From the IMG/VR virus record IMGVR_UViG_3300044742_000252, positions 1 through 42,505 of that record: a stretch of DNA of 42,505 nucleotides; one strand, 5' to 3'. Both the position numbers and the translations under genes were made by a program. Below are positions 1-42,505 of this stretch, piece by piece (position 1 is the first letter of the stretch; every line of letters begins with the position of its first letter). The notes beneath the pieces are model-generated. The model ran no database searches, was not told where the DNA came from, and was given only the letters and a program-made list of their open reading frames with translations. This stretch comes from a virus.

Positions 1-33
1 ACAGACTTTCACCAAAATCCTCCGTGGTGTAAC

Positions 34-1374
34 TCACTCCGGCACCACAAAATCGCGGCCCTCGCTCGTCACGGGGCCGGTAAACGGGTTGGGCGACGGC
101 GGGTTGCCGACCGCTTTGTCGTACGACCGCTTGGCGGCGTCGTAGCCGTCGCCGAGCGCCTGTTCTGGCGTGCGGCCCCTGTCCCGGGCAATCAGGTACT
201 CACTGATCATCGCGCGCATCAGGTAGGCATTGGCCCCGCCGGTGAACACGTCCCCGCACCAGAAGTCGGGATCGCCCGTCGTCCACGCTTCGGACTTAAT
301 GGCCCCGTCCATGGGACGATCGCGCGGGAGCACTTCGGTGTGAAACCGTTGCATCGCCCCAAACAGCGGCGTGTCCTCTAACTCTCCGATGTAGCGTCGA
401 ATGTCGGTGGCGGTCATGTCGTCTCCGGGCGTGGGCGGTTCCACAGGGGGCTCGATCGGCGGCTCGATGGGCGGCTCAATCGGCGGGATCGGGATTTCTG
501 GCGTTTCCGGGTGCGGGATGGCGGTACGCGGCTGATCGAGGCCGATCCGGGCGCGTAGCAGGGTGCCGTCGGGCGAGAGGTAGGCCACCGTGGCGTTGAT
601 CCCATCGGGCGCGATGTCGTGGTCATAGCCGCTGCCCCCGCTCGGGGCGGAGACGTAGCCGACCGGCGCCTGGGTGACGCAGCTATTCCATTCGGCCAGC
701 ACCAGCACGCCCGTGCTGCCCCCGCGCGGCTGGACGACGAGCAGGAACAGCTCCTCGCGCTCCGGGCACCAACACGGCACCGGGTGGTACCACGGGTCGC
801 CGTCGCGCGACAGGCGCACGACCTGGGAGGTGGTATTGGCGACGTCGCGGATGCCCCAGACGTGCCCGGCATCCTCCCACACCAGCGTCGTGCCGACGTG
901 GGAGAACCGCGGGCGCGTGATGGCGCCGACGCGGAGGTGCCAGGCCACGCCCAGGTCGCGGGTATCGCGGAGGCGCAGCGTGGCGAGCCCGGGCGGCAGA
1001 TCGGGCACGAGGGTGGCGAGCCACCGGCCATCGGCGCTCAGGACGGGGTCGGTTTCGCCGTCGAGCGGGTCACTCCACGACGTTTCCACGCGCCTCGGGT
1101 CAGTCCGATGGACGGCGACCTGTCCGGCGCTCGCGGTCAGGGTGTTGCCGGCCGGGACGGTCGGTGTAAACGGCCCGGTCGTGTTCGCGTAGTGGACTTG
1201 GACGACGCCGTCCTCGGGCGGGCAGAACACGATCGAGGCGCCTTCGACCCACGCGGGGTGGTGGCCGGGGGCGATGACCCCTTCGCCGACGTCGGCTGTT
1301 TGCACGGTGATGTAGCCGTTTCGCACGTAGACGGCATCGAGGGACGTGGGCGCCAGTCGGACCTGTTGCGACAT
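34..1374 (-). CDS. Beta-propeller protein with Pro-Glu linker, function unknown
   Basis: 446 aa. Residues about 100-290 show repeated short beta strands of WD40/TolB character, such as 'VLSADGRWLATL', 'PRFSHVGTTLVWED' and 'YDHDIAPDGINATVAYLSPDG', which suggests a beta-propeller. A linker of IPIPPIEPPIEPP-type repeats at about 293-318 leads to a C-terminal domain of about 125 aa (from 'DDMTATDIRRYIGELE') that I do not recognise. No signal peptide is visible. AGGAG lies 11 bases before the ATG. It is the last gene of the left arm, and across the putative circular junction it would follow the leftward genes and precede the 42.5 kb gene, which is near the glycoside hydrolase. A sugar-binding or surface role is only inference. 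Confidence 0.75.
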   Translation of the reverse strand: MSQQVRLAPTSLDAVYVRNGYITVQTADVGEGVIAPGHHPAWVEGASIVFCPPEDGVVQVHYANTTGPFTPTVPAGNTLTASAGQVAVHRTDPRRVETSWSDPLDGETDPVLSADGRWLATLVPDLPPGLATLRLRDTRDLGVAWHLRVGAITRPRFSHVGTTLVWEDAGHVWGIRDVANTTSQVVRLSRDGDPWYHPVPCWCPEREELFLLVVQPRGGSTGVLVLAEWNSCVTQAPVGYVSAPSGGSGYDHDIAPDGINATVAYLSPDGTLLRARIGLDQPRTAIPHPETPEIPIPPIEPPIEPPIEPPVEPPTPGDDMTATDIRRYIGELEDTPLFGAMQRFHTEVLPRDRPMDGAIKSEAWTTGDPDFWCGDVFTGGANAYLMRAMISEYLIARDRGRTPEQALGDGYDAAKRSYDKAVGNPPSPNPFTGPVTSEGRDFVVPE

Positions 1375-1376
1375 GG

Positions 1377-1664
1377 TTATACCGGCTCCTTTTTCTGCCG
1401 GCGTTCCTCGGCCAGCCCGGCGCCGTAGTCGTCGGCGTGCCGGCCGGTGGTGACGGGTTTGCGGTAGGTGCCCAGCGGGACGCTGCGCGTCAGGTCGCCA
1501 GCCTTGGCCATCTGCCAGAGGGTCATGCCGGCCATGGCGTGACTGACGTTGAACACCTCAGCGACGGTGCGCCCGGTGAGCGCATAGCCCTCGGGGACGT
1601 CGGCCAGATAGTGCCGGATGCGCGCCGTCAGGCCGCGCTTGGCGGCGCGCGTCTCGGGTTTCAC
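1377..1664 (-). CDS. Small basic winged-helix-like protein
   Basis: 95 aa from a GTG whose GTGA overlaps the stop of the upstream gene. A GGAG sits about 9 bases before it. A longer reading from 1706 exists, but the coupled start fits the habit of this operon. The centre, 'YALTGRTVAEVFNVSHAMAGMTLWQMAKAGDLTRS', looks like a helix-turn-helix or winged helix (helix, turn, recognition helix, then a short strand pair). The tail is basic. DNA binding is likely, but the target is unknown. Confidence 0.65.
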   Translation of the reverse strand: MKPETRAAKRGLTARIRHYLADVPEGYALTGRTVAEVFNVSHAMAGMTLWQMAKAGDLTRSVPLGTYRKPVTTGRHADDYGAGLAEERRQKKEPV

Positions 1665-2278
1665 GGCGTCGGCTCCGCTGTGCCGGGCTGCCCGCACCAC
1701 CAGCATGGCGTGCTTGGTGGCTGTTCGTTACAGTGATGGCACTCGCGAGTCGGCCCTTCCGCCCCACCGGACGGCTGGGGCTGCACACGGCGGAGGGCGG
1801 CGAGGATGATCTCGTAGACCTGCGGCTCGCGCCGATACGATGGTTGGTGATCGGTGAGCTTCTCGGCTGTCTCCCGCGCCAGCGCCTCCACGTCTACCGA
1901 CTCCGCTTGGTCTGCGCTGGGGGTGGGCGCCGTTTCAATCGGCCGCCAGCCTTCCGCCCCACCGGACGGCTCCTGCGGTGGCCAGAGGCCAACGTCCTCA
2001 CACAAGCCGCAATCAGCGGCGCTCACGGAGCCGTGCGGGCAGGCCAACTGCGCCGCGCTCAGGTCGGGGTCGGCATAGTTGGGCCAGCCGAGCATCCCGT
2101 TGGCCGTTTGGTGACAGCCGGTGTGCCCCGTCGCTAAGTCGCACGTCTCCGGTGGCATGAGCGCACCACACGTCGCCCCACCGGACGGGAGCGCGGCGGG
2201 GGTCATCGCGTGCGCCTCTGGAAGCCCACCATCAGCGATTAGATCGTCAAACGGATCGTGGCTGCCCTTGACGGTCAC
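1661..2278 (-). CDS. Cys-rich modular protein with PSGGA(E) linkers and a DUF551-like segment
   Basis: 205 aa from GTG 2278, which forms a GTGA overlap with the upstream stop. A start at 2305 is also open. The protein appears built of short modules separated by a PSGGA(E)G motif: a Cys/His-rich part ('CGALMPPETCDLATGHTGCH', 'LACPHGSVSAADCGLCED'), a segment beginning 'GWRPIETAP' that matches the start of DUF551 phage proteins, an acidic helix, and a final 'CHHCNEQPPSTPCWWCGQPG' zinc ribbon. The motif is encoded by a near-identical DNA sequence three times (1757-1776, 1952-1971, 2174-2188). The function is unknown. Confidence 0.65.
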   Translation of the reverse strand: MTVKGSHDPFDDLIADGGLPEAHAMTPAALPSGGATCGALMPPETCDLATGHTGCHQTANGMLGWPNYADPDLSAAQLACPHGSVSAADCGLCEDVGLWPPQEPSGGAEGWRPIETAPTPSADQAESVDVEALARETAEKLTDHQPSYRREPQVYEIILAALRRVQPQPSGGAEGPTRECHHCNEQPPSTPCWWCGQPGTAEPTP

Positions 2279-2583
2279 GGCGTCCTCGGCTCGGAGTCGT
2301 TCCACAACTGGATGCGGCGATCCGCCAGTGCCGCATTGGCCGCCCTGATCGCCGTGGACTCGTCCGGGAACCCACCCTTAGCGCGCGACGTTTCCCAGAA
2401 CGTGCCGCACTTGGAACGCAGCGCGTAGGCCCAAACCTGTTTGTCTGGCGTCGAGCCGTTGCTGTGCCAGAACCCGCGAGCACGCTTGCTCGGGCCGTTA
2501 TAAGCCCATGTGCAAAACGGGCCGTGGTCGTTTCTGTGATTACTCATTTTCGCCTCCAGGGCGGTCCGCTCCTGCGCGGTCAT
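2275..2583 (-). CDS. Hypothetical protein, 102 aa
   Basis: The start at ATG 2583 forms an ATGA overlap with the stop of the 2580-2876 gene. A longer frame to 2658 is rejected because its N-terminus is Arg-rich shadow sequence. The protein is polar and aromatic ('DHGPFCTWAYNGPSKRARGF', 'KCGTFWETSRAKGGFPDE'), ends with a helix 'AIRAANAALADRR', and has two Cys but no full zinc motif. I do not recognise the family. Position and coupling put it in the leftward operon. Confidence 0.65.
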   Translation of the reverse strand: MTAQERTALEAKMSNHRNDHGPFCTWAYNGPSKRARGFWHSNGSTPDKQVWAYALRSKCGTFWETSRAKGGFPDESTAIRAANAALADRRIQLWNDSEPRTP

Positions 2584-2876
2584 CGCCGCGTCCCCATGCC
2601 CAGCCGGCCGATGCCGCAGGCGTCCCCGGCGGCGACCGCGAGCGCTTGCTGGAGCCACGCCGTCAGGACGCGCAGGCGCAGCGGTGTAAACAGCACGGTT
2701 GGCGCGTCGGGCGCCGACAGGGCGGCGTGCCAGTCGCGCGCCTGGGCATCCTCACTGGCGTCCTGGGCGGCCTGGTCGCGCTCGGCGTCGAGGGCGTGGC
2801 GGTCGCGCGCGCTTGGCGGCGCGTACGGGTCGAGGGCATCATTCCAGTCGGCATCGGGGCTCAGCACGATACACAT
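2580..2876 (-). CDS. Hypothetical protein, 98 aa, acidic helical
   Basis: Begins 'MCIVLSPDADWNDALDP', followed by a charged helix rich in Asp/Ala/Arg ('RDRHALDAERDQAAQDASED') and an amphipathic C-terminus ('LRLRVLTAWLQQALAVAAGD'). CGGAG precedes the ATG by 6 bases. The spacer before it carries one of the genome's TTGACG/GTCAA inverted repeats. No family is recognised. Confidence 0.6.
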   Translation of the reverse strand: MCIVLSPDADWNDALDPYAPPSARDRHALDAERDQAAQDASEDAQARDWHAALSAPDAPTVLFTPLRLRVLTAWLQQALAVAAGDACGIGRLGMGTRR

Positions 2877-2907
2877 GTTCTACTCCGGTTGACGTGTGGT
2901 GTCAAGT
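2877..2907 (-). promoter_or_regulatory. Operator-like inverted repeat with possible promoter
   Basis: TTGACG (2889-2894), five bases, TGTCAA (2900-2905). Read on the minus strand, TTGACA is followed after 17 bases by TAGAAC, which directly abuts the ATG at 2876. The inverted repeat matches those at 9098-9118 and 40543-40563. The -10 match is weak and its position would put the transcript start inside the gene, so an operator or internal site is more likely than a strong promoter. Confidence 0.4.
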
Positions 2908-3147
2908 CTACATGCCGAGCGCGGTGGTGAGTCGGTGGTACGCCTGCACCAAGGCGCCGCGGCAGAGTTCGACGGGGGCGCCGTCGGGCTGATAGCCGGT
3001 CACAGTCCACACGTCGGGCTCGACTTCGCGCGCCGCATAGCCGGCAAAGACGGGCGACGGCGTACGCGGCGCGTAGATCACGCCGAATTGCAGATTGAGC
3101 GGCGTAGTGGGCGCATCGTGCAGCGTGACGGTGATCGTGGGTGTCAT
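2908..3147 (-). CDS. Hypothetical protein, 79 aa
   Basis: A small predicted all-beta/alpha protein ('TITVTLHDAPTTPLNLQFG', 'VWTVTGYQPDGAPVELCRG'), with no family recognised. The ATG overlaps the stop of the zinc-ribbon gene 3144-3308 (ATGA), and GGAGT lies 9 bases upstream. The stop codon lies at the edge of the inverted repeat before the next gene. Confidence 0.65.
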   Translation of the reverse strand: MTPTITVTLHDAPTTPLNLQFGVIYAPRTPSPVFAGYAAREVEPDVWTVTGYQPDGAPVELCRGALVQAYHRLTTALGM

Positions 3148-3308
3148 GTCGGGTTACTCCGTTGGGTGTCAATGGGCGGCGGCGACGGATCGGGCGCGTC
3201 GTCTGGCCACGGGTGCGTGTCGGCGCCGCACAGCCGGCAGTCCACGCGCCCGGTGCGGCCATTGACCAGCGCGTCACACGACGGACAGTAGCGGCGTTTA
3301 CGCGCCAT
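3144..3308 (-). CDS. Mini zinc-ribbon protein, 54 aa
   Basis: Reads MARKRRYCPSCDALVNG..., then 'VDCRLCGADTHPW' and a Pro/Asp-rich tail. The two CxxC pairs, about 15 residues apart, form a classic zinc ribbon, and the N-terminus is basic. It begins three bases after the stop of the upstream secreted-type gene and its TGA overlaps the next ATG. The tight coupling on both sides supports it although it is very short. Nucleic-acid binding is the usual role of such ribbons; here it is inference. Confidence 0.65.
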   Translation of the reverse strand: MARKRRYCPSCDALVNGRTGRVDCRLCGADTHPWPDDAPDPSPPPIDTQRSNPT

Positions 3309-3311
3309 GGC

Positions 3312-3689
3312 TCACGGCTCCGTCACGTCGCGCCAATCGGACGCGGCGGCCTCGTACAGGAACAGCCGCACGTACCCCGGCCCATAGCAGCCGTCGCCGT
3401 CCTGCAGGCACAGCGCGACGAGCACCGCCACGCCGTCCGGCAGTTGCGCGGTGCCGATGATGCTCACGTCCGTCGTCCCGCGCTGGTAGCGGCGCCCGAC
3501 ACGGAAGCGCTGGCCATAGGGCGGCATGTCTGGCGGCTGGGGCGGCAGTGCGGACGGCGGCGGGGCCGACGTCACCAAGGGGTGATTCGGCGGCAGCCAT
3601 TGGCCGTTCTGGCAGACGAACCCGGCGCCCGGGTTCGGGGTGGGACAGGTCAGGACGGCGGTGATGGCGGCGGCAGCGAGGGCGATCAT
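3312..3689 (-). CDS. Small exported-type protein
   Basis: 125 aa. The N-terminus 'MIALAAAAITAVLTC' is hydrophobic and could be a signal or anchor. The Cys at 15 could be lipidated, but the lipobox is poor and there is no basic start. Then follow 'GFVCQNGQWLPPNHPL', a Pro-rich stretch and a Cys-containing beta domain ('GTAQLPDGVAVLVALCLQDG'). GGAG lies 8 bases before the ATG. The NGQW-x-P-x-x-HPL motif recurs in the virion-block protein at 32109-33050. The function is unknown. Confidence 0.65.
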   Translation of the reverse strand: MIALAAAAITAVLTCPTPNPGAGFVCQNGQWLPPNHPLVTSAPPPSALPPQPPDMPPYGQRFRVGRRYQRGTTDVSIIGTAQLPDGVAVLVALCLQDGDGCYGPGYVRLFLYEAAASDWRDVTEP

Positions 3690-3713
3690 GTGGGTGTCTC
3701 CAGTGGTGTCTGG

Positions 3714-3914
3714 TTAGTAGTCGCGGTACGTCGGGTCAGGGCTGGCGTGCTGGTTGTGTAAACGTTCCAGGAGTCTCAGCGCCAGCCCACGCGGGCGGCG
3801 CCGGCCCTGCTCGTATTCCTCAATCGTGCGCTTCGACACCGCGAGGCGCGTGCCGAAGGCGGTGGTGTTCTCGCGGAGTAGCGCGCGCACGGCGCGGATC
3901 TGATCGGGGGTCAT
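3714..3914 (-). CDS. XRE/Cro-type helix-turn-helix regulator
   Basis: 66 aa. 'MTPDQIRAVRALLRENTTAFGTRLAVSKRTIEEYEQGRRRPRG' is a textbook five-helix XRE domain of the HigA/YiaG-like kind: helix 1, 'AFGTRLAVSKRTIEEYEQG' as helices 2-3, then 'PRGLALRLLERLHN'. Its ATG overlaps the stop of the gene before it. It is a candidate binder of the ACTTGACG-N5-CGTCAAGT operators, together with the regulator at 40558-40866. There is no toxin partner next to it, so I do not call it an antitoxin. Confidence 0.8.
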   Translation of the reverse strand: MTPDQIRAVRALLRENTTAFGTRLAVSKRTIEEYEQGRRRPRGLALRLLERLHNQHASPDPTYRDY

Positions 3915-4228
3915 GGGGATACCTCAAAGGTTTCGCGGGTGATTTGCGCGACGTCGGCGCGACGTGCCTGATCCGGCATGGCATCGAGAAAGCGCGCGAG
4001 GTCGATCGACGTGGTTTTGCCATAGCGCCACGACGGGCGCCACGACGCGCCATCGGCCGCCCAGCGCATCCATTTGGAGCGCAGGATGGCTTCGGCCTCA
4101 CGCGCGCTGTAGCCGCGTCGGAGCAACAGCCGGGCGCACGCGCGCCAGGCGATCGGGCCGTAGTTGTCAAACGAGTAGGCGTCGGCGGTCTGGTCGGCGA
4201 GGGCGGCGGCGGTGGGGGTGATCGTCAT
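3911..4228 (-). CDS. Hypothetical protein, 105 aa
   Basis: Starts at MTITPTAAALAD, with ATGA coupling at both ends. The centre is helical with a Trp-rich stretch ('RACARLLLRRGYSAREAEAI', 'KWMRWAADGASWRPSWRYGK'), typical of small phage proteins that accompany regulators. It precedes the XRE gene. No family is recognised. Confidence 0.65.
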   Translation of the reverse strand: MTITPTAAALADQTADAYSFDNYGPIAWRACARLLLRRGYSAREAEAILRSKWMRWAADGASWRPSWRYGKTTSIDLARFLDAMPDQARRADVAQITRETFEVSP

Positions 4229-4344
4229 GACGTGCCTTCGGAGCGAATGCAGTAGAGCCAAGAGGCCGGCGCGCACGTCGGCGGGCGTCGGAGCGGCCAC
4301 GGGTGACACTCGCGGCCGCAGCGGGGGCAACGGGAGGCGGTCAT
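4225..4344 (-). CDS. Mini zinc-binding protein, 39 aa
   Basis: MTASRCPRCGRECHPW..., then 'PPTCAPASWLYCI'. It has a CPRC pair with further Cys residues. The ATG overlaps the upstream TGA and its own TGA overlaps the next ATG, so it sits exactly in the overlap chain. It is short enough to be chance, but the coupling on both sides and the CxxC argue for a real gene. Confidence 0.5.
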   Translation of the reverse strand: MTASRCPRCGRECHPWPLRRPPTCAPASWLYCIRSEGTS

Positions 4345-4577
4345 GTGGCCCCGCTGACGTGTGTCGTGTGGGCGATCGGGCCGGTGTGGATCTCGCCGGT
4401 CGGGCGCCACACTTCGGTGTAGTCGTGGCCATCCGCCAGGAGTCGCACGGTGTCACCGAGCAGCGAATGGACATGCCCGAGGTATCGGGCGGCGTCAATC
4501 GACAGATCCGCGATCGTGGTGTGGCAGACGTTCCCAAACCAGATTTGCACGGTATAGCTCGTGAGGGGTGCGCGCAT
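4341..4577 (-). CDS. Hypothetical protein, 78 aa
   Basis: Starts MRAPLTSYTVQIWFGN at 4577 with AGGA about 8 bases upstream. The pattern of strands followed by a helix ('SIDAARYLGHVHSLLGD') and another strand pair suggests a small alpha/beta fold. A longer frame to 4859 is shadow sequence. No family is recognised. Confidence 0.65.
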   Translation of the reverse strand: MRAPLTSYTVQIWFGNVCHTTIADLSIDAARYLGHVHSLLGDTVRLLADGHDYTEVWRPTGEIHTGPIAHTTHVSGAT

Positions 4578-4606
4578 GGTGGGTGTCCTGTGTGTAAACG
4601 GTCGGG

Positions 4607-4702
4607 TTAGTGTCGGACGGTGAAGCGGTGGCCGAACAGCGTCACCGAGGCGCGGAAGCGATAGCCGGGGGCGCCGAGCGGGTCGAGAAAGAGGCAGATC
4701 AT
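4607..4702 (-). CDS. Tiny protein, 31 aa
   Basis: Reads MICLFLDPLGAPGYRF... and ends 'HRFTVRH'. The ATG forms an ATGA overlap with the stop of 4699-5166, which is the main support. The spacer downstream (4578-4606) contains one TGTAAAC. It could be a small beta hairpin; no function can be named. Confidence 0.45.
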   Translation of the reverse strand: MICLFLDPLGAPGYRFRASVTLFGHRFTVRH

Positions 4703-5166
4703 CGCCCGTCACCGGCGAAGCGTGGGGCGGCGTCGACACGGGCGACACGGGCGATCCACGGGGCGGGGCGGCGGTCGCCCAGGACGGCGCCGATCGCGTC
4801 GCCGTAGGCGCCCCAGCGGGTCCAGTCGGCCGAGGGCGCCCAGCGGCCCGGCGTGGCACGCGCGACGAAGCGTAGGATCATCAGGCGCGAGTCTTCCTCA
4901 TGCGTGAGGCGCCAGTCGGACGCGTACGGGGCGCCCGGCGCGCGGCGGTGACGCCGGCTGTCGCTCTTGAGATCGTCGATCAGGTGTTCCATGTCGCGCT
5001 GGCCGGGCGCCCAGCGGGCGAGCTGGTGGTCGTCGGGTCCGTCGCCCGTCGCGGCGTCGTGCATCAACGTTTCCAGTGCGTACCAGAGCGTGCGGATCTC
5101 GCGCTTGAGGGCAGCGGTGGACAGCGGGGCGGCGGTGTCGGGCAACGTGTCGGGTGTGGTGCGCAT
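4699..5166 (-). CDS. Hypothetical protein, 155 aa
   Basis: Starts MRTTPDTLPDTAAPLS at 5166 with GGAAGG about 8 bases upstream. A reading from 5238 is disfavoured because it would run through the promoter at 5208-5240. The first half is helical ('TAALKREIRTLWYALETLMH'). The second is Trp/Arg-rich ('WAPSADWTRWGAYGDAIGAV'). No family is recognised. It appears to begin a sub-operon leading to 2.9 kb. Confidence 0.65.
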   Translation of the reverse strand: MRTTPDTLPDTAAPLSTAALKREIRTLWYALETLMHDAATGDGPDDHQLARWAPGQRDMEHLIDDLKSDSRRHRRAPGAPYASDWRLTHEEDSRLMILRFVARATPGRWAPSADWTRWGAYGDAIGAVLGDRRPAPWIARVARVDAAPRFAGDGR

Positions 5167-5207
5167 GGGGTGCCTTCCGGGTGTGTCGCGCGTTTTGGTG
5201 TGCTGTG

Positions 5208-5240
5208 ATCCTAACGGCAATGCGATACAGCGTGTCAAGT
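5208..5240 (-). promoter_or_regulatory. Leftward sigma70-type promoter
   Basis: On the minus strand TTGACA (5233-5238) is followed after 19 bases by TAGGAT (5208-5213). The 5' flank ACTTGACA matches the operator half-site seen at 9111-9118 and 40556-40563, but the second half-site is missing here. The same TAGGAT box is used at 40532-40537. The expected start near 5200 gives a 34-base leader containing the GGAAGG ribosome site of the 4699-5166 gene. Confidence 0.5.
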
Positions 5241-5260
5241 GGATAGTGCAGGCGTTTTCT

Positions 5261-5322
5261 CGCGCGCGTGGTACGGCGTACCGGGCGCGCGCCTGGTCCC
5301 GCGTACCGGGCGCGCGTGGTAC
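5261..5322. repeat. GC-rich direct repeat pair
   Basis: GCGTACCGGGCGCGCG occurs perfectly at 5276-5291 and 5301-5316, and CGCGCGTGGTAC at 5263-5274 and 5311-5322. The block lies between the stop of 5326-5622 and the promoter at 5208-5240. It may be a protein-binding site or a read-through barrier. The sequence alone does not decide. Confidence 0.6.
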
Positions 5323-5325
5323 CGC

Positions 5326-5622
5326 TCACAGGTGATGCTTGGCGCGTTCCCGGCCGCTGATATCGGTGCGCCCGCGATCGCTACACGGCCAGGGTTCGCC
5401 ACAGCCGGCACACGTCTCACGCGCGACGGCCAGCGCATCGGGCCACGACGCGCGATCGCCGGGCAGCTGGTAGACGGGGGCGCGATCGGACGTCGTGTCG
5501 AGTCGTCGCGCGAATCCGCACCGGGGGCAGCCGGTCCAGTACGTCGCGCAGTACTGGTGCGTGCAGGTCTGGCAGCGGGTGTACAGGCGATCGTGGCAGA
5601 GGCAGCGGTGGATCGTGACCAT
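5326..5622 (-). CDS. Cys/His-rich zinc-finger-like protein
   Basis: 98 aa. The N-terminal half has closely spaced metal ligands: 'CLCHDRLYTRCQTCTHQYC', then 'CPRCG'. A second pair, 'CAGCGEPWPC', sits near residue 73. This suggests two zinc ribbons. GGAG precedes the ATG by about 8 bases. The nearby short ribbon genes suggest a theme, but the function is unknown. Confidence 0.7.
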   Translation of the reverse strand: MVTIHRCLCHDRLYTRCQTCTHQYCATYWTGCPRCGFARRLDTTSDRAPVYQLPGDRASWPDALAVARETCAGCGEPWPCSDRGRTDISGRERAKHHL

Positions 5623-5658
5623 GGGGTGTGCTCCTTCAAGTCGGGTGTGTGGTCGCGC

Positions 5659-5684
5659 GCGCCCACGATCGGCGTCGTGGGCGC
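5659..5684 (-). terminator. Strong intergenic hairpin
   Basis: GCGCCCACGA (5659-5668), six-base loop, TCGTGGGCGC (5675-5684): a perfect 10-bp stem between the stop at 5703 and the start at 5622. There is no U-tract, so it may be a partial terminator, processing site or transcript stabiliser. Confidence 0.45.
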
Positions 5685-5702
5685 TGACGACTCGACAGCC
5701 GG

Positions 5703-6278
5703 CTAGTAGCGGCTCGGGCGTGCATTGCGGCCCGCGGGGGTGATCGCGCCGGCCTTATTCAGCAGGCCGCGCGTGATCAACGCCTCCTTGGCCGCCTCGT
5801 AGTCCGCGCGCGCGATGCCGCGTCGCTGGCGTTCGTCGTCCCGTGCGAAGGACTTGAGGCTTCCGGTAATGTCCAAGACCGCCGCTTCCGTCGGGGTCAG
5901 TTCGACGGCCGCTGGGAGGGCGAACCCGTTGACGTCGCTGGGGGCGACCAGGACGGTGATCCCCAGATCCTTCCCGCAGAAAATCGTGTGCTTGACGACG
6001 ACACAACCGGGCGGAATGGGCGCCGCGGTGACGCCCGCGATCGGCGCGTCGAACGCGGACTGTGCGGGAATGGCGACATGGGCGCGATCGGCGAGGCGTA
6101 CGATCGCGTACGTGTCGCGGCTGCCGCCGCTCCAACTGCCGGCGAGGTTCTCCCGGCAGATCCCATCGGCGCCCGGGGTCATGGTGCGCAGCTTGAACAT
6201 CTTGCCGCGGTAGCTCGGGAAGGCCGCGGAGACGAGTGACGCGAACAGGGGATCGGGGCGGTCGAGGTGGATCGTCAT
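5703..6278 (-). CDS. Hypothetical protein, 191 aa
   Basis: Starts MTIHLDRPDPLFASLV at 6278 with AGGAG upstream. The first two thirds look beta-rich ('TYAIVRLADRAHVAIPAQSA', 'CVVVKHTIFCGKDLGITVLV'). The last part, 'ADYEAAKEALITRGLLNKAGAITPAGRNA', resembles the recognition helix and wing of a winged-helix domain. It could be a DNA-associated protein. The family is not recognised. Confidence 0.7.
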   Translation of the reverse strand: MTIHLDRPDPLFASLVSAAFPSYRGKMFKLRTMTPGADGICRENLAGSWSGGSRDTYAIVRLADRAHVAIPAQSAFDAPIAGVTAAPIPPGCVVVKHTIFCGKDLGITVLVAPSDVNGFALPAAVELTPTEAAVLDITGSLKSFARDDERQRRGIARADYEAAKEALITRGLLNKAGAITPAGRNARPSRY

Positions 6279-6293
6279 GGGGTGTACTCCTGC

Positions 6294-6328
6294 GGGTGAC
6301 GGGTGACGGGTGACGGGTGACGGGTGCG
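6294..6328. repeat. Tandem heptamer GGGTGAC in an intergenic spacer
   Basis: Four perfect copies (6294-6321) and a partial fifth lie between two minus-strand genes. The spacers at 6555-6568 and about 6860-6866 carry two and one copies in the same place relative to the next start codon. This looks like a variable-number repeat inherited with gene-spacer units. Confidence 0.8.
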
Positions 6329-6330
6329 CG

Positions 6331-6537
6331 TCACCCCAACAAATCGATCGTGGCGCGGCAGTCGGCCAGCGTCCCGGCACTGCCGATGTGGTGCCCGTCA
6401 CGCGAGATAAACCACAGGTTATGCAGCGCGTTGAACGTGCAGAGGTAGCCACGGTCGGCGACCTGCGATCGGAACGTCTCGCGAACGGTCTGCAACGCGA
6501 GCGCGGAACGGGCATCGGCGGGGCGATTGGTGCGCAT
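6331..6537 (-). CDS. Hypothetical protein, 68 aa
   Basis: MRTNRPADARSALALQTVRE... followed by 'GYLCTFNALHNLWFISRDGH', then 'HIGSAGTLADCRATIDLLG'. It is a small beta-beta-alpha-like protein of a kind common in phages. CAGGAG lies about 10 bases before the ATG, and heptamer repeats flank both ends. The function is unknown. Confidence 0.65.
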   Translation of the reverse strand: MRTNRPADARSALALQTVRETFRSQVADRGYLCTFNALHNLWFISRDGHHIGSAGTLADCRATIDLLG

Positions 6538-6571
6538 GGGGTGTGGGCTCCTGTGGGTGACGGGTGACGGG

Positions 6572-6835
6572 TTAGCGATAAAACGAATCGAGCGCCCGTG
6601 TTTCGGCGTTCTGGCCATGGAGCGACGTGCGGTACGCCGCACGCCACGCGTCGATCGCCTGCACGTAGGCGTCCCCGTAGGCACGTACGGCGGGTGACTG
6701 CGTGGTCGAGCGGTACCGCATGTCGGGCGCCTTGCTGCCATAGGCACGGCGCAAGGCGTCACCAAAGGCGCGATCGGCGGCAAGGGCGATCGCATACAGA
6801 TGGTCGAGGTGGGTGCGGCGTTCGGTGAGGGTCAT
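6572..6835 (-). CDS. Hypothetical helical protein, 87 aa
   Basis: The start at MTLTERRTHLDHLYA (6835) has CAGGAG upstream. A longer frame to 6904 runs through the repeat spacer and is rejected. It is mostly helical ('YAIALAADRAFGDALRRAYG', 'RAYGDAYVQAIDAWRAAYRT'). No family is recognised. It is the first clearly intact gene after the main leftward promoter. Confidence 0.65.
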   Translation of the reverse strand: MTLTERRTHLDHLYAIALAADRAFGDALRRAYGSKAPDMRYRSTTQSPAVRAYGDAYVQAIDAWRAAYRTSLHGQNAETRALDSFYR

Positions 6836-6869
6836 GGGGTGTGGGCTCCTGCGTGTGACGGGTGACGGG

Positions 6870-6996
6870 TTAGCGGGTGAGCGTGAAGCGCTTGAACCCG
6901 TCAATCACGACGAGGCGCTTGCGCGGGCGTGATGCGATTCGCGGCGGTGAGCGTGGCGCCCGGGACGGCTGGCGTTGGGGTGTGTGTGCTGTCCAT
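6870..6996 (-). pseudogene. Possible frameshifted first gene of the leftward operon
   Basis: From ATG 6996 one frame gives 31 aa ending at 6901 (MDSTHTPTPAVPGATLTAAN...). The +1 frame continues 'KRLVVIDGFKRFTLTR' to a TAA at 6870-6872, exactly where genes of this operon normally stop, beside the GGGTGAC spacer. One base lost or gained near 6905-6925 would join them into a protein of about 41 aa. It may be a real frameshift, a sequencing error, or just leader sequence. Confidence 0.35.
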
Positions 6997-7003
6997 GTAA
7001 GAG

Positions 7004-7033
7004 ACTATACGGCTATGACGGAGAGCACGTCAA
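7004..7033 (-). promoter_or_regulatory. Main leftward promoter
   Basis: Minus strand: TTGACG (7028-7033), 18-base spacer, TATAGT (7004-7009). This is the best sigma70-type match in the window. It faces the whole leftward gene block. The first ATG (6996) is only 7 bases past the -10 box, so that reading frame would be leaderless or the transcript would serve the gene at 6835 with a leader of about 160 bases. Confidence 0.7.
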
Positions 7034-7051
7034 GCATAATCCGCCATATTT

Positions 7052-7130
7052 GTTCAGCCGGACCACGGCAACGCCGTATGCGCCAGGCGCATGACGCCAG
7101 CCGAGCCCGTGCTAGGCTGAACGCCGTATG
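7052..7130. repeat. Inverted and direct repeats in the divergent control region
   Basis: GTTCAGCC (7052-7059) and GGCTGAAC (7115-7122) are a perfect inverted pair. AACGCCGTATG occurs at 7070-7080 and again at 7120-7130, exactly 50 bp apart, the second copy including the TerS start codon. The arrangement resembles paired protein-binding sites. Self-binding by the small terminase or a repressor are both possible. Confidence 0.6.
7091..7118 (+). promoter_or_regulatory. Possible rightward promoter for the small terminase gene
   Basis: ATGACG (7091-7096), 16 bases, TAGGCT (7113-7118). The boxes resemble the TTGACG/TAGGAT pair used on the other strand. The ATG at 7128 lies 9 bases after the -10 box, again implying little or no leader. 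The match is weak. Confidence 0.3.
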
Positions 7131-7865
7131 CCGGAGGCTCCGTCCGACGCCAGCGAACCGCTAGCCGATACCGCTGGGGGTCAGGGGAAGGTCCGCACTA
7201 AGCGTTTAGACTTCGCCGAGCGGGCCGTGCTCATGCGGTATCTCCAGACCCATCCCGACATGAGCAGTAACGCCATTGCGGTCACGCTAGGCCATTCCGC
7301 GAGCACCGTCGCCGCCTATCGGGGGCTCATCGCCGCCGATATGAAGCAGCTGACCCAAACCGTCATGCAGACGGACGTGCTCCCCGCGTTAGAGGAATGG
7401 GCCGCCGCCCGTACCGTGTCAGCCCTGAAGGGCGACCATCGGCCGAGCAAGGAATGGCTGATCGCTGCCCAAGCGATCGACCCCGATACCGCTCGCGCCA
7501 GCGTCGCTGTCGGATTCCAGGTCGTCTTGGCGCCCAGCCCCGGCACGCCAGCCTATGTAAACGCTCAGCCGTCCAGCGTCGTAGCTGTACAAACGCCAGC
7601 GCCCAGCGTACAGGCGCATCCTGCGGCCTTCACGCCAGCATCAGACGACACCACGCACCACGGTACAGACGAGCCCACGTCCAACGCCGAGGTGGTGACT
7701 ACACAGCGTGCCGACGTGTTGAGTACCCAGACTCCACACGGGAGCGCGTACATAGCGCCACCCCCCAACGGTGTACGTACACCGCTAGACGCTACCGCGG
7801 GTGACGCACCCCCCCCTGCCCCCCAGCGCCCTGCGCACCCTCGCCCCCCACGCCTCAGACGCTAG
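7128..7865 (+). CDS. Terminase small subunit-like DNA-binding protein
   Basis: 245 aa. Residues about 25-65 form a helix-turn-helix ('ERAVLMRYLQTHPDMSSNAI', 'TLGHSASTVAAYRGLIA'). A helical middle ends in 'KGDHRPSKEWLIAAQAIDP', and then 'VGFQVVLAPSPGTPA'. The GDHRPxKxWL element followed by a short beta strand and a PGxP turn is characteristic of many phage small terminases. The last 100 residues are a low-complexity Pro/Thr/Ala tail ending in Pro/Arg. In the usual plan it would sit beside terL. Here about 2 kb of reversed cassette separates them. Confidence 0.6.
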   Translation: MPEAPSDASEPLADTAGGQGKVRTKRLDFAERAVLMRYLQTHPDMSSNAIAVTLGHSASTVAAYRGLIAADMKQLTQTVMQTDVLPALEEWAAARTVSALKGDHRPSKEWLIAAQAIDPDTARASVAVGFQVVLAPSPGTPAYVNAQPSSVVAVQTPAPSVQAHPAAFTPASDDTTHHGTDEPTSNAEVVTTQRADVLSTQTPHGSAYIAPPPNGVRTPLDATAGDAPPPAPQRPAHPRPPRLRR

Positions 7866-8197
7866 GGCGTACGCCTGCGATCGCTGTCCGATAATGGCGA
7901 TTATGTTAACTATGCGCTGCGATATCGTGCCAACGATGACGCATGCGTACAGCGCTGTGCAGTAGCGTGCAACCGAGAGACGTGAGCGCACCAGCGCCAG
8001 CGCACCCCCCGTCAACGCGCGGACTAACTGCCAGGAGGCTCCAGCCGCGCCGGCAGCGCTGACAGCCCACCACCCAGCGACCGCAGTACACGCAGGTAAG
8101 CTCAGCGGTAAGCGGTCAACGCGGAGCGGTGGACGTCTGTACGCCTGGGCGTCTGTCGCCCAGGTACGTACAGAGGAGTCCTCCTGTACGCAGGCGT
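7866..8197. other. Gene-free stretch rich in palindromes
   Basis: 332 bases between convergent genes with no credible ORF. It holds GGCGTACGCC, ATAAT-ggcg-ATTAT, GTTAAC, ATCGT-gcca-ACGAT, ACAGCGCTGT, an AT-richer pocket near 7890-7915, and many GTAC tetramers continuing from the 3' half of the terminase gene. It may be a replication or regulatory region. Nothing proves this. Confidence 0.5.
8144..8164. terminator. Convergent-gene hairpin, likely bidirectional terminator
   Basis: CCTGGGCG (8144-8151), loop TCTGT, CGCCCAGG (8157-8164): a perfect 8-bp stem placed between the ends of two genes that converge. A second imperfect GTACAG/CTGTAC hairpin follows at 8168-8189. There is no U-tract. Confidence 0.5.
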
Positions 8198-8890
8198 CTA
8201 GCGTTTGGCGTACACGCAGGCGAGTACGCAGCCGAGGGCGAGGAGCGGGAGCGTACCAGCGGTGGGGACCGACGTGGGCGTGGGGGCGGCGACGGGGCGC
8301 ATGGCGGTGGCGTAGGCCCAGGCGAGTTGGTCGTAGTCGTCGTAGACGAGGTCGTAGAACAGGGGATTGCAGAAGGGCTGGCAGACCTCGAACTGGCGGT
8401 TGGAGTCCCAGACTTGGTAGTGCGACTGGACGTTGGTGAAGGGGCCGAGGGTGCGGGAGCGGAGGCGGTCGCGTCGGGTGTCGGCGTGGAGGAGCAAGCT
8501 GGGGCCACCGGAGACGGCATCGTAGGGGATGGCGTCGGAGGAGGGCAGGCCGGCTTCGACTTCCAACAGGTACTCCAGCGTGCGGATCTGGCGGTAGTGG
8601 CCATCGCCGGTGGGGCCGTAGGTGCGCGAGCCCTGATAGCCGGCGAGTTGCCAGTCGGAGTAGCCGAGGTAGGCGCTGGCGTTGAGGGAGTCGATCCAGG
8701 CGACGGACTGGTCGGTCCACATCAGGCCATCGGCATCGTAGCCGGAGGTCTGGGGGGTGTTGAAGTCCTGGAGGAAGGCGTAGCCCAGCGTGGTGGAGAG
8801 GATGGTGCCGTCGTGCAGGTCGATGAGCTTCGCAGACGCGGCGGTGGGGGTGAGCAGCGCGAGGGCGAGGGCGAGGGTGTGTACACGCAT
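8198..8890 (-). CDS. PEP-CTERM-type exported surface protein (DUF1566-like)
   Basis: 230 aa. A signal peptide (MRVHTLALALALLTPTAASA) precedes a domain that matches host PEP-CTERM/DUF1566 proteins: 'SGYDADGLMWTDQSVAWIDS' and 'YLGYSDWQLAGYQG', then 'LGPFTNVQSHYQVWDSNRQF' and 'LAWAYATAMRP'. The C-terminus is a variant sorting signal: VPTAGTLPLLALG (from residue 208), a hydrophobic helix, and a final KR. Canonical members read VPEPGTLALLGLG plus RRR. Such proteins are cut and anchored by an exosortase and are linked to exopolysaccharide. AGGAG precedes the ATG. It shares a leftward mini-operon with 8901-9080, opposite to the late genes, as morons often are. Confidence 0.8.
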   Translation of the reverse strand: MRVHTLALALALLTPTAASAKLIDLHDGTILSTTLGYAFLQDFNTPQTSGYDADGLMWTDQSVAWIDSLNASAYLGYSDWQLAGYQGSRTYGPTGDGHYRQIRTLEYLLEVEAGLPSSDAIPYDAVSGGPSLLLHADTRRDRLRSRTLGPFTNVQSHYQVWDSNRQFEVCQPFCNPLFYDLVYDDYDQLAWAYATAMRPVAAPTPTSVPTAGTLPLLALGCVLACVYAKR

Positions 8891-8900
8891 GGGGTGTCTC

Positions 8901-9080
8901 CTAGAGGGGGGTCCCGGCGCAGGCGGCGTAGGTGATGGCGAGGGTGAGACAGGCGGCGAGGACGGCGGCGACGAGCGCGGGGACGGTCATCGCGCTGGCG
9001 GGCGGCGGGGCGGCGTACGTCCGGCGCGGGCGATCGGGGGGCGGGACGGGGGCGAAGGAGCGGGGGGTGTCGTCGCGCAT
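8901..9080 (-). CDS. Small single-span membrane protein, 59 aa
   Basis: MRDDTPRSFAPVPPPDRPRR... is a Pro/Arg-rich soluble start. It is followed by one hydrophobic span, 'VPALVAAVLAACLTLAITYA', and a short end. Arg on the N-terminal side suggests an inward N-terminus. Its stop overlaps the ribosome site of the PEP-CTERM gene, so the two are probably co-translated. The start at 9080 is chosen over 9116 because it lies just downstream of the promoter at 9088-9118. Confidence 0.6.
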   Translation of the reverse strand: MRDDTPRSFAPVPPPDRPRRTYAAPPPASAMTVPALVAAVLAACLTLAITYAACAGTPL

Positions 9081-9087
9081 GGCTGAG

Positions 9088-9118
9088 ACGGTAGCGCAGT
9101 TGACGTTCAGCGTCAAGT
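9088..9118 (-). promoter_or_regulatory. Operator-promoter of the moron-like cassette
   Basis: An inverted repeat AGTTGACG (9098-9105), five bases, CGTCAAGT (9111-9118). On the minus strand TTGACG is the -35 box, and TACCGT (9088-9093, 17-base spacing) is a weak -10, 7 bases before the ATG. A repressor bound to the inverted repeat would cover the -35 element. The near-identical site at 40543-40563 supports a shared regulator. Confidence 0.55.
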
Positions 9119-9189
9119 GGGATCGACTCTGCGAAATAGAGTGGATGGCGCTTGCGTTCGACGTCCCCGGAGGCGTATAACGGCTGCGG

Positions 9190-9660
9190 CCCCGGAGTCG
9201 ACAGGGCTACCGCCACGGTGCAAGTCGTGACGGTAGATTGGTGCGAGGGAGCCCGCGGTGTCAGGCCGCGAGCGTGTCCAGCCTAGCACACGCGGACGTC
9301 GACTGGAATCAGGGCTCGGCCACGTCGGCGGGACAACTGCCGGGGCGTGGGTCCTGATCCGAAGCGCCAGCACACCCGGGAGTCTCAAGAGCTGGCCGCG
9401 TGTGGTTGCAGGACCCGAGCGCGTGAGCAGGCCGACGCTGGCCTGAACAGTCGGACCCGGTTCGCCGCGAGCTTCCCGCAGGCGACCCCCCTGGTGGCTC
9501 CCTTCGTCTCGGGACGAAAAGGTCGAGTCGGGGAAGAAACGCCTCCCGCGCCTGAGTGGCCGGGAAGGGGTTTCTTTCCCCGGTTCACCGCTTGTCTCTG
9601 ACGATCCGACGTACCCCAGAACCCGGTACATCCCGAAGGGCGTACCCCAAACCGGCGTAC
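9190..9660 (-). ncRNA. Candidate large structured RNA, minus strand
   Basis: No credible gene lies here, but there is a dense series of helices: 9207-9236 (11 bp), 9251-9273 (8 bp), 9272-9293, 9305-9360 (three stacked helices), 9366-9396, 9411-9418 with 9451-9458 enclosing 9428-9445, 9500-9521 (9 bp), 9530-9581 (long, bulged) and 9625-9646. At 9213/9230, 9253/9271, 9413/9456, 9414/9455, 9501/9520, 9502/9519 and 9630/9641 the + strand has A·C mismatches, which become G·U pairs on the minus strand. The 9632-9640 loop becomes C(UUCG)G only on the minus strand. These point to a minus-strand RNA of 470 nt or more. Phage-associated giant RNAs (GOLLD, ROOL) have this size, but I cannot assign a family. 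Alternatives are a packaging site or DNA-level structure. Confidence 0.6.
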
Positions 9661-9861
9661 GATCTCCGCGAATCGAAGATGAGCGCCGTTCGTACAAACA
9701 CCGGACCGCGAGTAGACGACGCCGCAACGCGGCGATCGGACCCGCTGAGTACGCCGAGCGTGCCCGACAGCGACCCGTACCACGATCCCCCGCTGAAAAC
9801 CGGCGCATCAAATGGCCGATTTAATATGTCGGTTTTTCGTGACGCGATAGGCTAAGGGCCG
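9661..9861. other. Gene-free leader before terL
   Basis: About 200 bases without a credible gene. It contains further GTAC-rich sequence, a hairpin GAAAACCG (9795-9802) with CGGTTTTTC (9830-9838), and TATTAAAT on the minus strand (9819-9826), one of the few AT-rich patches in the area. It could hold the promoter of the candidate RNA on one strand or the end of a rightward transcript on the other. Positions 9119-9189 likewise hold no gene, only a weak ACTCT/AGAGT hairpin. Confidence 0.4.
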
Positions 9862-11511
9862 ATGCGCGCGGACGACTTGCAGTTAGGCCGAACGTGGTAC
9901 CCGGTGCCTCCGGGGCTGGCCAGATGGCCGCACCCCTCGCAATGGACCCAGGATCACTGGCGCCACTGGTGCTGTGCCGGCGGGCTGCGGCCGATGACGC
10001 CGGCCGACTTCGAGCAGTACTGGTGGGACCGCCAGCGCTGGGGCTTCGGGCTCCGCCCCACCGACGCCAAGGGCCGCCCCACGGGCGACACGCGCTGGCT
10101 CTATCACCCCGGCCCCCGCGCCATCCCCTTCCATGCCGCCGAAGAAGCGTACGTCTTGTACGGGGGCGCGCGCGGCGGGATGAAATCGCACTCCCTGCGC
10201 TGGGACTTCCATCGCCGCTGCATGCAAGTGCCCGGGTATCGCGCCATCCTGTTCCGGCGGTTGCACGAGGAACTCAAGCTCTACCACGTCGATCGCTCGC
10301 GCCGCGAAGTCAAGTGGATGACCAACGGCCACCCCGATGCGCGCGTCGTCGGCGATGACGAGTGTTTGTACCCCAATGGCTCGCTCTTGAAGTTCGGCCA
10401 CTGCAAAGACGCCGGCGACGAGGAGAAATACCTCGGCTCGGAGTGGGACGCCATCGGCTTCGACCAGATGGAGACGTTTCTGCCCTCGCAGATCGTGGAC
10501 ATCATGGGCTCCGGCCGCTCGACCACCGAAGGCATCACGTCCTTGGTGCGCGGCACCGCCAACCCCGGCGGCGTCGCCCCGCAGTGGATCATCGACCACT
10601 TCCTGGACAAGTCGCCGCCCGAGGACGACCGCCTCGCCTACGACCCGGCCGACTGGCGCTACATCCCGGCCCGCGTCTACGACAACCCCTACCTCATGGA
10701 CAGCGACGGCTCGTATAAACGCTACGAGAGCCGGCTGGCCCAGTACGGCGAGGTGCGGCGCCGCCAGATGCTCCTCGGCGACTGGGCCGCGCGCGAAGGC
10801 CAGTTTTTCCCCGAACTCCTGGAGGCGACGCATCAGGCGATCCGGCCGATTCCGAAGGGCACCCGTTTCTACGGCGGTTTAGATTTCGGGTTCAACCGCC
10901 CGGGGTGCGTGAGCATTTGGGCGGCGCTGCCAGACGGCCGGATGTACTGCCGCTGGGATATCAAATTCCGGGGCCGTCCGCTCTATGCGGCGCCGCAGGA
11001 ACGCGGCGAATCGGCCGCCTCATACCGCAGTCGGGCCGAGGGCACCGTCGCCTATCAGCTCAAGGCGCTGTGTGAACGCGAAGGGATTCAGCTCTATCAG
11101 GTCTTTTGCGACCCGGATTTGGATGCGCAAAAAACCGGCGGTGAGACGCCCGTGCAAGGCCTCCGGCGTGTGGGCATTCCGGCGGTGGCCGCGTCCAATA
11201 ACCGCTACCTCGGGTGGTTGCGGTGTCGCGCCTGGTTCGCGACCGCCCCTGACGGCGCCCCGTGGGCGCAGTTTCACCCGGACGCGGCCTACACCTGGCG
11301 TAGCCTGACCGGCATCGTCAGCGATAAAACCAATCCGGACGATTGCGACACCGACGGCGATGATCACGGAGCTGATTGCGCTAGGTACTTATTATTTGCG
11401 CGTCCGTCACCCGATCAGCGTCAAGTCGGCAGCATTAAATACGCCAAGGGAACATGGGGCGCATTGATTAAAAAGAGTCAGAGTCAGGGTGGCGCCCGGC
11501 GCATTATCTGA
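9862..11511 (+). CDS. terL: Terminase large subunit
   Basis: 549 aa, the ATP-driven DNA-packaging motor and nuclease. Walker A is G-G-A-R-G-G-M-K-S at residues 101-109. A Walker B-like 'IGFDQMETF' ends near 207, and a coupling motif 'VRGTANPGG' follows. The RNase H-fold nuclease begins at 'YGGLDFGFNRPG' with Asp341, continues at 'VFCDPDLDAQ' (Asp417/419), and ends at 'DDHGADCARYLLF' (Asp505 region). Length and motif order are normal for the family. AAGGG precedes the ATG. It heads the long rightward block and is followed by a homing-endonuclease gene. Confidence 0.95.
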   Translation: MRADDLQLGRTWYPVPPGLARWPHPSQWTQDHWRHWCCAGGLRPMTPADFEQYWWDRQRWGFGLRPTDAKGRPTGDTRWLYHPGPRAIPFHAAEEAYVLYGGARGGMKSHSLRWDFHRRCMQVPGYRAILFRRLHEELKLYHVDRSRREVKWMTNGHPDARVVGDDECLYPNGSLLKFGHCKDAGDEEKYLGSEWDAIGFDQMETFLPSQIVDIMGSGRSTTEGITSLVRGTANPGGVAPQWIIDHFLDKSPPEDDRLAYDPADWRYIPARVYDNPYLMDSDGSYKRYESRLAQYGEVRRRQMLLGDWAAREGQFFPELLEATHQAIRPIPKGTRFYGGLDFGFNRPGCVSIWAALPDGRMYCRWDIKFRGRPLYAAPQERGESAASYRSRAEGTVAYQLKALCEREGIQLYQVFCDPDLDAQKTGGETPVQGLRRVGIPAVAASNNRYLGWLRCRAWFATAPDGAPWAQFHPDAAYTWRSLTGIVSDKTNPDDCDTDGDDHGADCARYLLFARPSPDQRQVGSIKYAKGTWGALIKKSQSQGGARRII

Positions 11512-11524
11512 TAGTCTCTGCGGT

Positions 11525-12082
11525 ATGTCGACATCAGACCTGTCGTGGCGGCACCGCGACGCGCGGGCCTTGTGGCGTAAGACGTACGGGCCGATTCCAG
11601 CGGGGTTCCACATTCACCATGTGGATGGCAACGTCCACAACAACCGCCTCGACAATTTGCAGTGTTTGCCGGGGGCCGAGCATCTCCGCGAGCACATGGT
11701 GCGCGCGTCGCCCGAACTGAAAGCGGTGCGATCGGCGGCGGCGAAGCGCAATCAACCCAAGACGAAGGCGTGGCACGCGAGCGCCGCGGGCCTCGCGTGG
11801 CACCGCGATCACGGGAAAGCCGCGTGGACGACCCGCCAGCCGGTGCGCAAAACCTGCGTCGTGTGCGCGGCGCCCTATCTCGACATCACCCGCCGGTCGG
11901 ACACGCGGTTTTGCAGCAATAACTGCAAGTCGGAGTGGCGCCGCCGATCACGGGTCGATGACGTCGATCGCGTGTGTGTGGGGTGCGGCGTGACGTTTCG
12001 AGCCAATCAGTACACCAAGATTCGCGCGTGTTCCAAGACGTGCGCGTGGGTCGAGCGACGACGCACGAAGTCTGCGTGCTAG
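11525..12082 (+). CDS. Free-standing HNH homing endonuclease
   Basis: 185 aa, starting MSTSDLSWRHRDARALW 13 bases after the terL stop. Residues 29-45, 'HIHHVDGNVHNNRLDNL', are an HNH motif with His31/His32 and Asn40. Two zinc fingers follow, 'CVVCAAPY...FCSNNC' and 'CVGCGVTF...ACSKTC', each followed by a basic helix, as in modular phage homing enzymes. Such genes often invade spacers beside conserved genes such as terL or portal. A strong hairpin follows it. It may act on packaging-gene DNA of related phages; that is inference. Confidence 0.85.
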   Translation: MSTSDLSWRHRDARALWRKTYGPIPAGFHIHHVDGNVHNNRLDNLQCLPGAEHLREHMVRASPELKAVRSAAAKRNQPKTKAWHASAAGLAWHRDHGKAAWTTRQPVRKTCVVCAAPYLDITRRSDTRFCSNNCKSEWRRRSRVDDVDRVCVGCGVTFRANQYTKIRACSKTCAWVERRRTKSAC

Positions 12083-12108
12083 ACTCGCGATTGGTGTTGG
12101 GTGTTCGG

Positions 12109-12157
12109 CCACACGCGCCCGATCCGACAGGGGTGTCCGGATCGGGCGTCTGTGTGG
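12109..12157 (+). terminator. 17-bp stem-loop after the HNH gene
   Basis: CGCCCGATCCG (12116-12126) pairs perfectly with CGGATCGGGCG (12138-12148), and CCACAC (12109-12114) with GTGTGG (12152-12157) below it. It lies 27 bases after the HNH stop and before portal. There is no U-run, so it may end the HNH message, attenuate into portal, or act as an RNA processing site. Confidence 0.5.
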
Positions 12158-12191
12158 ACGCGGTCGCACCCGTGCTACCGTTCCGGCCACC

Positions 12192-14294
12192 GTGCCGCTC
12201 CCTGGCGATCCGACCGCTCCAGCCGCCGCGCCGCTCGACGTCGCGCCCGTCCCCACGCCCGCCGCTCCGCCTCCCAGCCGCGGCGACGCCCGCATTCCCC
12301 TCACCGCCGAGGAGTTGAGCGCGTGGAAACTGCGCATCAGCCGCAGTCGCGCCAAACAGAAAGACTGGCACGCGCTGTGGGAGGCGAATCTCGACGCCTA
12401 TGCGCCCGACCCGAAAACGCTCGGCGCGTCCAAAGAGCGCTACGACGTCAACCCGAACGTCGACTTCCGCCAAGTCGAACAGAAGAAAGCCCTGCTGTTC
12501 TACGACCGCCCGGAAGTGCTGTTGGACCCAGAGGAGCCGTTAGCGACCGCCACCCAGGCCCAGCACGTCATCACGCTGCGCCAAGCCGTCCTCAACAAAG
12601 CGCTCGGCCCCAAACCCGAAGGCGTCGACGTCCTGCGCACCGTCCAGCGCGCGCTGCTCGACATCCTCGCGATCTCCGGCATCGGCTGGACCAAACTCGG
12701 CTGGCGCGTCGAAACCAAAATCCTCGACCCCGCCGACGACCCCGAGCTCCAAGCCCTCGGCGTCGGCGACCAGCCCATCGCGGTGCCCATCTACGAGCGC
12801 CCGTTCTGGGACTACCTGCCGTGTAAACGCGGCCTCGCCCCGCATGACGCCCTCGGCGTCGTCAGCGACGACTGGGACTGGATCGGCCAGGACTTCACGA
12901 TGCCGATCGCCGAAGCCCGCCGCACCTTCAATCTCCCGACGGATTTTGAGTCGACCAGCAAAGACGACCCGGCCGTCCTCCGCGAGCCCACCGCCTCGCG
13001 CGATCGCACCGTCGCCCAGGTCACGGGCACCGAAATCCAGTACTACCGCAGCCGCTTCGACGCCGACACGGTCCATCCCGACGTCATCTATGAACTGATC
13101 CTCATCGACGGCCACGACACACCCGTCCGGCACCGGCCGAGCCCCTATCAGACGCTCAATCCCGACGGGCGCCTGTCGGACGATAGCGTCCACGGCTACC
13201 TGATCCACCCGCTCACCATCCGCGATGCCGCCGATGGCGTCTACCCGCTGTCCGATAGCAGCGTCACGCGCGCCCTGGTCGAAGAACTCAAGGTCTATCG
13301 CGCCCAGAACCTCAAGCATCGCGACGCCTCGACGCCGACCGTGATGTTCAAGGAAGACGCCATCGATGAGGCCCAGCGCGACACGCTCAAGGCCAACGGC
13401 TACTTCAACTGGTTCCCCATCGCCCCGTCCGAATGGCCCAGCAACAGCGATCCCATCAAGGCCGCCGCGCTCCCCGCCCAGGCCCGCGACTCCTATACCG
13501 GCGCCGAAATCATCGAACGCGACATCGAGCGCAGCCACAGCATCGGCGCCAACCAGACCGGCGCCAGCCAGACCGGCCGCCGCAGCGCGACCGAAATCCA
13601 GGCGATCCAGTCCAACACCGACTCGCGCCTCGCGATGGAGCAAGCGCGGCTCGCTGATGGCTTCCTCAAGGGCGTCGCGAAGCTCGACGCCCTCATCCAG
13701 CGCCTCGGCGCCCCCGGCTACGTCCGCATCCTCGGCGACCAAGGCGCTCAGGAACTCGTCCAGGTCGACCCGAAACAGATCCCCGGCCGCATGCTCTATC
13801 GCATCCGCCCGGATAGCCAACTGCGCACCGATGCCGCCGCCGACCGCGCCCAGTTTCTCCAGCTGTACAACCTGCTCGCCAACAGCCCGTCCGTGAACCG
13901 CTTCGAACTGGAATCGCAGCTCGTGCGCAAATTCGGCCAGGACGCCTCGCGCCTGCTCGTCCCGCCGACGCCGCCCTCGCCGCCGCCGCCGAAAGTCAGC
14001 GTCAGTATCCAGATGGCCGACTTCCTGACGCCGGCCGCGATCATCGCCACGAAACTGGTCACCAATCAGCCGATCACGCCCGACGACATCGCGACGCTGC
14101 AAGCCGAAATGGCCCTCATCCCGCCGGTCGACGCGCAAGGCGATGCGCTCCCGCAAGAGGCGCCGCCAGCCGGCCAGCCCGAGCATCCCGGCCCCGTCGA
14201 ACAGGCCCAGCCGCTCGACGCCCACCAGGAACGCCGCACCGCCGGCATGGAAGGCATCGGCCCCCTCAACGATGGCGGGGGCGGGAGCCTGTAG
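12192..14294 (+). CDS. Portal protein
   Basis: 700 aa, within the range for podovirus portals. It has a Pro/Ala-rich N-terminus and a helical entry ('SAWKLRISRSRAKQKDWHAL'). The core has 'YERPFWDYLPCKRG' and 'SGIGWTKLGWRVE'. A long stem/wing region includes 'GAEIIERDIERSHSIGANQT' and 'RRSATEIQAIQSNTDSRLAM', the latter typical of portal families. The tail is Pro/Gln-rich. Its place between terminase and scaffold agrees. The start is uncertain: GTG 12192 lacks a good ribosome site, and the first 35 residues may not be translated. Confidence 0.85.
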   Translation: MPLPGDPTAPAAAPLDVAPVPTPAAPPPSRGDARIPLTAEELSAWKLRISRSRAKQKDWHALWEANLDAYAPDPKTLGASKERYDVNPNVDFRQVEQKKALLFYDRPEVLLDPEEPLATATQAQHVITLRQAVLNKALGPKPEGVDVLRTVQRALLDILAISGIGWTKLGWRVETKILDPADDPELQALGVGDQPIAVPIYERPFWDYLPCKRGLAPHDALGVVSDDWDWIGQDFTMPIAEARRTFNLPTDFESTSKDDPAVLREPTASRDRTVAQVTGTEIQYYRSRFDADTVHPDVIYELILIDGHDTPVRHRPSPYQTLNPDGRLSDDSVHGYLIHPLTIRDAADGVYPLSDSSVTRALVEELKVYRAQNLKHRDASTPTVMFKEDAIDEAQRDTLKANGYFNWFPIAPSEWPSNSDPIKAAALPAQARDSYTGAEIIERDIERSHSIGANQTGASQTGRRSATEIQAIQSNTDSRLAMEQARLADGFLKGVAKLDALIQRLGAPGYVRILGDQGAQELVQVDPKQIPGRMLYRIRPDSQLRTDAAADRAQFLQLYNLLANSPSVNRFELESQLVRKFGQDASRLLVPPTPPSPPPPKVSVSIQMADFLTPAAIIATKLVTNQPITPDDIATLQAEMALIPPVDAQGDALPQEAPPAGQPEHPGPVEQAQPLDAHQERRTAGMEGIGPLNDGGGGSL

Positions 14295-14372
14295 GTGTGG
14301 GAACTGGTCTTGGCCGTCGGGGTGGCGGCGGGTCTGTACTTGCTCATCCGCGGCGCCACGCGCGACCGCTGA
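14295..14372 (+). CDS. Possible 25-aa membrane peptide
   Basis: GTG immediately after the portal stop opens VWELVLAVGVAAGLYLLIRG..., one transmembrane span with a basic end. Its TGA overlaps the next frame. It could be a real micro-gene or a by-product of a GC-rich sequence. Confidence 0.3.
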   Translation: MWELVLAVGVAAGLYLLIRGATRDR

Positions 14373-14608
14373 TCCCCGTCGCCCTCGTCGTGCTGCTCAG
14401 CCTCGCCGTCGCCGTCGCCGCCCAGCGCGTGCTGCCCCCGTTTGAACACCCGTCCACCGGCCGGGCGCGGATGACCGATGCCGAGTGGCTCGCCGCCGTC
14501 ACCGAATGCGAAGCCCACGGCGGCGCCGCCGTCCTGCGCGCCGGCCACACCCGCGACCGGCCGATCGGCGTCGTCTGTGTCGCCCAATTCACCGGGACCG
14601 AGCGATGA
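14369..14608 (+). CDS. Small membrane-anchored protein
   Basis: About 72-79 aa. An N-terminal hydrophobic span ('PVALVVLLSLAVAVAAQRVL') precedes a soluble domain with 'DAEWLAAVTECEAHGGAAVL' and 'DRPIGVVCVAQF'. The two Cys may pair. The start is unclear: CTG 14369 overlaps the previous TGA, GTG 14390 is the first normal codon, and GTG 14297 is open but adds shadow-like sequence. Its stop overlaps the next ATG. The function is unknown. Confidence 0.5.
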   Translation: MIPVALVVLLSLAVAVAAQRVLPPFEHPSTGRARMTDAEWLAAVTECEAHGGAAVLRAGHTRDRPIGVVCVAQFTGTER

Positions 14609-15021
14609 CCACCACGATCTGCCCTGACTGCCATCTCGAATACGGCTTCGGTGCGAGCCCCTTCTGCTCGCATCAGCACCAGCCCTACAGCGCGGTGAAA
14701 CAGCCCGCCGTCACCTACCCGGGCGGCCTGACGCTCTACAATCTGGGCTCCCCGACGCCCACGACGGTCTACAGCGAGGCCGAACGGCGCCAGATCATGA
14801 AGGATCGCGGCCTCCGCGAAGCCGTCTACCACATCCCGGCGCCGGGCTCCGATCAGTCCCCCGTCACGCGCTCCTGGGATACGCCGTGCGCGTATACTCT
14901 GGAAAACGCGAAGATTCTGGTCAGTCGACAGGCCGAACCCCGCGACCCCGACGCCGGCCGTCTCGACACGCTCACCCTGGGCTGGCAGCCGGGCGTCGGC
15001 GGCTACCGCAGCCCGGTGTAA
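14605..15021 (+). CDS. Hypothetical protein with N-terminal zinc motif
   Basis: 138 aa, ATGA-coupled to the gene before. 'TICPDCHLEYGFGASPFCSH' and 'QHQP' give a C-x2-C...C-x-H ribbon. The rest is loop-rich with no known motif. The stop codon lies inside a TGTAAAC heptamer. The role in the virion block is unknown. Confidence 0.65.
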   Translation: MTTTICPDCHLEYGFGASPFCSHQHQPYSAVKQPAVTYPGGLTLYNLGSPTPTTVYSEAERRQIMKDRGLREAVYHIPAPGSDQSPVTRSWDTPCAYTLENAKILVSRQAEPRDPDAGRLDTLTLGWQPGVGGYRSPV

Positions 15022-15026
15022 ACGCC

Positions 15027-15257
15027 ATGATCACCCCCACCATCGAGACGGTCGACCTCCCCGTCGAGGACATGCGCCGCCTCGCCGCCGCCAACGACGT
15101 CATCGAACGCCTCGGGCTGCAACTGATCTGCCCCAAATGCACCGCCCTCTACGGCTACGGCTCCGATTGCGTCGTCGGCGACAACGTCCAGGGATCGGAC
15201 ACGCTCACGCTCCGCTGCGGCTGCACGATCCGACGGAGCGCCGCACGCCGGAGTTAA
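15027..15257 (+). CDS. Small zinc-ribbon protein, 76 aa
   Basis: MITPTIETVDLPVEDMRRLA... is a helix followed by 'LICPKCTALYGYGSDCVVGD' and 'LTLRCGCTIRRS'. Two Cys pairs about 30 residues apart make a zinc ribbon. A longer frame from 14886 would overlap the preceding gene and is shadow. The function is unknown. Confidence 0.65.
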   Translation: MITPTIETVDLPVEDMRRLAAANDVIERLGLQLICPKCTALYGYGSDCVVGDNVQGSDTLTLRCGCTIRRSAARRS

Positions 15258-15277
15258 GACGAGAGACGGGAGGCGCC

Positions 15278-15535
15278 ATGCCCCCAGGGCTCACGACCGA
15301 CGACGCGCTGCTCACCGCGCTGCGCCAATACGACTGTCTCCACGAGACGCTCGGCGAGGGCGCCTGTGGCATCTGCCCCACCTGTGTCGCCCATCAGGCC
15401 GCCGACCGGCTGGTGATGCAGCACACGCTCCTGGAGGCCAGTTGGACGATCCGCGACCACCTGGTCGACCTGTATAAACAGGAGCACGCCAAGCGCATCC
15501 AGGCGGAATCGGCGTTGCAGGAGATGACGCCATGA
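15278..15535 (+). CDS. Hypothetical protein, 85 aa, Cys-rich then coiled
   Basis: Starts MPPGLTTDDALLTALRQYDC, with GGGAGG 5 bases upstream. 'CLHETLGEGACGICPTCVAH' is a possible metal site. 'WTIRDHLVDLYKQEHAKRIQ' continues as a long helix. The stop overlaps the next ATG. No family is recognised. Confidence 0.65.
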   Translation: MPPGLTTDDALLTALRQYDCLHETLGEGACGICPTCVAHQAADRLVMQHTLLEASWTIRDHLVDLYKQEHAKRIQAESALQEMTP

Positions 15536-15657
15536 TGCCGGGGAAGGCGTGCCGCTGCCCCCGGCCCGTCGTCGCCGTGAAACCGAGTGGACAGGTCTGG
15601 TGCCGGACGTGTGGCGGCCCCCTCGTCCCGAAGACCGTGCGCCCCACACGCCCATGA
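15532..15657 (+). CDS. Mini zinc-ribbon protein, 41 aa
   Basis: MMPGKACRCPRPVVAVKPSG... followed by 'VWCRTCGGPLVPK'. C-x-C and C-x2-C pairs frame a beta hairpin. The ATGA overlap with the gene before supports it. It is too short for function calling. Confidence 0.55.
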   Translation: MMPGKACRCPRPVVAVKPSGQVWCRTCGGPLVPKTVRPTRP

Positions 15658-15664
15658 GTCGCCT

Positions 15665-15886
15665 ATGGCTCTCCGCTACCGCCCGAAAGACGCCGACGGC
15701 CACGGCGTCGGCGACTGGCGTCACTGCGACGCCGATCTAGACGAGATCGCCTTTATCGCGCGCTGGGGCGCCGATCTGGAACTCGCCGTCCCCGACGAGG
15801 ACGACCCCTCCACGATCATCCTCCTGCCCGCCCCCCGCCGCCCCCTGACCCGGCGGTGTCTGGACACATTGCACGCCAAGCCGTAG
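15665..15886 (+). CDS. Hypothetical protein, 73 aa
   Basis: MALRYRPKDADGHGVGDWRH... followed by an acidic segment ('AFIARWGADLELAVPDEDDP') and a basic end. There is no clear Shine-Dalgarno. The longer frame from 15587 overlaps the zinc-ribbon gene and is rejected. No family is recognised. Confidence 0.5.
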   Translation: MALRYRPKDADGHGVGDWRHCDADLDEIAFIARWGADLELAVPDEDDPSTIILLPAPRRPLTRRCLDTLHAKP

Positions 15887-15898
15887 TATTCACGGCCA

Positions 15899-16909
15899 GT
15901 GCCAGACGATAGACCGCTTACCATGGGTCAGGCTCTCGACGCCGCTGGCGTCGGGCTGGAGGAGGCACCGGCCTCCGACACGCCCGACGTCGACACGCCG
16001 AGTACGGATGGTTCGTCCCCATCCGCCGAGTCGTCGCCCGCTCCAGACGATGCGCCCCCGGTCGCGACCCCGACAGCGTCGCCGCCGCCTGCTGAGCACA
16101 CGCCCAAAGGCCCGATCCCCTTCGACCGCCACGAAGCGATCCTCAAGAAAGCCCGGGAGGACCGCGCCGCGGAGTTGAACGAGCTGGCCTGGGCGAAACA
16201 GGTGCCGCCGGAGGCTCGTGATCGACTCGTGGCGATGGCGCAACGCGTCGAGGGCGACCCGGTGGGGTTCCTGGTCGAATTGGCCGATGAGGTGCAGCGC
16301 GATCCGCGTCACGCCGCGTCGCTCAAGTCGTACGCCGCCCGCCTTCTCGCGCAACGACGTCCGCAGGCTGTGCCAACACCTGAGGACGATCCGATGCCCA
16401 CCGCCGACATCGTGGTGGACGGCCATCGCTGGTACTCCGAACAGCGACAGGCCGAGCGGGATCAGTGGTTCGCCAAGAAATTGGCGGCCGAACTGGGGGG
16501 AGTGGTCGATGAACGGCTCAAGCCGTTTGTCTCCATCACCGAGCGCGTCGCGGAACAGGAACGGACGCAGGCGCAGACGAAAGCCGCCACCGAGTTCGCC
16601 ACGCGCGAATTCGAGGCGGTCAGCGCACTCCCGGGATTTCTCGACCATCGGGCGGCCATCGCGGACGCCTTCGAAACGGCGATGAAGAAAATCCCGGTCG
16701 CCGACCAGGACGCCCGGGCGCCGGTCGTCCTGCGCGACGTCTATCACGCCGTCGTTCTCCCCACCCTCACCCAAGCCTCCGCCGACACCGTGCGTCAGAC
16801 CTTGACCGCTAAAGCGGTCGCGGGCTCGCTCGGTGCGCGCCCAACGACCGCCGCCAGCGTGTCCCGCCCGCGATCGATGGCCGAAGCCCTGCACAACGTA
16901 GGCCTCTAA
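15899..16909 (+). CDS. Capsid scaffolding protein (likely)
   Basis: 336 aa. The acidic, Ser/Pro-rich disordered N-terminus (residues about 20-75) leads to helices with 'PFDRHEAILKKAREDRAAEL', then 'EERxxPF'-like and coiled segments ('FVSITERVAEQERTQAQTKA'). The C-terminus has 'SVSRPRSMAEALHNVGL'. Length, charge and place directly before the capsid gene are those of scaffolds that guide shell assembly and leave the head. The start may be GTG 15899 or ATG 15923; neither has a good ribosome site. Confidence 0.75.
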   Translation: MPDDRPLTMGQALDAAGVGLEEAPASDTPDVDTPSTDGSSPSAESSPAPDDAPPVATPTASPPPAEHTPKGPIPFDRHEAILKKAREDRAAELNELAWAKQVPPEARDRLVAMAQRVEGDPVGFLVELADEVQRDPRHAASLKSYAARLLAQRRPQAVPTPEDDPMPTADIVVDGHRWYSEQRQAERDQWFAKKLAAELGGVVDERLKPFVSITERVAEQERTQAQTKAATEFATREFEAVSALPGFLDHRAAIADAFETAMKKIPVADQDARAPVVLRDVYHAVVLPTLTQASADTVRQTLTAKAVAGSLGARPTTAASVSRPRSMAEALHNVGL

Positions 16910-16931
16910 GCCGTCACGGGTGTAAACAGGC

Positions 16932-16949
16932 GCGGCCCGAGCGGGCTGC
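16932..16949 (+). promoter_or_regulatory. Stem-loop before the capsid gene
   Basis: GCGGCCC (16932-16938), loop GAGC, GGGCTGC (16943-16949): 7 bp with one G·U, ending 15 bases before the capsid ATG. It may stabilise a processed capsid message. A TGTAAAC motif lies just upstream (16921-16927). Confidence 0.35.
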
Positions 16950-16964
16950 GTGCGAGGTGGCAGT

Positions 16965-17933
16965 ATGGCCGTACCCCAGAGCGGGCAGCGGGTCGCGACG
17001 GCGTGGGAGTCCTACGTCGGCACGACCCCCGAAGACAACATCCACGAAACCTATTTCCTGCTCGACAAGATGCAGAAGGGCGGCGGCACCAAGGGGGTCG
17101 ACGGCGGGCGCAGCGTCAACGCGATGCTCGAATACGCCCTCAATCCCAACGTCGCCTGGCAGGGCGAAACCGACACCGTCGGCACCGTCGTCCCCGACAT
17201 CATCGACGAAGCGATCTGGCAGTGGAAGATCCTCGGCGCCAGCGTCGCGCACACCGAATTCGAGAAGGCCATCAACGCGGGCGGGGGGCGGAAAACCGAC
17301 CTGCTCGCCGCCAAGATGGAGAACATGAACGGGTCGATCGACAACGCGCTCAACGCAATGCTGTTCGGCACCGCGAGCGGCAACGTCCCCGGCGGCCTCA
17401 CCGACATCGTCTCCGTCACCCCCGGCACCGGCAGCCCGGGCGGCATCAACCGCCTGACGTTCACCTTCTGGCGCAATGTCCAGGTCACGGGCACCAAGAC
17501 GACCACCGCCTACGACAACCTGCGGGCCACGATCTTCAGCGCCTACAACACGGCCTCAGCCGGCATGCTGGGCAAGCGCCCCAAGATCGCCGTCACGACA
17601 CAGACCGTGTTCCAGGGCTACCACTCGCTGCTCGTCGCCAATGAGCGCTACATCCGCGAGGGGTCGAGCGACAAGGGCATCAGCGGCTTCACGCCCGGCT
17701 CGCTCATGGCCATCGACATGGAGATGAACTACGACGCCGACTGCGGCGCCGGCCTCCTGTACCTGCTCAATTTCGAGTTCTTCAAGATCGCCTACCCGAA
17801 GGGCTTCTGGAAGAAGGGCTACCCGGCGGTCGATCCGGCCAACCAGTTCGCCGACGTGTTCAAACAGTTGACGATCTGCACGCCCTACACCAACAACGCC
17901 CGCAAGCTCGCGGTCGTGTCGGCCATCACCTAG
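16965..17933 (+). CDS. Major capsid protein (likely, HK97-fold)
   Basis: 322 aa starting MAVPQSGQRVATAWESYVG, with GAGGTGG upstream. It shows features of a capsid family common in environmental podoviruses and siphoviruses: 'SIDNALNAMLFGTASGNVPG' followed by 'GLTDIVSVTPGTGSPGGINR', 'TFTFWRNVQVTG', 'RPKIAVTTQTVFQGYHSLLV' and 'YLLNFEFFKIAYPKGFWKKG'. The position after a scaffold and before a decoration-type protein fits. The HK97 fold is inferred from this family resemblance, not shown. The start at 16950 gives five extra residues without better support. Confidence 0.85.
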   Translation: MAVPQSGQRVATAWESYVGTTPEDNIHETYFLLDKMQKGGGTKGVDGGRSVNAMLEYALNPNVAWQGETDTVGTVVPDIIDEAIWQWKILGASVAHTEFEKAINAGGGRKTDLLAAKMENMNGSIDNALNAMLFGTASGNVPGGLTDIVSVTPGTGSPGGINRLTFTFWRNVQVTGTKTTTAYDNLRATIFSAYNTASAGMLGKRPKIAVTTQTVFQGYHSLLVANERYIREGSSDKGISGFTPGSLMAIDMEMNYDADCGAGLLYLLNFEFFKIAYPKGFWKKGYPAVDPANQFADVFKQLTICTPYTNNARKLAVVSAIT

Positions 17934-17951
17934 ACGAAGGGAGCATCGATC

Positions 17952-18443
17952 ATGCCTTCACTCACCGGATGCCCCGGCGTCGTCCTCAAGGCCGGCAGCG
18001 GGACCAACGCGGCGGCGTCGATTGACAGCGCCGCCCTCCACCCGCTCGGCACGCGCAGCTACGGCACGGGCGGCGAGGAATACATCTACTTGCAGGGGAT
18101 CGGCTCGACCGTCGCCGGCAGTGTCGTCACCTATGACGACAACGGCCTGACGACGCTGGTCGTCGCCAATGCCACCGGCCCCGTCGCCGTCGCCCAGGCC
18201 GCCACCGTCGCCTCGACCTTCGGCTGGTATGCGGTGCGCTCCGGCCTCGCCGGCATGTCCGTCGCCTGCGATACCGGCATCACCGACAACGCCAAGGTCT
18301 ACATCGATGGCACCGCCGGCCGCGTCGATGACACGGTCGTGGCGGGCGACCAGATCGCCAACATGCTGTTCCGCAGCACCGATACCGGGAATCTGGTCAC
18401 GGCGCAGTTCGATTACCCGTTCGCCACCGACGGCCTCGGGTAG
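17952..18443 (+). CDS. Capsid decoration-type protein
   Basis: 163 aa, all-beta and Gly/Ala/Thr-rich: 'GCPGVVLKAGSGTNAAASID', 'EEYIYLQGIGSTVAGSVVTY', 'VAVAQAATVASTFGWYAVRS', ending 'AQFDYPFATDGLG'. The pattern 'GPVAVAQAA...GWYAVRSG' is frequent in small proteins coded just after capsid genes and thought to coat the shell. It starts 18 bases after the capsid stop, and a strong hairpin follows. Confidence 0.65.
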   Translation: MPSLTGCPGVVLKAGSGTNAAASIDSAALHPLGTRSYGTGGEEYIYLQGIGSTVAGSVVTYDDNGLTTLVVANATGPVAVAQAATVASTFGWYAVRSGLAGMSVACDTGITDNAKVYIDGTAGRVDDTVVAGDQIANMLFRSTDTGNLVTAQFDYPFATDGLG

Positions 18444-18451
18444 TCGCTGGA

Positions 18452-18489
18452 CCCGGGCGGCCGCCCAGCCGCCCGGGGTGTTTAACACC
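18452..18489 (+). terminator. Hairpin terminator after the capsid pair
   Basis: CCCGGGCGG (18452-18460), 8-base loop, CCGCCCGGG (18469-18477): a perfect 9-bp stem. It runs into GGTGTTTAACACC (18477-18489), itself a 13-base palindrome. It may reduce expression of downstream genes relative to capsid. Confidence 0.6.
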
Positions 18490-18501
18490 TGGAGTCTCTG
18501 T

Positions 18502-19263
18502 ATGGCGCACAAGCCCGACCCCGATCTCGAACAGGCCATGCTCGGCAAGACGCCCGAGCCGGCCCCACCGGCCCCACCGCCAGCGGAACCGGCGATCAGC
18601 CCCGACGTGATCGCGTTGGCCAAGCTGCTCATGGCCGGCCAGCAGGAGACGGTGACGGCGATGCTCGCCGCCCAGACCACCGCCGCCCAGGCCCAGGCCG
18701 ATGCCATGAAAACGGCGATGCGGCCGGAAAACACCGACCCGCCGCTCCTGTCGTGGTTCAACCCGGCCGGCGACCGCGACCACCCGCGCCCCGCCTTGCA
18801 GTGCCCGTTTACCCTCAACGGCGCGGAGATGGCCCCGGCGCAGTTGATGGTCGAGGAAATCGACCTCCTCAACCAGTTGACGCCCGGGCACTATCGCGTC
18901 CAGAAGACCGACGGCACGCACGAGACGGTGAGCGTGCTGCCCAAGGTCGACAGCGCCACCGGCCTGATCACCGAGATGCGCATTCAGTTGCGCGCCAAGG
19001 ATCAGGAACAGGCGAAGAACTGGCCCGGGATGCTCACGATCCTGGCGCAGATGTTGAGCGTCCCGGTGCCCGAGCGCAAGGCCGAGACGTTGCCGCTCGG
19101 CCGGATCACCGGCCCCGCCGCCGCGGGCCTCGCCGCCGGTCGCGCCGGCCTGGTGCAGTCGCTCGATGAGGCGTCCGTCGCGGCGCTCCCGGGCATGGTG
19201 CGTTCACAAGTCGAAGCCATGTTAGGCCGCGATGCCGATGCGCTGGCCCCATCTCTGGCGTAA
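18502..19263 (+). CDS. Virion-block protein with Pro-rich start, 253 aa
   Basis: MAHKPDPDLEQAMLGKTPEP..., a Pro/Ala linker, a helix ('SPDVIALAKLLMAGQQETVT'), and a domain with 'MAPAQLMVEEIDLLNQLTPG' and 'HYRVQKTDGTHETVSVL'. The C-terminus is Ala/Gly-rich. GGAG lies 8 bases upstream. No family is recognised. Position suggests a minor structural or assembly protein. Confidence 0.65.
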   Translation: MAHKPDPDLEQAMLGKTPEPAPPAPPPAEPAISPDVIALAKLLMAGQQETVTAMLAAQTTAAQAQADAMKTAMRPENTDPPLLSWFNPAGDRDHPRPALQCPFTLNGAEMAPAQLMVEEIDLLNQLTPGHYRVQKTDGTHETVSVLPKVDSATGLITEMRIQLRAKDQEQAKNWPGMLTILAQMLSVPVPERKAETLPLGRITGPAAAGLAAGRAGLVQSLDEASVAALPGMVRSQVEAMLGRDADALAPSLA

Positions 19264-19276
19264 GGAGTTATGGTCC

Positions 19277-19735
19277 ATGACCAAGAAATCCGATCCGAAC
19301 GGGGTCGAGACCCCGCCTGTCGCCTCGCAACTGCCCGCCGACACGCCGCGCCGCACGCCGCGCGAGGGCGACGGCGAGGGGCTGGGCGCCGTCGTCTTCG
19401 GCGATGGCCCCTTCAAGGGCGTGTCGACGCTGCCCGAGGGCGCCGTCGAGGCCGCCGGCAACGAGTTGCACATCCCGCACGCGACCGGCCTCTGCATCTA
19501 CATGAAGGCCGACCCGGCCGCGACCGCTGCCGTGCCCGACGTGCCCACCGGCCCCGAGGCGCCGGAGGCGCGCGAGCCGGTGGCGACCTATCGCCTGGTG
19601 CGGCTGGAACCCAACTACCGCCCGCCCGCGACGCGGCCCGACCGTCCCGAGGCCACGCCGCCGATCGTCGTCCCGCCCGAACCGGAGCCGAAGGACGAGA
19701 AGGACGACAAGGGCAAGGCCACGCGGGACAAGTAG
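19277..19735 (+). CDS. DGPF...YRP domain protein, 152 aa
   Basis: The start at 19277 is preferred over 19270 because AAGGAG ends 9 bases before it. The domain at about 42-115 reads 'FGDGPFKGVSTLPEGA', 'ELHIPHATGLCIYMK' and 'ATYRLVRLEPNYRP'. The flanks are charged, Pro-rich and disordered. The same domain alone makes up the next gene (19738-19944), so the two are tandem paralogues. The function is unknown; a small beta-sheet module in the particle is possible. Confidence 0.65.
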   Translation: MTKKSDPNGVETPPVASQLPADTPRRTPREGDGEGLGAVVFGDGPFKGVSTLPEGAVEAAGNELHIPHATGLCIYMKADPAATAAVPDVPTGPEAPEAREPVATYRLVRLEPNYRPPATRPDRPEATPPIVVPPEPEPKDEKDDKGKATRDK

Positions 19736-19737
19736 CC

Positions 19738-19944
19738 ATGGCGACGACGCGACCCGCACCGACGCCGTTGCTCCAGGACGGCCCCTTCGACGGCGAGACG
19801 AGTCTGCCCGAGGGGGCGCGCGTGGATGAGCGCAGTCTCGAATTGACCATCCCCACGGCCGGCGGCGTGGCGATCTACCAGCGCACGGGCGAGACGTCGC
19901 CCGCGTGGCGCTACGCGCGGACGGAACCGATCTACCGGCCGTAG
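19738..19944 (+). CDS. Compact DGPF...YRP domain protein, 68 aa
   Basis: 'LLQDGPFDGETSLPEGARVD', 'ELTIPTAGGVAIYQRTGE' and 'WRYARTEPIYRP' align with the core of 19277-19735: DGPF-x-G, LPEGA, IP-x4-G-x-x-IY, Y-R, EP-x-YRP. This indicates a duplication with loss or gain of the disordered flanks. The start is 2 bases after the previous stop. Confidence 0.65.
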   Translation: MATTRPAPTPLLQDGPFDGETSLPEGARVDERSLELTIPTAGGVAIYQRTGETSPAWRYARTEPIYRP

Positions 19945-19949
19945 CCACC

Positions 19950-20384
19950 ATGGCGGCGCAGTGGCGGTGTCACCGTTCGGGCGACTGTTGCAGAGCGGTC
20001 GGCGCCGTCACGATGACGCACGCCGAACGCGCCGCGATTGAAACGTACACGTCGGCCCCCCTGCCCTGGCGCGAGGGGCCGACGTCGGCGTTTACGCAAC
20101 TCGTCGGCGACCCGGCCTGTCCGCTCCTCGACGCGCACGGCGCCTGCTCGGTCTATCCCGTGCGCCCGTTCAACTGCCGGCGGTGGGGGTGCTTTCGCCC
20201 GACCACCGATGAACCCCTGGCACTCGCGGTCCAACCGGACCCGCGCGACCCCTCGACCACCATTCCGGTGCGACTCCTGACGTCGCGCCCCGTCGCCCGC
20301 CAGTGGGCGCGTTTACACCGCGCCGCGATGCCCTGGGCACTCGCGCACGGCTGGCGCCCAGACGCCGAAAGGTCCGACCCATGA
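19950..20384 (+). CDS. YkgJ-type cysteine-cluster protein
   Basis: 144 aa. An N-terminal 'CHRSGDCCRAVG' (residues 7-18), then 'CPLLDAHGACSVYPVRPFNC' and 'RRWGCF'. The C-x5-CC...C-x2-YP-x-RP-x2-C order is the YkgJ/UPF0153 zinc- or iron-chelating signature. The cellular role of this family is poorly known. In phages it appears as an accessory gene. Its stop overlaps the next ATG. Confidence 0.8.
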   Translation: MAAQWRCHRSGDCCRAVGAVTMTHAERAAIETYTSAPLPWREGPTSAFTQLVGDPACPLLDAHGACSVYPVRPFNCRRWGCFRPTTDEPLALAVQPDPRDPSTTIPVRLLTSRPVARQWARLHRAAMPWALAHGWRPDAERSDP

Positions 20385-22183
20385 GACGCGCCCTGATCGC
20401 TCTGTTGCTCGCGCTTGGCCTCGGAGCGCCCGCCGCGGCGCAGACCATTACCGCGCTCCGCGCCACCGGGGCCAGTGGCACCCTCAACGGGGTCGGCAGC
20501 GTGATCACGCTGACCAATACCGGCGGCTTGGCGTCGATGACCATTCAGACGCTCGACAGCTACTCGGGCACCTGGGAAGCGCAGTGTTCGCTCAACGGCA
20601 CGACGTTCGATGAGGACGACGAGCTGCTGCTGGCGATTCTGGGCGGGACCACCGCCGCGACCGAGGTCACGGATGCCATCGGCGTGTGGCAGGCCAACAT
20701 CAGCGGGTGTGTGTCGGTGCGCGTCATCGCCACGGGCGGCTTTGCCGCCAGCGATACCGCCGTGCTGATCCAGGCCATCACCCCCGGCGGCGGCACCGGG
20801 GGCGGCGGCGGCGGGGGCGGCGGCGCGGTCGACATCACCGCCGTGGGCGGCAACCCCGTCACGACCAACGTCCCGGTGCAGTGCTCCAACTGCTCGGGCT
20901 CGGGCGCGTCAGACGTCGAAGGCTCGACCTACACGCTCGGCACCGACGTCGTCGCGCCGATGGGCGCCTACGCCGATGAGACGACGCCCACGGCCGCGAC
21001 CGAAGGCCGCATGTCGACGCCGCGCCTGACGCTCAATCGGGCGCTCCTCACGACCGAGCGCGACACGGCCGATGCGTCGATCTTCGGCCTCGCCGCGGCC
21101 GGCGCCGACAACACCGCCAACCCCACGCTCGGCGGGCTGCGGACGTTTCAGTACGTCTACGATGGCGCGACCTGGGACCGCTGGACCGGCGCCGTCACCA
21201 ATGCCGGCACATTCGCCGTGCAGTTGACCGGCGCCACCAACAACATCAACAACATTTCCGGGACCGTCGCCCTGCCGACCGGCGCGTCGACCGCCGCGAA
21301 CCAGACGACGGCCATCACCGCGCTGCAACTGATCGACAACCTGCCGAACACCATCGGCAGCACGACCTCGGGCCAGTCGGGCGCCCTGGGGCTGGGGGCG
21401 GTGACGACCGCGGCGCCGACCTACACCACGGCGCAGTCGCACCCGCTGTCGCTCGACACGGCGGGGGCACTCCGGGTCGCCATCACGTCGGGCGCCGGCA
21501 GCGGCGGATCGAGCCTCGCCGACAACGCGGCGTTTACCCCCAACACGACGTCGTTGACGGTCATCGGCGGCGAAGTCGATGACACCTCCACCACCGCAGC
21601 CACCGAGAACAGCGGCGCCGCCGCCCGCCTCACCGTCCAGCGGGCGCTGCATGTCAATCTGCGCACCGCAGCCGGCGTCGAACTCGCCCCCGCCACCGAT
21701 GCCACCCACGACAGCGCCGCCAGTGCCACCGGCCCGCAGATCATGGGCGAAGCCACCTCCGCGCTCAGCACGGATACCGCCGTCGCCGATGGCGATGCGG
21801 TGCGCGTGAAAACGGACTTGCTCGGCCGCCAGATCACCGTCGCCGGCTGCGGCCGACAGGACCGCGTCCGCGGCGTCGTCACCATCACCGATGGATCGAG
21901 CACCTCGGCGCTCGCCGCCCAGGGCAGCGGCATCATCACCGAGATTTACGAGATCGAAATCGCCAACACCAGTGGCACCGACGTGAGCGTCGACATTCGC
22001 GACGGCACCGCGGGGTCCGTGCTGTGGACGCTGATGGCGCCCGCGACCACCGATACCGGCGGCGGCAACAACCGGACGTTTAGCGTCCCGCTCACGTTCA
22101 CGGCCAACACCGCCGTCGCCGTCGACCCGTCGGCCGCCGCCACCTCCGTGATCGTCTCGGTGCTGGGCTGCAAGGTGCTGTGA
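20381..22183 (+). CDS. Exported-type virion-block protein, 600 aa
   Basis: The start at 20381 gives a Sec signal peptide, MRRALIALLLALGLGAPAAA, then Q, and has ATGA coupling. The N-domain is beta-rich with 'MTIQTLDSYSGTWEAQCSLN'. A poly-Gly hinge follows at about 135-147. The long Thr/Ala/Gly-rich remainder contains two related units: 'DETTPTAATEGRMSTPRLTL' plus 'NRALLTT', and 'DDTSTTAATENSGAAARLTV' plus 'QRALHV'. Such units occur in phage structural proteins. A signal peptide on one is unusual. It is the first of four adjacent signal-peptide genes. Confidence 0.75.
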   Translation: MRRALIALLLALGLGAPAAAQTITALRATGASGTLNGVGSVITLTNTGGLASMTIQTLDSYSGTWEAQCSLNGTTFDEDDELLLAILGGTTAATEVTDAIGVWQANISGCVSVRVIATGGFAASDTAVLIQAITPGGGTGGGGGGGGGAVDITAVGGNPVTTNVPVQCSNCSGSGASDVEGSTYTLGTDVVAPMGAYADETTPTAATEGRMSTPRLTLNRALLTTERDTADASIFGLAAAGADNTANPTLGGLRTFQYVYDGATWDRWTGAVTNAGTFAVQLTGATNNINNISGTVALPTGASTAANQTTAITALQLIDNLPNTIGSTTSGQSGALGLGAVTTAAPTYTTAQSHPLSLDTAGALRVAITSGAGSGGSSLADNAAFTPNTTSLTVIGGEVDDTSTTAATENSGAAARLTVQRALHVNLRTAAGVELAPATDATHDSAASATGPQIMGEATSALSTDTAVADGDAVRVKTDLLGRQITVAGCGRQDRVRGVVTITDGSSTSALAAQGSGIITEIYEIEIANTSGTDVSVDIRDGTAGSVLWTLMAPATTDTGGGNNRTFSVPLTFTANTAVAVDPSAAATSVIVSVLGCKVL

Positions 22184-22932
22184 TGCGTCGCCTGATCCTC
22201 GCGCTCCTCGCGCTCCTCGCGCTGCCGGCTGTGGCGCGAGCGCAAATCACCGCGACGTTTCTGCAGACGGCGAACGATCCCACCGATGCCACGTCGTACA
22301 CCTTTGCCGCCCAAAATCTCGGCACCGCCGCCAGTGATCGGTACATCACCGTCGTCACGATCGGGCGCAAGACGGGGACGTCGAACTGTACGACGCCTTC
22401 CGCGCTGACGATCGGCGGCGTCTCGGCGTCGTACATTAATCATCGCGGGAATGCGGTGAGCAATTGTAATGTCGTCGCCATTCACAAGGCACTCGTGCCC
22501 ACGGGCACGACGGGCGATATTGTCATTACGTGGGGGTTTACGTATCTCCAAACCCACATTGCCGTCTATCGATCGACCGGCGGGCAAACGACGGCGGCGA
22601 CCGTCACTGGGAGTAGTACGGTGGGCGATCCCGCCTTGACGCACACGATCGCCGCCGACGGGTATTCCGTGGGCGGCAGCGTCACCAATACGACGGCGAC
22701 CGCCACCTGGACGGGCCTCACGGAAACGTACGATGAGCCGATGGTGTCGGGCTCGACCACGATTGCGTCGGGGGCGCTGCTCAATCCCGGCACACTCCAA
22801 ACGAGCTTGAGTGTGGTGGTGGATTGGACGGCCTCTGGGACGGAGACGATCGGCGTGTACGCGTCATGGTCGCCCGTCTCGTCGGGCACGACGCCGCCGA
22901 CCAACCTCACGCTTGGCGTCGGGCTGAACTGA
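22183..22932 (+). CDS. Exported-type beta protein, 249 aa
   Basis: Signal peptide MRRLILALLALLALPAVARA, then QITATFLQTANDPTDA. The mature part is one all-beta domain of about 225 aa ('YITVVTIGRKTG', 'NVVAIHKALVPTGTTGDIVI', 'WTGLTETYDEPM'). It is clearly paralogous to the N-terminal domain of the next gene, position by position. The start shares an A with the previous TGA (TGATG). The function is unknown; perhaps an attachment domain without an enzyme. Confidence 0.75.
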   Translation: MRRLILALLALLALPAVARAQITATFLQTANDPTDATSYTFAAQNLGTAASDRYITVVTIGRKTGTSNCTTPSALTIGGVSASYINHRGNAVSNCNVVAIHKALVPTGTTGDIVITWGFTYLQTHIAVYRSTGGQTTAATVTGSSTVGDPALTHTIAADGYSVGGSVTNTTATATWTGLTETYDEPMVSGSTTIASGALLNPGTLQTSLSVVVDWTASGTETIGVYASWSPVSSGTTPPTNLTLGVGLN

Positions 22933-25274
22933 TGTGGCGACTCGCGCTCGCCGTGCTCGTCGCGCTCGCGTGGCCGTCGCTGGCCGCCGCGCAGATCAGC
23001 GCGGCGTTTCTCCAGACGGCGGAAGATGCGACCGCGCAGACGACGTACACCTACGCCGCGCACAACCTCGGCGCCGCCGCCAGCGACCGCATGATCACCG
23101 TGGTGAGCCATGCCCGCAAGACGGGGCCGACGACCTGCACGGCGCCCACCGTCACCATCGGGGGCGTCAGTGCCACGGCCATCGTGTCGCAAGGGAACAA
23201 TGTCTCGAATTGCAACATCATGGCGATCCATAAGGCCACGGTGCCGACCGGGACCACCGGCACGATCGCGCTGACATATGGCGCGACGATGCTGCGCTCG
23301 TACATTGCGGTCTATCGGTCGACCGGGGCGCAAGCGCTGGTCGCCAGTAGCAGCGGATCGAGTACCGCCGACGATCCGACGGGGGCGCTCACCATTGGCG
23401 CCACCGGCTACGCGGTCGGTGGCGCGTTTACCACGAGCACCAGCGCCACCGCGACGTGGACCGGGCTCACCGAACAGTACGACACACTCACGTCGGGCAG
23501 CACGGTCAACGCGGTCACGGGCGGGTTTCTCGCGCCGAGCACGCTGCAAAGCGGGATCACCGTGACCGTCGATTGGAGCACGGCGGCCGAGTCGGTCGGC
23601 GTCTGGGCGGCGTGGGCGCCGATCGTCAACGCCACCAGCCCCACGCATTACGTGACGCCGACCGGCAACCCGAGCGGCAGTTGTAGCAGTGGCGACCCCT
23701 GTACGTTGACGCGGGCCTTTGCGCTGGCGGGCTCGACCACCATGCCGCCGGGCTCCTGGGTGACGATCGACAACGGGGTGTATTCGCAAGACGAGATCAC
23801 CACGACCGGGGGGGGCGTCAGTGGGTATCCGGTGCGCTTTGTCGGCCAGGGCACCGACTACAGCACCGGCACGCGGATCACGGGGACGCGGACGCAGTTG
23901 ACGGCCGTCGGGTTTACCAAGACCGCCGGCCAGACCTACGTCTACCAGCACGCGAGTCCCGGCTATACCGTCAGTCACGTCTGTCAGCGGCCGACCGCCT
24001 CGACGTGGACGCCGATCGAAGTGGACGATCGCACGCCGCCCGCCTGGAACCCGAGCAACCGCGTCTATTTCATGACCGAAACGGTCTGCTACACGCGGGA
24101 GGATTCCATCGATGAAGTGGACGAAACCCATTGCAGCTATGTCCAGTCGGGCGGCACCGTCTACGTCCACATGTGCCACGAAGGCGTCCCCGCCGATGCC
24201 GACGAGGTCTACGCGGGATCGTCGGGCTGGGGCCATCTGCTCTACACCGGCAGCGGCGACTACCTGACGCTGGAACAGGCGACGCTGGAACATACCGGCA
24301 ACGGCGACGGCCTCAACGTGCAGCCGAGCGCGGCCGGCAATCAGTTTAAACACATGAAGTTTATCCACGCGCGGGTGTGGATCGAAGGCATCAACACGAT
24401 CCTGGAAGATTCCACGCTGACGGGGTTTGCGGCGCAGGGCACCGACAATCCGCACGCCAACTGCTACAGCGACGACTACGGCGACCGCTCGTGCTGGGGC
24501 GAAAACGGCGATGGCTACCTGCTATTGATGGGCCGACAAGGCACGTCCACGACCTACAACCAGATCGCGCGGCGCCTCGTCTTGCGGAGCGGCTGGAACC
24601 TGATGCGTATGGATGGCGCGAACACGTTTGAGTACAACAGCCTGTGGGGCTGCGCCAATCACAACGCGCAGATCAGCGGGACCGGCGGGACGTTTCGCCA
24701 CAACACGATGTCGGATTGCCAGGACAGCGGGCCGTACGTCGAGGGCGAGAGTTTCAACAACGTCACCATCGAGCACAACATCATCTATAACGCCGGGCCG
24801 TGGATGTGGTGCAGCCGCGACGGCGCGTCCAATGGGAGCGTGTGCCCCACGGCCGTCACGATCCGGTACAACATCTTCGGCAGCGTCCTCTACGACACGC
24901 TGACGGCGACCGGCGCGATCCTGACGCACGATTGCAATGTGTTCATTCCGCGCGTTGCCAGCCCGTCGAGTATCGCGCGCATTACCACCGTGGATGGCGG
25001 CGGTGGCGCGGTCAGTTCCGCAACGCTGGCGGCGTGGCAGGCGGCCACCGTGTTCGATGACAACTCGGTCGAACTGCCGTACACCTACTGGCTCGATCAG
25101 ACGAACGTCTTCGCCAACTTCGCGGGGCAGCAGACCTATCCGAACGACTTCACGTTGTCGGCGGCCGGCGTCACGAATGTGACCGTGTGCGGCGTGCGGG
25201 CCGGCCCGGATACCCTCGCCGTCGAAGGCGACGACGCGCCCGTGTCGCGCCGGTTGCGCTTTCGGGTGCCATGA
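22932..25274 (+). CDS. Exported-type beta-helix protein, 780 aa
   Basis: Signal peptide MWRLALAVLVALAWPSLAAA, then Q. Residues about 21-240 repeat the domain of 22183-22932 ('QISAAFLQTAEDATAQTTYT', 'NIMAIHKATVPTGTTGTIAL'). From about 245 the pattern is that of a right-handed parallel beta-helix of the pectate-lyase/tailspike kind: 'DPCTLTRAFALAGSTTMPPG', 'LTLEQATLEHTGNGDGLNVQ', 'FEYNSLWGCANHNAQISG', 'VTIEHNIIYNAGPW'. It ends RRLRFRVP. It is likely a polysaccharide-acting or binding protein. Its active site cannot be named from sequence alone. Confidence 0.75.
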   Translation: MWRLALAVLVALAWPSLAAAQISAAFLQTAEDATAQTTYTYAAHNLGAAASDRMITVVSHARKTGPTTCTAPTVTIGGVSATAIVSQGNNVSNCNIMAIHKATVPTGTTGTIALTYGATMLRSYIAVYRSTGAQALVASSSGSSTADDPTGALTIGATGYAVGGAFTTSTSATATWTGLTEQYDTLTSGSTVNAVTGGFLAPSTLQSGITVTVDWSTAAESVGVWAAWAPIVNATSPTHYVTPTGNPSGSCSSGDPCTLTRAFALAGSTTMPPGSWVTIDNGVYSQDEITTTGGGVSGYPVRFVGQGTDYSTGTRITGTRTQLTAVGFTKTAGQTYVYQHASPGYTVSHVCQRPTASTWTPIEVDDRTPPAWNPSNRVYFMTETVCYTREDSIDEVDETHCSYVQSGGTVYVHMCHEGVPADADEVYAGSSGWGHLLYTGSGDYLTLEQATLEHTGNGDGLNVQPSAAGNQFKHMKFIHARVWIEGINTILEDSTLTGFAAQGTDNPHANCYSDDYGDRSCWGENGDGYLLLMGRQGTSTTYNQIARRLVLRSGWNLMRMDGANTFEYNSLWGCANHNAQISGTGGTFRHNTMSDCQDSGPYVEGESFNNVTIEHNIIYNAGPWMWCSRDGASNGSVCPTAVTIRYNIFGSVLYDTLTATGAILTHDCNVFIPRVASPSSIARITTVDGGGGAVSSATLAAWQAATVFDDNSVELPYTYWLDQTNVFANFAGQQTYPNDFTLSAAGVTNVTVCGVRAGPDTLAVEGDDAPVSRRLRFRVP

Positions 25275-26917
25275 TGCGCCGTCTCCTCCTCACGCTCGCG
25301 TGTGTGTGTCTGCCGCTGGCGGCGTCGGCGCAAACGCACACGCCGCCCTTCTACACGCTCGAAATCGTCAACATGGACCCGGCGAGCACCAACGGCGCGA
25401 CCGCCGACGCCCGCCGCTTCCGCGCCTATCCCGGGATTGAGTACAACATCCGCGTCGCCGCCGGCTGGGGCGTCTACCCCTACACCTATGCGTTGAGCGG
25501 CGAGCCGGCGGGCATGACCATCAACGTGAACACGGGCGAGATCACCTGGCCCAACCCGACCACGGACGACCCCAGCATTACCGTGACGGTGACGGACGCG
25601 GCCTCCGCCACCGATAGCGCGACGTGGGGGATCGACGTCACCACGACGGGCTTCGTGTTCGTGGACGCGGTCAACGGCGTCAACGCCTCAAACAACGGCT
25701 GTGCGTCCTCCTGCGGCACCGGCACGCTCGCCGCGCCGTGGCGCACCTTTCTCGACCTCGTCCTCAACGATGCCGTCGCCGACATCACCTACTTTCGCGC
25801 CGGCACCTACCAGACGACCGACGCCGCGGCGCACGCCTCCGGCCAAGGCGATGGCGGCCCCGAACAGCAGATCCAGTTTTCCAACAACTCGGGCGACGCG
25901 ACCCGGCGCGGGTCGACGCAGTGGATCGGCTACCCGGGCGAGACGGCCATCATCGACTTCGGCGGCGATCAGGTGTCGACGGTGGATGCGTGGAGCGTCC
26001 GGCTCGCCGGCACCGACGTCTACGTGGACGACCTCACCGGCATCAACGCCACCTGTCTCGGCTGGCAATTCGAGGGCGGCACGCGCGGGCCGGAATTCCG
26101 GCGGCTCATCCTGCACGACCTGGGGCCGGGCGGCAACGGCTTCAACTGCGCGTTTCTCGACACGCGCGGCGCGGCACCCAATGCGGCCTACGGGATGGTG
26201 ATTGCGGACAGCGTCATGTCCGACCTCAACATCGGGACGAATTACGACGCCGCCGTCGTGGTCAAAATCTACAGCCAAAATAAGCTCATCATTGCCAACA
26301 ACACCATGTCGGGTGGCCTCGGCATGATCCACTTGAAACAGGACGCGCGGCAGTACGACATGCAAGCCAACACCATCGCCGGGGACGTGATCGGCATTGG
26401 CGGCAACATGGACGATTGCCTGGAAGGCAACGGGTGCGAGGGCGCGTTGGAGACGACCTATGGGCAGATGGTCTTCAACAACATCAGCGTGCCGACGACG
26501 TCCAGCTCGCTCGCGGGCATCGACCTCAACCAAGCCGGCGAGTCGACGCGCACGCATGTGTTCCGCAACACCGTGCGCGGCTATGTCCGCTTCCGCTCGA
26601 CCGAGGCGTCCTCGACGGACGGCCCGTTCTACATCACGCGGAACGTCCTCATCGGCCCCACCGGCAACTGTGGCGGGTCGCACACGAAGTTCACCTGTGA
26701 CAGCGTCACCGACATCAGCCGGTTCATTACCTCCAACAACCTGGAGGGCGTCACCGCGGACGGCATCGTGGACGCCAACGGCAATCTGCAAGGCAGCTAC
26801 TTGACGGACCACGGCCCCGACAGTGCGCTGCCCAAGGGCCACATGCTCGGCGACGCCGAAGAACCGCCGCCGTCGACCGCCACCGCCACGCGCCTCCGCT
26901 TCCGGGTGCCCGAATGA
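25271..26917 (+). CDS. Exported-type Ig-plus-beta-helix protein, 548 aa
   Basis: ATGA-coupled. Signal peptide MMRRLLLTLACVCLPLAASA, then Q. Residues about 45-115 look like a bacterial Ig (He_PIG) domain: 'YTYALSGEPAGMTINVNTGE', 'SITVTVTDAASATDSATW'. A beta-helix follows with 'VFVDAVNGVNASNNGCASSC', 'LAAPWRTFLDLVL', 'DAAVVVKIYSQNKLIIANNT' and 'HVFRNTVRGYVRFRSTEAS'. It ends TRLRFRVPE, nearly the same tail as the previous gene. It is probably a second depolymerase or adhesin-like protein. Confidence 0.75.
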   Translation: MMRRLLLTLACVCLPLAASAQTHTPPFYTLEIVNMDPASTNGATADARRFRAYPGIEYNIRVAAGWGVYPYTYALSGEPAGMTINVNTGEITWPNPTTDDPSITVTVTDAASATDSATWGIDVTTTGFVFVDAVNGVNASNNGCASSCGTGTLAAPWRTFLDLVLNDAVADITYFRAGTYQTTDAAAHASGQGDGGPEQQIQFSNNSGDATRRGSTQWIGYPGETAIIDFGGDQVSTVDAWSVRLAGTDVYVDDLTGINATCLGWQFEGGTRGPEFRRLILHDLGPGGNGFNCAFLDTRGAAPNAAYGMVIADSVMSDLNIGTNYDAAVVVKIYSQNKLIIANNTMSGGLGMIHLKQDARQYDMQANTIAGDVIGIGGNMDDCLEGNGCEGALETTYGQMVFNNISVPTTSSSLAGIDLNQAGESTRTHVFRNTVRGYVRFRSTEASSTDGPFYITRNVLIGPTGNCGGSHTKFTCDSVTDISRFITSNNLEGVTADGIVDANGNLQGSYLTDHGPDSALPKGHMLGDAEEPPPSTATATRLRFRVPE

Positions 26918-27900
26918 CCCTCGCTGACATTCGTCTCAACCTGTACCGTCGCCTCAACTTCAGCGACACGCCCGACGGCGCCGTCACCACGCGCCTGACG
27001 ATGTTCGTCAATCAGCGGTACCGCACGCTCTTGACGACCCCCGCGCTGCGGCGGCTGCGCGAAGGCGTGGGCAGTGCGACGTCGGTCGCCGGCCAGCCGG
27101 AGTACGGGATGCACGGCGGCATGGGCCGCATCCTGGCGGTGCGCGACCGCACCGACGACCGGCGCCTCGCGCCGATGGCCTTCGACACCTATCGCTCGAC
27201 GCACCCCGACACCACGCAGCAGTCGACGCCGACGCACTACGTGCCCATCGGCTTGCGCGCCGTCTGGCGCCGTCCCGCCGGCAGCGCGATCTGGATCGTG
27301 TCCGGCAATGCGCTGGACACGACGCAGATCGCCACGCTGCACCTGGGCTATAACTCGCCGGGGCTGGCGACGCTCACCGCCGGGCTCGTGCAAACGGTCA
27401 CGGCCACGCTCAACGGCACGACGCGCGTCGCGGTGGCGGCCGGCAACCTCATCGATGACGTGTTCACCTGGTCGCTGTCGGCGGTGAGCAATGGCCAGGT
27501 CAGTCTCTACGATGCCGCGACTGGCGGGCATGAACTGGGCTCCATCAGCAGCGGCTTCCGGTCGGCGCGCTTCTACGTGTTTGCCCTGGTGCCGACGCCG
27601 AGCGCGGCGCGCGTCTACGACATCGATTACGAGCACGCGCTGGTCGATCTGTCGAACACCTGGGATGAGCCGCTCATCCCCGATGACTTTCAAGACTTGC
27701 TCGTGCTCGGCGCCCTCGCCGATGAATTTATGCACAGGGACGACAACCGCTATAGCGCGGCGGTCATGGAGTACCGCGCCCGCCTGAGCGATCTGAAATC
27801 CTGGCTCTACGGCCACCGCGCCGCCACCCAGAAAGGGCCGCGCGCCGAACTCGCGCCGCTCGGCAGTTGGTTCCCGCACCAAGGCCACTACCCCGGCTAA
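26914..27900 (+). CDS. Head-tail adaptor-like protein
   Basis: 328 aa, ATGA-coupled. The N-terminus 'TLADIRLNLYRRLNFSDTPD' and 'LTMFVNQRYRTLLTTPALRR', and the C-terminus 'WDEPLIPDDFQDLLVLGALA' with 'HRDDNRYSAAVMEYRARLSD', match the general pattern of phage adaptor/connector proteins. Those begin with helices, have a beta insert, and end in 'LP-x-DF-x-x-LL-x-x-GA' plus a helix. It would sit under the portal and hold the tail. The position before the nozzle gene agrees. Confidence 0.65.
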   Translation: MTLADIRLNLYRRLNFSDTPDGAVTTRLTMFVNQRYRTLLTTPALRRLREGVGSATSVAGQPEYGMHGGMGRILAVRDRTDDRRLAPMAFDTYRSTHPDTTQQSTPTHYVPIGLRAVWRRPAGSAIWIVSGNALDTTQIATLHLGYNSPGLATLTAGLVQTVTATLNGTTRVAVAAGNLIDDVFTWSLSAVSNGQVSLYDAATGGHELGSISSGFRSARFYVFALVPTPSAARVYDIDYEHALVDLSNTWDEPLIPDDFQDLLVLGALADEFMHRDDNRYSAAVMEYRARLSDLKSWLYGHRAATQKGPRAELAPLGSWFPHQGHYPG

Positions 27901-29951
27901 TGGCGACACGCGACGTCCCGATCGTGCTGGCGGATTTAAGTGGCGGCCAGAACTCTGCCGACCCGCCGCTGGCGCTCGGCCCGACGCAGGCGATCGCGGT
28001 GGTCAATGTCGAGTGGCACCGCAGCAAGTTCGGGCGCAAGCGGCGCGGGTCGCGGCTGATCGAACGCGAAAGCGGCATGTCGGCGCTGCCGACCGATACG
28101 ACCTTCGTCACGATGGCCGGCGTCCAGCGCCCCACCAATGGGCTGACGCCCAACCCGGTCGGGCTGATCGTGGAAACGTTTGACTTCCGGTGGGTGTCGT
28201 GGGGCTATGACACCGGGTATGACTGGGTGCTCGGCAACGTGTCGGATACGCCCCTGACGCATGCGTGCGTGGTCTACTTCGCCGGCCGCTGGTTCGCCGC
28301 GTTTAAATCGGCTGCCGATCGGTTGCACACCATCGGCACGGGCGTCTTCGGGTTCAACGCGACCGGCTACCGCGTCGGCATCGGCCCGCCGCTCGCCGCG
28401 CCGGTCATCAGCGAGGCGGCCGGCAGCGTCACCGATCTACGCAAGTACCGGCATTGCTTCTGTTCGATGAGCGGCACCGTGATGCTGATGCGCTCCGAGC
28501 CCGGGCCGGAGACGCTCGCGCATACCCTCACCGCCGAACAGGCCAGCGCCGCCGCGCCGGGCGCCGCGCCGGCCGGCGAGAACTACAACGCCTGGGAACT
28601 ACAGGTCGCCAGCGACGACGACACCTACGCGACATGGTGGGTCGTGGGTCAGGCGCTCACGTCCGTGGCGATTGTCGACAACAACACGTCGCTGCTCGTC
28701 CTCGAGCCGGCGCCCGAACTTGGCCTCCACGAACCGCCGCACAGCGCCAAGTACCTGGGCGTCGATGACAACCGGATGCTGATGGCCGGCGCCTACGAAC
28801 AGTCGACCGATCCGATTCAGCAGTCGCGGGTGTGGTTTACCCCCGTCGAAGGCGACCTCGGCATCGGCGACGGTGAGCGCGTCCCCGATACCGTCACCGG
28901 CCAACGCAACTGGGTCGACGTCGATGCCGGCGACCAGGGCGGCGAGATTACCGGCTTCGGGCCGGCGACGCTCGGCGACATTCTGGTGTTCAAACGGGCG
29001 CAGTTGTGGCGCCTCGTGCGCACCGGCAATGTCGACGCGCCCTACATCCCGCGCGCCATCGACAAGAGCATCGGCACCTTCGGCTATCGCACCATCAGCC
29101 CGGGGCAGGATGCGGCGGGCGGCCCGTGCGTCTACTTCGCGTCGGCGCGGGGGCCGATGCGCGTCGGCCATGACAGCGTGCAGTACCTCGGCGCCGCGAT
29201 CGAAGACGTGTGGCAGACGGTCAATCAGTACGCCAACGTCCACACCTCGCAGCACGGCACCTACTACCCGAACCGGGGCCAGTACTGGCTCTGGGTGAGC
29301 GTCGGCACGTCGACGGTCCCGAGCGTGCTCCTCGTCTACACGGTGGCGACCAACGGCTGGGCCGTGTATACGGGGCCGCTCGCCACCGCCCAGGCGTCCG
29401 CGCTCTGGCCGCGCTTCGTGCAAGAGCCCAACAAGGGCGTGCCGATCGGCCTCGGCCAACCCCATCCGTCAGAAAAGGCCGAGTGGGTGCCCTACTGCGC
29501 GCCGACGGCGTTCGGCCAGATCGCCGAGTGCGACGCCATCAACCCGCAGACGGGCGTCGCGCTCGCCACCGATCTGGAACTCTACAGCGGGGCCGGCACC
29601 GTCTGGACGCCGGGCACCAGCTATCAGGGCTATCTGACGACGCGCCCGCTGCCGCAGAAAGAACTCGACTCGACGCTGACCGTCCAGGGCGCCCATGTCA
29701 TTGCCAGTGCGCAAGCCGGCGTCGTGCTCACGCTCGGTATCGTCCGCGACTATGGCGCAGAGACGCGCACCTTTACGTGCGCCGCGCTCACCGCCGCCGG
29801 CACCGAGACGATCGTCATCCGCCGCTTTGACGCCGCCGAAACCGCCAATGCCCGGGCCTTGCACCTGACCATTGGCGATGGCGCCGCCGCCGCGACGCAG
29901 TGGGCGCTCCATGCGTTGCAGATGCGCGTGATGGAGGAATTCGGGCGATGA
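27900..29951 (+). CDS. Tail nozzle-like protein (T7 gp12-type)
   Basis: 683 aa from ATG 27900, overlapping the previous TAA. 'VLADLSGGQNSADPPLALGP', then 'VNVEWHRSKFGRKRRGSRLI', is the typical opening of nozzle/tail-tube-B proteins (GG near the start, then KR-x-G). Middle blades carry 'YFAGRWFAAFKSAADRL', 'NTSLLVLEPAPELGLHEPPH' and 'ILVFKRAQLWRLVRTGN', as in a beta-propeller. The size is close to T7 gp12 (about 790 aa). It supports a short non-contractile tail. Confidence 0.7.
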   Translation: MATRDVPIVLADLSGGQNSADPPLALGPTQAIAVVNVEWHRSKFGRKRRGSRLIERESGMSALPTDTTFVTMAGVQRPTNGLTPNPVGLIVETFDFRWVSWGYDTGYDWVLGNVSDTPLTHACVVYFAGRWFAAFKSAADRLHTIGTGVFGFNATGYRVGIGPPLAAPVISEAAGSVTDLRKYRHCFCSMSGTVMLMRSEPGPETLAHTLTAEQASAAAPGAAPAGENYNAWELQVASDDDTYATWWVVGQALTSVAIVDNNTSLLVLEPAPELGLHEPPHSAKYLGVDDNRMLMAGAYEQSTDPIQQSRVWFTPVEGDLGIGDGERVPDTVTGQRNWVDVDAGDQGGEITGFGPATLGDILVFKRAQLWRLVRTGNVDAPYIPRAIDKSIGTFGYRTISPGQDAAGGPCVYFASARGPMRVGHDSVQYLGAAIEDVWQTVNQYANVHTSQHGTYYPNRGQYWLWVSVGTSTVPSVLLVYTVATNGWAVYTGPLATAQASALWPRFVQEPNKGVPIGLGQPHPSEKAEWVPYCAPTAFGQIAECDAINPQTGVALATDLELYSGAGTVWTPGTSYQGYLTTRPLPQKELDSTLTVQGAHVIASAQAGVVLTLGIVRDYGAETRTFTCAALTAAGTETIVIRRFDAAETANARALHLTIGDGAAAATQWALHALQMRVMEEFGR

Positions 29952-30502
29952 GACTCGGCCTCGTGCGGCAGGGGGAATACCCCGAACAGATCCGCTCCGA
30001 ACTCCAGCAGATGGTGGCGGCGATCACCACGTCGTACGGGCGCGAGCACGACGCCGATGGCCGGCAGCGCCGCGTCCAAGGCCGGTGGGTGGTCGGCGCG
30101 ACGCAGACGGTGGGGACCGGGGCCGCCATTGCGGTCGGGCCGTATCGGGCGGCGGCGGAGAACGAGGGCGACGTGCTCCTCGACAACACGGCGCTGACGG
30201 TGCGGGTGACGACGGCGGGCGTCTATGCGGTGACGGCGAGTGCGCGCTGGTCGGCGAATGCGACCGGCGTCCGCGCGCTCATCCTGGTGAAGAACAGCGC
30301 CCGCCTCGCGCACGCCCAGGTGTCGGCGGTGCCGGGCGGCGCCATCGACACGCACCTCACCGTCAGTGACCCGGGCGTGCCGTGCGCGGCGGGGACGTTG
30401 TTCCGGGTTGACTCCTACCAGAACAGCGGCGGGGTGCTGACGCTGGTGCCGATGGCTGAAGGCTGCGATCAGACGTGGCTGCGGATCGTGAGGGTGAGCT
30501 AA
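29948..30502 (+). CDS. C1q/TNF-like tail-fibre protein, 184 aa
   Basis: Helical N-terminus 'EYPEQIRSELQQMVAAITTS' followed by a jelly-roll-like domain: 'VRVTTAGVYAVTASARWSAN', 'RALILVKNSARLAHAQVSAV', 'GTLFRVDSYQNSGGVLTLVP', 'WLRIVRVS'. The 'G-x-Y-x-V-x-A-x-x-x-W' and final 'L-x-I-x-R' strands match C1q-like tips of phage fibres and spikes. It probably attaches to the tail through its helix. ATGA-coupled to the nozzle gene. Confidence 0.65.
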   Translation: MRLGLVRQGEYPEQIRSELQQMVAAITTSYGREHDADGRQRRVQGRWVVGATQTVGTGAAIAVGPYRAAAENEGDVLLDNTALTVRVTTAGVYAVTASARWSANATGVRALILVKNSARLAHAQVSAVPGGAIDTHLTVSDPGVPCAAGTLFRVDSYQNSGGVLTLVPMAEGCDQTWLRIVRVS

Positions 30503-32106
30503 TGGCGGCCTACGGCCCGCAGACACAGGCGTTGATCAACACCATGGACCCGCGGCGCCGTAAGGTGCCGGTGCCGGGCGTGCCGCCCGTCTCGCCGACC
30601 GCCATCGCGCCCACGACAGCCAGCCCCTTCGCCCGCGGCGGCGATGTGACGCAGTTGCCCGGTAGCGGCGTCGGCGAGACGGTCGGCAACCTCGGGGCCG
30701 GCATCGGCGCCCAGGTGGCGAACCAAGTCGTGCAGCGCGCGGCGCAGTCGGGGGCGCAAGCCGCGCTCCCCGGCGTGGCGGCCAAGGCGGGCGGCCTCGG
30801 CGCCAGTGCGGCCGGGGCGCTCGGCAGTGTCGGCATCGGCATCGGCACCAGCCTGCTCGCCGACAAGATCCGAAAGAAAGAGGAGATGCCCACCTTCGGC
30901 GGGGCCAATGCCGACTACCTCGACCAGTACGGCCGGCGGTTCGAAGGCACGGGCGGCGGGCTCGCCAGCAATGCCGTCCGCTACGCCGGCTACGGCTCGG
31001 CCGCCGGCCCCATTGGCGCGGGCGTGGGCGCCTTGGCCGGCTTGATCAAAGGCGCGGCGTCGAACAATGCGCCCAGCGCCTATACCGACTTCCGGGTCGA
31101 GGACGCCTCGCAGGCCATCAAGGACATCTACGGCAAGGAACTGGGCCGGGCGGCCAGCGATGACGAAGTGCTCACGCACCTGAAAAACGTGGGCTTCGAT
31201 CCCACGGGGGGCGACCGGTGGGCCGGCGAGAAGTCGACCAACTACATCCTCGACCAGATCCGCGCCAGTCCGGAAGCGCAGGCGTTTCGCGGCGGGAATG
31301 CCGCCGTTGGAGGCGCCGCCCAGCCGGCTGGCGCGGACCCGCTCGGCGCGGGTGGCGCTGACCCGCTCGCGGGCCGCGTCGGCGCGGTTGCGCCGACGGC
31401 TGCAGCCGACCTCGCCGGGCGCGTCGGCCAGACCGGGGCGCTCAGCACGGGCACGTCCGCGCTGGCGTCTAAGCTCAGCGGTAACACCGGCCCGCTCGGC
31501 CCGCCGATGGTCGACACCGATGGCGATGGCGTGAAGGACACCGCCGTGGACCCGAAGCTCAGCGTGGAAGCGGAGCAGCCGGCCGGGGCCGCCGCCGCCG
31601 CCGCGCCCGACCGCAGCGGGTGGGACACCGACGGCTACACGCCCCCCGCCTACGTCCCGCCGCAGGCCGGCGCGGTACCGGCCGGCTGGGATGCGACCAA
31701 GTGGAACGACCCGAACCACCAGACGCCGAAGTACGGCGTCGGCCGCATCCTCTCCACCTTCCCGCCCACCGTCGAGGGCCTGAAGGCCGCGATGCCCGAC
31801 ATCGAGCGGGCGTACCCCGGCACGACGTTCAACGGGAAGGACAAGATCACCGTGCCGGGCGTCGGGCCGGTCGACGTGCTCGAAGCGGCCGGCCAGGGCG
31901 GCAAGGCGTGGCGGTGGGGCGCCGATGACACCGCGTCGCCGTTGGACGCAGGCGGGGCGGCGCCGACGAACGCGCTGGTCGACGCCTCGGGCGGGCCGAG
32001 CAATCAGGCTGACGTGTTGGCGCTGATTCAGTCGCTCATGCAGGGGCAGGGCGCCCCGGATCAGGCGAGTCTGACAAAGACGCTCCTCAATCAGGTGCGG
32101 GGGTAG
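30502..32106 (+). CDS. Internal virion/ejection protein candidate with DUF4214-like segment
   Basis: 534 aa. Residues 60-190 are Gly/Ala-rich and hydrophobic ('AGIGAQVANQVVQRAAQSGA', 'GVGALAGLIKGAASN'), suggesting membrane insertion. 'ASQAIKDIYGKELGRAASDD' with 'LDQIRASPEAQAFRGG' resembles DUF4214 ('Y-x-x-x-LGR-x-ad' ... 'i-x-x-S-x-E'). Then comes a Pro/Ala linker and a C-terminal domain 'KYGVGRILSTFPPTVEGLKA'. The next four genes are similar in composition. Such sets are ejected with DNA in podoviruses. Confidence 0.6.
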   Translation: MAAYGPQTQALINTMDPRRRKVPVPGVPPVSPTAIAPTTASPFARGGDVTQLPGSGVGETVGNLGAGIGAQVANQVVQRAAQSGAQAALPGVAAKAGGLGASAAGALGSVGIGIGTSLLADKIRKKEEMPTFGGANADYLDQYGRRFEGTGGGLASNAVRYAGYGSAAGPIGAGVGALAGLIKGAASNNAPSAYTDFRVEDASQAIKDIYGKELGRAASDDEVLTHLKNVGFDPTGGDRWAGEKSTNYILDQIRASPEAQAFRGGNAAVGGAAQPAGADPLGAGGADPLAGRVGAVAPTAAADLAGRVGQTGALSTGTSALASKLSGNTGPLGPPMVDTDGDGVKDTAVDPKLSVEAEQPAGAAAAAAPDRSGWDTDGYTPPAYVPPQAGAVPAGWDATKWNDPNHQTPKYGVGRILSTFPPTVEGLKAAMPDIERAYPGTTFNGKDKITVPGVGPVDVLEAAGQGGKAWRWGADDTASPLDAGGAAPTNALVDASGGPSNQADVLALIQSLMQGQGAPDQASLTKTLLNQVRG

Positions 32107-32108
32107 GT

Positions 32109-33050
32109 ATGGATCTCGCGCAGTCGCTCCTCACCCAGAACAGCGGGATCAATCCGCTCAAACAGCAGTTGCCGGTGCAGCAGCCGGCGGCGGCCAGCCC
32201 CTACGCCCAGCCGGCACAGCAGACCATCACGCAGCCGGCGCAGGCCCAGCCCGCCACGCAGCAGACCGCCCAGGTCCAGGTGACGGCGCCCCCCCTCCAA
32301 GCCGCCCCCGATCCGGCCGACCCCTTCCAGGGGCGCGGCGTCAAGCTGCCCAACGGCCAGTGGGTGCCGAACGATCACCCGCTCGCCCAGGGCACGGTCG
32401 CCACGGGCGGCCAGCCCGTGGCGGCTGGGGGCCAGCCGGCCGCCGACCCCAACCCGCTCGGTACCGCGTTCAAACAGGCGCTCATCCAGCGCATCGGGGC
32501 GACCGCCGCGCCGACCGCCATCGCGGACGACCCCGTACTCGCCGGTCAGTCTGGTGCATTTCGGCAGGCACAGGCGCGTGCCTCGCAGCGCGATCGCAGT
32601 GCGGCGATGGAGCAACTCGGGGCGTCGGGGCTGGAGTCCTCCGGCGCAGCGTCCAGTGCGCAGCGCAAGATCGATCAGGACCGTGCGATGCAAGAGGGGT
32701 CGTTCGACGCCGACCTCCTCGGCAACGCGCGGCAGGAACGCATGCAGGAGTTGCAGGCGTTTCTCAGCATCGCCGGCAACACGCTGAGCAATGAGGAACG
32801 CAATGCGCTCGACCGGGAACTCGCGCAGCTCGACGCCGCGGTGAAGCGCGAGGGCATCGCGTCGACCGCGTCGCTCGGCAAGAGCGATCTGGATCTACGG
32901 CGGGAGCTGGGGTTGGGCGGGCTGAATCAGAACCTCTTGAGTATCCTGCTCAACAACCGCACCGAGAATGACCGCACCGGACTGACGGCGGCCCAGATGG
33001 GGTTAAACGCGAATCAGCAGGCGCTCATCGCCATGCTGGGCGGAGGCTGA
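32109..33050 (+). CDS. Gln/Ala-rich internal virion protein candidate, 313 aa
   Basis: The N-terminus is a Gln/Pro-rich low-complexity stretch (residues 18-70). 'GVKLPNGQWVPNDHPLAQGT' follows, carrying the NGQW-x-P-x-x-HPL motif shared with 3312-3689. The second half is helical ('RQAQARASQRDRSAAMEQLG', 'NARQERMQELQAFLSIAGNT') and ends 'QALIAMLGGG'. No family is recognised. Position argues for an ejection-type protein. Confidence 0.6.
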   Translation: MDLAQSLLTQNSGINPLKQQLPVQQPAAASPYAQPAQQTITQPAQAQPATQQTAQVQVTAPPLQAAPDPADPFQGRGVKLPNGQWVPNDHPLAQGTVATGGQPVAAGGQPAADPNPLGTAFKQALIQRIGATAAPTAIADDPVLAGQSGAFRQAQARASQRDRSAAMEQLGASGLESSGAASSAQRKIDQDRAMQEGSFDADLLGNARQERMQELQAFLSIAGNTLSNEERNALDRELAQLDAAVKREGIASTASLGKSDLDLRRELGLGGLNQNLLSILLNNRTENDRTGLTAAQMGLNANQQALIAMLGGG

Positions 33051-33051
33051 G

Positions 33052-33774
33052 ATGGCTGGAACAGACTGGGCCTCAATCATCAACCTCGCCACGCAGGGGC
33101 TCGGCGCGGCCGGCCAGATTGCCGCCGCCCGCAGCGCCGGCCGGGCCGGGGGGCGTCAGCAGGAGGCGTCCAACCAACTCGCCGTCGACCAGTTCGGGCA
33201 GGACAACTACCGCACCGAACAGAACGCGCGTCTCGACGCCGGGCAGATGGCCGAGCAGGCCCGGCTGGACCGCGCCAAGCTCGGCATCGAGGCGCCCCAG
33301 GCGCGGACGCAGCAAGCGCTCTACGGCGATCTGATCCAGCACTTGCGGGATGCGAAGGTGACGGGCCTCGGCTCGCACATCCCGAACATCCAGGTCGAAG
33401 GCGGCCTCCGGCCCAGTGCCATCAGTCAGGCGGGGCGCAATGCGGCGGGCTCCGCGCTCCAGACGCAGGCGATGCAAGCGCTCTTGAGTGGGAGTGACGT
33501 GCCGGCGATGCCCGACTTCAACAAGCTCTTGCTGGACGCGCCCGACGCGACCGCGCTCCCGCAGGCGGGCGCGCAGGATTCGATCCTCAACGTGCTGGCG
33601 ACGCTGGGCGCGGGCGCGCAGGCAGGCAGCGAGATCTACGACGCGAACAAGCGGCGTCAGGTACCGATTGCCGCCAACACCGTGGCGCAGACGCAGCCGT
33701 TTACGCAGAACGTGCCGAACGTCTTCACGACGCCCAAGGTGCGGGCGCCGAGGGTATCGCCATGGCCGGTCTAG
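33052..33774 (+). CDS. Internal virion protein candidate, 240 aa
   Basis: MAGTDWASIINLATQGLGAA... is an Ala/Gly helix with a hydrophobic face. A long charged helix follows ('ASNQLAVDQFGQDNYRTEQN', 'AEQARLDRAKLGIEAP'). The C-terminus is loop-rich and Thr/Pro-rich. Many podoviruses code a DNA-transfer protein of this shape here. It overlaps the next gene by 13 bases. Confidence 0.6.
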   Translation: MAGTDWASIINLATQGLGAAGQIAAARSAGRAGGRQQEASNQLAVDQFGQDNYRTEQNARLDAGQMAEQARLDRAKLGIEAPQARTQQALYGDLIQHLRDAKVTGLGSHIPNIQVEGGLRPSAISQAGRNAAGSALQTQAMQALLSGSDVPAMPDFNKLLLDAPDATALPQAGAQDSILNVLATLGAGAQAGSEIYDANKRRQVPIAANTVAQTQPFTQNVPNVFTTPKVRAPRVSPWPV

Positions 33775-34919
33775 GCTTCGTCGGCGCGGGCGGGGCGGCC
33801 GGGACGTACGAGGGGCTCCGCGATTGGATGCAGGGGCGCCGGCAGAAAGTCGTGCAGGGCCAGCGCGACGAGGACCGGCTGCGCGAGCAGGCGTTACAGA
33901 ATCAGGCGCTCGCCGCCGAAGCCGCCGATCGCGAGTACGACATGGCGCGGCAGCGCGTGATCGATGAGCGCGCGGGGACGACGTTCGCCAATCAGCAGAC
34001 GGAGTTTGCGCAGGGGCAGACGGCGTTTCAACAGGAGCAGGCGGCGCGGCTCACGCCCGAACAGATGGCCGACGTGTTCGGGAAGATCGATGCGTCGGAC
34101 CTCGATGGCCTCGGCAAGATCGGCCTCAAGCTCAACATTCAGAAGGCGGGCACGGTGCCGCGCGAGGCGTGGGACTTGTTGGCGCCCAAGCCGCAGAAGA
34201 TCCGCGAAGTGCAGACCGTCAACGCGCAGGGTCGGCCGGTGACGAAGTTTCTCCCCGAGGATCAGGTCGTCAATCAGACCTTTGAGGAGTACCGTGCGCC
34301 CGTGCAGGGGAGCCAGGGCGCCCCGTCGGGATCGCAGTGGGTCACGCCGGCCGGCGGCGGTGGACAGGTGTATCGCGTCCCGCAGGCTGGCGACTCGCCG
34401 TACGAGAAGCCGACCAAGGGCGGCAAGCCGCCGACCATCCCCGCCAAGCAGCAAGAAGGGCTCATCGGCGCGGACTCTAGCGAAGCCTTGTTGAACCAGA
34501 TGGCCGACTTGTACCAGGCGGGCGCCAAGGACAAGGTCGGGCCGGTGTCGGGGCGTTACACCGAGGCCATGCAGATGATCGGCGCCGACAAAGACGAGAA
34601 CTGGGCCAAATTCGTGGCGGCGTCCTCGACCATCGAAAGCGACATCATCCGGGCCGTGACGGGCGCGGCGGTCGGCAAACAGGAAGAAGTCCGCATCGTG
34701 CGCCAGATTCCGCGCCCCTGGGATCCGCCCGTGCAGTGGCAGGCGAAATACCAGCAGTCGATCGACAACATGCGGCAGTTGCGGACGGGCATCCACCAGC
34801 AGATCGAACGGGCGGCGACGCATGCGGCCGGTGGCGACATCTCGCCTGGGGTCATGCTCGACGTGACGCGCCCGGCGGCGGGCGCCAAGCCCAAGTTCAC
34901 GATCATCGACTCGAAGTAG
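33762..34919 (+). CDS. Internal virion protein candidate, 385 aa, coiled coil
   Basis: A short Gly/Ala-rich start ('GLGFVGAGGAAGTYEGLRDW') leads to a strong coiled coil at about 30-110 ('EDRLREQALQNQALAAEAAD', 'QTEFAQGQTAFQQEQAARLT'). Beta-rich and then helical parts follow ('YQQSIDNMRQLRTGIHQQIE'). No enzymatic motif is seen. It is probably part of the ejected core. Confidence 0.6.
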   Translation: MAGLGFVGAGGAAGTYEGLRDWMQGRRQKVVQGQRDEDRLREQALQNQALAAEAADREYDMARQRVIDERAGTTFANQQTEFAQGQTAFQQEQAARLTPEQMADVFGKIDASDLDGLGKIGLKLNIQKAGTVPREAWDLLAPKPQKIREVQTVNAQGRPVTKFLPEDQVVNQTFEEYRAPVQGSQGAPSGSQWVTPAGGGGQVYRVPQAGDSPYEKPTKGGKPPTIPAKQQEGLIGADSSEALLNQMADLYQAGAKDKVGPVSGRYTEAMQMIGADKDENWAKFVAASSTIESDIIRAVTGAAVGKQEEVRIVRQIPRPWDPPVQWQAKYQQSIDNMRQLRTGIHQQIERAATHAAGGDISPGVMLDVTRPAAGAKPKFTIIDSK

Positions 34920-34925
34920 GCGGCC

Positions 34926-36365
34926 ATGCCGAAACGCATCACGGCACGCGACGAACAGACGGGGCGCACCGTCACGTTCGACTGGCACCTCGACACGCCG
35001 CCGACCGACGAGGACATGGCCGAGGTGTTTGCACAGGCGGCGCCGACGACGGCGGCCCCTCCTGCGAAGCGCGAGTTTGCCCCACCGGAACCCGAAGGCA
35101 AGGTCTATGCGAACTCGCCGCGTGACCTGTTGGAACGCGGATCGAAAGCCGTGTTCGGCAGTGCGTCGCCGGCCGTCAACAAGGCGCTCGGCATTGCCAT
35201 GCAGGCGGCCCCCGGCGCAGGACTCATCCACGGGCTGCTGAGCGACGGCGCGAATACCGGCGGCGCCATTGGCGGGACGGTGGGCGGGCTCGCCGGCAGT
35301 GTGCCCGGGGCGATGGCGGGGGCGGGGGCCGGCGGCGCGGTCGGCGGCGGGTTGGAACGGTGGTTCCGGGGTCAGCCGCAGGACGCCAGCGACATCACGA
35401 CAGACGCCATCCTGCAAGGTGCGGGCGAAGGGCTGGCGCCGGGCGTCGCCCGGGCGGCCAAGGCGATCGCGTATCCCGTCTACAAAGCCGCGTTGCGCCC
35501 GGGCAGTGTGATTGCGGAACGGTTCGGGGACGTGACGCGCCGGGCGCTGGACGAAGGGCTGGTCGTCACGGGCAAGAAGGCCATCCCCAAAACGAAGGCG
35601 CTCACGACGGCATCGCGCGATAAGGCGCTCGGGATTGTGGGCGACATCGACCCAGACAATCTCATTCGGCCCTCAGAAATCGAGCCGGCGTTTGACCGCG
35701 CCCTCGGCGAAGCGCAGATCCGCGAACAGCAACTCGGCATGCAAGGCGAAGTCGAGTCGGTGTTGAAACGGAAGCATCGCGTCATGGAGGGGCTGGGCCG
35801 GGGCGAAGCGCCGCTCGACGCCCAGGCCGGCAAGGAAGCCTCGCAGCGGGCGGCGAATGATCTGTTCGATGCACGTGCGGCGGGCAATCGCGTGAGCGAA
35901 GTCGAGGACATGCTGGAACTCGACCTCGAAAAAGTGCGTCGCGAGGCGCTGGAACGTCGGGCGCCCGATCTCCAGGCGCAGAACCTCAACACCAAGGAAC
36001 TGTTGGGGGTCATGCGGGCGCATGAGCAGGCGGAGAAACGCCACGTCGGTGGCGTGGGCAGCGGCAACATCGTGCCCGACATCATCGCCGGGCTGGGCGG
36101 GATGCTCGCCGCTGGTCCCGTCGGTGCCGGGGCGGGCATTGGGGCGGGGCGCGTACTGCGGTCGATTGGTGCCGCCGCCCCCATGTCGGGGCTGGCCATC
36201 GGCCTCGACCGCACCGGCAACGTCGGCATCCAGCACGCCGACAAGCTCACCAAGGCGGTGCGGGCGTTGGCGTTGAAACTCAAGGCCGACCGGCAGGCGG
36301 AAGACGAGCGCGTGCAGCGTGAGTACGAGCAGAAGCAGAAGAAACCAGCGAAGGAGCATCCATGA
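34926..36365 (+). CDS. Internal virion protein candidate, 479 aa, Gly-rich membrane segments
   Basis: MPKRITARDEQTGRTVTFDW... opens an ordinary domain. Residues 105-140 are a Gly/Ala glycine-zipper segment ('GAIGGTVGGLAGSVPGAMAG'), repeated near 385-420 ('IIAGLGGMLAAGPVGAGAGI'). Between them are charged helices, and the C-terminus is Lys/Gln-rich. Glycine zippers are common in proteins that cross the cell envelope during ejection. The stop overlaps the holin-like gene. Confidence 0.6.
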   Translation: MPKRITARDEQTGRTVTFDWHLDTPPTDEDMAEVFAQAAPTTAAPPAKREFAPPEPEGKVYANSPRDLLERGSKAVFGSASPAVNKALGIAMQAAPGAGLIHGLLSDGANTGGAIGGTVGGLAGSVPGAMAGAGAGGAVGGGLERWFRGQPQDASDITTDAILQGAGEGLAPGVARAAKAIAYPVYKAALRPGSVIAERFGDVTRRALDEGLVVTGKKAIPKTKALTTASRDKALGIVGDIDPDNLIRPSEIEPAFDRALGEAQIREQQLGMQGEVESVLKRKHRVMEGLGRGEAPLDAQAGKEASQRAANDLFDARAAGNRVSEVEDMLELDLEKVRREALERRAPDLQAQNLNTKELLGVMRAHEQAEKRHVGGVGSGNIVPDIIAGLGGMLAAGPVGAGAGIGAGRVLRSIGAAAPMSGLAIGLDRTGNVGIQHADKLTKAVRALALKLKADRQAEDERVQREYEQKQKKPAKEHP

Positions 36366-36574
36366 TCGGTCTTGTGATCTGTTTGATCATTGCGCTCGTC
36401 ATCGGCGGCGCGGTCATGGGCGTGGTGCGGGCGGTGCTCGCGCTCCCCGGCTGGGCCGGCTTCGCCCCGTATGGCGGGGTGATCTACGCGCTGATCGTCC
36501 TGCTCTGCGTGCTCCTGGTCATCAGCTATTGCTTCGGGTATCCGGGGCACGACTGGGGGCTGCGGCGGCCCTAA
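36362..36574 (+). CDS. Holin-like small membrane protein
   Basis: 70 aa with two hydrophobic spans: 'IGLVICLIIALVIGGAVMGV' and 'YALIVLLCVLLVISYCFG'. A short loop lies between them and the end 'HDWGLRRP' is basic. The size and two-span plan are those of class II holins. It is the last rightward gene, ATGA-coupled, where lysis genes are often found. No endolysin was recognised beside it, so holin function is inference. Confidence 0.55.
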   Translation: MIGLVICLIIALVIGGAVMGVVRAVLALPGWAGFAPYGGVIYALIVLLCVLLVISYCFGYPGHDWGLRRP

Positions 36575-36710
36575 GCTCAGCCGTGAACGCCCGGCAATGC
36601 GGGCACGCGAACAGCGGCCCCGCGAAGTGCAGGAGCCACGGCCAGCCAAACGCACACGTCAGCGTGTGCGGGTCGGTCAGGGCGTAGCGGTGGAGTCCGT
36701 CGTCTGCCAC
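36522..36710 (-). CDS. Small Cys-containing protein, 62 aa
   Basis: 'HTLTCAFGWPWLLHFAGPLF' followed by 'ACPHCRAFTAELRAAAAPSR' gives a C...C-x2-C pattern. The start is probably GTG 36710, inside the end of the winged-helix gene. The 3' end overlaps the holin-like gene by 53 bases on the other strand. It is the last gene of the leftward operon. Weak support beyond composition. Confidence 0.45.
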   Translation of the reverse strand: MADDGLHRYALTDPHTLTCAFGWPWLLHFAGPLFACPHCRAFTAELRAAAAPSRAPDTRSNS

Positions 36711-36922
36711 AGCGTGGCTCGCAGGCCGCCGCGCGCCATTTGCGGCCCAAGCCCAGCATTGGCGATGAGCCCGCGATCCGCGAACCGGCGCAAGAGCGCA
36801 CTGACCAGCGGCAGCGGCAGGTTGGTCGCAAAGGCAATCGACCGGGAGGTAAACATCTGACCGCGTCGCGCCTCGATCGCGGCCTGGACGATCGACGTCG
36901 TGGTCTGTTCGGTCTGCGTCAT
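36677..36922 (-). CDS. Winged-helix DNA-binding protein, 81 aa
   Basis: 'SIVQAAIEARRGQMFTSRSI', 'AFATNLPLPLVSALLRRFAD' and 'RGLIANAGLGP...RATLWQ' give helix 1, helices 2-3 and a wing, as in MarR/ArsR-like small regulators. GGAG lies before the ATG and ATGA couples it to the gene upstream. The DNA that encodes 'RSIAFAT' is nearly identical to the end of gene 40311-40526. Confidence 0.7.
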   Translation of the reverse strand: MTQTEQTTTSIVQAAIEARRGQMFTSRSIAFATNLPLPLVSALLRRFADRGLIANAGLGPQMARGGLRATLWQTTDSTATP

Positions 36923-37341
36923 GCGAATCTCCGACGGGTCGAGCGGGCGGCGGCGACCTGATCGGCCAGCGCCACGACCGCATAGCGTTGCACCAGACTC
37001 CCGCCGCCGACACGCAACTCCATCCCCACGACCGCCAGCCGGCCAGTCAGCACCGCCTGCGAACTGTAGAGCGTGATCAGGTGGGGCGGGAGGTCGGTGT
37101 CGGGCGCGAACGTGTGCAGCGTAAACGTCGTCCCGATCGGCAGCGACCCCAGGACGGCGCGATAGTGCGCCTTGTGCGTGGCGTAGAGCGAGGGGTGGCG
37201 CGTGGCCGGCGGCAGCGGTTGTGGGCGATGGATCGTGCGCTCCGGTGGCCGCTGGGCGGCGACCACCGTCGTGCGTTCGATGACGGCATTCCAGACGATC
37301 TCGCACCCGGGGGGCAGTGACGGGACGGGGGGAATGTACAC
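36919..37341 (-). CDS. Hypothetical beta-rich protein, 140 aa
   Basis: Starts at GTG 37341 (VYIPPVPSLPPGCEIVWNAV) with AGGAG 6 bases upstream. A longer frame to 37524 is Arg/Pro shadow. 'SLPIGTTFTLHTFAPDTDLP' and 'LTGRLAVVGMELRVGGGSLV' suggest a small barrel-like fold. No family is recognised. Confidence 0.6.
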   Translation of the reverse strand: MYIPPVPSLPPGCEIVWNAVIERTTVVAAQRPPERTIHRPQPLPPATRHPSLYATHKAHYRAVLGSLPIGTTFTLHTFAPDTDLPPHLITLYSSQAVLTGRLAVVGMELRVGGGSLVQRYAVVALADQVAAARSTRRRFA

Positions 37342-37354
37342 GGACGCCTCCTGC

Positions 37355-37666
37355 TTACGTGTCCGTCTCCACGGTGTCGTGCTCCATGATGCGCTGTTCG
37401 GCGACGTCGGCCTCGGTGGCCCGCACCGACTGCGCGACGGCCTCCTCCCACGCCGCGACGGCGTCGGGGGTGGCGTGCGCCGCCGGGCGCCGCAGCCTGG
37501 GGTAGTCCGGCGAGGACTCGACAAAGGCGTGGACGATCCCCGCGGCGGCGTTGAGGCCGGACGTCGGGTAGCGTTCCGCCAAGGCGTGCAGGATGTCCAC
37601 CACGCCGCTGGCGATGTTGCGGTCCTGGGCTTGGATCTCGGGCGTCGGGGCGCGGCGTCTCGGCAT
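37355..37666 (-). CDS. Hypothetical helical protein, 103 aa
   Basis: A basic start (MPRRRAPTPEIQAQD) is followed by helices 'IASGVVDILHALAERYPTSG' and 'AVAAWEEAVAQSVRATEADV'. GGAG lies 9 bases before the ATG. The acidic C-terminus ends 'HDTVETDT'. No family is recognised. Confidence 0.6.
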   Translation of the reverse strand: MPRRRAPTPEIQAQDRNIASGVVDILHALAERYPTSGLNAAAGIVHAFVESSPDYPRLRRPAAHATPDAVAAWEEAVAQSVRATEADVAEQRIMEHDTVETDT

Positions 37667-37668
37667 GG

Positions 37669-37752
37669 CTATTCTCCCAGGATGCGGCGAAACGCTTCGA
37701 GCCGCGTCATCGCGTTGCGTTCACGCCACCACGTCGTCAGTCGTCGCCACAT
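37669..37752 (-). CDS. 27-aa basic peptide overlapping its neighbour
   Basis: MWRRLTTWWRERNAMTRLEA..., ending 'FRRILGE'. A perfect AGGAGG lies 6 bases before this ATG (or 3 before an ATG one codon earlier). The frame starts inside the 3' end of gene 37721-37912 and stops 2 bases before the next gene. The strong ribosome site is the main support. Confidence 0.45.
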   Translation of the reverse strand: MWRRLTTWWRERNAMTRLEAFRRILGE

Positions 37753-37912
37753 CATTCGCCTCCTCGCGCAGCGCGCGTACCACGGCCTCCCGAATCGTGG
37801 GCCAGCGAGCCTCGTCCCTGCGGCTGTTGTGACATGGGCAGTAGCAACTCACGGATTGCGGGTTGTCCCCGTGTTCGTCGCAACAGGACTCACACATGAA
37901 ATAGCGCAGCAT
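37721..37912 (-). CDS. Cys-cluster mini protein, 63 aa
   Basis: MLRYFMCESCCDEHGDN... followed by 'VSCYCPCHNSRRDEARW' and an acidic helix. Six Cys and two His in the first 30 residues suggest a tight zinc site. CGGAG lies 6 bases before the ATG, and the RusA stop lies one base before the start codon. The function is unknown. Confidence 0.65.
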   Translation of the reverse strand: MLRYFMCESCCDEHGDNPQSVSCYCPCHNSRRDEARWPTIREAVVRALREEANDVATTDDVVA

Positions 37913-37913
37913 G

Positions 37914-38363
37914 TCAGTCTCCGTGTACGGTCGGTTTGATGAACACCGTCACCCCCGGTTCCTCCTGGGGGTCACAGTAGCGCTTGGTCGCCCGCAGCGA
38001 GTCGACTTGCTTGTCGTCCGACCACGCGACGCCGGTCAGCGGGTCAAGTGCGCCACGACACAGCTTGTCGAGGTCGGGCGGCACGACATGCGGCGGCTGC
38101 GTGGCCAGTTTCTTTTTCCGCAGGTAGTCGGGGCGCGGCAGGCGGAAGGCGAGCCCCACCGTCACCGGCCCCGTCGACAGCTTGGGCACTTGCGCGCAGA
38201 TGGCCGCATAGCGCACCAGCGAGGACCACGCCTTCAGGCCCGTGTTGTCGGAGGTGACGATGATGCCCGGGCGCCGCGCGCGTGCGCCCGCGCGCCACGC
38301 GACGGGGAAGGCTTTCATCGACCCTTTCGGCTGCGGGGTGCCGATCACGTTGAACGTCACCAT
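37914..38363 (-). CDS. rusA: RusA-family Holliday-junction resolvase
   Basis: 149 aa from ATG 38363; the longer frame is shadow. The N-terminus 'FNVIGTPQPKGSMKAF' is the RusA opening (G-x-P-x-PK). 'LAFRLPRPDYLRKKKLATQP' follows. The catalytic Asp cluster is 'PPDLDKLCRGALDPLTGVAW' then 'SDDKQV'. The length is slightly above E. coli RusA (120 aa). It resolves branched DNA, useful for recombination-dependent replication or before packaging. It lies near the exonuclease and SSB-like genes. Confidence 0.9.
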   Translation of the reverse strand: MVTFNVIGTPQPKGSMKAFPVAWRAGARARRPGIIVTSDNTGLKAWSSLVRYAAICAQVPKLSTGPVTVGLAFRLPRPDYLRKKKLATQPPHVVPPDLDKLCRGALDPLTGVAWSDDKQVDSLRATKRYCDPQEEPGVTVFIKPTVHGD

Positions 38364-38367
38364 GGGG

Positions 38368-38619
38368 TTAATGCGTGCCCTTGCGGGAGCTTCGCGCCCG
38401 CTGTTGCCGATCGAGCGCCTCCAGGTAGAGGTCCATCGCGTCGAGCGTGCGAACCTCCACCGACTCGACGTGAAGGTCGCGGCCATCGCGCGCGGCGAGC
38501 GCCGCGTCGAGATGGGGGAGGATGGCGCACCACGCGAGCCAATCGCCCACTTTCAGCACGCTCAGCGTGGCGAGGACGCCGACGAGCACGCCGACGAGCA
38601 GGCCCACCGCGAAGGTCAT
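38368..38619 (-). CDS. Membrane-anchored coiled protein, 83 aa
   Basis: 'MTFAVGLLVGVLVGVLATLS' is a signal anchor. A soluble part with charged helices follows ('VRTLDAMDLYLEALDRQQRA'). It is ATGA-coupled to the Mom-like gene. It could be an inner-membrane spanin-like protein, but no outer partner is visible, so I leave it open. Confidence 0.6.
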   Translation of the reverse strand: MTFAVGLLVGVLVGVLATLSVLKVGDWLAWCAILPHLDAALAARDGRDLHVESVEVRTLDAMDLYLEALDRQQRARSSRKGTH

Positions 38620-39125
38620 ACGGCGACCCCCTCTGTAAACAGCGTAGCCTGCGTGAGCTCGGCGAGTGGCGGCACGGGGTAGGCGGGTTTGTGCCAGAGC
38701 GACTTGCGGCCATCGGCCGACCACCCCCGGCGCGTATACCCGGCCATGCGGAAGCAGTAGCCGGGATTGGCCGAGCGCACCTTGCTATTCCAGACGTACG
38801 ACAACAGGCCATCCGGGCCGCAAGCGTGGCGGGCGAGCAGCATGTGTTCAGCCGCCACGATCAGCGCCGACGACAGGCCCGCGCCCTCATTGCGGAAGAT
38901 CGTACAGGTCCAGCCGTCGAGCCCGTTCATCGCCCGAATGCCACACGTCGGGTGCGGGCGCCACCAGCCAAACAGCGCCTTGCGATCGGGCGTCAACAGG
39001 ACGAGCGTTTGCCCCGGCGGCATGAATTGCGGCGCCCCGATGGAGCGCCGGGAATAGTGCCGGTCGGCGAGCGCGCAGGCGTCGGTGTGCCCTTTGCCCA
39101 CGACAAACCATGGGGCGTCGGTCAT
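38616..39125 (-). CDS. GNAT-like protein resembling Mom DNA-modification enzymes
   Basis: 169 aa. 'ALADRHYSRRSIGAPQFMPP' followed by 'GQTLVLLTPD' and the C-terminal 'LLSYVWNSKVRSANPGYCFR' with 'MAGYTRRGW' follow the layout of Mom-like GNAT proteins (HYS near the start, 'Y-x...NPG-x-x-F-x-x-x-G' near the end). Mu Mom alters adenines to protect phage DNA from restriction. The comparison is from memory of the family; another GNAT role is possible. ATGA-coupled to the exonuclease gene. Confidence 0.5.
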   Translation of the reverse strand: MTDAPWFVVGKGHTDACALADRHYSRRSIGAPQFMPPGQTLVLLTPDRKALFGWWRPHPTCGIRAMNGLDGWTCTIFRNEGAGLSSALIVAAEHMLLARHACGPDGLLSYVWNSKVRSANPGYCFRMAGYTRRGWSADGRKSLWHKPAYPVPPLAELTQATLFTEGVAV

Positions 39126-39769
39126 ACGGCGACTCCGGTCAGGAGCCCCATGCGCTCGGCCAGCCGGCGCGTTTTCACGAGGTCGGCTTGGTTGTGGGAC
39201 TCCACCGCCGCCCAGTCCTGGCGCGCGACAAGCTCAGCTATGGCCGACCCGTCGATCTCATCGCACGGGACGTCGAGCGCGAACCGCTTGCAGTAGTACG
39301 ACTGGGACCGTTTCTCAAACCGCCCCGCCTCGGTGAAGACGTCGAGCAGATCGACAATCTGCGGGTGCCGATACTTGTCCCGCGTCATCGGGATGCTCGG
39401 CACGTCGAGGTACAGCGAGCGCCGATAGAGCCACGGGATATCGAAGTCTAAACAGTTGAAGCCAATGAGGCGGTAATCGCCGCGGGCCTGCCGGATCATC
39501 GCCCACCATTCCAGCAAGGCGCGGCGTTCGGCATCCTCGCTGCGCAGGATGGTCGATACCGGCCCATGGCCGGTGTCCACGCCGACGCAGACGATGCGCG
39601 ACAAGTCGGGGTCGAGCCCGGCTTTGTCGAGCAACGTCTGGCGCTTCTCGGCCATCTGCGCCGCCTGTTTGTCGGCATCTTTGGTGCCGGCGCGGGGGCG
39701 TACGTCAGGCAGATACGCCTCCACGTCGGCGATGGGCGCGGTTTCAATGTCGATGATGGCGGTGAGCAT
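39122..39769 (-). CDS. DnaQ-like 3'-5' exonuclease
   Basis: 215 aa. Exo I 'AIIDIETAP' (Asp7, Glu9), Exo II 'LIGFNCLDFDIPWLYRRSLY' and Exo III 'VESHNQADLVKTRRLAERMG' mark an RNase H-like DEDD exonuclease of the PolB-exonuclease-related type. There is no polymerase domain. It may trim ends or help recombination with the SSB-like protein coded just before it. It has its own ATG at 39769. Confidence 0.85.
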   Translation of the reverse strand: MLTAIIDIETAPIADVEAYLPDVRPRAGTKDADKQAAQMAEKRQTLLDKAGLDPDLSRIVCVGVDTGHGPVSTILRSEDAERRALLEWWAMIRQARGDYRLIGFNCLDFDIPWLYRRSLYLDVPSIPMTRDKYRHPQIVDLLDVFTEAGRFEKRSQSYYCKRFALDVPCDEIDGSAIAELVARQDWAAVESHNQADLVKTRRLAERMGLLTGVAV

Positions 39770-39771
39770 GG

Positions 39772-40296
39772 CTAGAACGGCACCGCGTCTTCCTCGTCAA
39801 CGTTGGGCGCCGTGTGGGGCTTCGGCGTCGTGGACGGCGGGACGTAGTCGGGGCGATCCTCGCGCCGGATGTAGCCGGCCGGGAAGGCGACGCGCGGCTG
39901 GCCCTTCATCAGCGGCAGCACCGACATGACGTTGGCGTAGGTGACGCCTTCCTTGGTCACGTTCTGCACCTGAATCTGCGCGCTCGCGCCGATCACGGTA
40001 TCGACCACGAACCCGCGCAACTCCTCGTCGGTGAATTCCCGGCCGCGCCAGGACACCAGATCCTTGCGCAACGCGCTCTTGGCGTGGAGCGACTTGGTGT
40101 AGCGCCGCGACACCTCGTAGGGGTGGCCCTGGGGGTCCATTTCGCCGGCAATCTGCCAGTAGATGCGCAACATCGGCTTGTCGCCGTAGAGGTCGGACGA
40201 GACGATGCCGAGGTCGAGGACGTCGACGGCGACAGCGAGATAGAGGCCGGCGGGGCACGCCGGAATGTCCTGTTTGGCGGAAACGGTGACGGGCAT
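39772..40296 (-). CDS. SSB-like single-strand DNA-binding protein (likely)
   Basis: 174 aa starting MPVTVSAKQDIPACPAGLYL, with AGGAG upstream. The predicted OB-like core has 'YLAVAVDVLDLGIVSSDLYG', 'LRIYWQIAGEMDPQGHPYEV' and 'SAQIQVQNVTKEGVTYANVM'. A disordered Pro/Thr tail ends in DEEDAVPF, like the acidic tip DDDIPF of bacterial SSB, which recruits partner proteins. Phage proteins of this type often lie beside recombination genes, as here. Confidence 0.7.
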   Translation of the reverse strand: MPVTVSAKQDIPACPAGLYLAVAVDVLDLGIVSSDLYGDKPMLRIYWQIAGEMDPQGHPYEVSRRYTKSLHAKSALRKDLVSWRGREFTDEELRGFVVDTVIGASAQIQVQNVTKEGVTYANVMSVLPLMKGQPRVAFPAGYIRREDRPDYVPPSTTPKPHTAPNVDEEDAVPF

Positions 40297-40310
40297 GGGG
40301 TGTCTGGCTC

Positions 40311-40526
40311 CTAACGTGTGGGTGTTTTGGTCGCAAACGCAATCGATCGCATGATCGGCCGTTTGCGTTCGCCGGCCTTGCATATCGCTAATTCGGCGCG
40401 GAGCGCATCACGCTCAACGATGGTGTCAGACAGCGCCCGCATCGCTTCATCAGCGCGACGCTGGTACATGGCTCGCTCTCGCTGCGCACTCATAAATTCT
40501 TCGTACAAGTCTTCCATGAGGCTCAT
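40311..40526 (-). CDS. Small coiled-coil protein, 71 aa
   Basis: 'LMEDLYEEFMSAQRERAMYQ' and 'RRADEAMRALSDTIVERDAL' form a long charged helix. The end, 'ERKRPIMRSIAFATKTPTR', repeats RSIAFAT from the winged-helix protein at 36677-36922. The first ATG (40526) lies 5 bases after a -10 box, and a second ATG (40517) is also possible. No function can be named. Confidence 0.6.
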   Translation of the reverse strand: MSLMEDLYEEFMSAQRERAMYQRRADEAMRALSDTIVERDALRAELAICKAGERKRPIMRSIAFATKTPTR

Positions 40527-40531
40527 GGGGT

Positions 40532-40563
40532 ATCCTACTGCTACTTGACGTGCCGCGTCAAGT
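40532..40563 (-). promoter_or_regulatory. Operator-promoter with perfect inverted repeat
   Basis: ACTTGACG (40543-40550), TGCCG, CGTCAAGT (40556-40563): a perfect 8-bp inverted repeat with 5-base spacer. On the minus strand TTGACG (40556-40561) is the -35 box, 18 bases from TAGGAT (40532-40537). The outer half-site overlaps the stop codon of the regulator gene 40558-40866. This is the best copy of the site family. Confidence 0.65.
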
Positions 40564-40866
40564 GCGGCGCAACGCCTCGCGCAAGCGCGGGGCAATCGAC
40601 ACGTAGCGGCTGGTGGCGTAGCCGAGCACGTTGGCGACACGGGCGGCGGTGTCGATGCTGCCGCGGCCGGTCAGAAAGCGATGGACGCGCTGCGACATGC
40701 GCTGGTACGACTGCGGTTCAAACGTGTAGCGGTGCGTTTTCGACTCGGCAATCAGCAGGCGCTTGACGAGATCCGCCTGCGTCATGTCCTTCTCGCGCAA
40801 GTCGGCGCGCAGTTGAAACGCATGGAACACGGGACGATACGGCCGTTTCGGGTGTGGGGGCGTCAT
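40558..40866 (-). CDS. Helix-turn-helix regulator, 102 aa
   Basis: Starts MTPPHPKRPYRPVFHAF (40866), ATGA-coupled to the gene before. 'MTQADLVKRLLIAESKTH' and 'RMSQRVHRFLTGRGSIDTAA' with 'RVANVLGYAT' form a Cro/CI-type domain with a longer loop between helices 2 and 3. Its own stop codon lies in the operator repeat at 40543-40563, so autoregulation of downstream genes is plausible. Confidence 0.7.
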   Translation of the reverse strand: MTPPHPKRPYRPVFHAFQLRADLREKDMTQADLVKRLLIAESKTHRYTFEPQSYQRMSQRVHRFLTGRGSIDTAARVANVLGYATSRYVSIAPRLREALRRT

Positions 40867-41111
40867 CGTGTCTGGCCCCGCTGGGTGGCGAGCCAAGCGG
40901 TGTAGGCGGCTTCATCAAGTCGCGATGAATCCACGTTGATAAAACTCCACGCATGGCCAGTGTAGAGCGCCGCTCGGCCCGCCATGAACGCCGCCCGCTC
41001 TCGGTCTGCGGCTGATTCGACTTCACACGCCTTACAGGGATACGGATGCGGTGGGTTCATGCCACCGTGGCAGGTGTGCTCGTGATCTGCGCTGGGTGTG
41101 CGCGTCGTCAT
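40863..41111 (-). CDS. Small Cys/His protein, 82 aa
   Basis: 'HEHTCHGGMNPPHPYPCKAC' gives an H-C-H...C-x2-C metal-like site. A helical part follows, ending 'RLDEAAYTAWLATQRGQ'. ATGA overlaps exist on both sides. No known family. Confidence 0.6.
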   Translation of the reverse strand: MTTRTPSADHEHTCHGGMNPPHPYPCKACEVESAADRERAAFMAGRAALYTGHAWSFINVDSSRLDEAAYTAWLATQRGQTR

Positions 41112-42175
41112 CGCTGCCGCTCCACAATGTGCGCGCGGCCACCGACGTATTCGACATGGCGCACGATCACGCCCTGATCGCGGGCGACTTCCTGGGTCCA
41201 GCGCCAGCCGTTGCCAATCTCGGCGCCGGGATGGTTCATGTCGCTGATGCCCAGCGTCACGTTAAACCCCACCGGGCCGATACAGCCGCAATAGCTCCGG
41301 GTGCAGCCCGGCTGACTCAGATCGCCGTTGTTGAACGTCCCCGACACGATCGGCGAGCCGGCATGGCCGACGTTGAGGTACTGCAAGCGGTCGGCGTCGT
41401 TCGGCCACACGTTCGACCCGCGGATGTACGCCTCGGCGCAGCGCCGCTGCGTCGGCCCGAGCGGGCGTGCAAACAGGCCTTCTTCGCTGTGAAAGATGCC
41501 GCCGACGTTGAACAGCCGATTGAGGGCGCTCATCGTCAGGAAAATCGCCGGATCGGCGCAGCGCTTGCCCTGAATGTTGGCTTCGCCGGCGCCGATGGGC
41601 TCCTGGTTGAACGCCGGGCGGCCCACGGTTTCGCTGATGGCGAGCATTTCGCGCACGCGGCGCACCATGTTCCAGTGGTCGCGTGAGCGGTCGAGGTGAA
41701 TCGGGACGTGATCGCCCGCGGCGTACTCGATGGATTCGTCATCGTCGGCGCAGCCGAGCCCGCGCGTCATCGTGTTGGGCACGCGGTCGGTCATGATCTG
41801 CGCGAGGTACTCCGGCGTCAGATCCTTTTGCGTCGGGTGCGTGGGCTCGTTCGCCAGTTCAAACAGCACGTTGTCGCGGCCCTGGACGCGCGCCACGACT
41901 TCGCTGACGTGCTGCGGCGGGTCGTAGCCGGTGCCGGTTTCGGTGAGCGCGGACACGTAGACGTGGAGACTGCGCGCTCGCGCTTCGTCGCAGAACGTCG
42001 GCAGGCCGTCGTACACGTGCTGGCGCTCCTGCGAACACCACGGCAAAGGTCCGCCAAAAACGCGTACGAGATTAAATCCGAGCCCCATGATCTCGTCTAA
42101 CGCTGGGCGATAGTCGTGACCCGGGCGGAAGGCGGCGAGACAGGACGCGCCGACGATGCGGTACGGGGTACTCAT
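41108..42175 (-). CDS. Glycoside hydrolase-like TIM barrel (clan GH-A type)
   Basis: 355 aa from ATG 42175, ATGA-coupled. 'ALDEIMGLGFNLVRVFGGPL' is a barrel strand/helix, 'DNVLFELANEPTH' carries the acid/base Glu110 in the N-E-P motif of clan A, and 'GRPAFNQEPIGAGE' supplies Glu192 as a possible nucleophile. There is no signal peptide. It is a plausible polysaccharide-degrading enzyme delivered by the virion or acting in the cell. The substrate is unknown. The C-terminal third ('GWRWTQEVARDQGVIVRHVE') may be a separate domain. Confidence 0.65.
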   Translation of the reverse strand: MSTPYRIVGASCLAAFRPGHDYRPALDEIMGLGFNLVRVFGGPLPWCSQERQHVYDGLPTFCDEARARSLHVYVSALTETGTGYDPPQHVSEVVARVQGRDNVLFELANEPTHPTQKDLTPEYLAQIMTDRVPNTMTRGLGCADDDESIEYAAGDHVPIHLDRSRDHWNMVRRVREMLAISETVGRPAFNQEPIGAGEANIQGKRCADPAIFLTMSALNRLFNVGGIFHSEEGLFARPLGPTQRRCAEAYIRGSNVWPNDADRLQYLNVGHAGSPIVSGTFNNGDLSQPGCTRSYCGCIGPVGFNVTLGISDMNHPGAEIGNGWRWTQEVARDQGVIVRHVEYVGGRAHIVERQR

Positions 42176-42498
42176 TCGGCCGTCTCCATCCGTAGCCACC
42201 GATTCAGATCCGTCGGTTCAACATCCCAGGTGTCTGGATCTGGCGGACCTTCGTCTGGGTAGTCGTGCGCTCTGGGACCAAGGAGCGCCGTTTTATCTGG
42301 CTCACGGTCGTAATAGGTGAGCGACGCCCCATCTTGACAGCCCCAGCCGGTGTAGTCGCACCAGCCGGTCAGATACGCATAGCGTCCGTCACGGAGGCGC
42401 ATGAGAAAGCCGCCAGCCCATTCCGTGACACTGGTGTCGCTCCAGCGGTTGTGTCCCGCATCGCGCCCTTGGCCGTCGCCCATCCCCCACGCCGCCAC
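42172..42498 (-). CDS. Hypothetical protein, up to 108 aa, at window edge
   Basis: 'WAGGFLMRLRDGRYAYLTGW' with 'CDYTGWGCQDGASLTYYDRE' is a beta-rich pattern common in small phage proteins of unknown role. GTG 42498 and ATG 42483 are both possible starts, and an upstream start beyond the window cannot be excluded. It is ATGA-coupled to the hydrolase gene. Confidence 0.6.
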   Translation of the reverse strand: MAAWGMGDGQGRDAGHNRWSDTSVTEWAGGFLMRLRDGRYAYLTGWCDYTGWGCQDGASLTYYDREPDKTALLGPRAHDYPDEGPPDPDTWDVEPTDLNRWLRMETAE

Positions 42499-42505
42499 GA
42501 CCCGA

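Follow-up and report, generated by a model that had tools for sequence, protein, structure and literature searches.

Sec signal peptides on four consecutive genes of a tailed-phage virion operon and the possible export of tail fibres

In the standard account, tailed phages are assembled entirely in the cytoplasm. The viral sequence analysed here (IMG/VR record IMGVR_UViG_3300044742_000252, the whole stretch of 42,505 nucleotides being referred to as the window) contains four consecutive genes, g1 to g4 (20381-26917), which appear to encode secreted proteins and share one operon with the genes for the capsid, located upstream, and for the head-tail adaptor, located directly 3' of g4. A preliminary sequence-only reading had proposed secreted depolymerases or envelope proteins rather than particle parts. 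The locus raises the question of whether these signals are genuine and, if so, what exported proteins would be doing among virion genes.

All features of the window described below lie on the plus strand. The terminase large subunit (9862..11511, phrog_979) is followed by a portal (12192..14294), which has no family match and is named by position and size, as inferred from the Mx8 gene order, by an Mx8-type major capsid protein (16965..17933, phrog_9953, 106 bits) and by a head decoration-type virion protein (17952..18443, phrog_29386). Downstream of g1-g4 are the head-tail adaptor (26914..27900; SU10_adaptor PF24175, 34.2 bits; phrog_10775), whose start overlaps the g4 stop (ATGA), and a tail hub or stabilisation protein (27900..29951), named by position only and without family match. 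The order terminase-portal-scaffold-capsid-adaptor-hub is that of Myxococcus phage Mx8 and Bradyrhizobium phage ppBjS10J-1. Few annotated phages have a related capsid protein, these two among them, but their virion operon carries no signal-peptide genes. No match to g3, g4, the portal or the adaptor was found among 50,697 phage records, and single-protein patterns for g3, the capsid and the hub detected no true relatives among viral contigs; the sole capsid pattern match, in locus L006, is a helicase-like ORF and was rejected.

The N-termini, with predicted cuts indicated by a slash, are MRRALIALLLALGLGAPAAA/QTITAL for g1 (start at 20381; signal peptide 20381..20440, cut AAA/Q), MRRLILALLALLALPAVARA/QITATF for g2 (start at 22183, a GTG at 22180 being also possible; 22183..22242, ARA/Q), MWRLALAVLVALAWPSLAAA/QISAAF for g3 (start at 22932; 22932..22991, AAA/Q) and MMRRLLLTLACVCLPLAASA/QTHTPP for g4 (start at 25271; 25271..25330, ASA/Q). 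All four combine a basic n-region and a hydrophobic core (best 15-residue Kyte-Doolittle 2.2-2.9) with A-x-A at -3/-1, followed by Q at +1. These N-termini have the features of Sec/signal peptidase I substrates, with small -3/-1 residues and no lipobox, and the proteins are not lipoproteins, since they have no cysteine at +1. The start codons overlap the upstream stops by 1-4 nt (ATGA, GTGATG, TGATG and ATGATG, respectively). The next in-frame start codons are at codon 9 or 41 in g1, 17 in g2 (the sole further start within the first 80 codons), 8 or 54 in g3 and 11 or 34 in g4; at these positions, starts past the hydrophobic stretch would require uncoupled initiation. Judged from the sequence, the presence of a textbook Sec signal peptide at the N-terminus of each of the four products is thus confirmed, as the sequence-only reading had maintained, and the true starts do not appear to lie downstream of the hydrophobic stretch, the outcome that it had named as refuting.

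Signal peptides were called by a home-made rule, which among 47 ORF calls in the window flagged g1-g4 and a single weak ORF whose start lies far downstream. When 192 of the 330 annotated CDS of five related phages were scanned, short CDS and some of the early region of Mx8 being omitted, four were flagged, none of them in the virion operon. The run is, as had been supposed, unexpected in a structural block. One of 79 CDS was flagged in four further relatives. In a control set of 41 CDS from E. coli K-12, the rule flagged tolB, cpoB, ybgS and modA, together with the lipoproteins pal and ybhC, and made one wrong call, ybhI. Given a background rate of 2%, four adjacent signal-peptide genes are not expected by chance.

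Past the signal peptide (residues 1-20), g1 (600 aa, 20381..22183) contains repeats of the phage 'DNAAFTxxT' type, and its C-terminal domain is common to other phage proteins. The signal peptide of g2 (249 aa, 22183..22932), also residues 1-20, is followed by a single domain, which shares 58% identity with the N-terminal one of g3 (780 aa, 22932..25274); the C-termini of the two proteins differ. An N-terminal domain in common combined with different C-termini is frequent in co-attached spikes of one phage. The rest of g3 includes a right-handed beta-helix (PF13229, 28.9 bits) and 16 cysteines; g4 (548 aa, 25271..26917) has an Ig-like He_PIG domain (PF05345, 36.4 bits) and a long, probably beta-rich body, as read from a low-confidence model (mean pLDDT 38). 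Neither the predicted structure of the g2 domain (mean pLDDT 48) nor that of g4 (38) was good enough to be compared with known folds. In PHROGs and Pfam, g1-g4 gave no match to Collar or other tail-fibre families, the recognised domains being the g3 beta-helix and the g4 Ig domain, and none to peptidoglycan hydrolase or other lytic domains. Pattern matches obtained with a g2/g3 alignment were in no case confirmed by tblastn, and no signal-peptide-free twin of g2-g4 was found for comparison of the N-termini. A common C-terminal tail acting as a sorting tag (RLRFRVP in g3, RLRFRVPE in g4, and an LGVG-type end, LTLGVGLN, in g2) was considered and rejected: LGVG-type tails occur whether or not a locus has a signal peptide, and the loose motif, found in 9 of 2103 ORFs, only one of them flagged as signal-peptide-bearing, is not associated with the signal.

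The comparison that bears most directly on function comes from a family of tail-collar fibres, defined by the pattern AELDxIxAGFxKLP and collected from 45 viral-contig loci plus locus L222. The window's hub gave no match to the HMM of the relatives' hub and is too diverged for one, so that the g1 family and gene order are the window's only ties to this group. Sixteen members carry a signal peptide and 30 do not. Most of both types occupy the same slot: 14/16 fibres with signal peptide start no more than 3 nt from the hub end, and 26/30 without start no more than 11 nt from it. In 14 of the 16 the predicted cut lies 21-24 residues from the motif, and in the other two 27 and 28; in the signal-free members, the residue after the initial Met lies 23 (25/30) or 24 (5/30) residues from the motif. 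In 14/16 the predicted cut therefore falls at, or at most 2 residues from, the post-Met N-terminus of the signal-free fibres. The Collar domain (PF07484) was detected in both signal-peptide fibres tested, from L222 and L240, with 92 and 73 bits; the L240 N-terminus had no match among phage records. On a tree of the short domain, from which one of 46 rows was omitted as too short, about 5 changes of gain or loss of the signal peptide are suggested. The cultured Vibrio phages 1.232.O and 431E45.1, related in the hub-fibre pair, have no signal peptide in the fibre slot.

Signal-peptide fibres are in part accompanied by further genes of this kind: additional strong signal-peptide ORFs occur beside the fibre in 7/16 loci, versus 0/30 for fibres without signal (Fisher p 2e-4), or, counted by ORF, in 13/124 versus 0/240. 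The search for the same block in relatives, suggested at the outset, revealed similar runs in IMG/VR podovirus contigs, one Nitrospiraceae MAG contig and one Nitrospirota prophage, the latter having also major tail and tape-measure genes; genome contigs yielded one locus. The runs lie within the virion operons of L010, L020/G003, L021, L222, L240 and the prophage, and in L020/G003 eight signal-peptide genes are located between portal and scaffold, both named by size and position.

The g1 family, gathered with a two-sequence alignment (A3) of the g1 repeat, four-way and seven-way alignments being too diverse, also has members of both kinds. Cysteines per 100 residues range from 0.86 to 1.87 in those with signal peptide (n=8) versus 0 to 0.22 in those without (n=6; p 0.0024), as expected under periplasmic folding. 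The test omitted L012 and L013 (signal-like, but with an ambiguous or truncated start), L016 (incomplete on the upstream side) and L019 (same match as L017). Similarly, among the matches listed, a signal peptide precedes 40/71 YGAxCDGxTDD domains versus 16/118 YGAxGDG domains (p 8.6e-10), matches whose ORF runs off the locus (5/76 and 3/121) being left out. Collar fibres with signal peptide are not richer in cysteine (0.26 vs 0.15 per 100, p 0.15).

Taken together, these sequence comparisons suggest that some tailed phages seem to export fibres from the cell interior before particles are complete. For g1-g4 we infer that the proteins are exported, fold in the periplasm and are carried by virions: they are probably (about 0.6) receptor-binding or decorating appendages, i.e. 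fibres or spikes, of a podovirus-type particle, with functional signal peptides, matured in the periplasm and docked at lysis. The four proteins would be expressed from the operon that also supplies the other virion proteins, then pass through SecYEG and be cut at A/Q by signal peptidase I, and the mature forms would fold in the periplasm, partly with disulfides, while capsid and tail are assembled in the cytoplasm; docking onto particles would most likely take place at inner-membrane failure during lysis, or just after release.

The main rival, considered less likely, accepts that the signal peptides are real and holds that g1-g4 are exported non-virion proteins, such as depolymerases, adhesins or decoys, which would remove polymers from surfaces, hide receptors once a cell is infected or aid released phage. 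Beta-helix and Ig domains are frequent in secreted enzymes and adhesins, and by established knowledge an exported fibre could not meet the assembling tail before lysis. Against this, relatives with and without signal peptide have the N-terminal fibre segment and the hub-adjoining slot in common, and the signal-peptide relatives tested contain a Collar domain. In addition, in signal-peptide loci such as L242, L247, L257, L268 and L277 no signal-free copy of the collar-fibre motif was found in the DNA examined, so that a particle would miss its usual fibre if the exported one were not used. A signal on Collar fibres in this slot, with a predicted cut that nearly restores the usual N-terminus, favours virion fibres reaching the particle via the periplasm over unrelated secreted enzymes. 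The earlier interpretation is thus supported in part, for signals that are real and unexpected and for likely export; its exclusion of particle parts is not supported, since canonical Collar fibres of relatives carry signals.

Signal peptides target the inner membrane, and the coat proteins of filamentous phages are virion proteins made with one; g1-g4 could by analogy be tethered at or across that membrane, with particles finished there. This appears improbable, given the good A-x-A/Q cleavage sites, the operons of tailed-phage type, with capsid, adaptor and hub genes, and the mature proteins, which have no second hydrophobic helix (best 19-residue mean 0.96-1.60), an observation which also makes the proposed envelope proteins unlikely. 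Filamentous coats are membrane-spanning and belong to extruded ssDNA particles, whereas g1-g4 would be soluble fibres of tailed dsDNA phages. Still less probable is that the hydrophobic N-termini are fortuitous or do not serve for export, the proteins remaining cytoplasmic because translation begins downstream or folding is too fast for export. Some downstream in-frame starts do exist, and the rule is fallible, as seen with ybhI, but the starts are coupled in all four genes, g2 offers only codon 17, and the signal is precisely gained or lost in the collar family and associated with cysteine and with other signal-peptide genes.

Virion fibres matured in the periplasm would resemble Caudoviricetes tail fibres and tailspikes in the operon slot adjoining adaptor and hub, in beta-rich modular bodies and in beta-helix, Ig and Collar domains, and Collar-domain fibres also in an N-terminal segment, SNDFYTHGSFP...MRAELDxIxAGFxKLP, identical in type in relatives; they differ in having a Sec signal peptide joined directly to the native N-terminus and, in the g1 family, in higher cysteine content. 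Phage proteins are known to pass through the host Sec system during infection, as for the lysis proteins Lys44 of fOg44 and T4 RI cited in PMC6116005; signal-peptide and SAR endolysins of this kind are, however, lysis enzymes or regulators, while g1-g4 have no lytic domain and lie in a virion block. Phage tail-fibre-like proteins, the MAT fibres, are described on the cell surface of Bdellovibrio bacteriovorus in PMC10769870, but they are encoded by the bacterium and used for predation, whereas g1-g4 are found in a viral contig, adjoining capsid and adaptor genes. Absence of a signal peptide has been used, in a passage of PMC6199706, to support the phage origin of a protein, and two Bacteroides phages were credited with 2 and 1 signal peptides in passages of PMC5723332 that do not name the carrier proteins. 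Full-text literature searches turned up no account of tailed phages whose tail fibres bear Sec signal peptides.

As a tentative generalisation, held at a little below even odds, an entire group of uncultured tailed phages would finish their particles outside the cytoplasm, with Sec-secreted, periplasm-oxidised fibres and spikes docking only at or after lysis, and lineages would gain or lose this route by a signal peptide placed exactly at the first residue of the fibre. That Sec signals have repeatedly and precisely been joined to tail fibres would imply a second, extracytoplasmic maturation route, which would account for disulfide-rich spikes, and exported fibres could act at the host surface before lysis, in superinfection block or matrix cleavage. 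Filters based on signal peptides will, on this reading, throw out genuine phage fibres, and pairs of fibres with and without signal peptide render the question of export testable.

On this 42.5-kb virus contig the virion genes lie on one strand; they run from the terminase (starting at 9862), include a capsid gene of Mx8 type (phrog_9953, 16965-17933) and extend past the head-tail adaptor (SU10_adaptor, 26914-27900). The stretch that separates the head decoration region from the adaptor holds four genes, g1-g4 (20381-26917), with 1-4 nt gene overlaps around the block. Each opens with a signal peptide ending in A-x-A, with Q as the first mature residue. The gene directly 5' of g1 in the operon (19905-20384) encodes a putative metal-binding protein of the CxxCxxCC type (PF03692) that contains 7 Cys.

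The sequence-only reading had proposed these four signal peptides, and the analysis bears it out. Detection relied on a home-made rule, distinct from SignalP, which among 41 E. coli K-12 control CDS flagged the Sec substrates tolB, cpoB, ybgS and modA, two lipoproteins and one wrong protein. In five relatives 4 of 192 CDS examined were flagged, none of them in the virion operon, and another four relatives gave 1 flagged CDS of 79. Since CDS of relatives are rarely flagged, and the starts of g1-g4 are set by overlap with the preceding stop codons, the four adjacent signal-peptide genes are real. A short ORF after the portal (14297-14608), with a hydrophobic N-terminal stretch ending in AVAAQ, was not flagged.

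g1 contains repeats and a C-terminal domain that it has in common with other phage proteins. g2 is a single domain and matches the N-terminal domain of g3 at 58% identity; g3 continues into a beta-helix (PF13229). g4 contains an Ig-like domain (PF05345), and its long body looks beta-rich in a low-confidence model. The otherwise unrelated g3 and g4 share the C-terminal heptapeptide RLRFRVP(E) (25251-25271 and 26894-26914). Small beta-type virion-block proteins, with or without signal peptide, have an LGVG- or MGVG-type C-terminus, possibly an attachment tag (g2 end; L008:14749-15540; L009:12320-13579; L012:9363-10124; L014:6014-7297; L015:6454-7152; L228:10741-11520). Gln at +1, common in many signal-peptide loci, would yield an N-terminal pyroglutamate.

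Signal-peptide genes of this kind are not confined to this contig. The g1 repeat was found at 12 IMG/VR loci: the homologue carries a signal peptide in L010, L011, L020 and L021, probably also in L012 and L013, and none in L014-L019, within the upstream sequence available for each. A Manatee Spring podovirus (L008) has one too. Several contigs with g1 homologues contain runs of signal-peptide genes; that of L020 has eight, with portal on one side and scaffold and capsid on the other, as assigned by size and position. Near the lysis end of L021, a signal-peptide protein (13324-14139) has the mature start ADMPVK, which may resemble that of alphaproteobacterial Omp25/31 outer-membrane proteins. 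A genome scan revealed L222, which is a contig of 50 kb from a Nitrospiraceae MAG and is ordered capsid, adaptor, hub, then a tail-collar fibre and a g1 homologue, both with signal peptide. A search of the phylum, with matches in 2 of 198 genomes, turned up a prophage on a 402-kb contig, where a similar run follows major tail and tape-measure genes.

The N-terminal motif of the L222 fibre, AELDxIxAGFxKLP, scanned as DNA, detected 45 loci which, together with L222, comprise 16 collar fibres with signal peptide and 30 without. The fusion is precise: SNNFYTHGSFP follows the initial Met in fibres without the signal, and SNDFYTHGSFP follows the signal end PAWA in those with it. The predicted cut lies 21-24 residues ahead of the motif in 14 of 16 (27 and 28 in the others, where the rule picked an earlier cut site); Met+1 lies 23 or 24 residues ahead of it in 30/30 without signal. 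Both types occupy the same slot after the hub, as located by a hub HMM (no match at three loci): the fibre starts no more than 3 nt from the hub end in 14/16 with signal and no more than 11 nt from it in 26/30 without. The best example is L240, in which capsid, adaptor and hub are followed by four signal-peptide genes, first the Collar fibre (73 bits) and then three others, of which one encodes a g3-like beta-helix protein. Cultured Vibrio relatives have a protein without signal peptide in the fibre slot. A tree built from this short N-terminal region gives about five changes of the trait, of which its starred branches force only one. Other genes also carry signal peptides at 7/16 loci with a signal-peptide fibre versus 0/30 without, a count including the near copies L237 and L275. 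In L237 a signal-peptide gene (422-1093) lies just 5' of the adaptor, in the g1-g4 slot, and the post-hub fibre has its own signal peptide.

If exported, such proteins would pass through the oxidising periplasm, where tolerance or use of Cys is expected. The g1 family contains 0.86-1.87 Cys per 100 residues in 8 members with signal versus 0-0.22 in 6 without (p 0.0024), and among the window's virion genes Cys is higher in g1-g4 than in thirteen others compared (p 0.008). For a pectate-lyase-like motif, in a set that may contain some host genes, signal peptides accompany 40/71 YGAxCDGxTDD versus 16/118 YGAxGDGxTDD matches (p 8.6e-10); a second Cys lies within 40 residues in 40/42 signal-peptide matches of the former, ORFs running off the locus included. 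Collar fibres with and without signal do not differ in Cys content (p 0.15).

The sequences show the signals and their start codons, the operon setting, a precise fusion and the co-occurrence of such genes; Cys is enriched in some families and not in collar fibres. We infer that g1-g4-type proteins are probably exported by Sec, that the signal peptide is cleaved off these putative fibre or spike proteins, and that they would fold in the periplasm and dock onto particles once the inner membrane gives way. The chief rival reading shares the export step and holds that the proteins never dock. The envelope proteins also suggested by the sequence-only reading are unlikely; neither a membrane span in the mature proteins nor a lipobox was found in g1-g4.

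In the literature searched, the closest phage proteins known to pass through Sec are those of lysis (PMC6116005), and the nearest surface-displayed tail-fibre-like proteins are the Bdellovibrio MAT fibres, which are bacterial genes (PMC10769870); one paper used absence of signal peptides to support phage origin (PMC6199706). Full-text searching turned up no paper that describes tail fibres tagged with a Sec signal. Tail fibres are already known; their proposed Sec routing would be new, and docking after export, if proven, would change the description of tailed-phage assembly.
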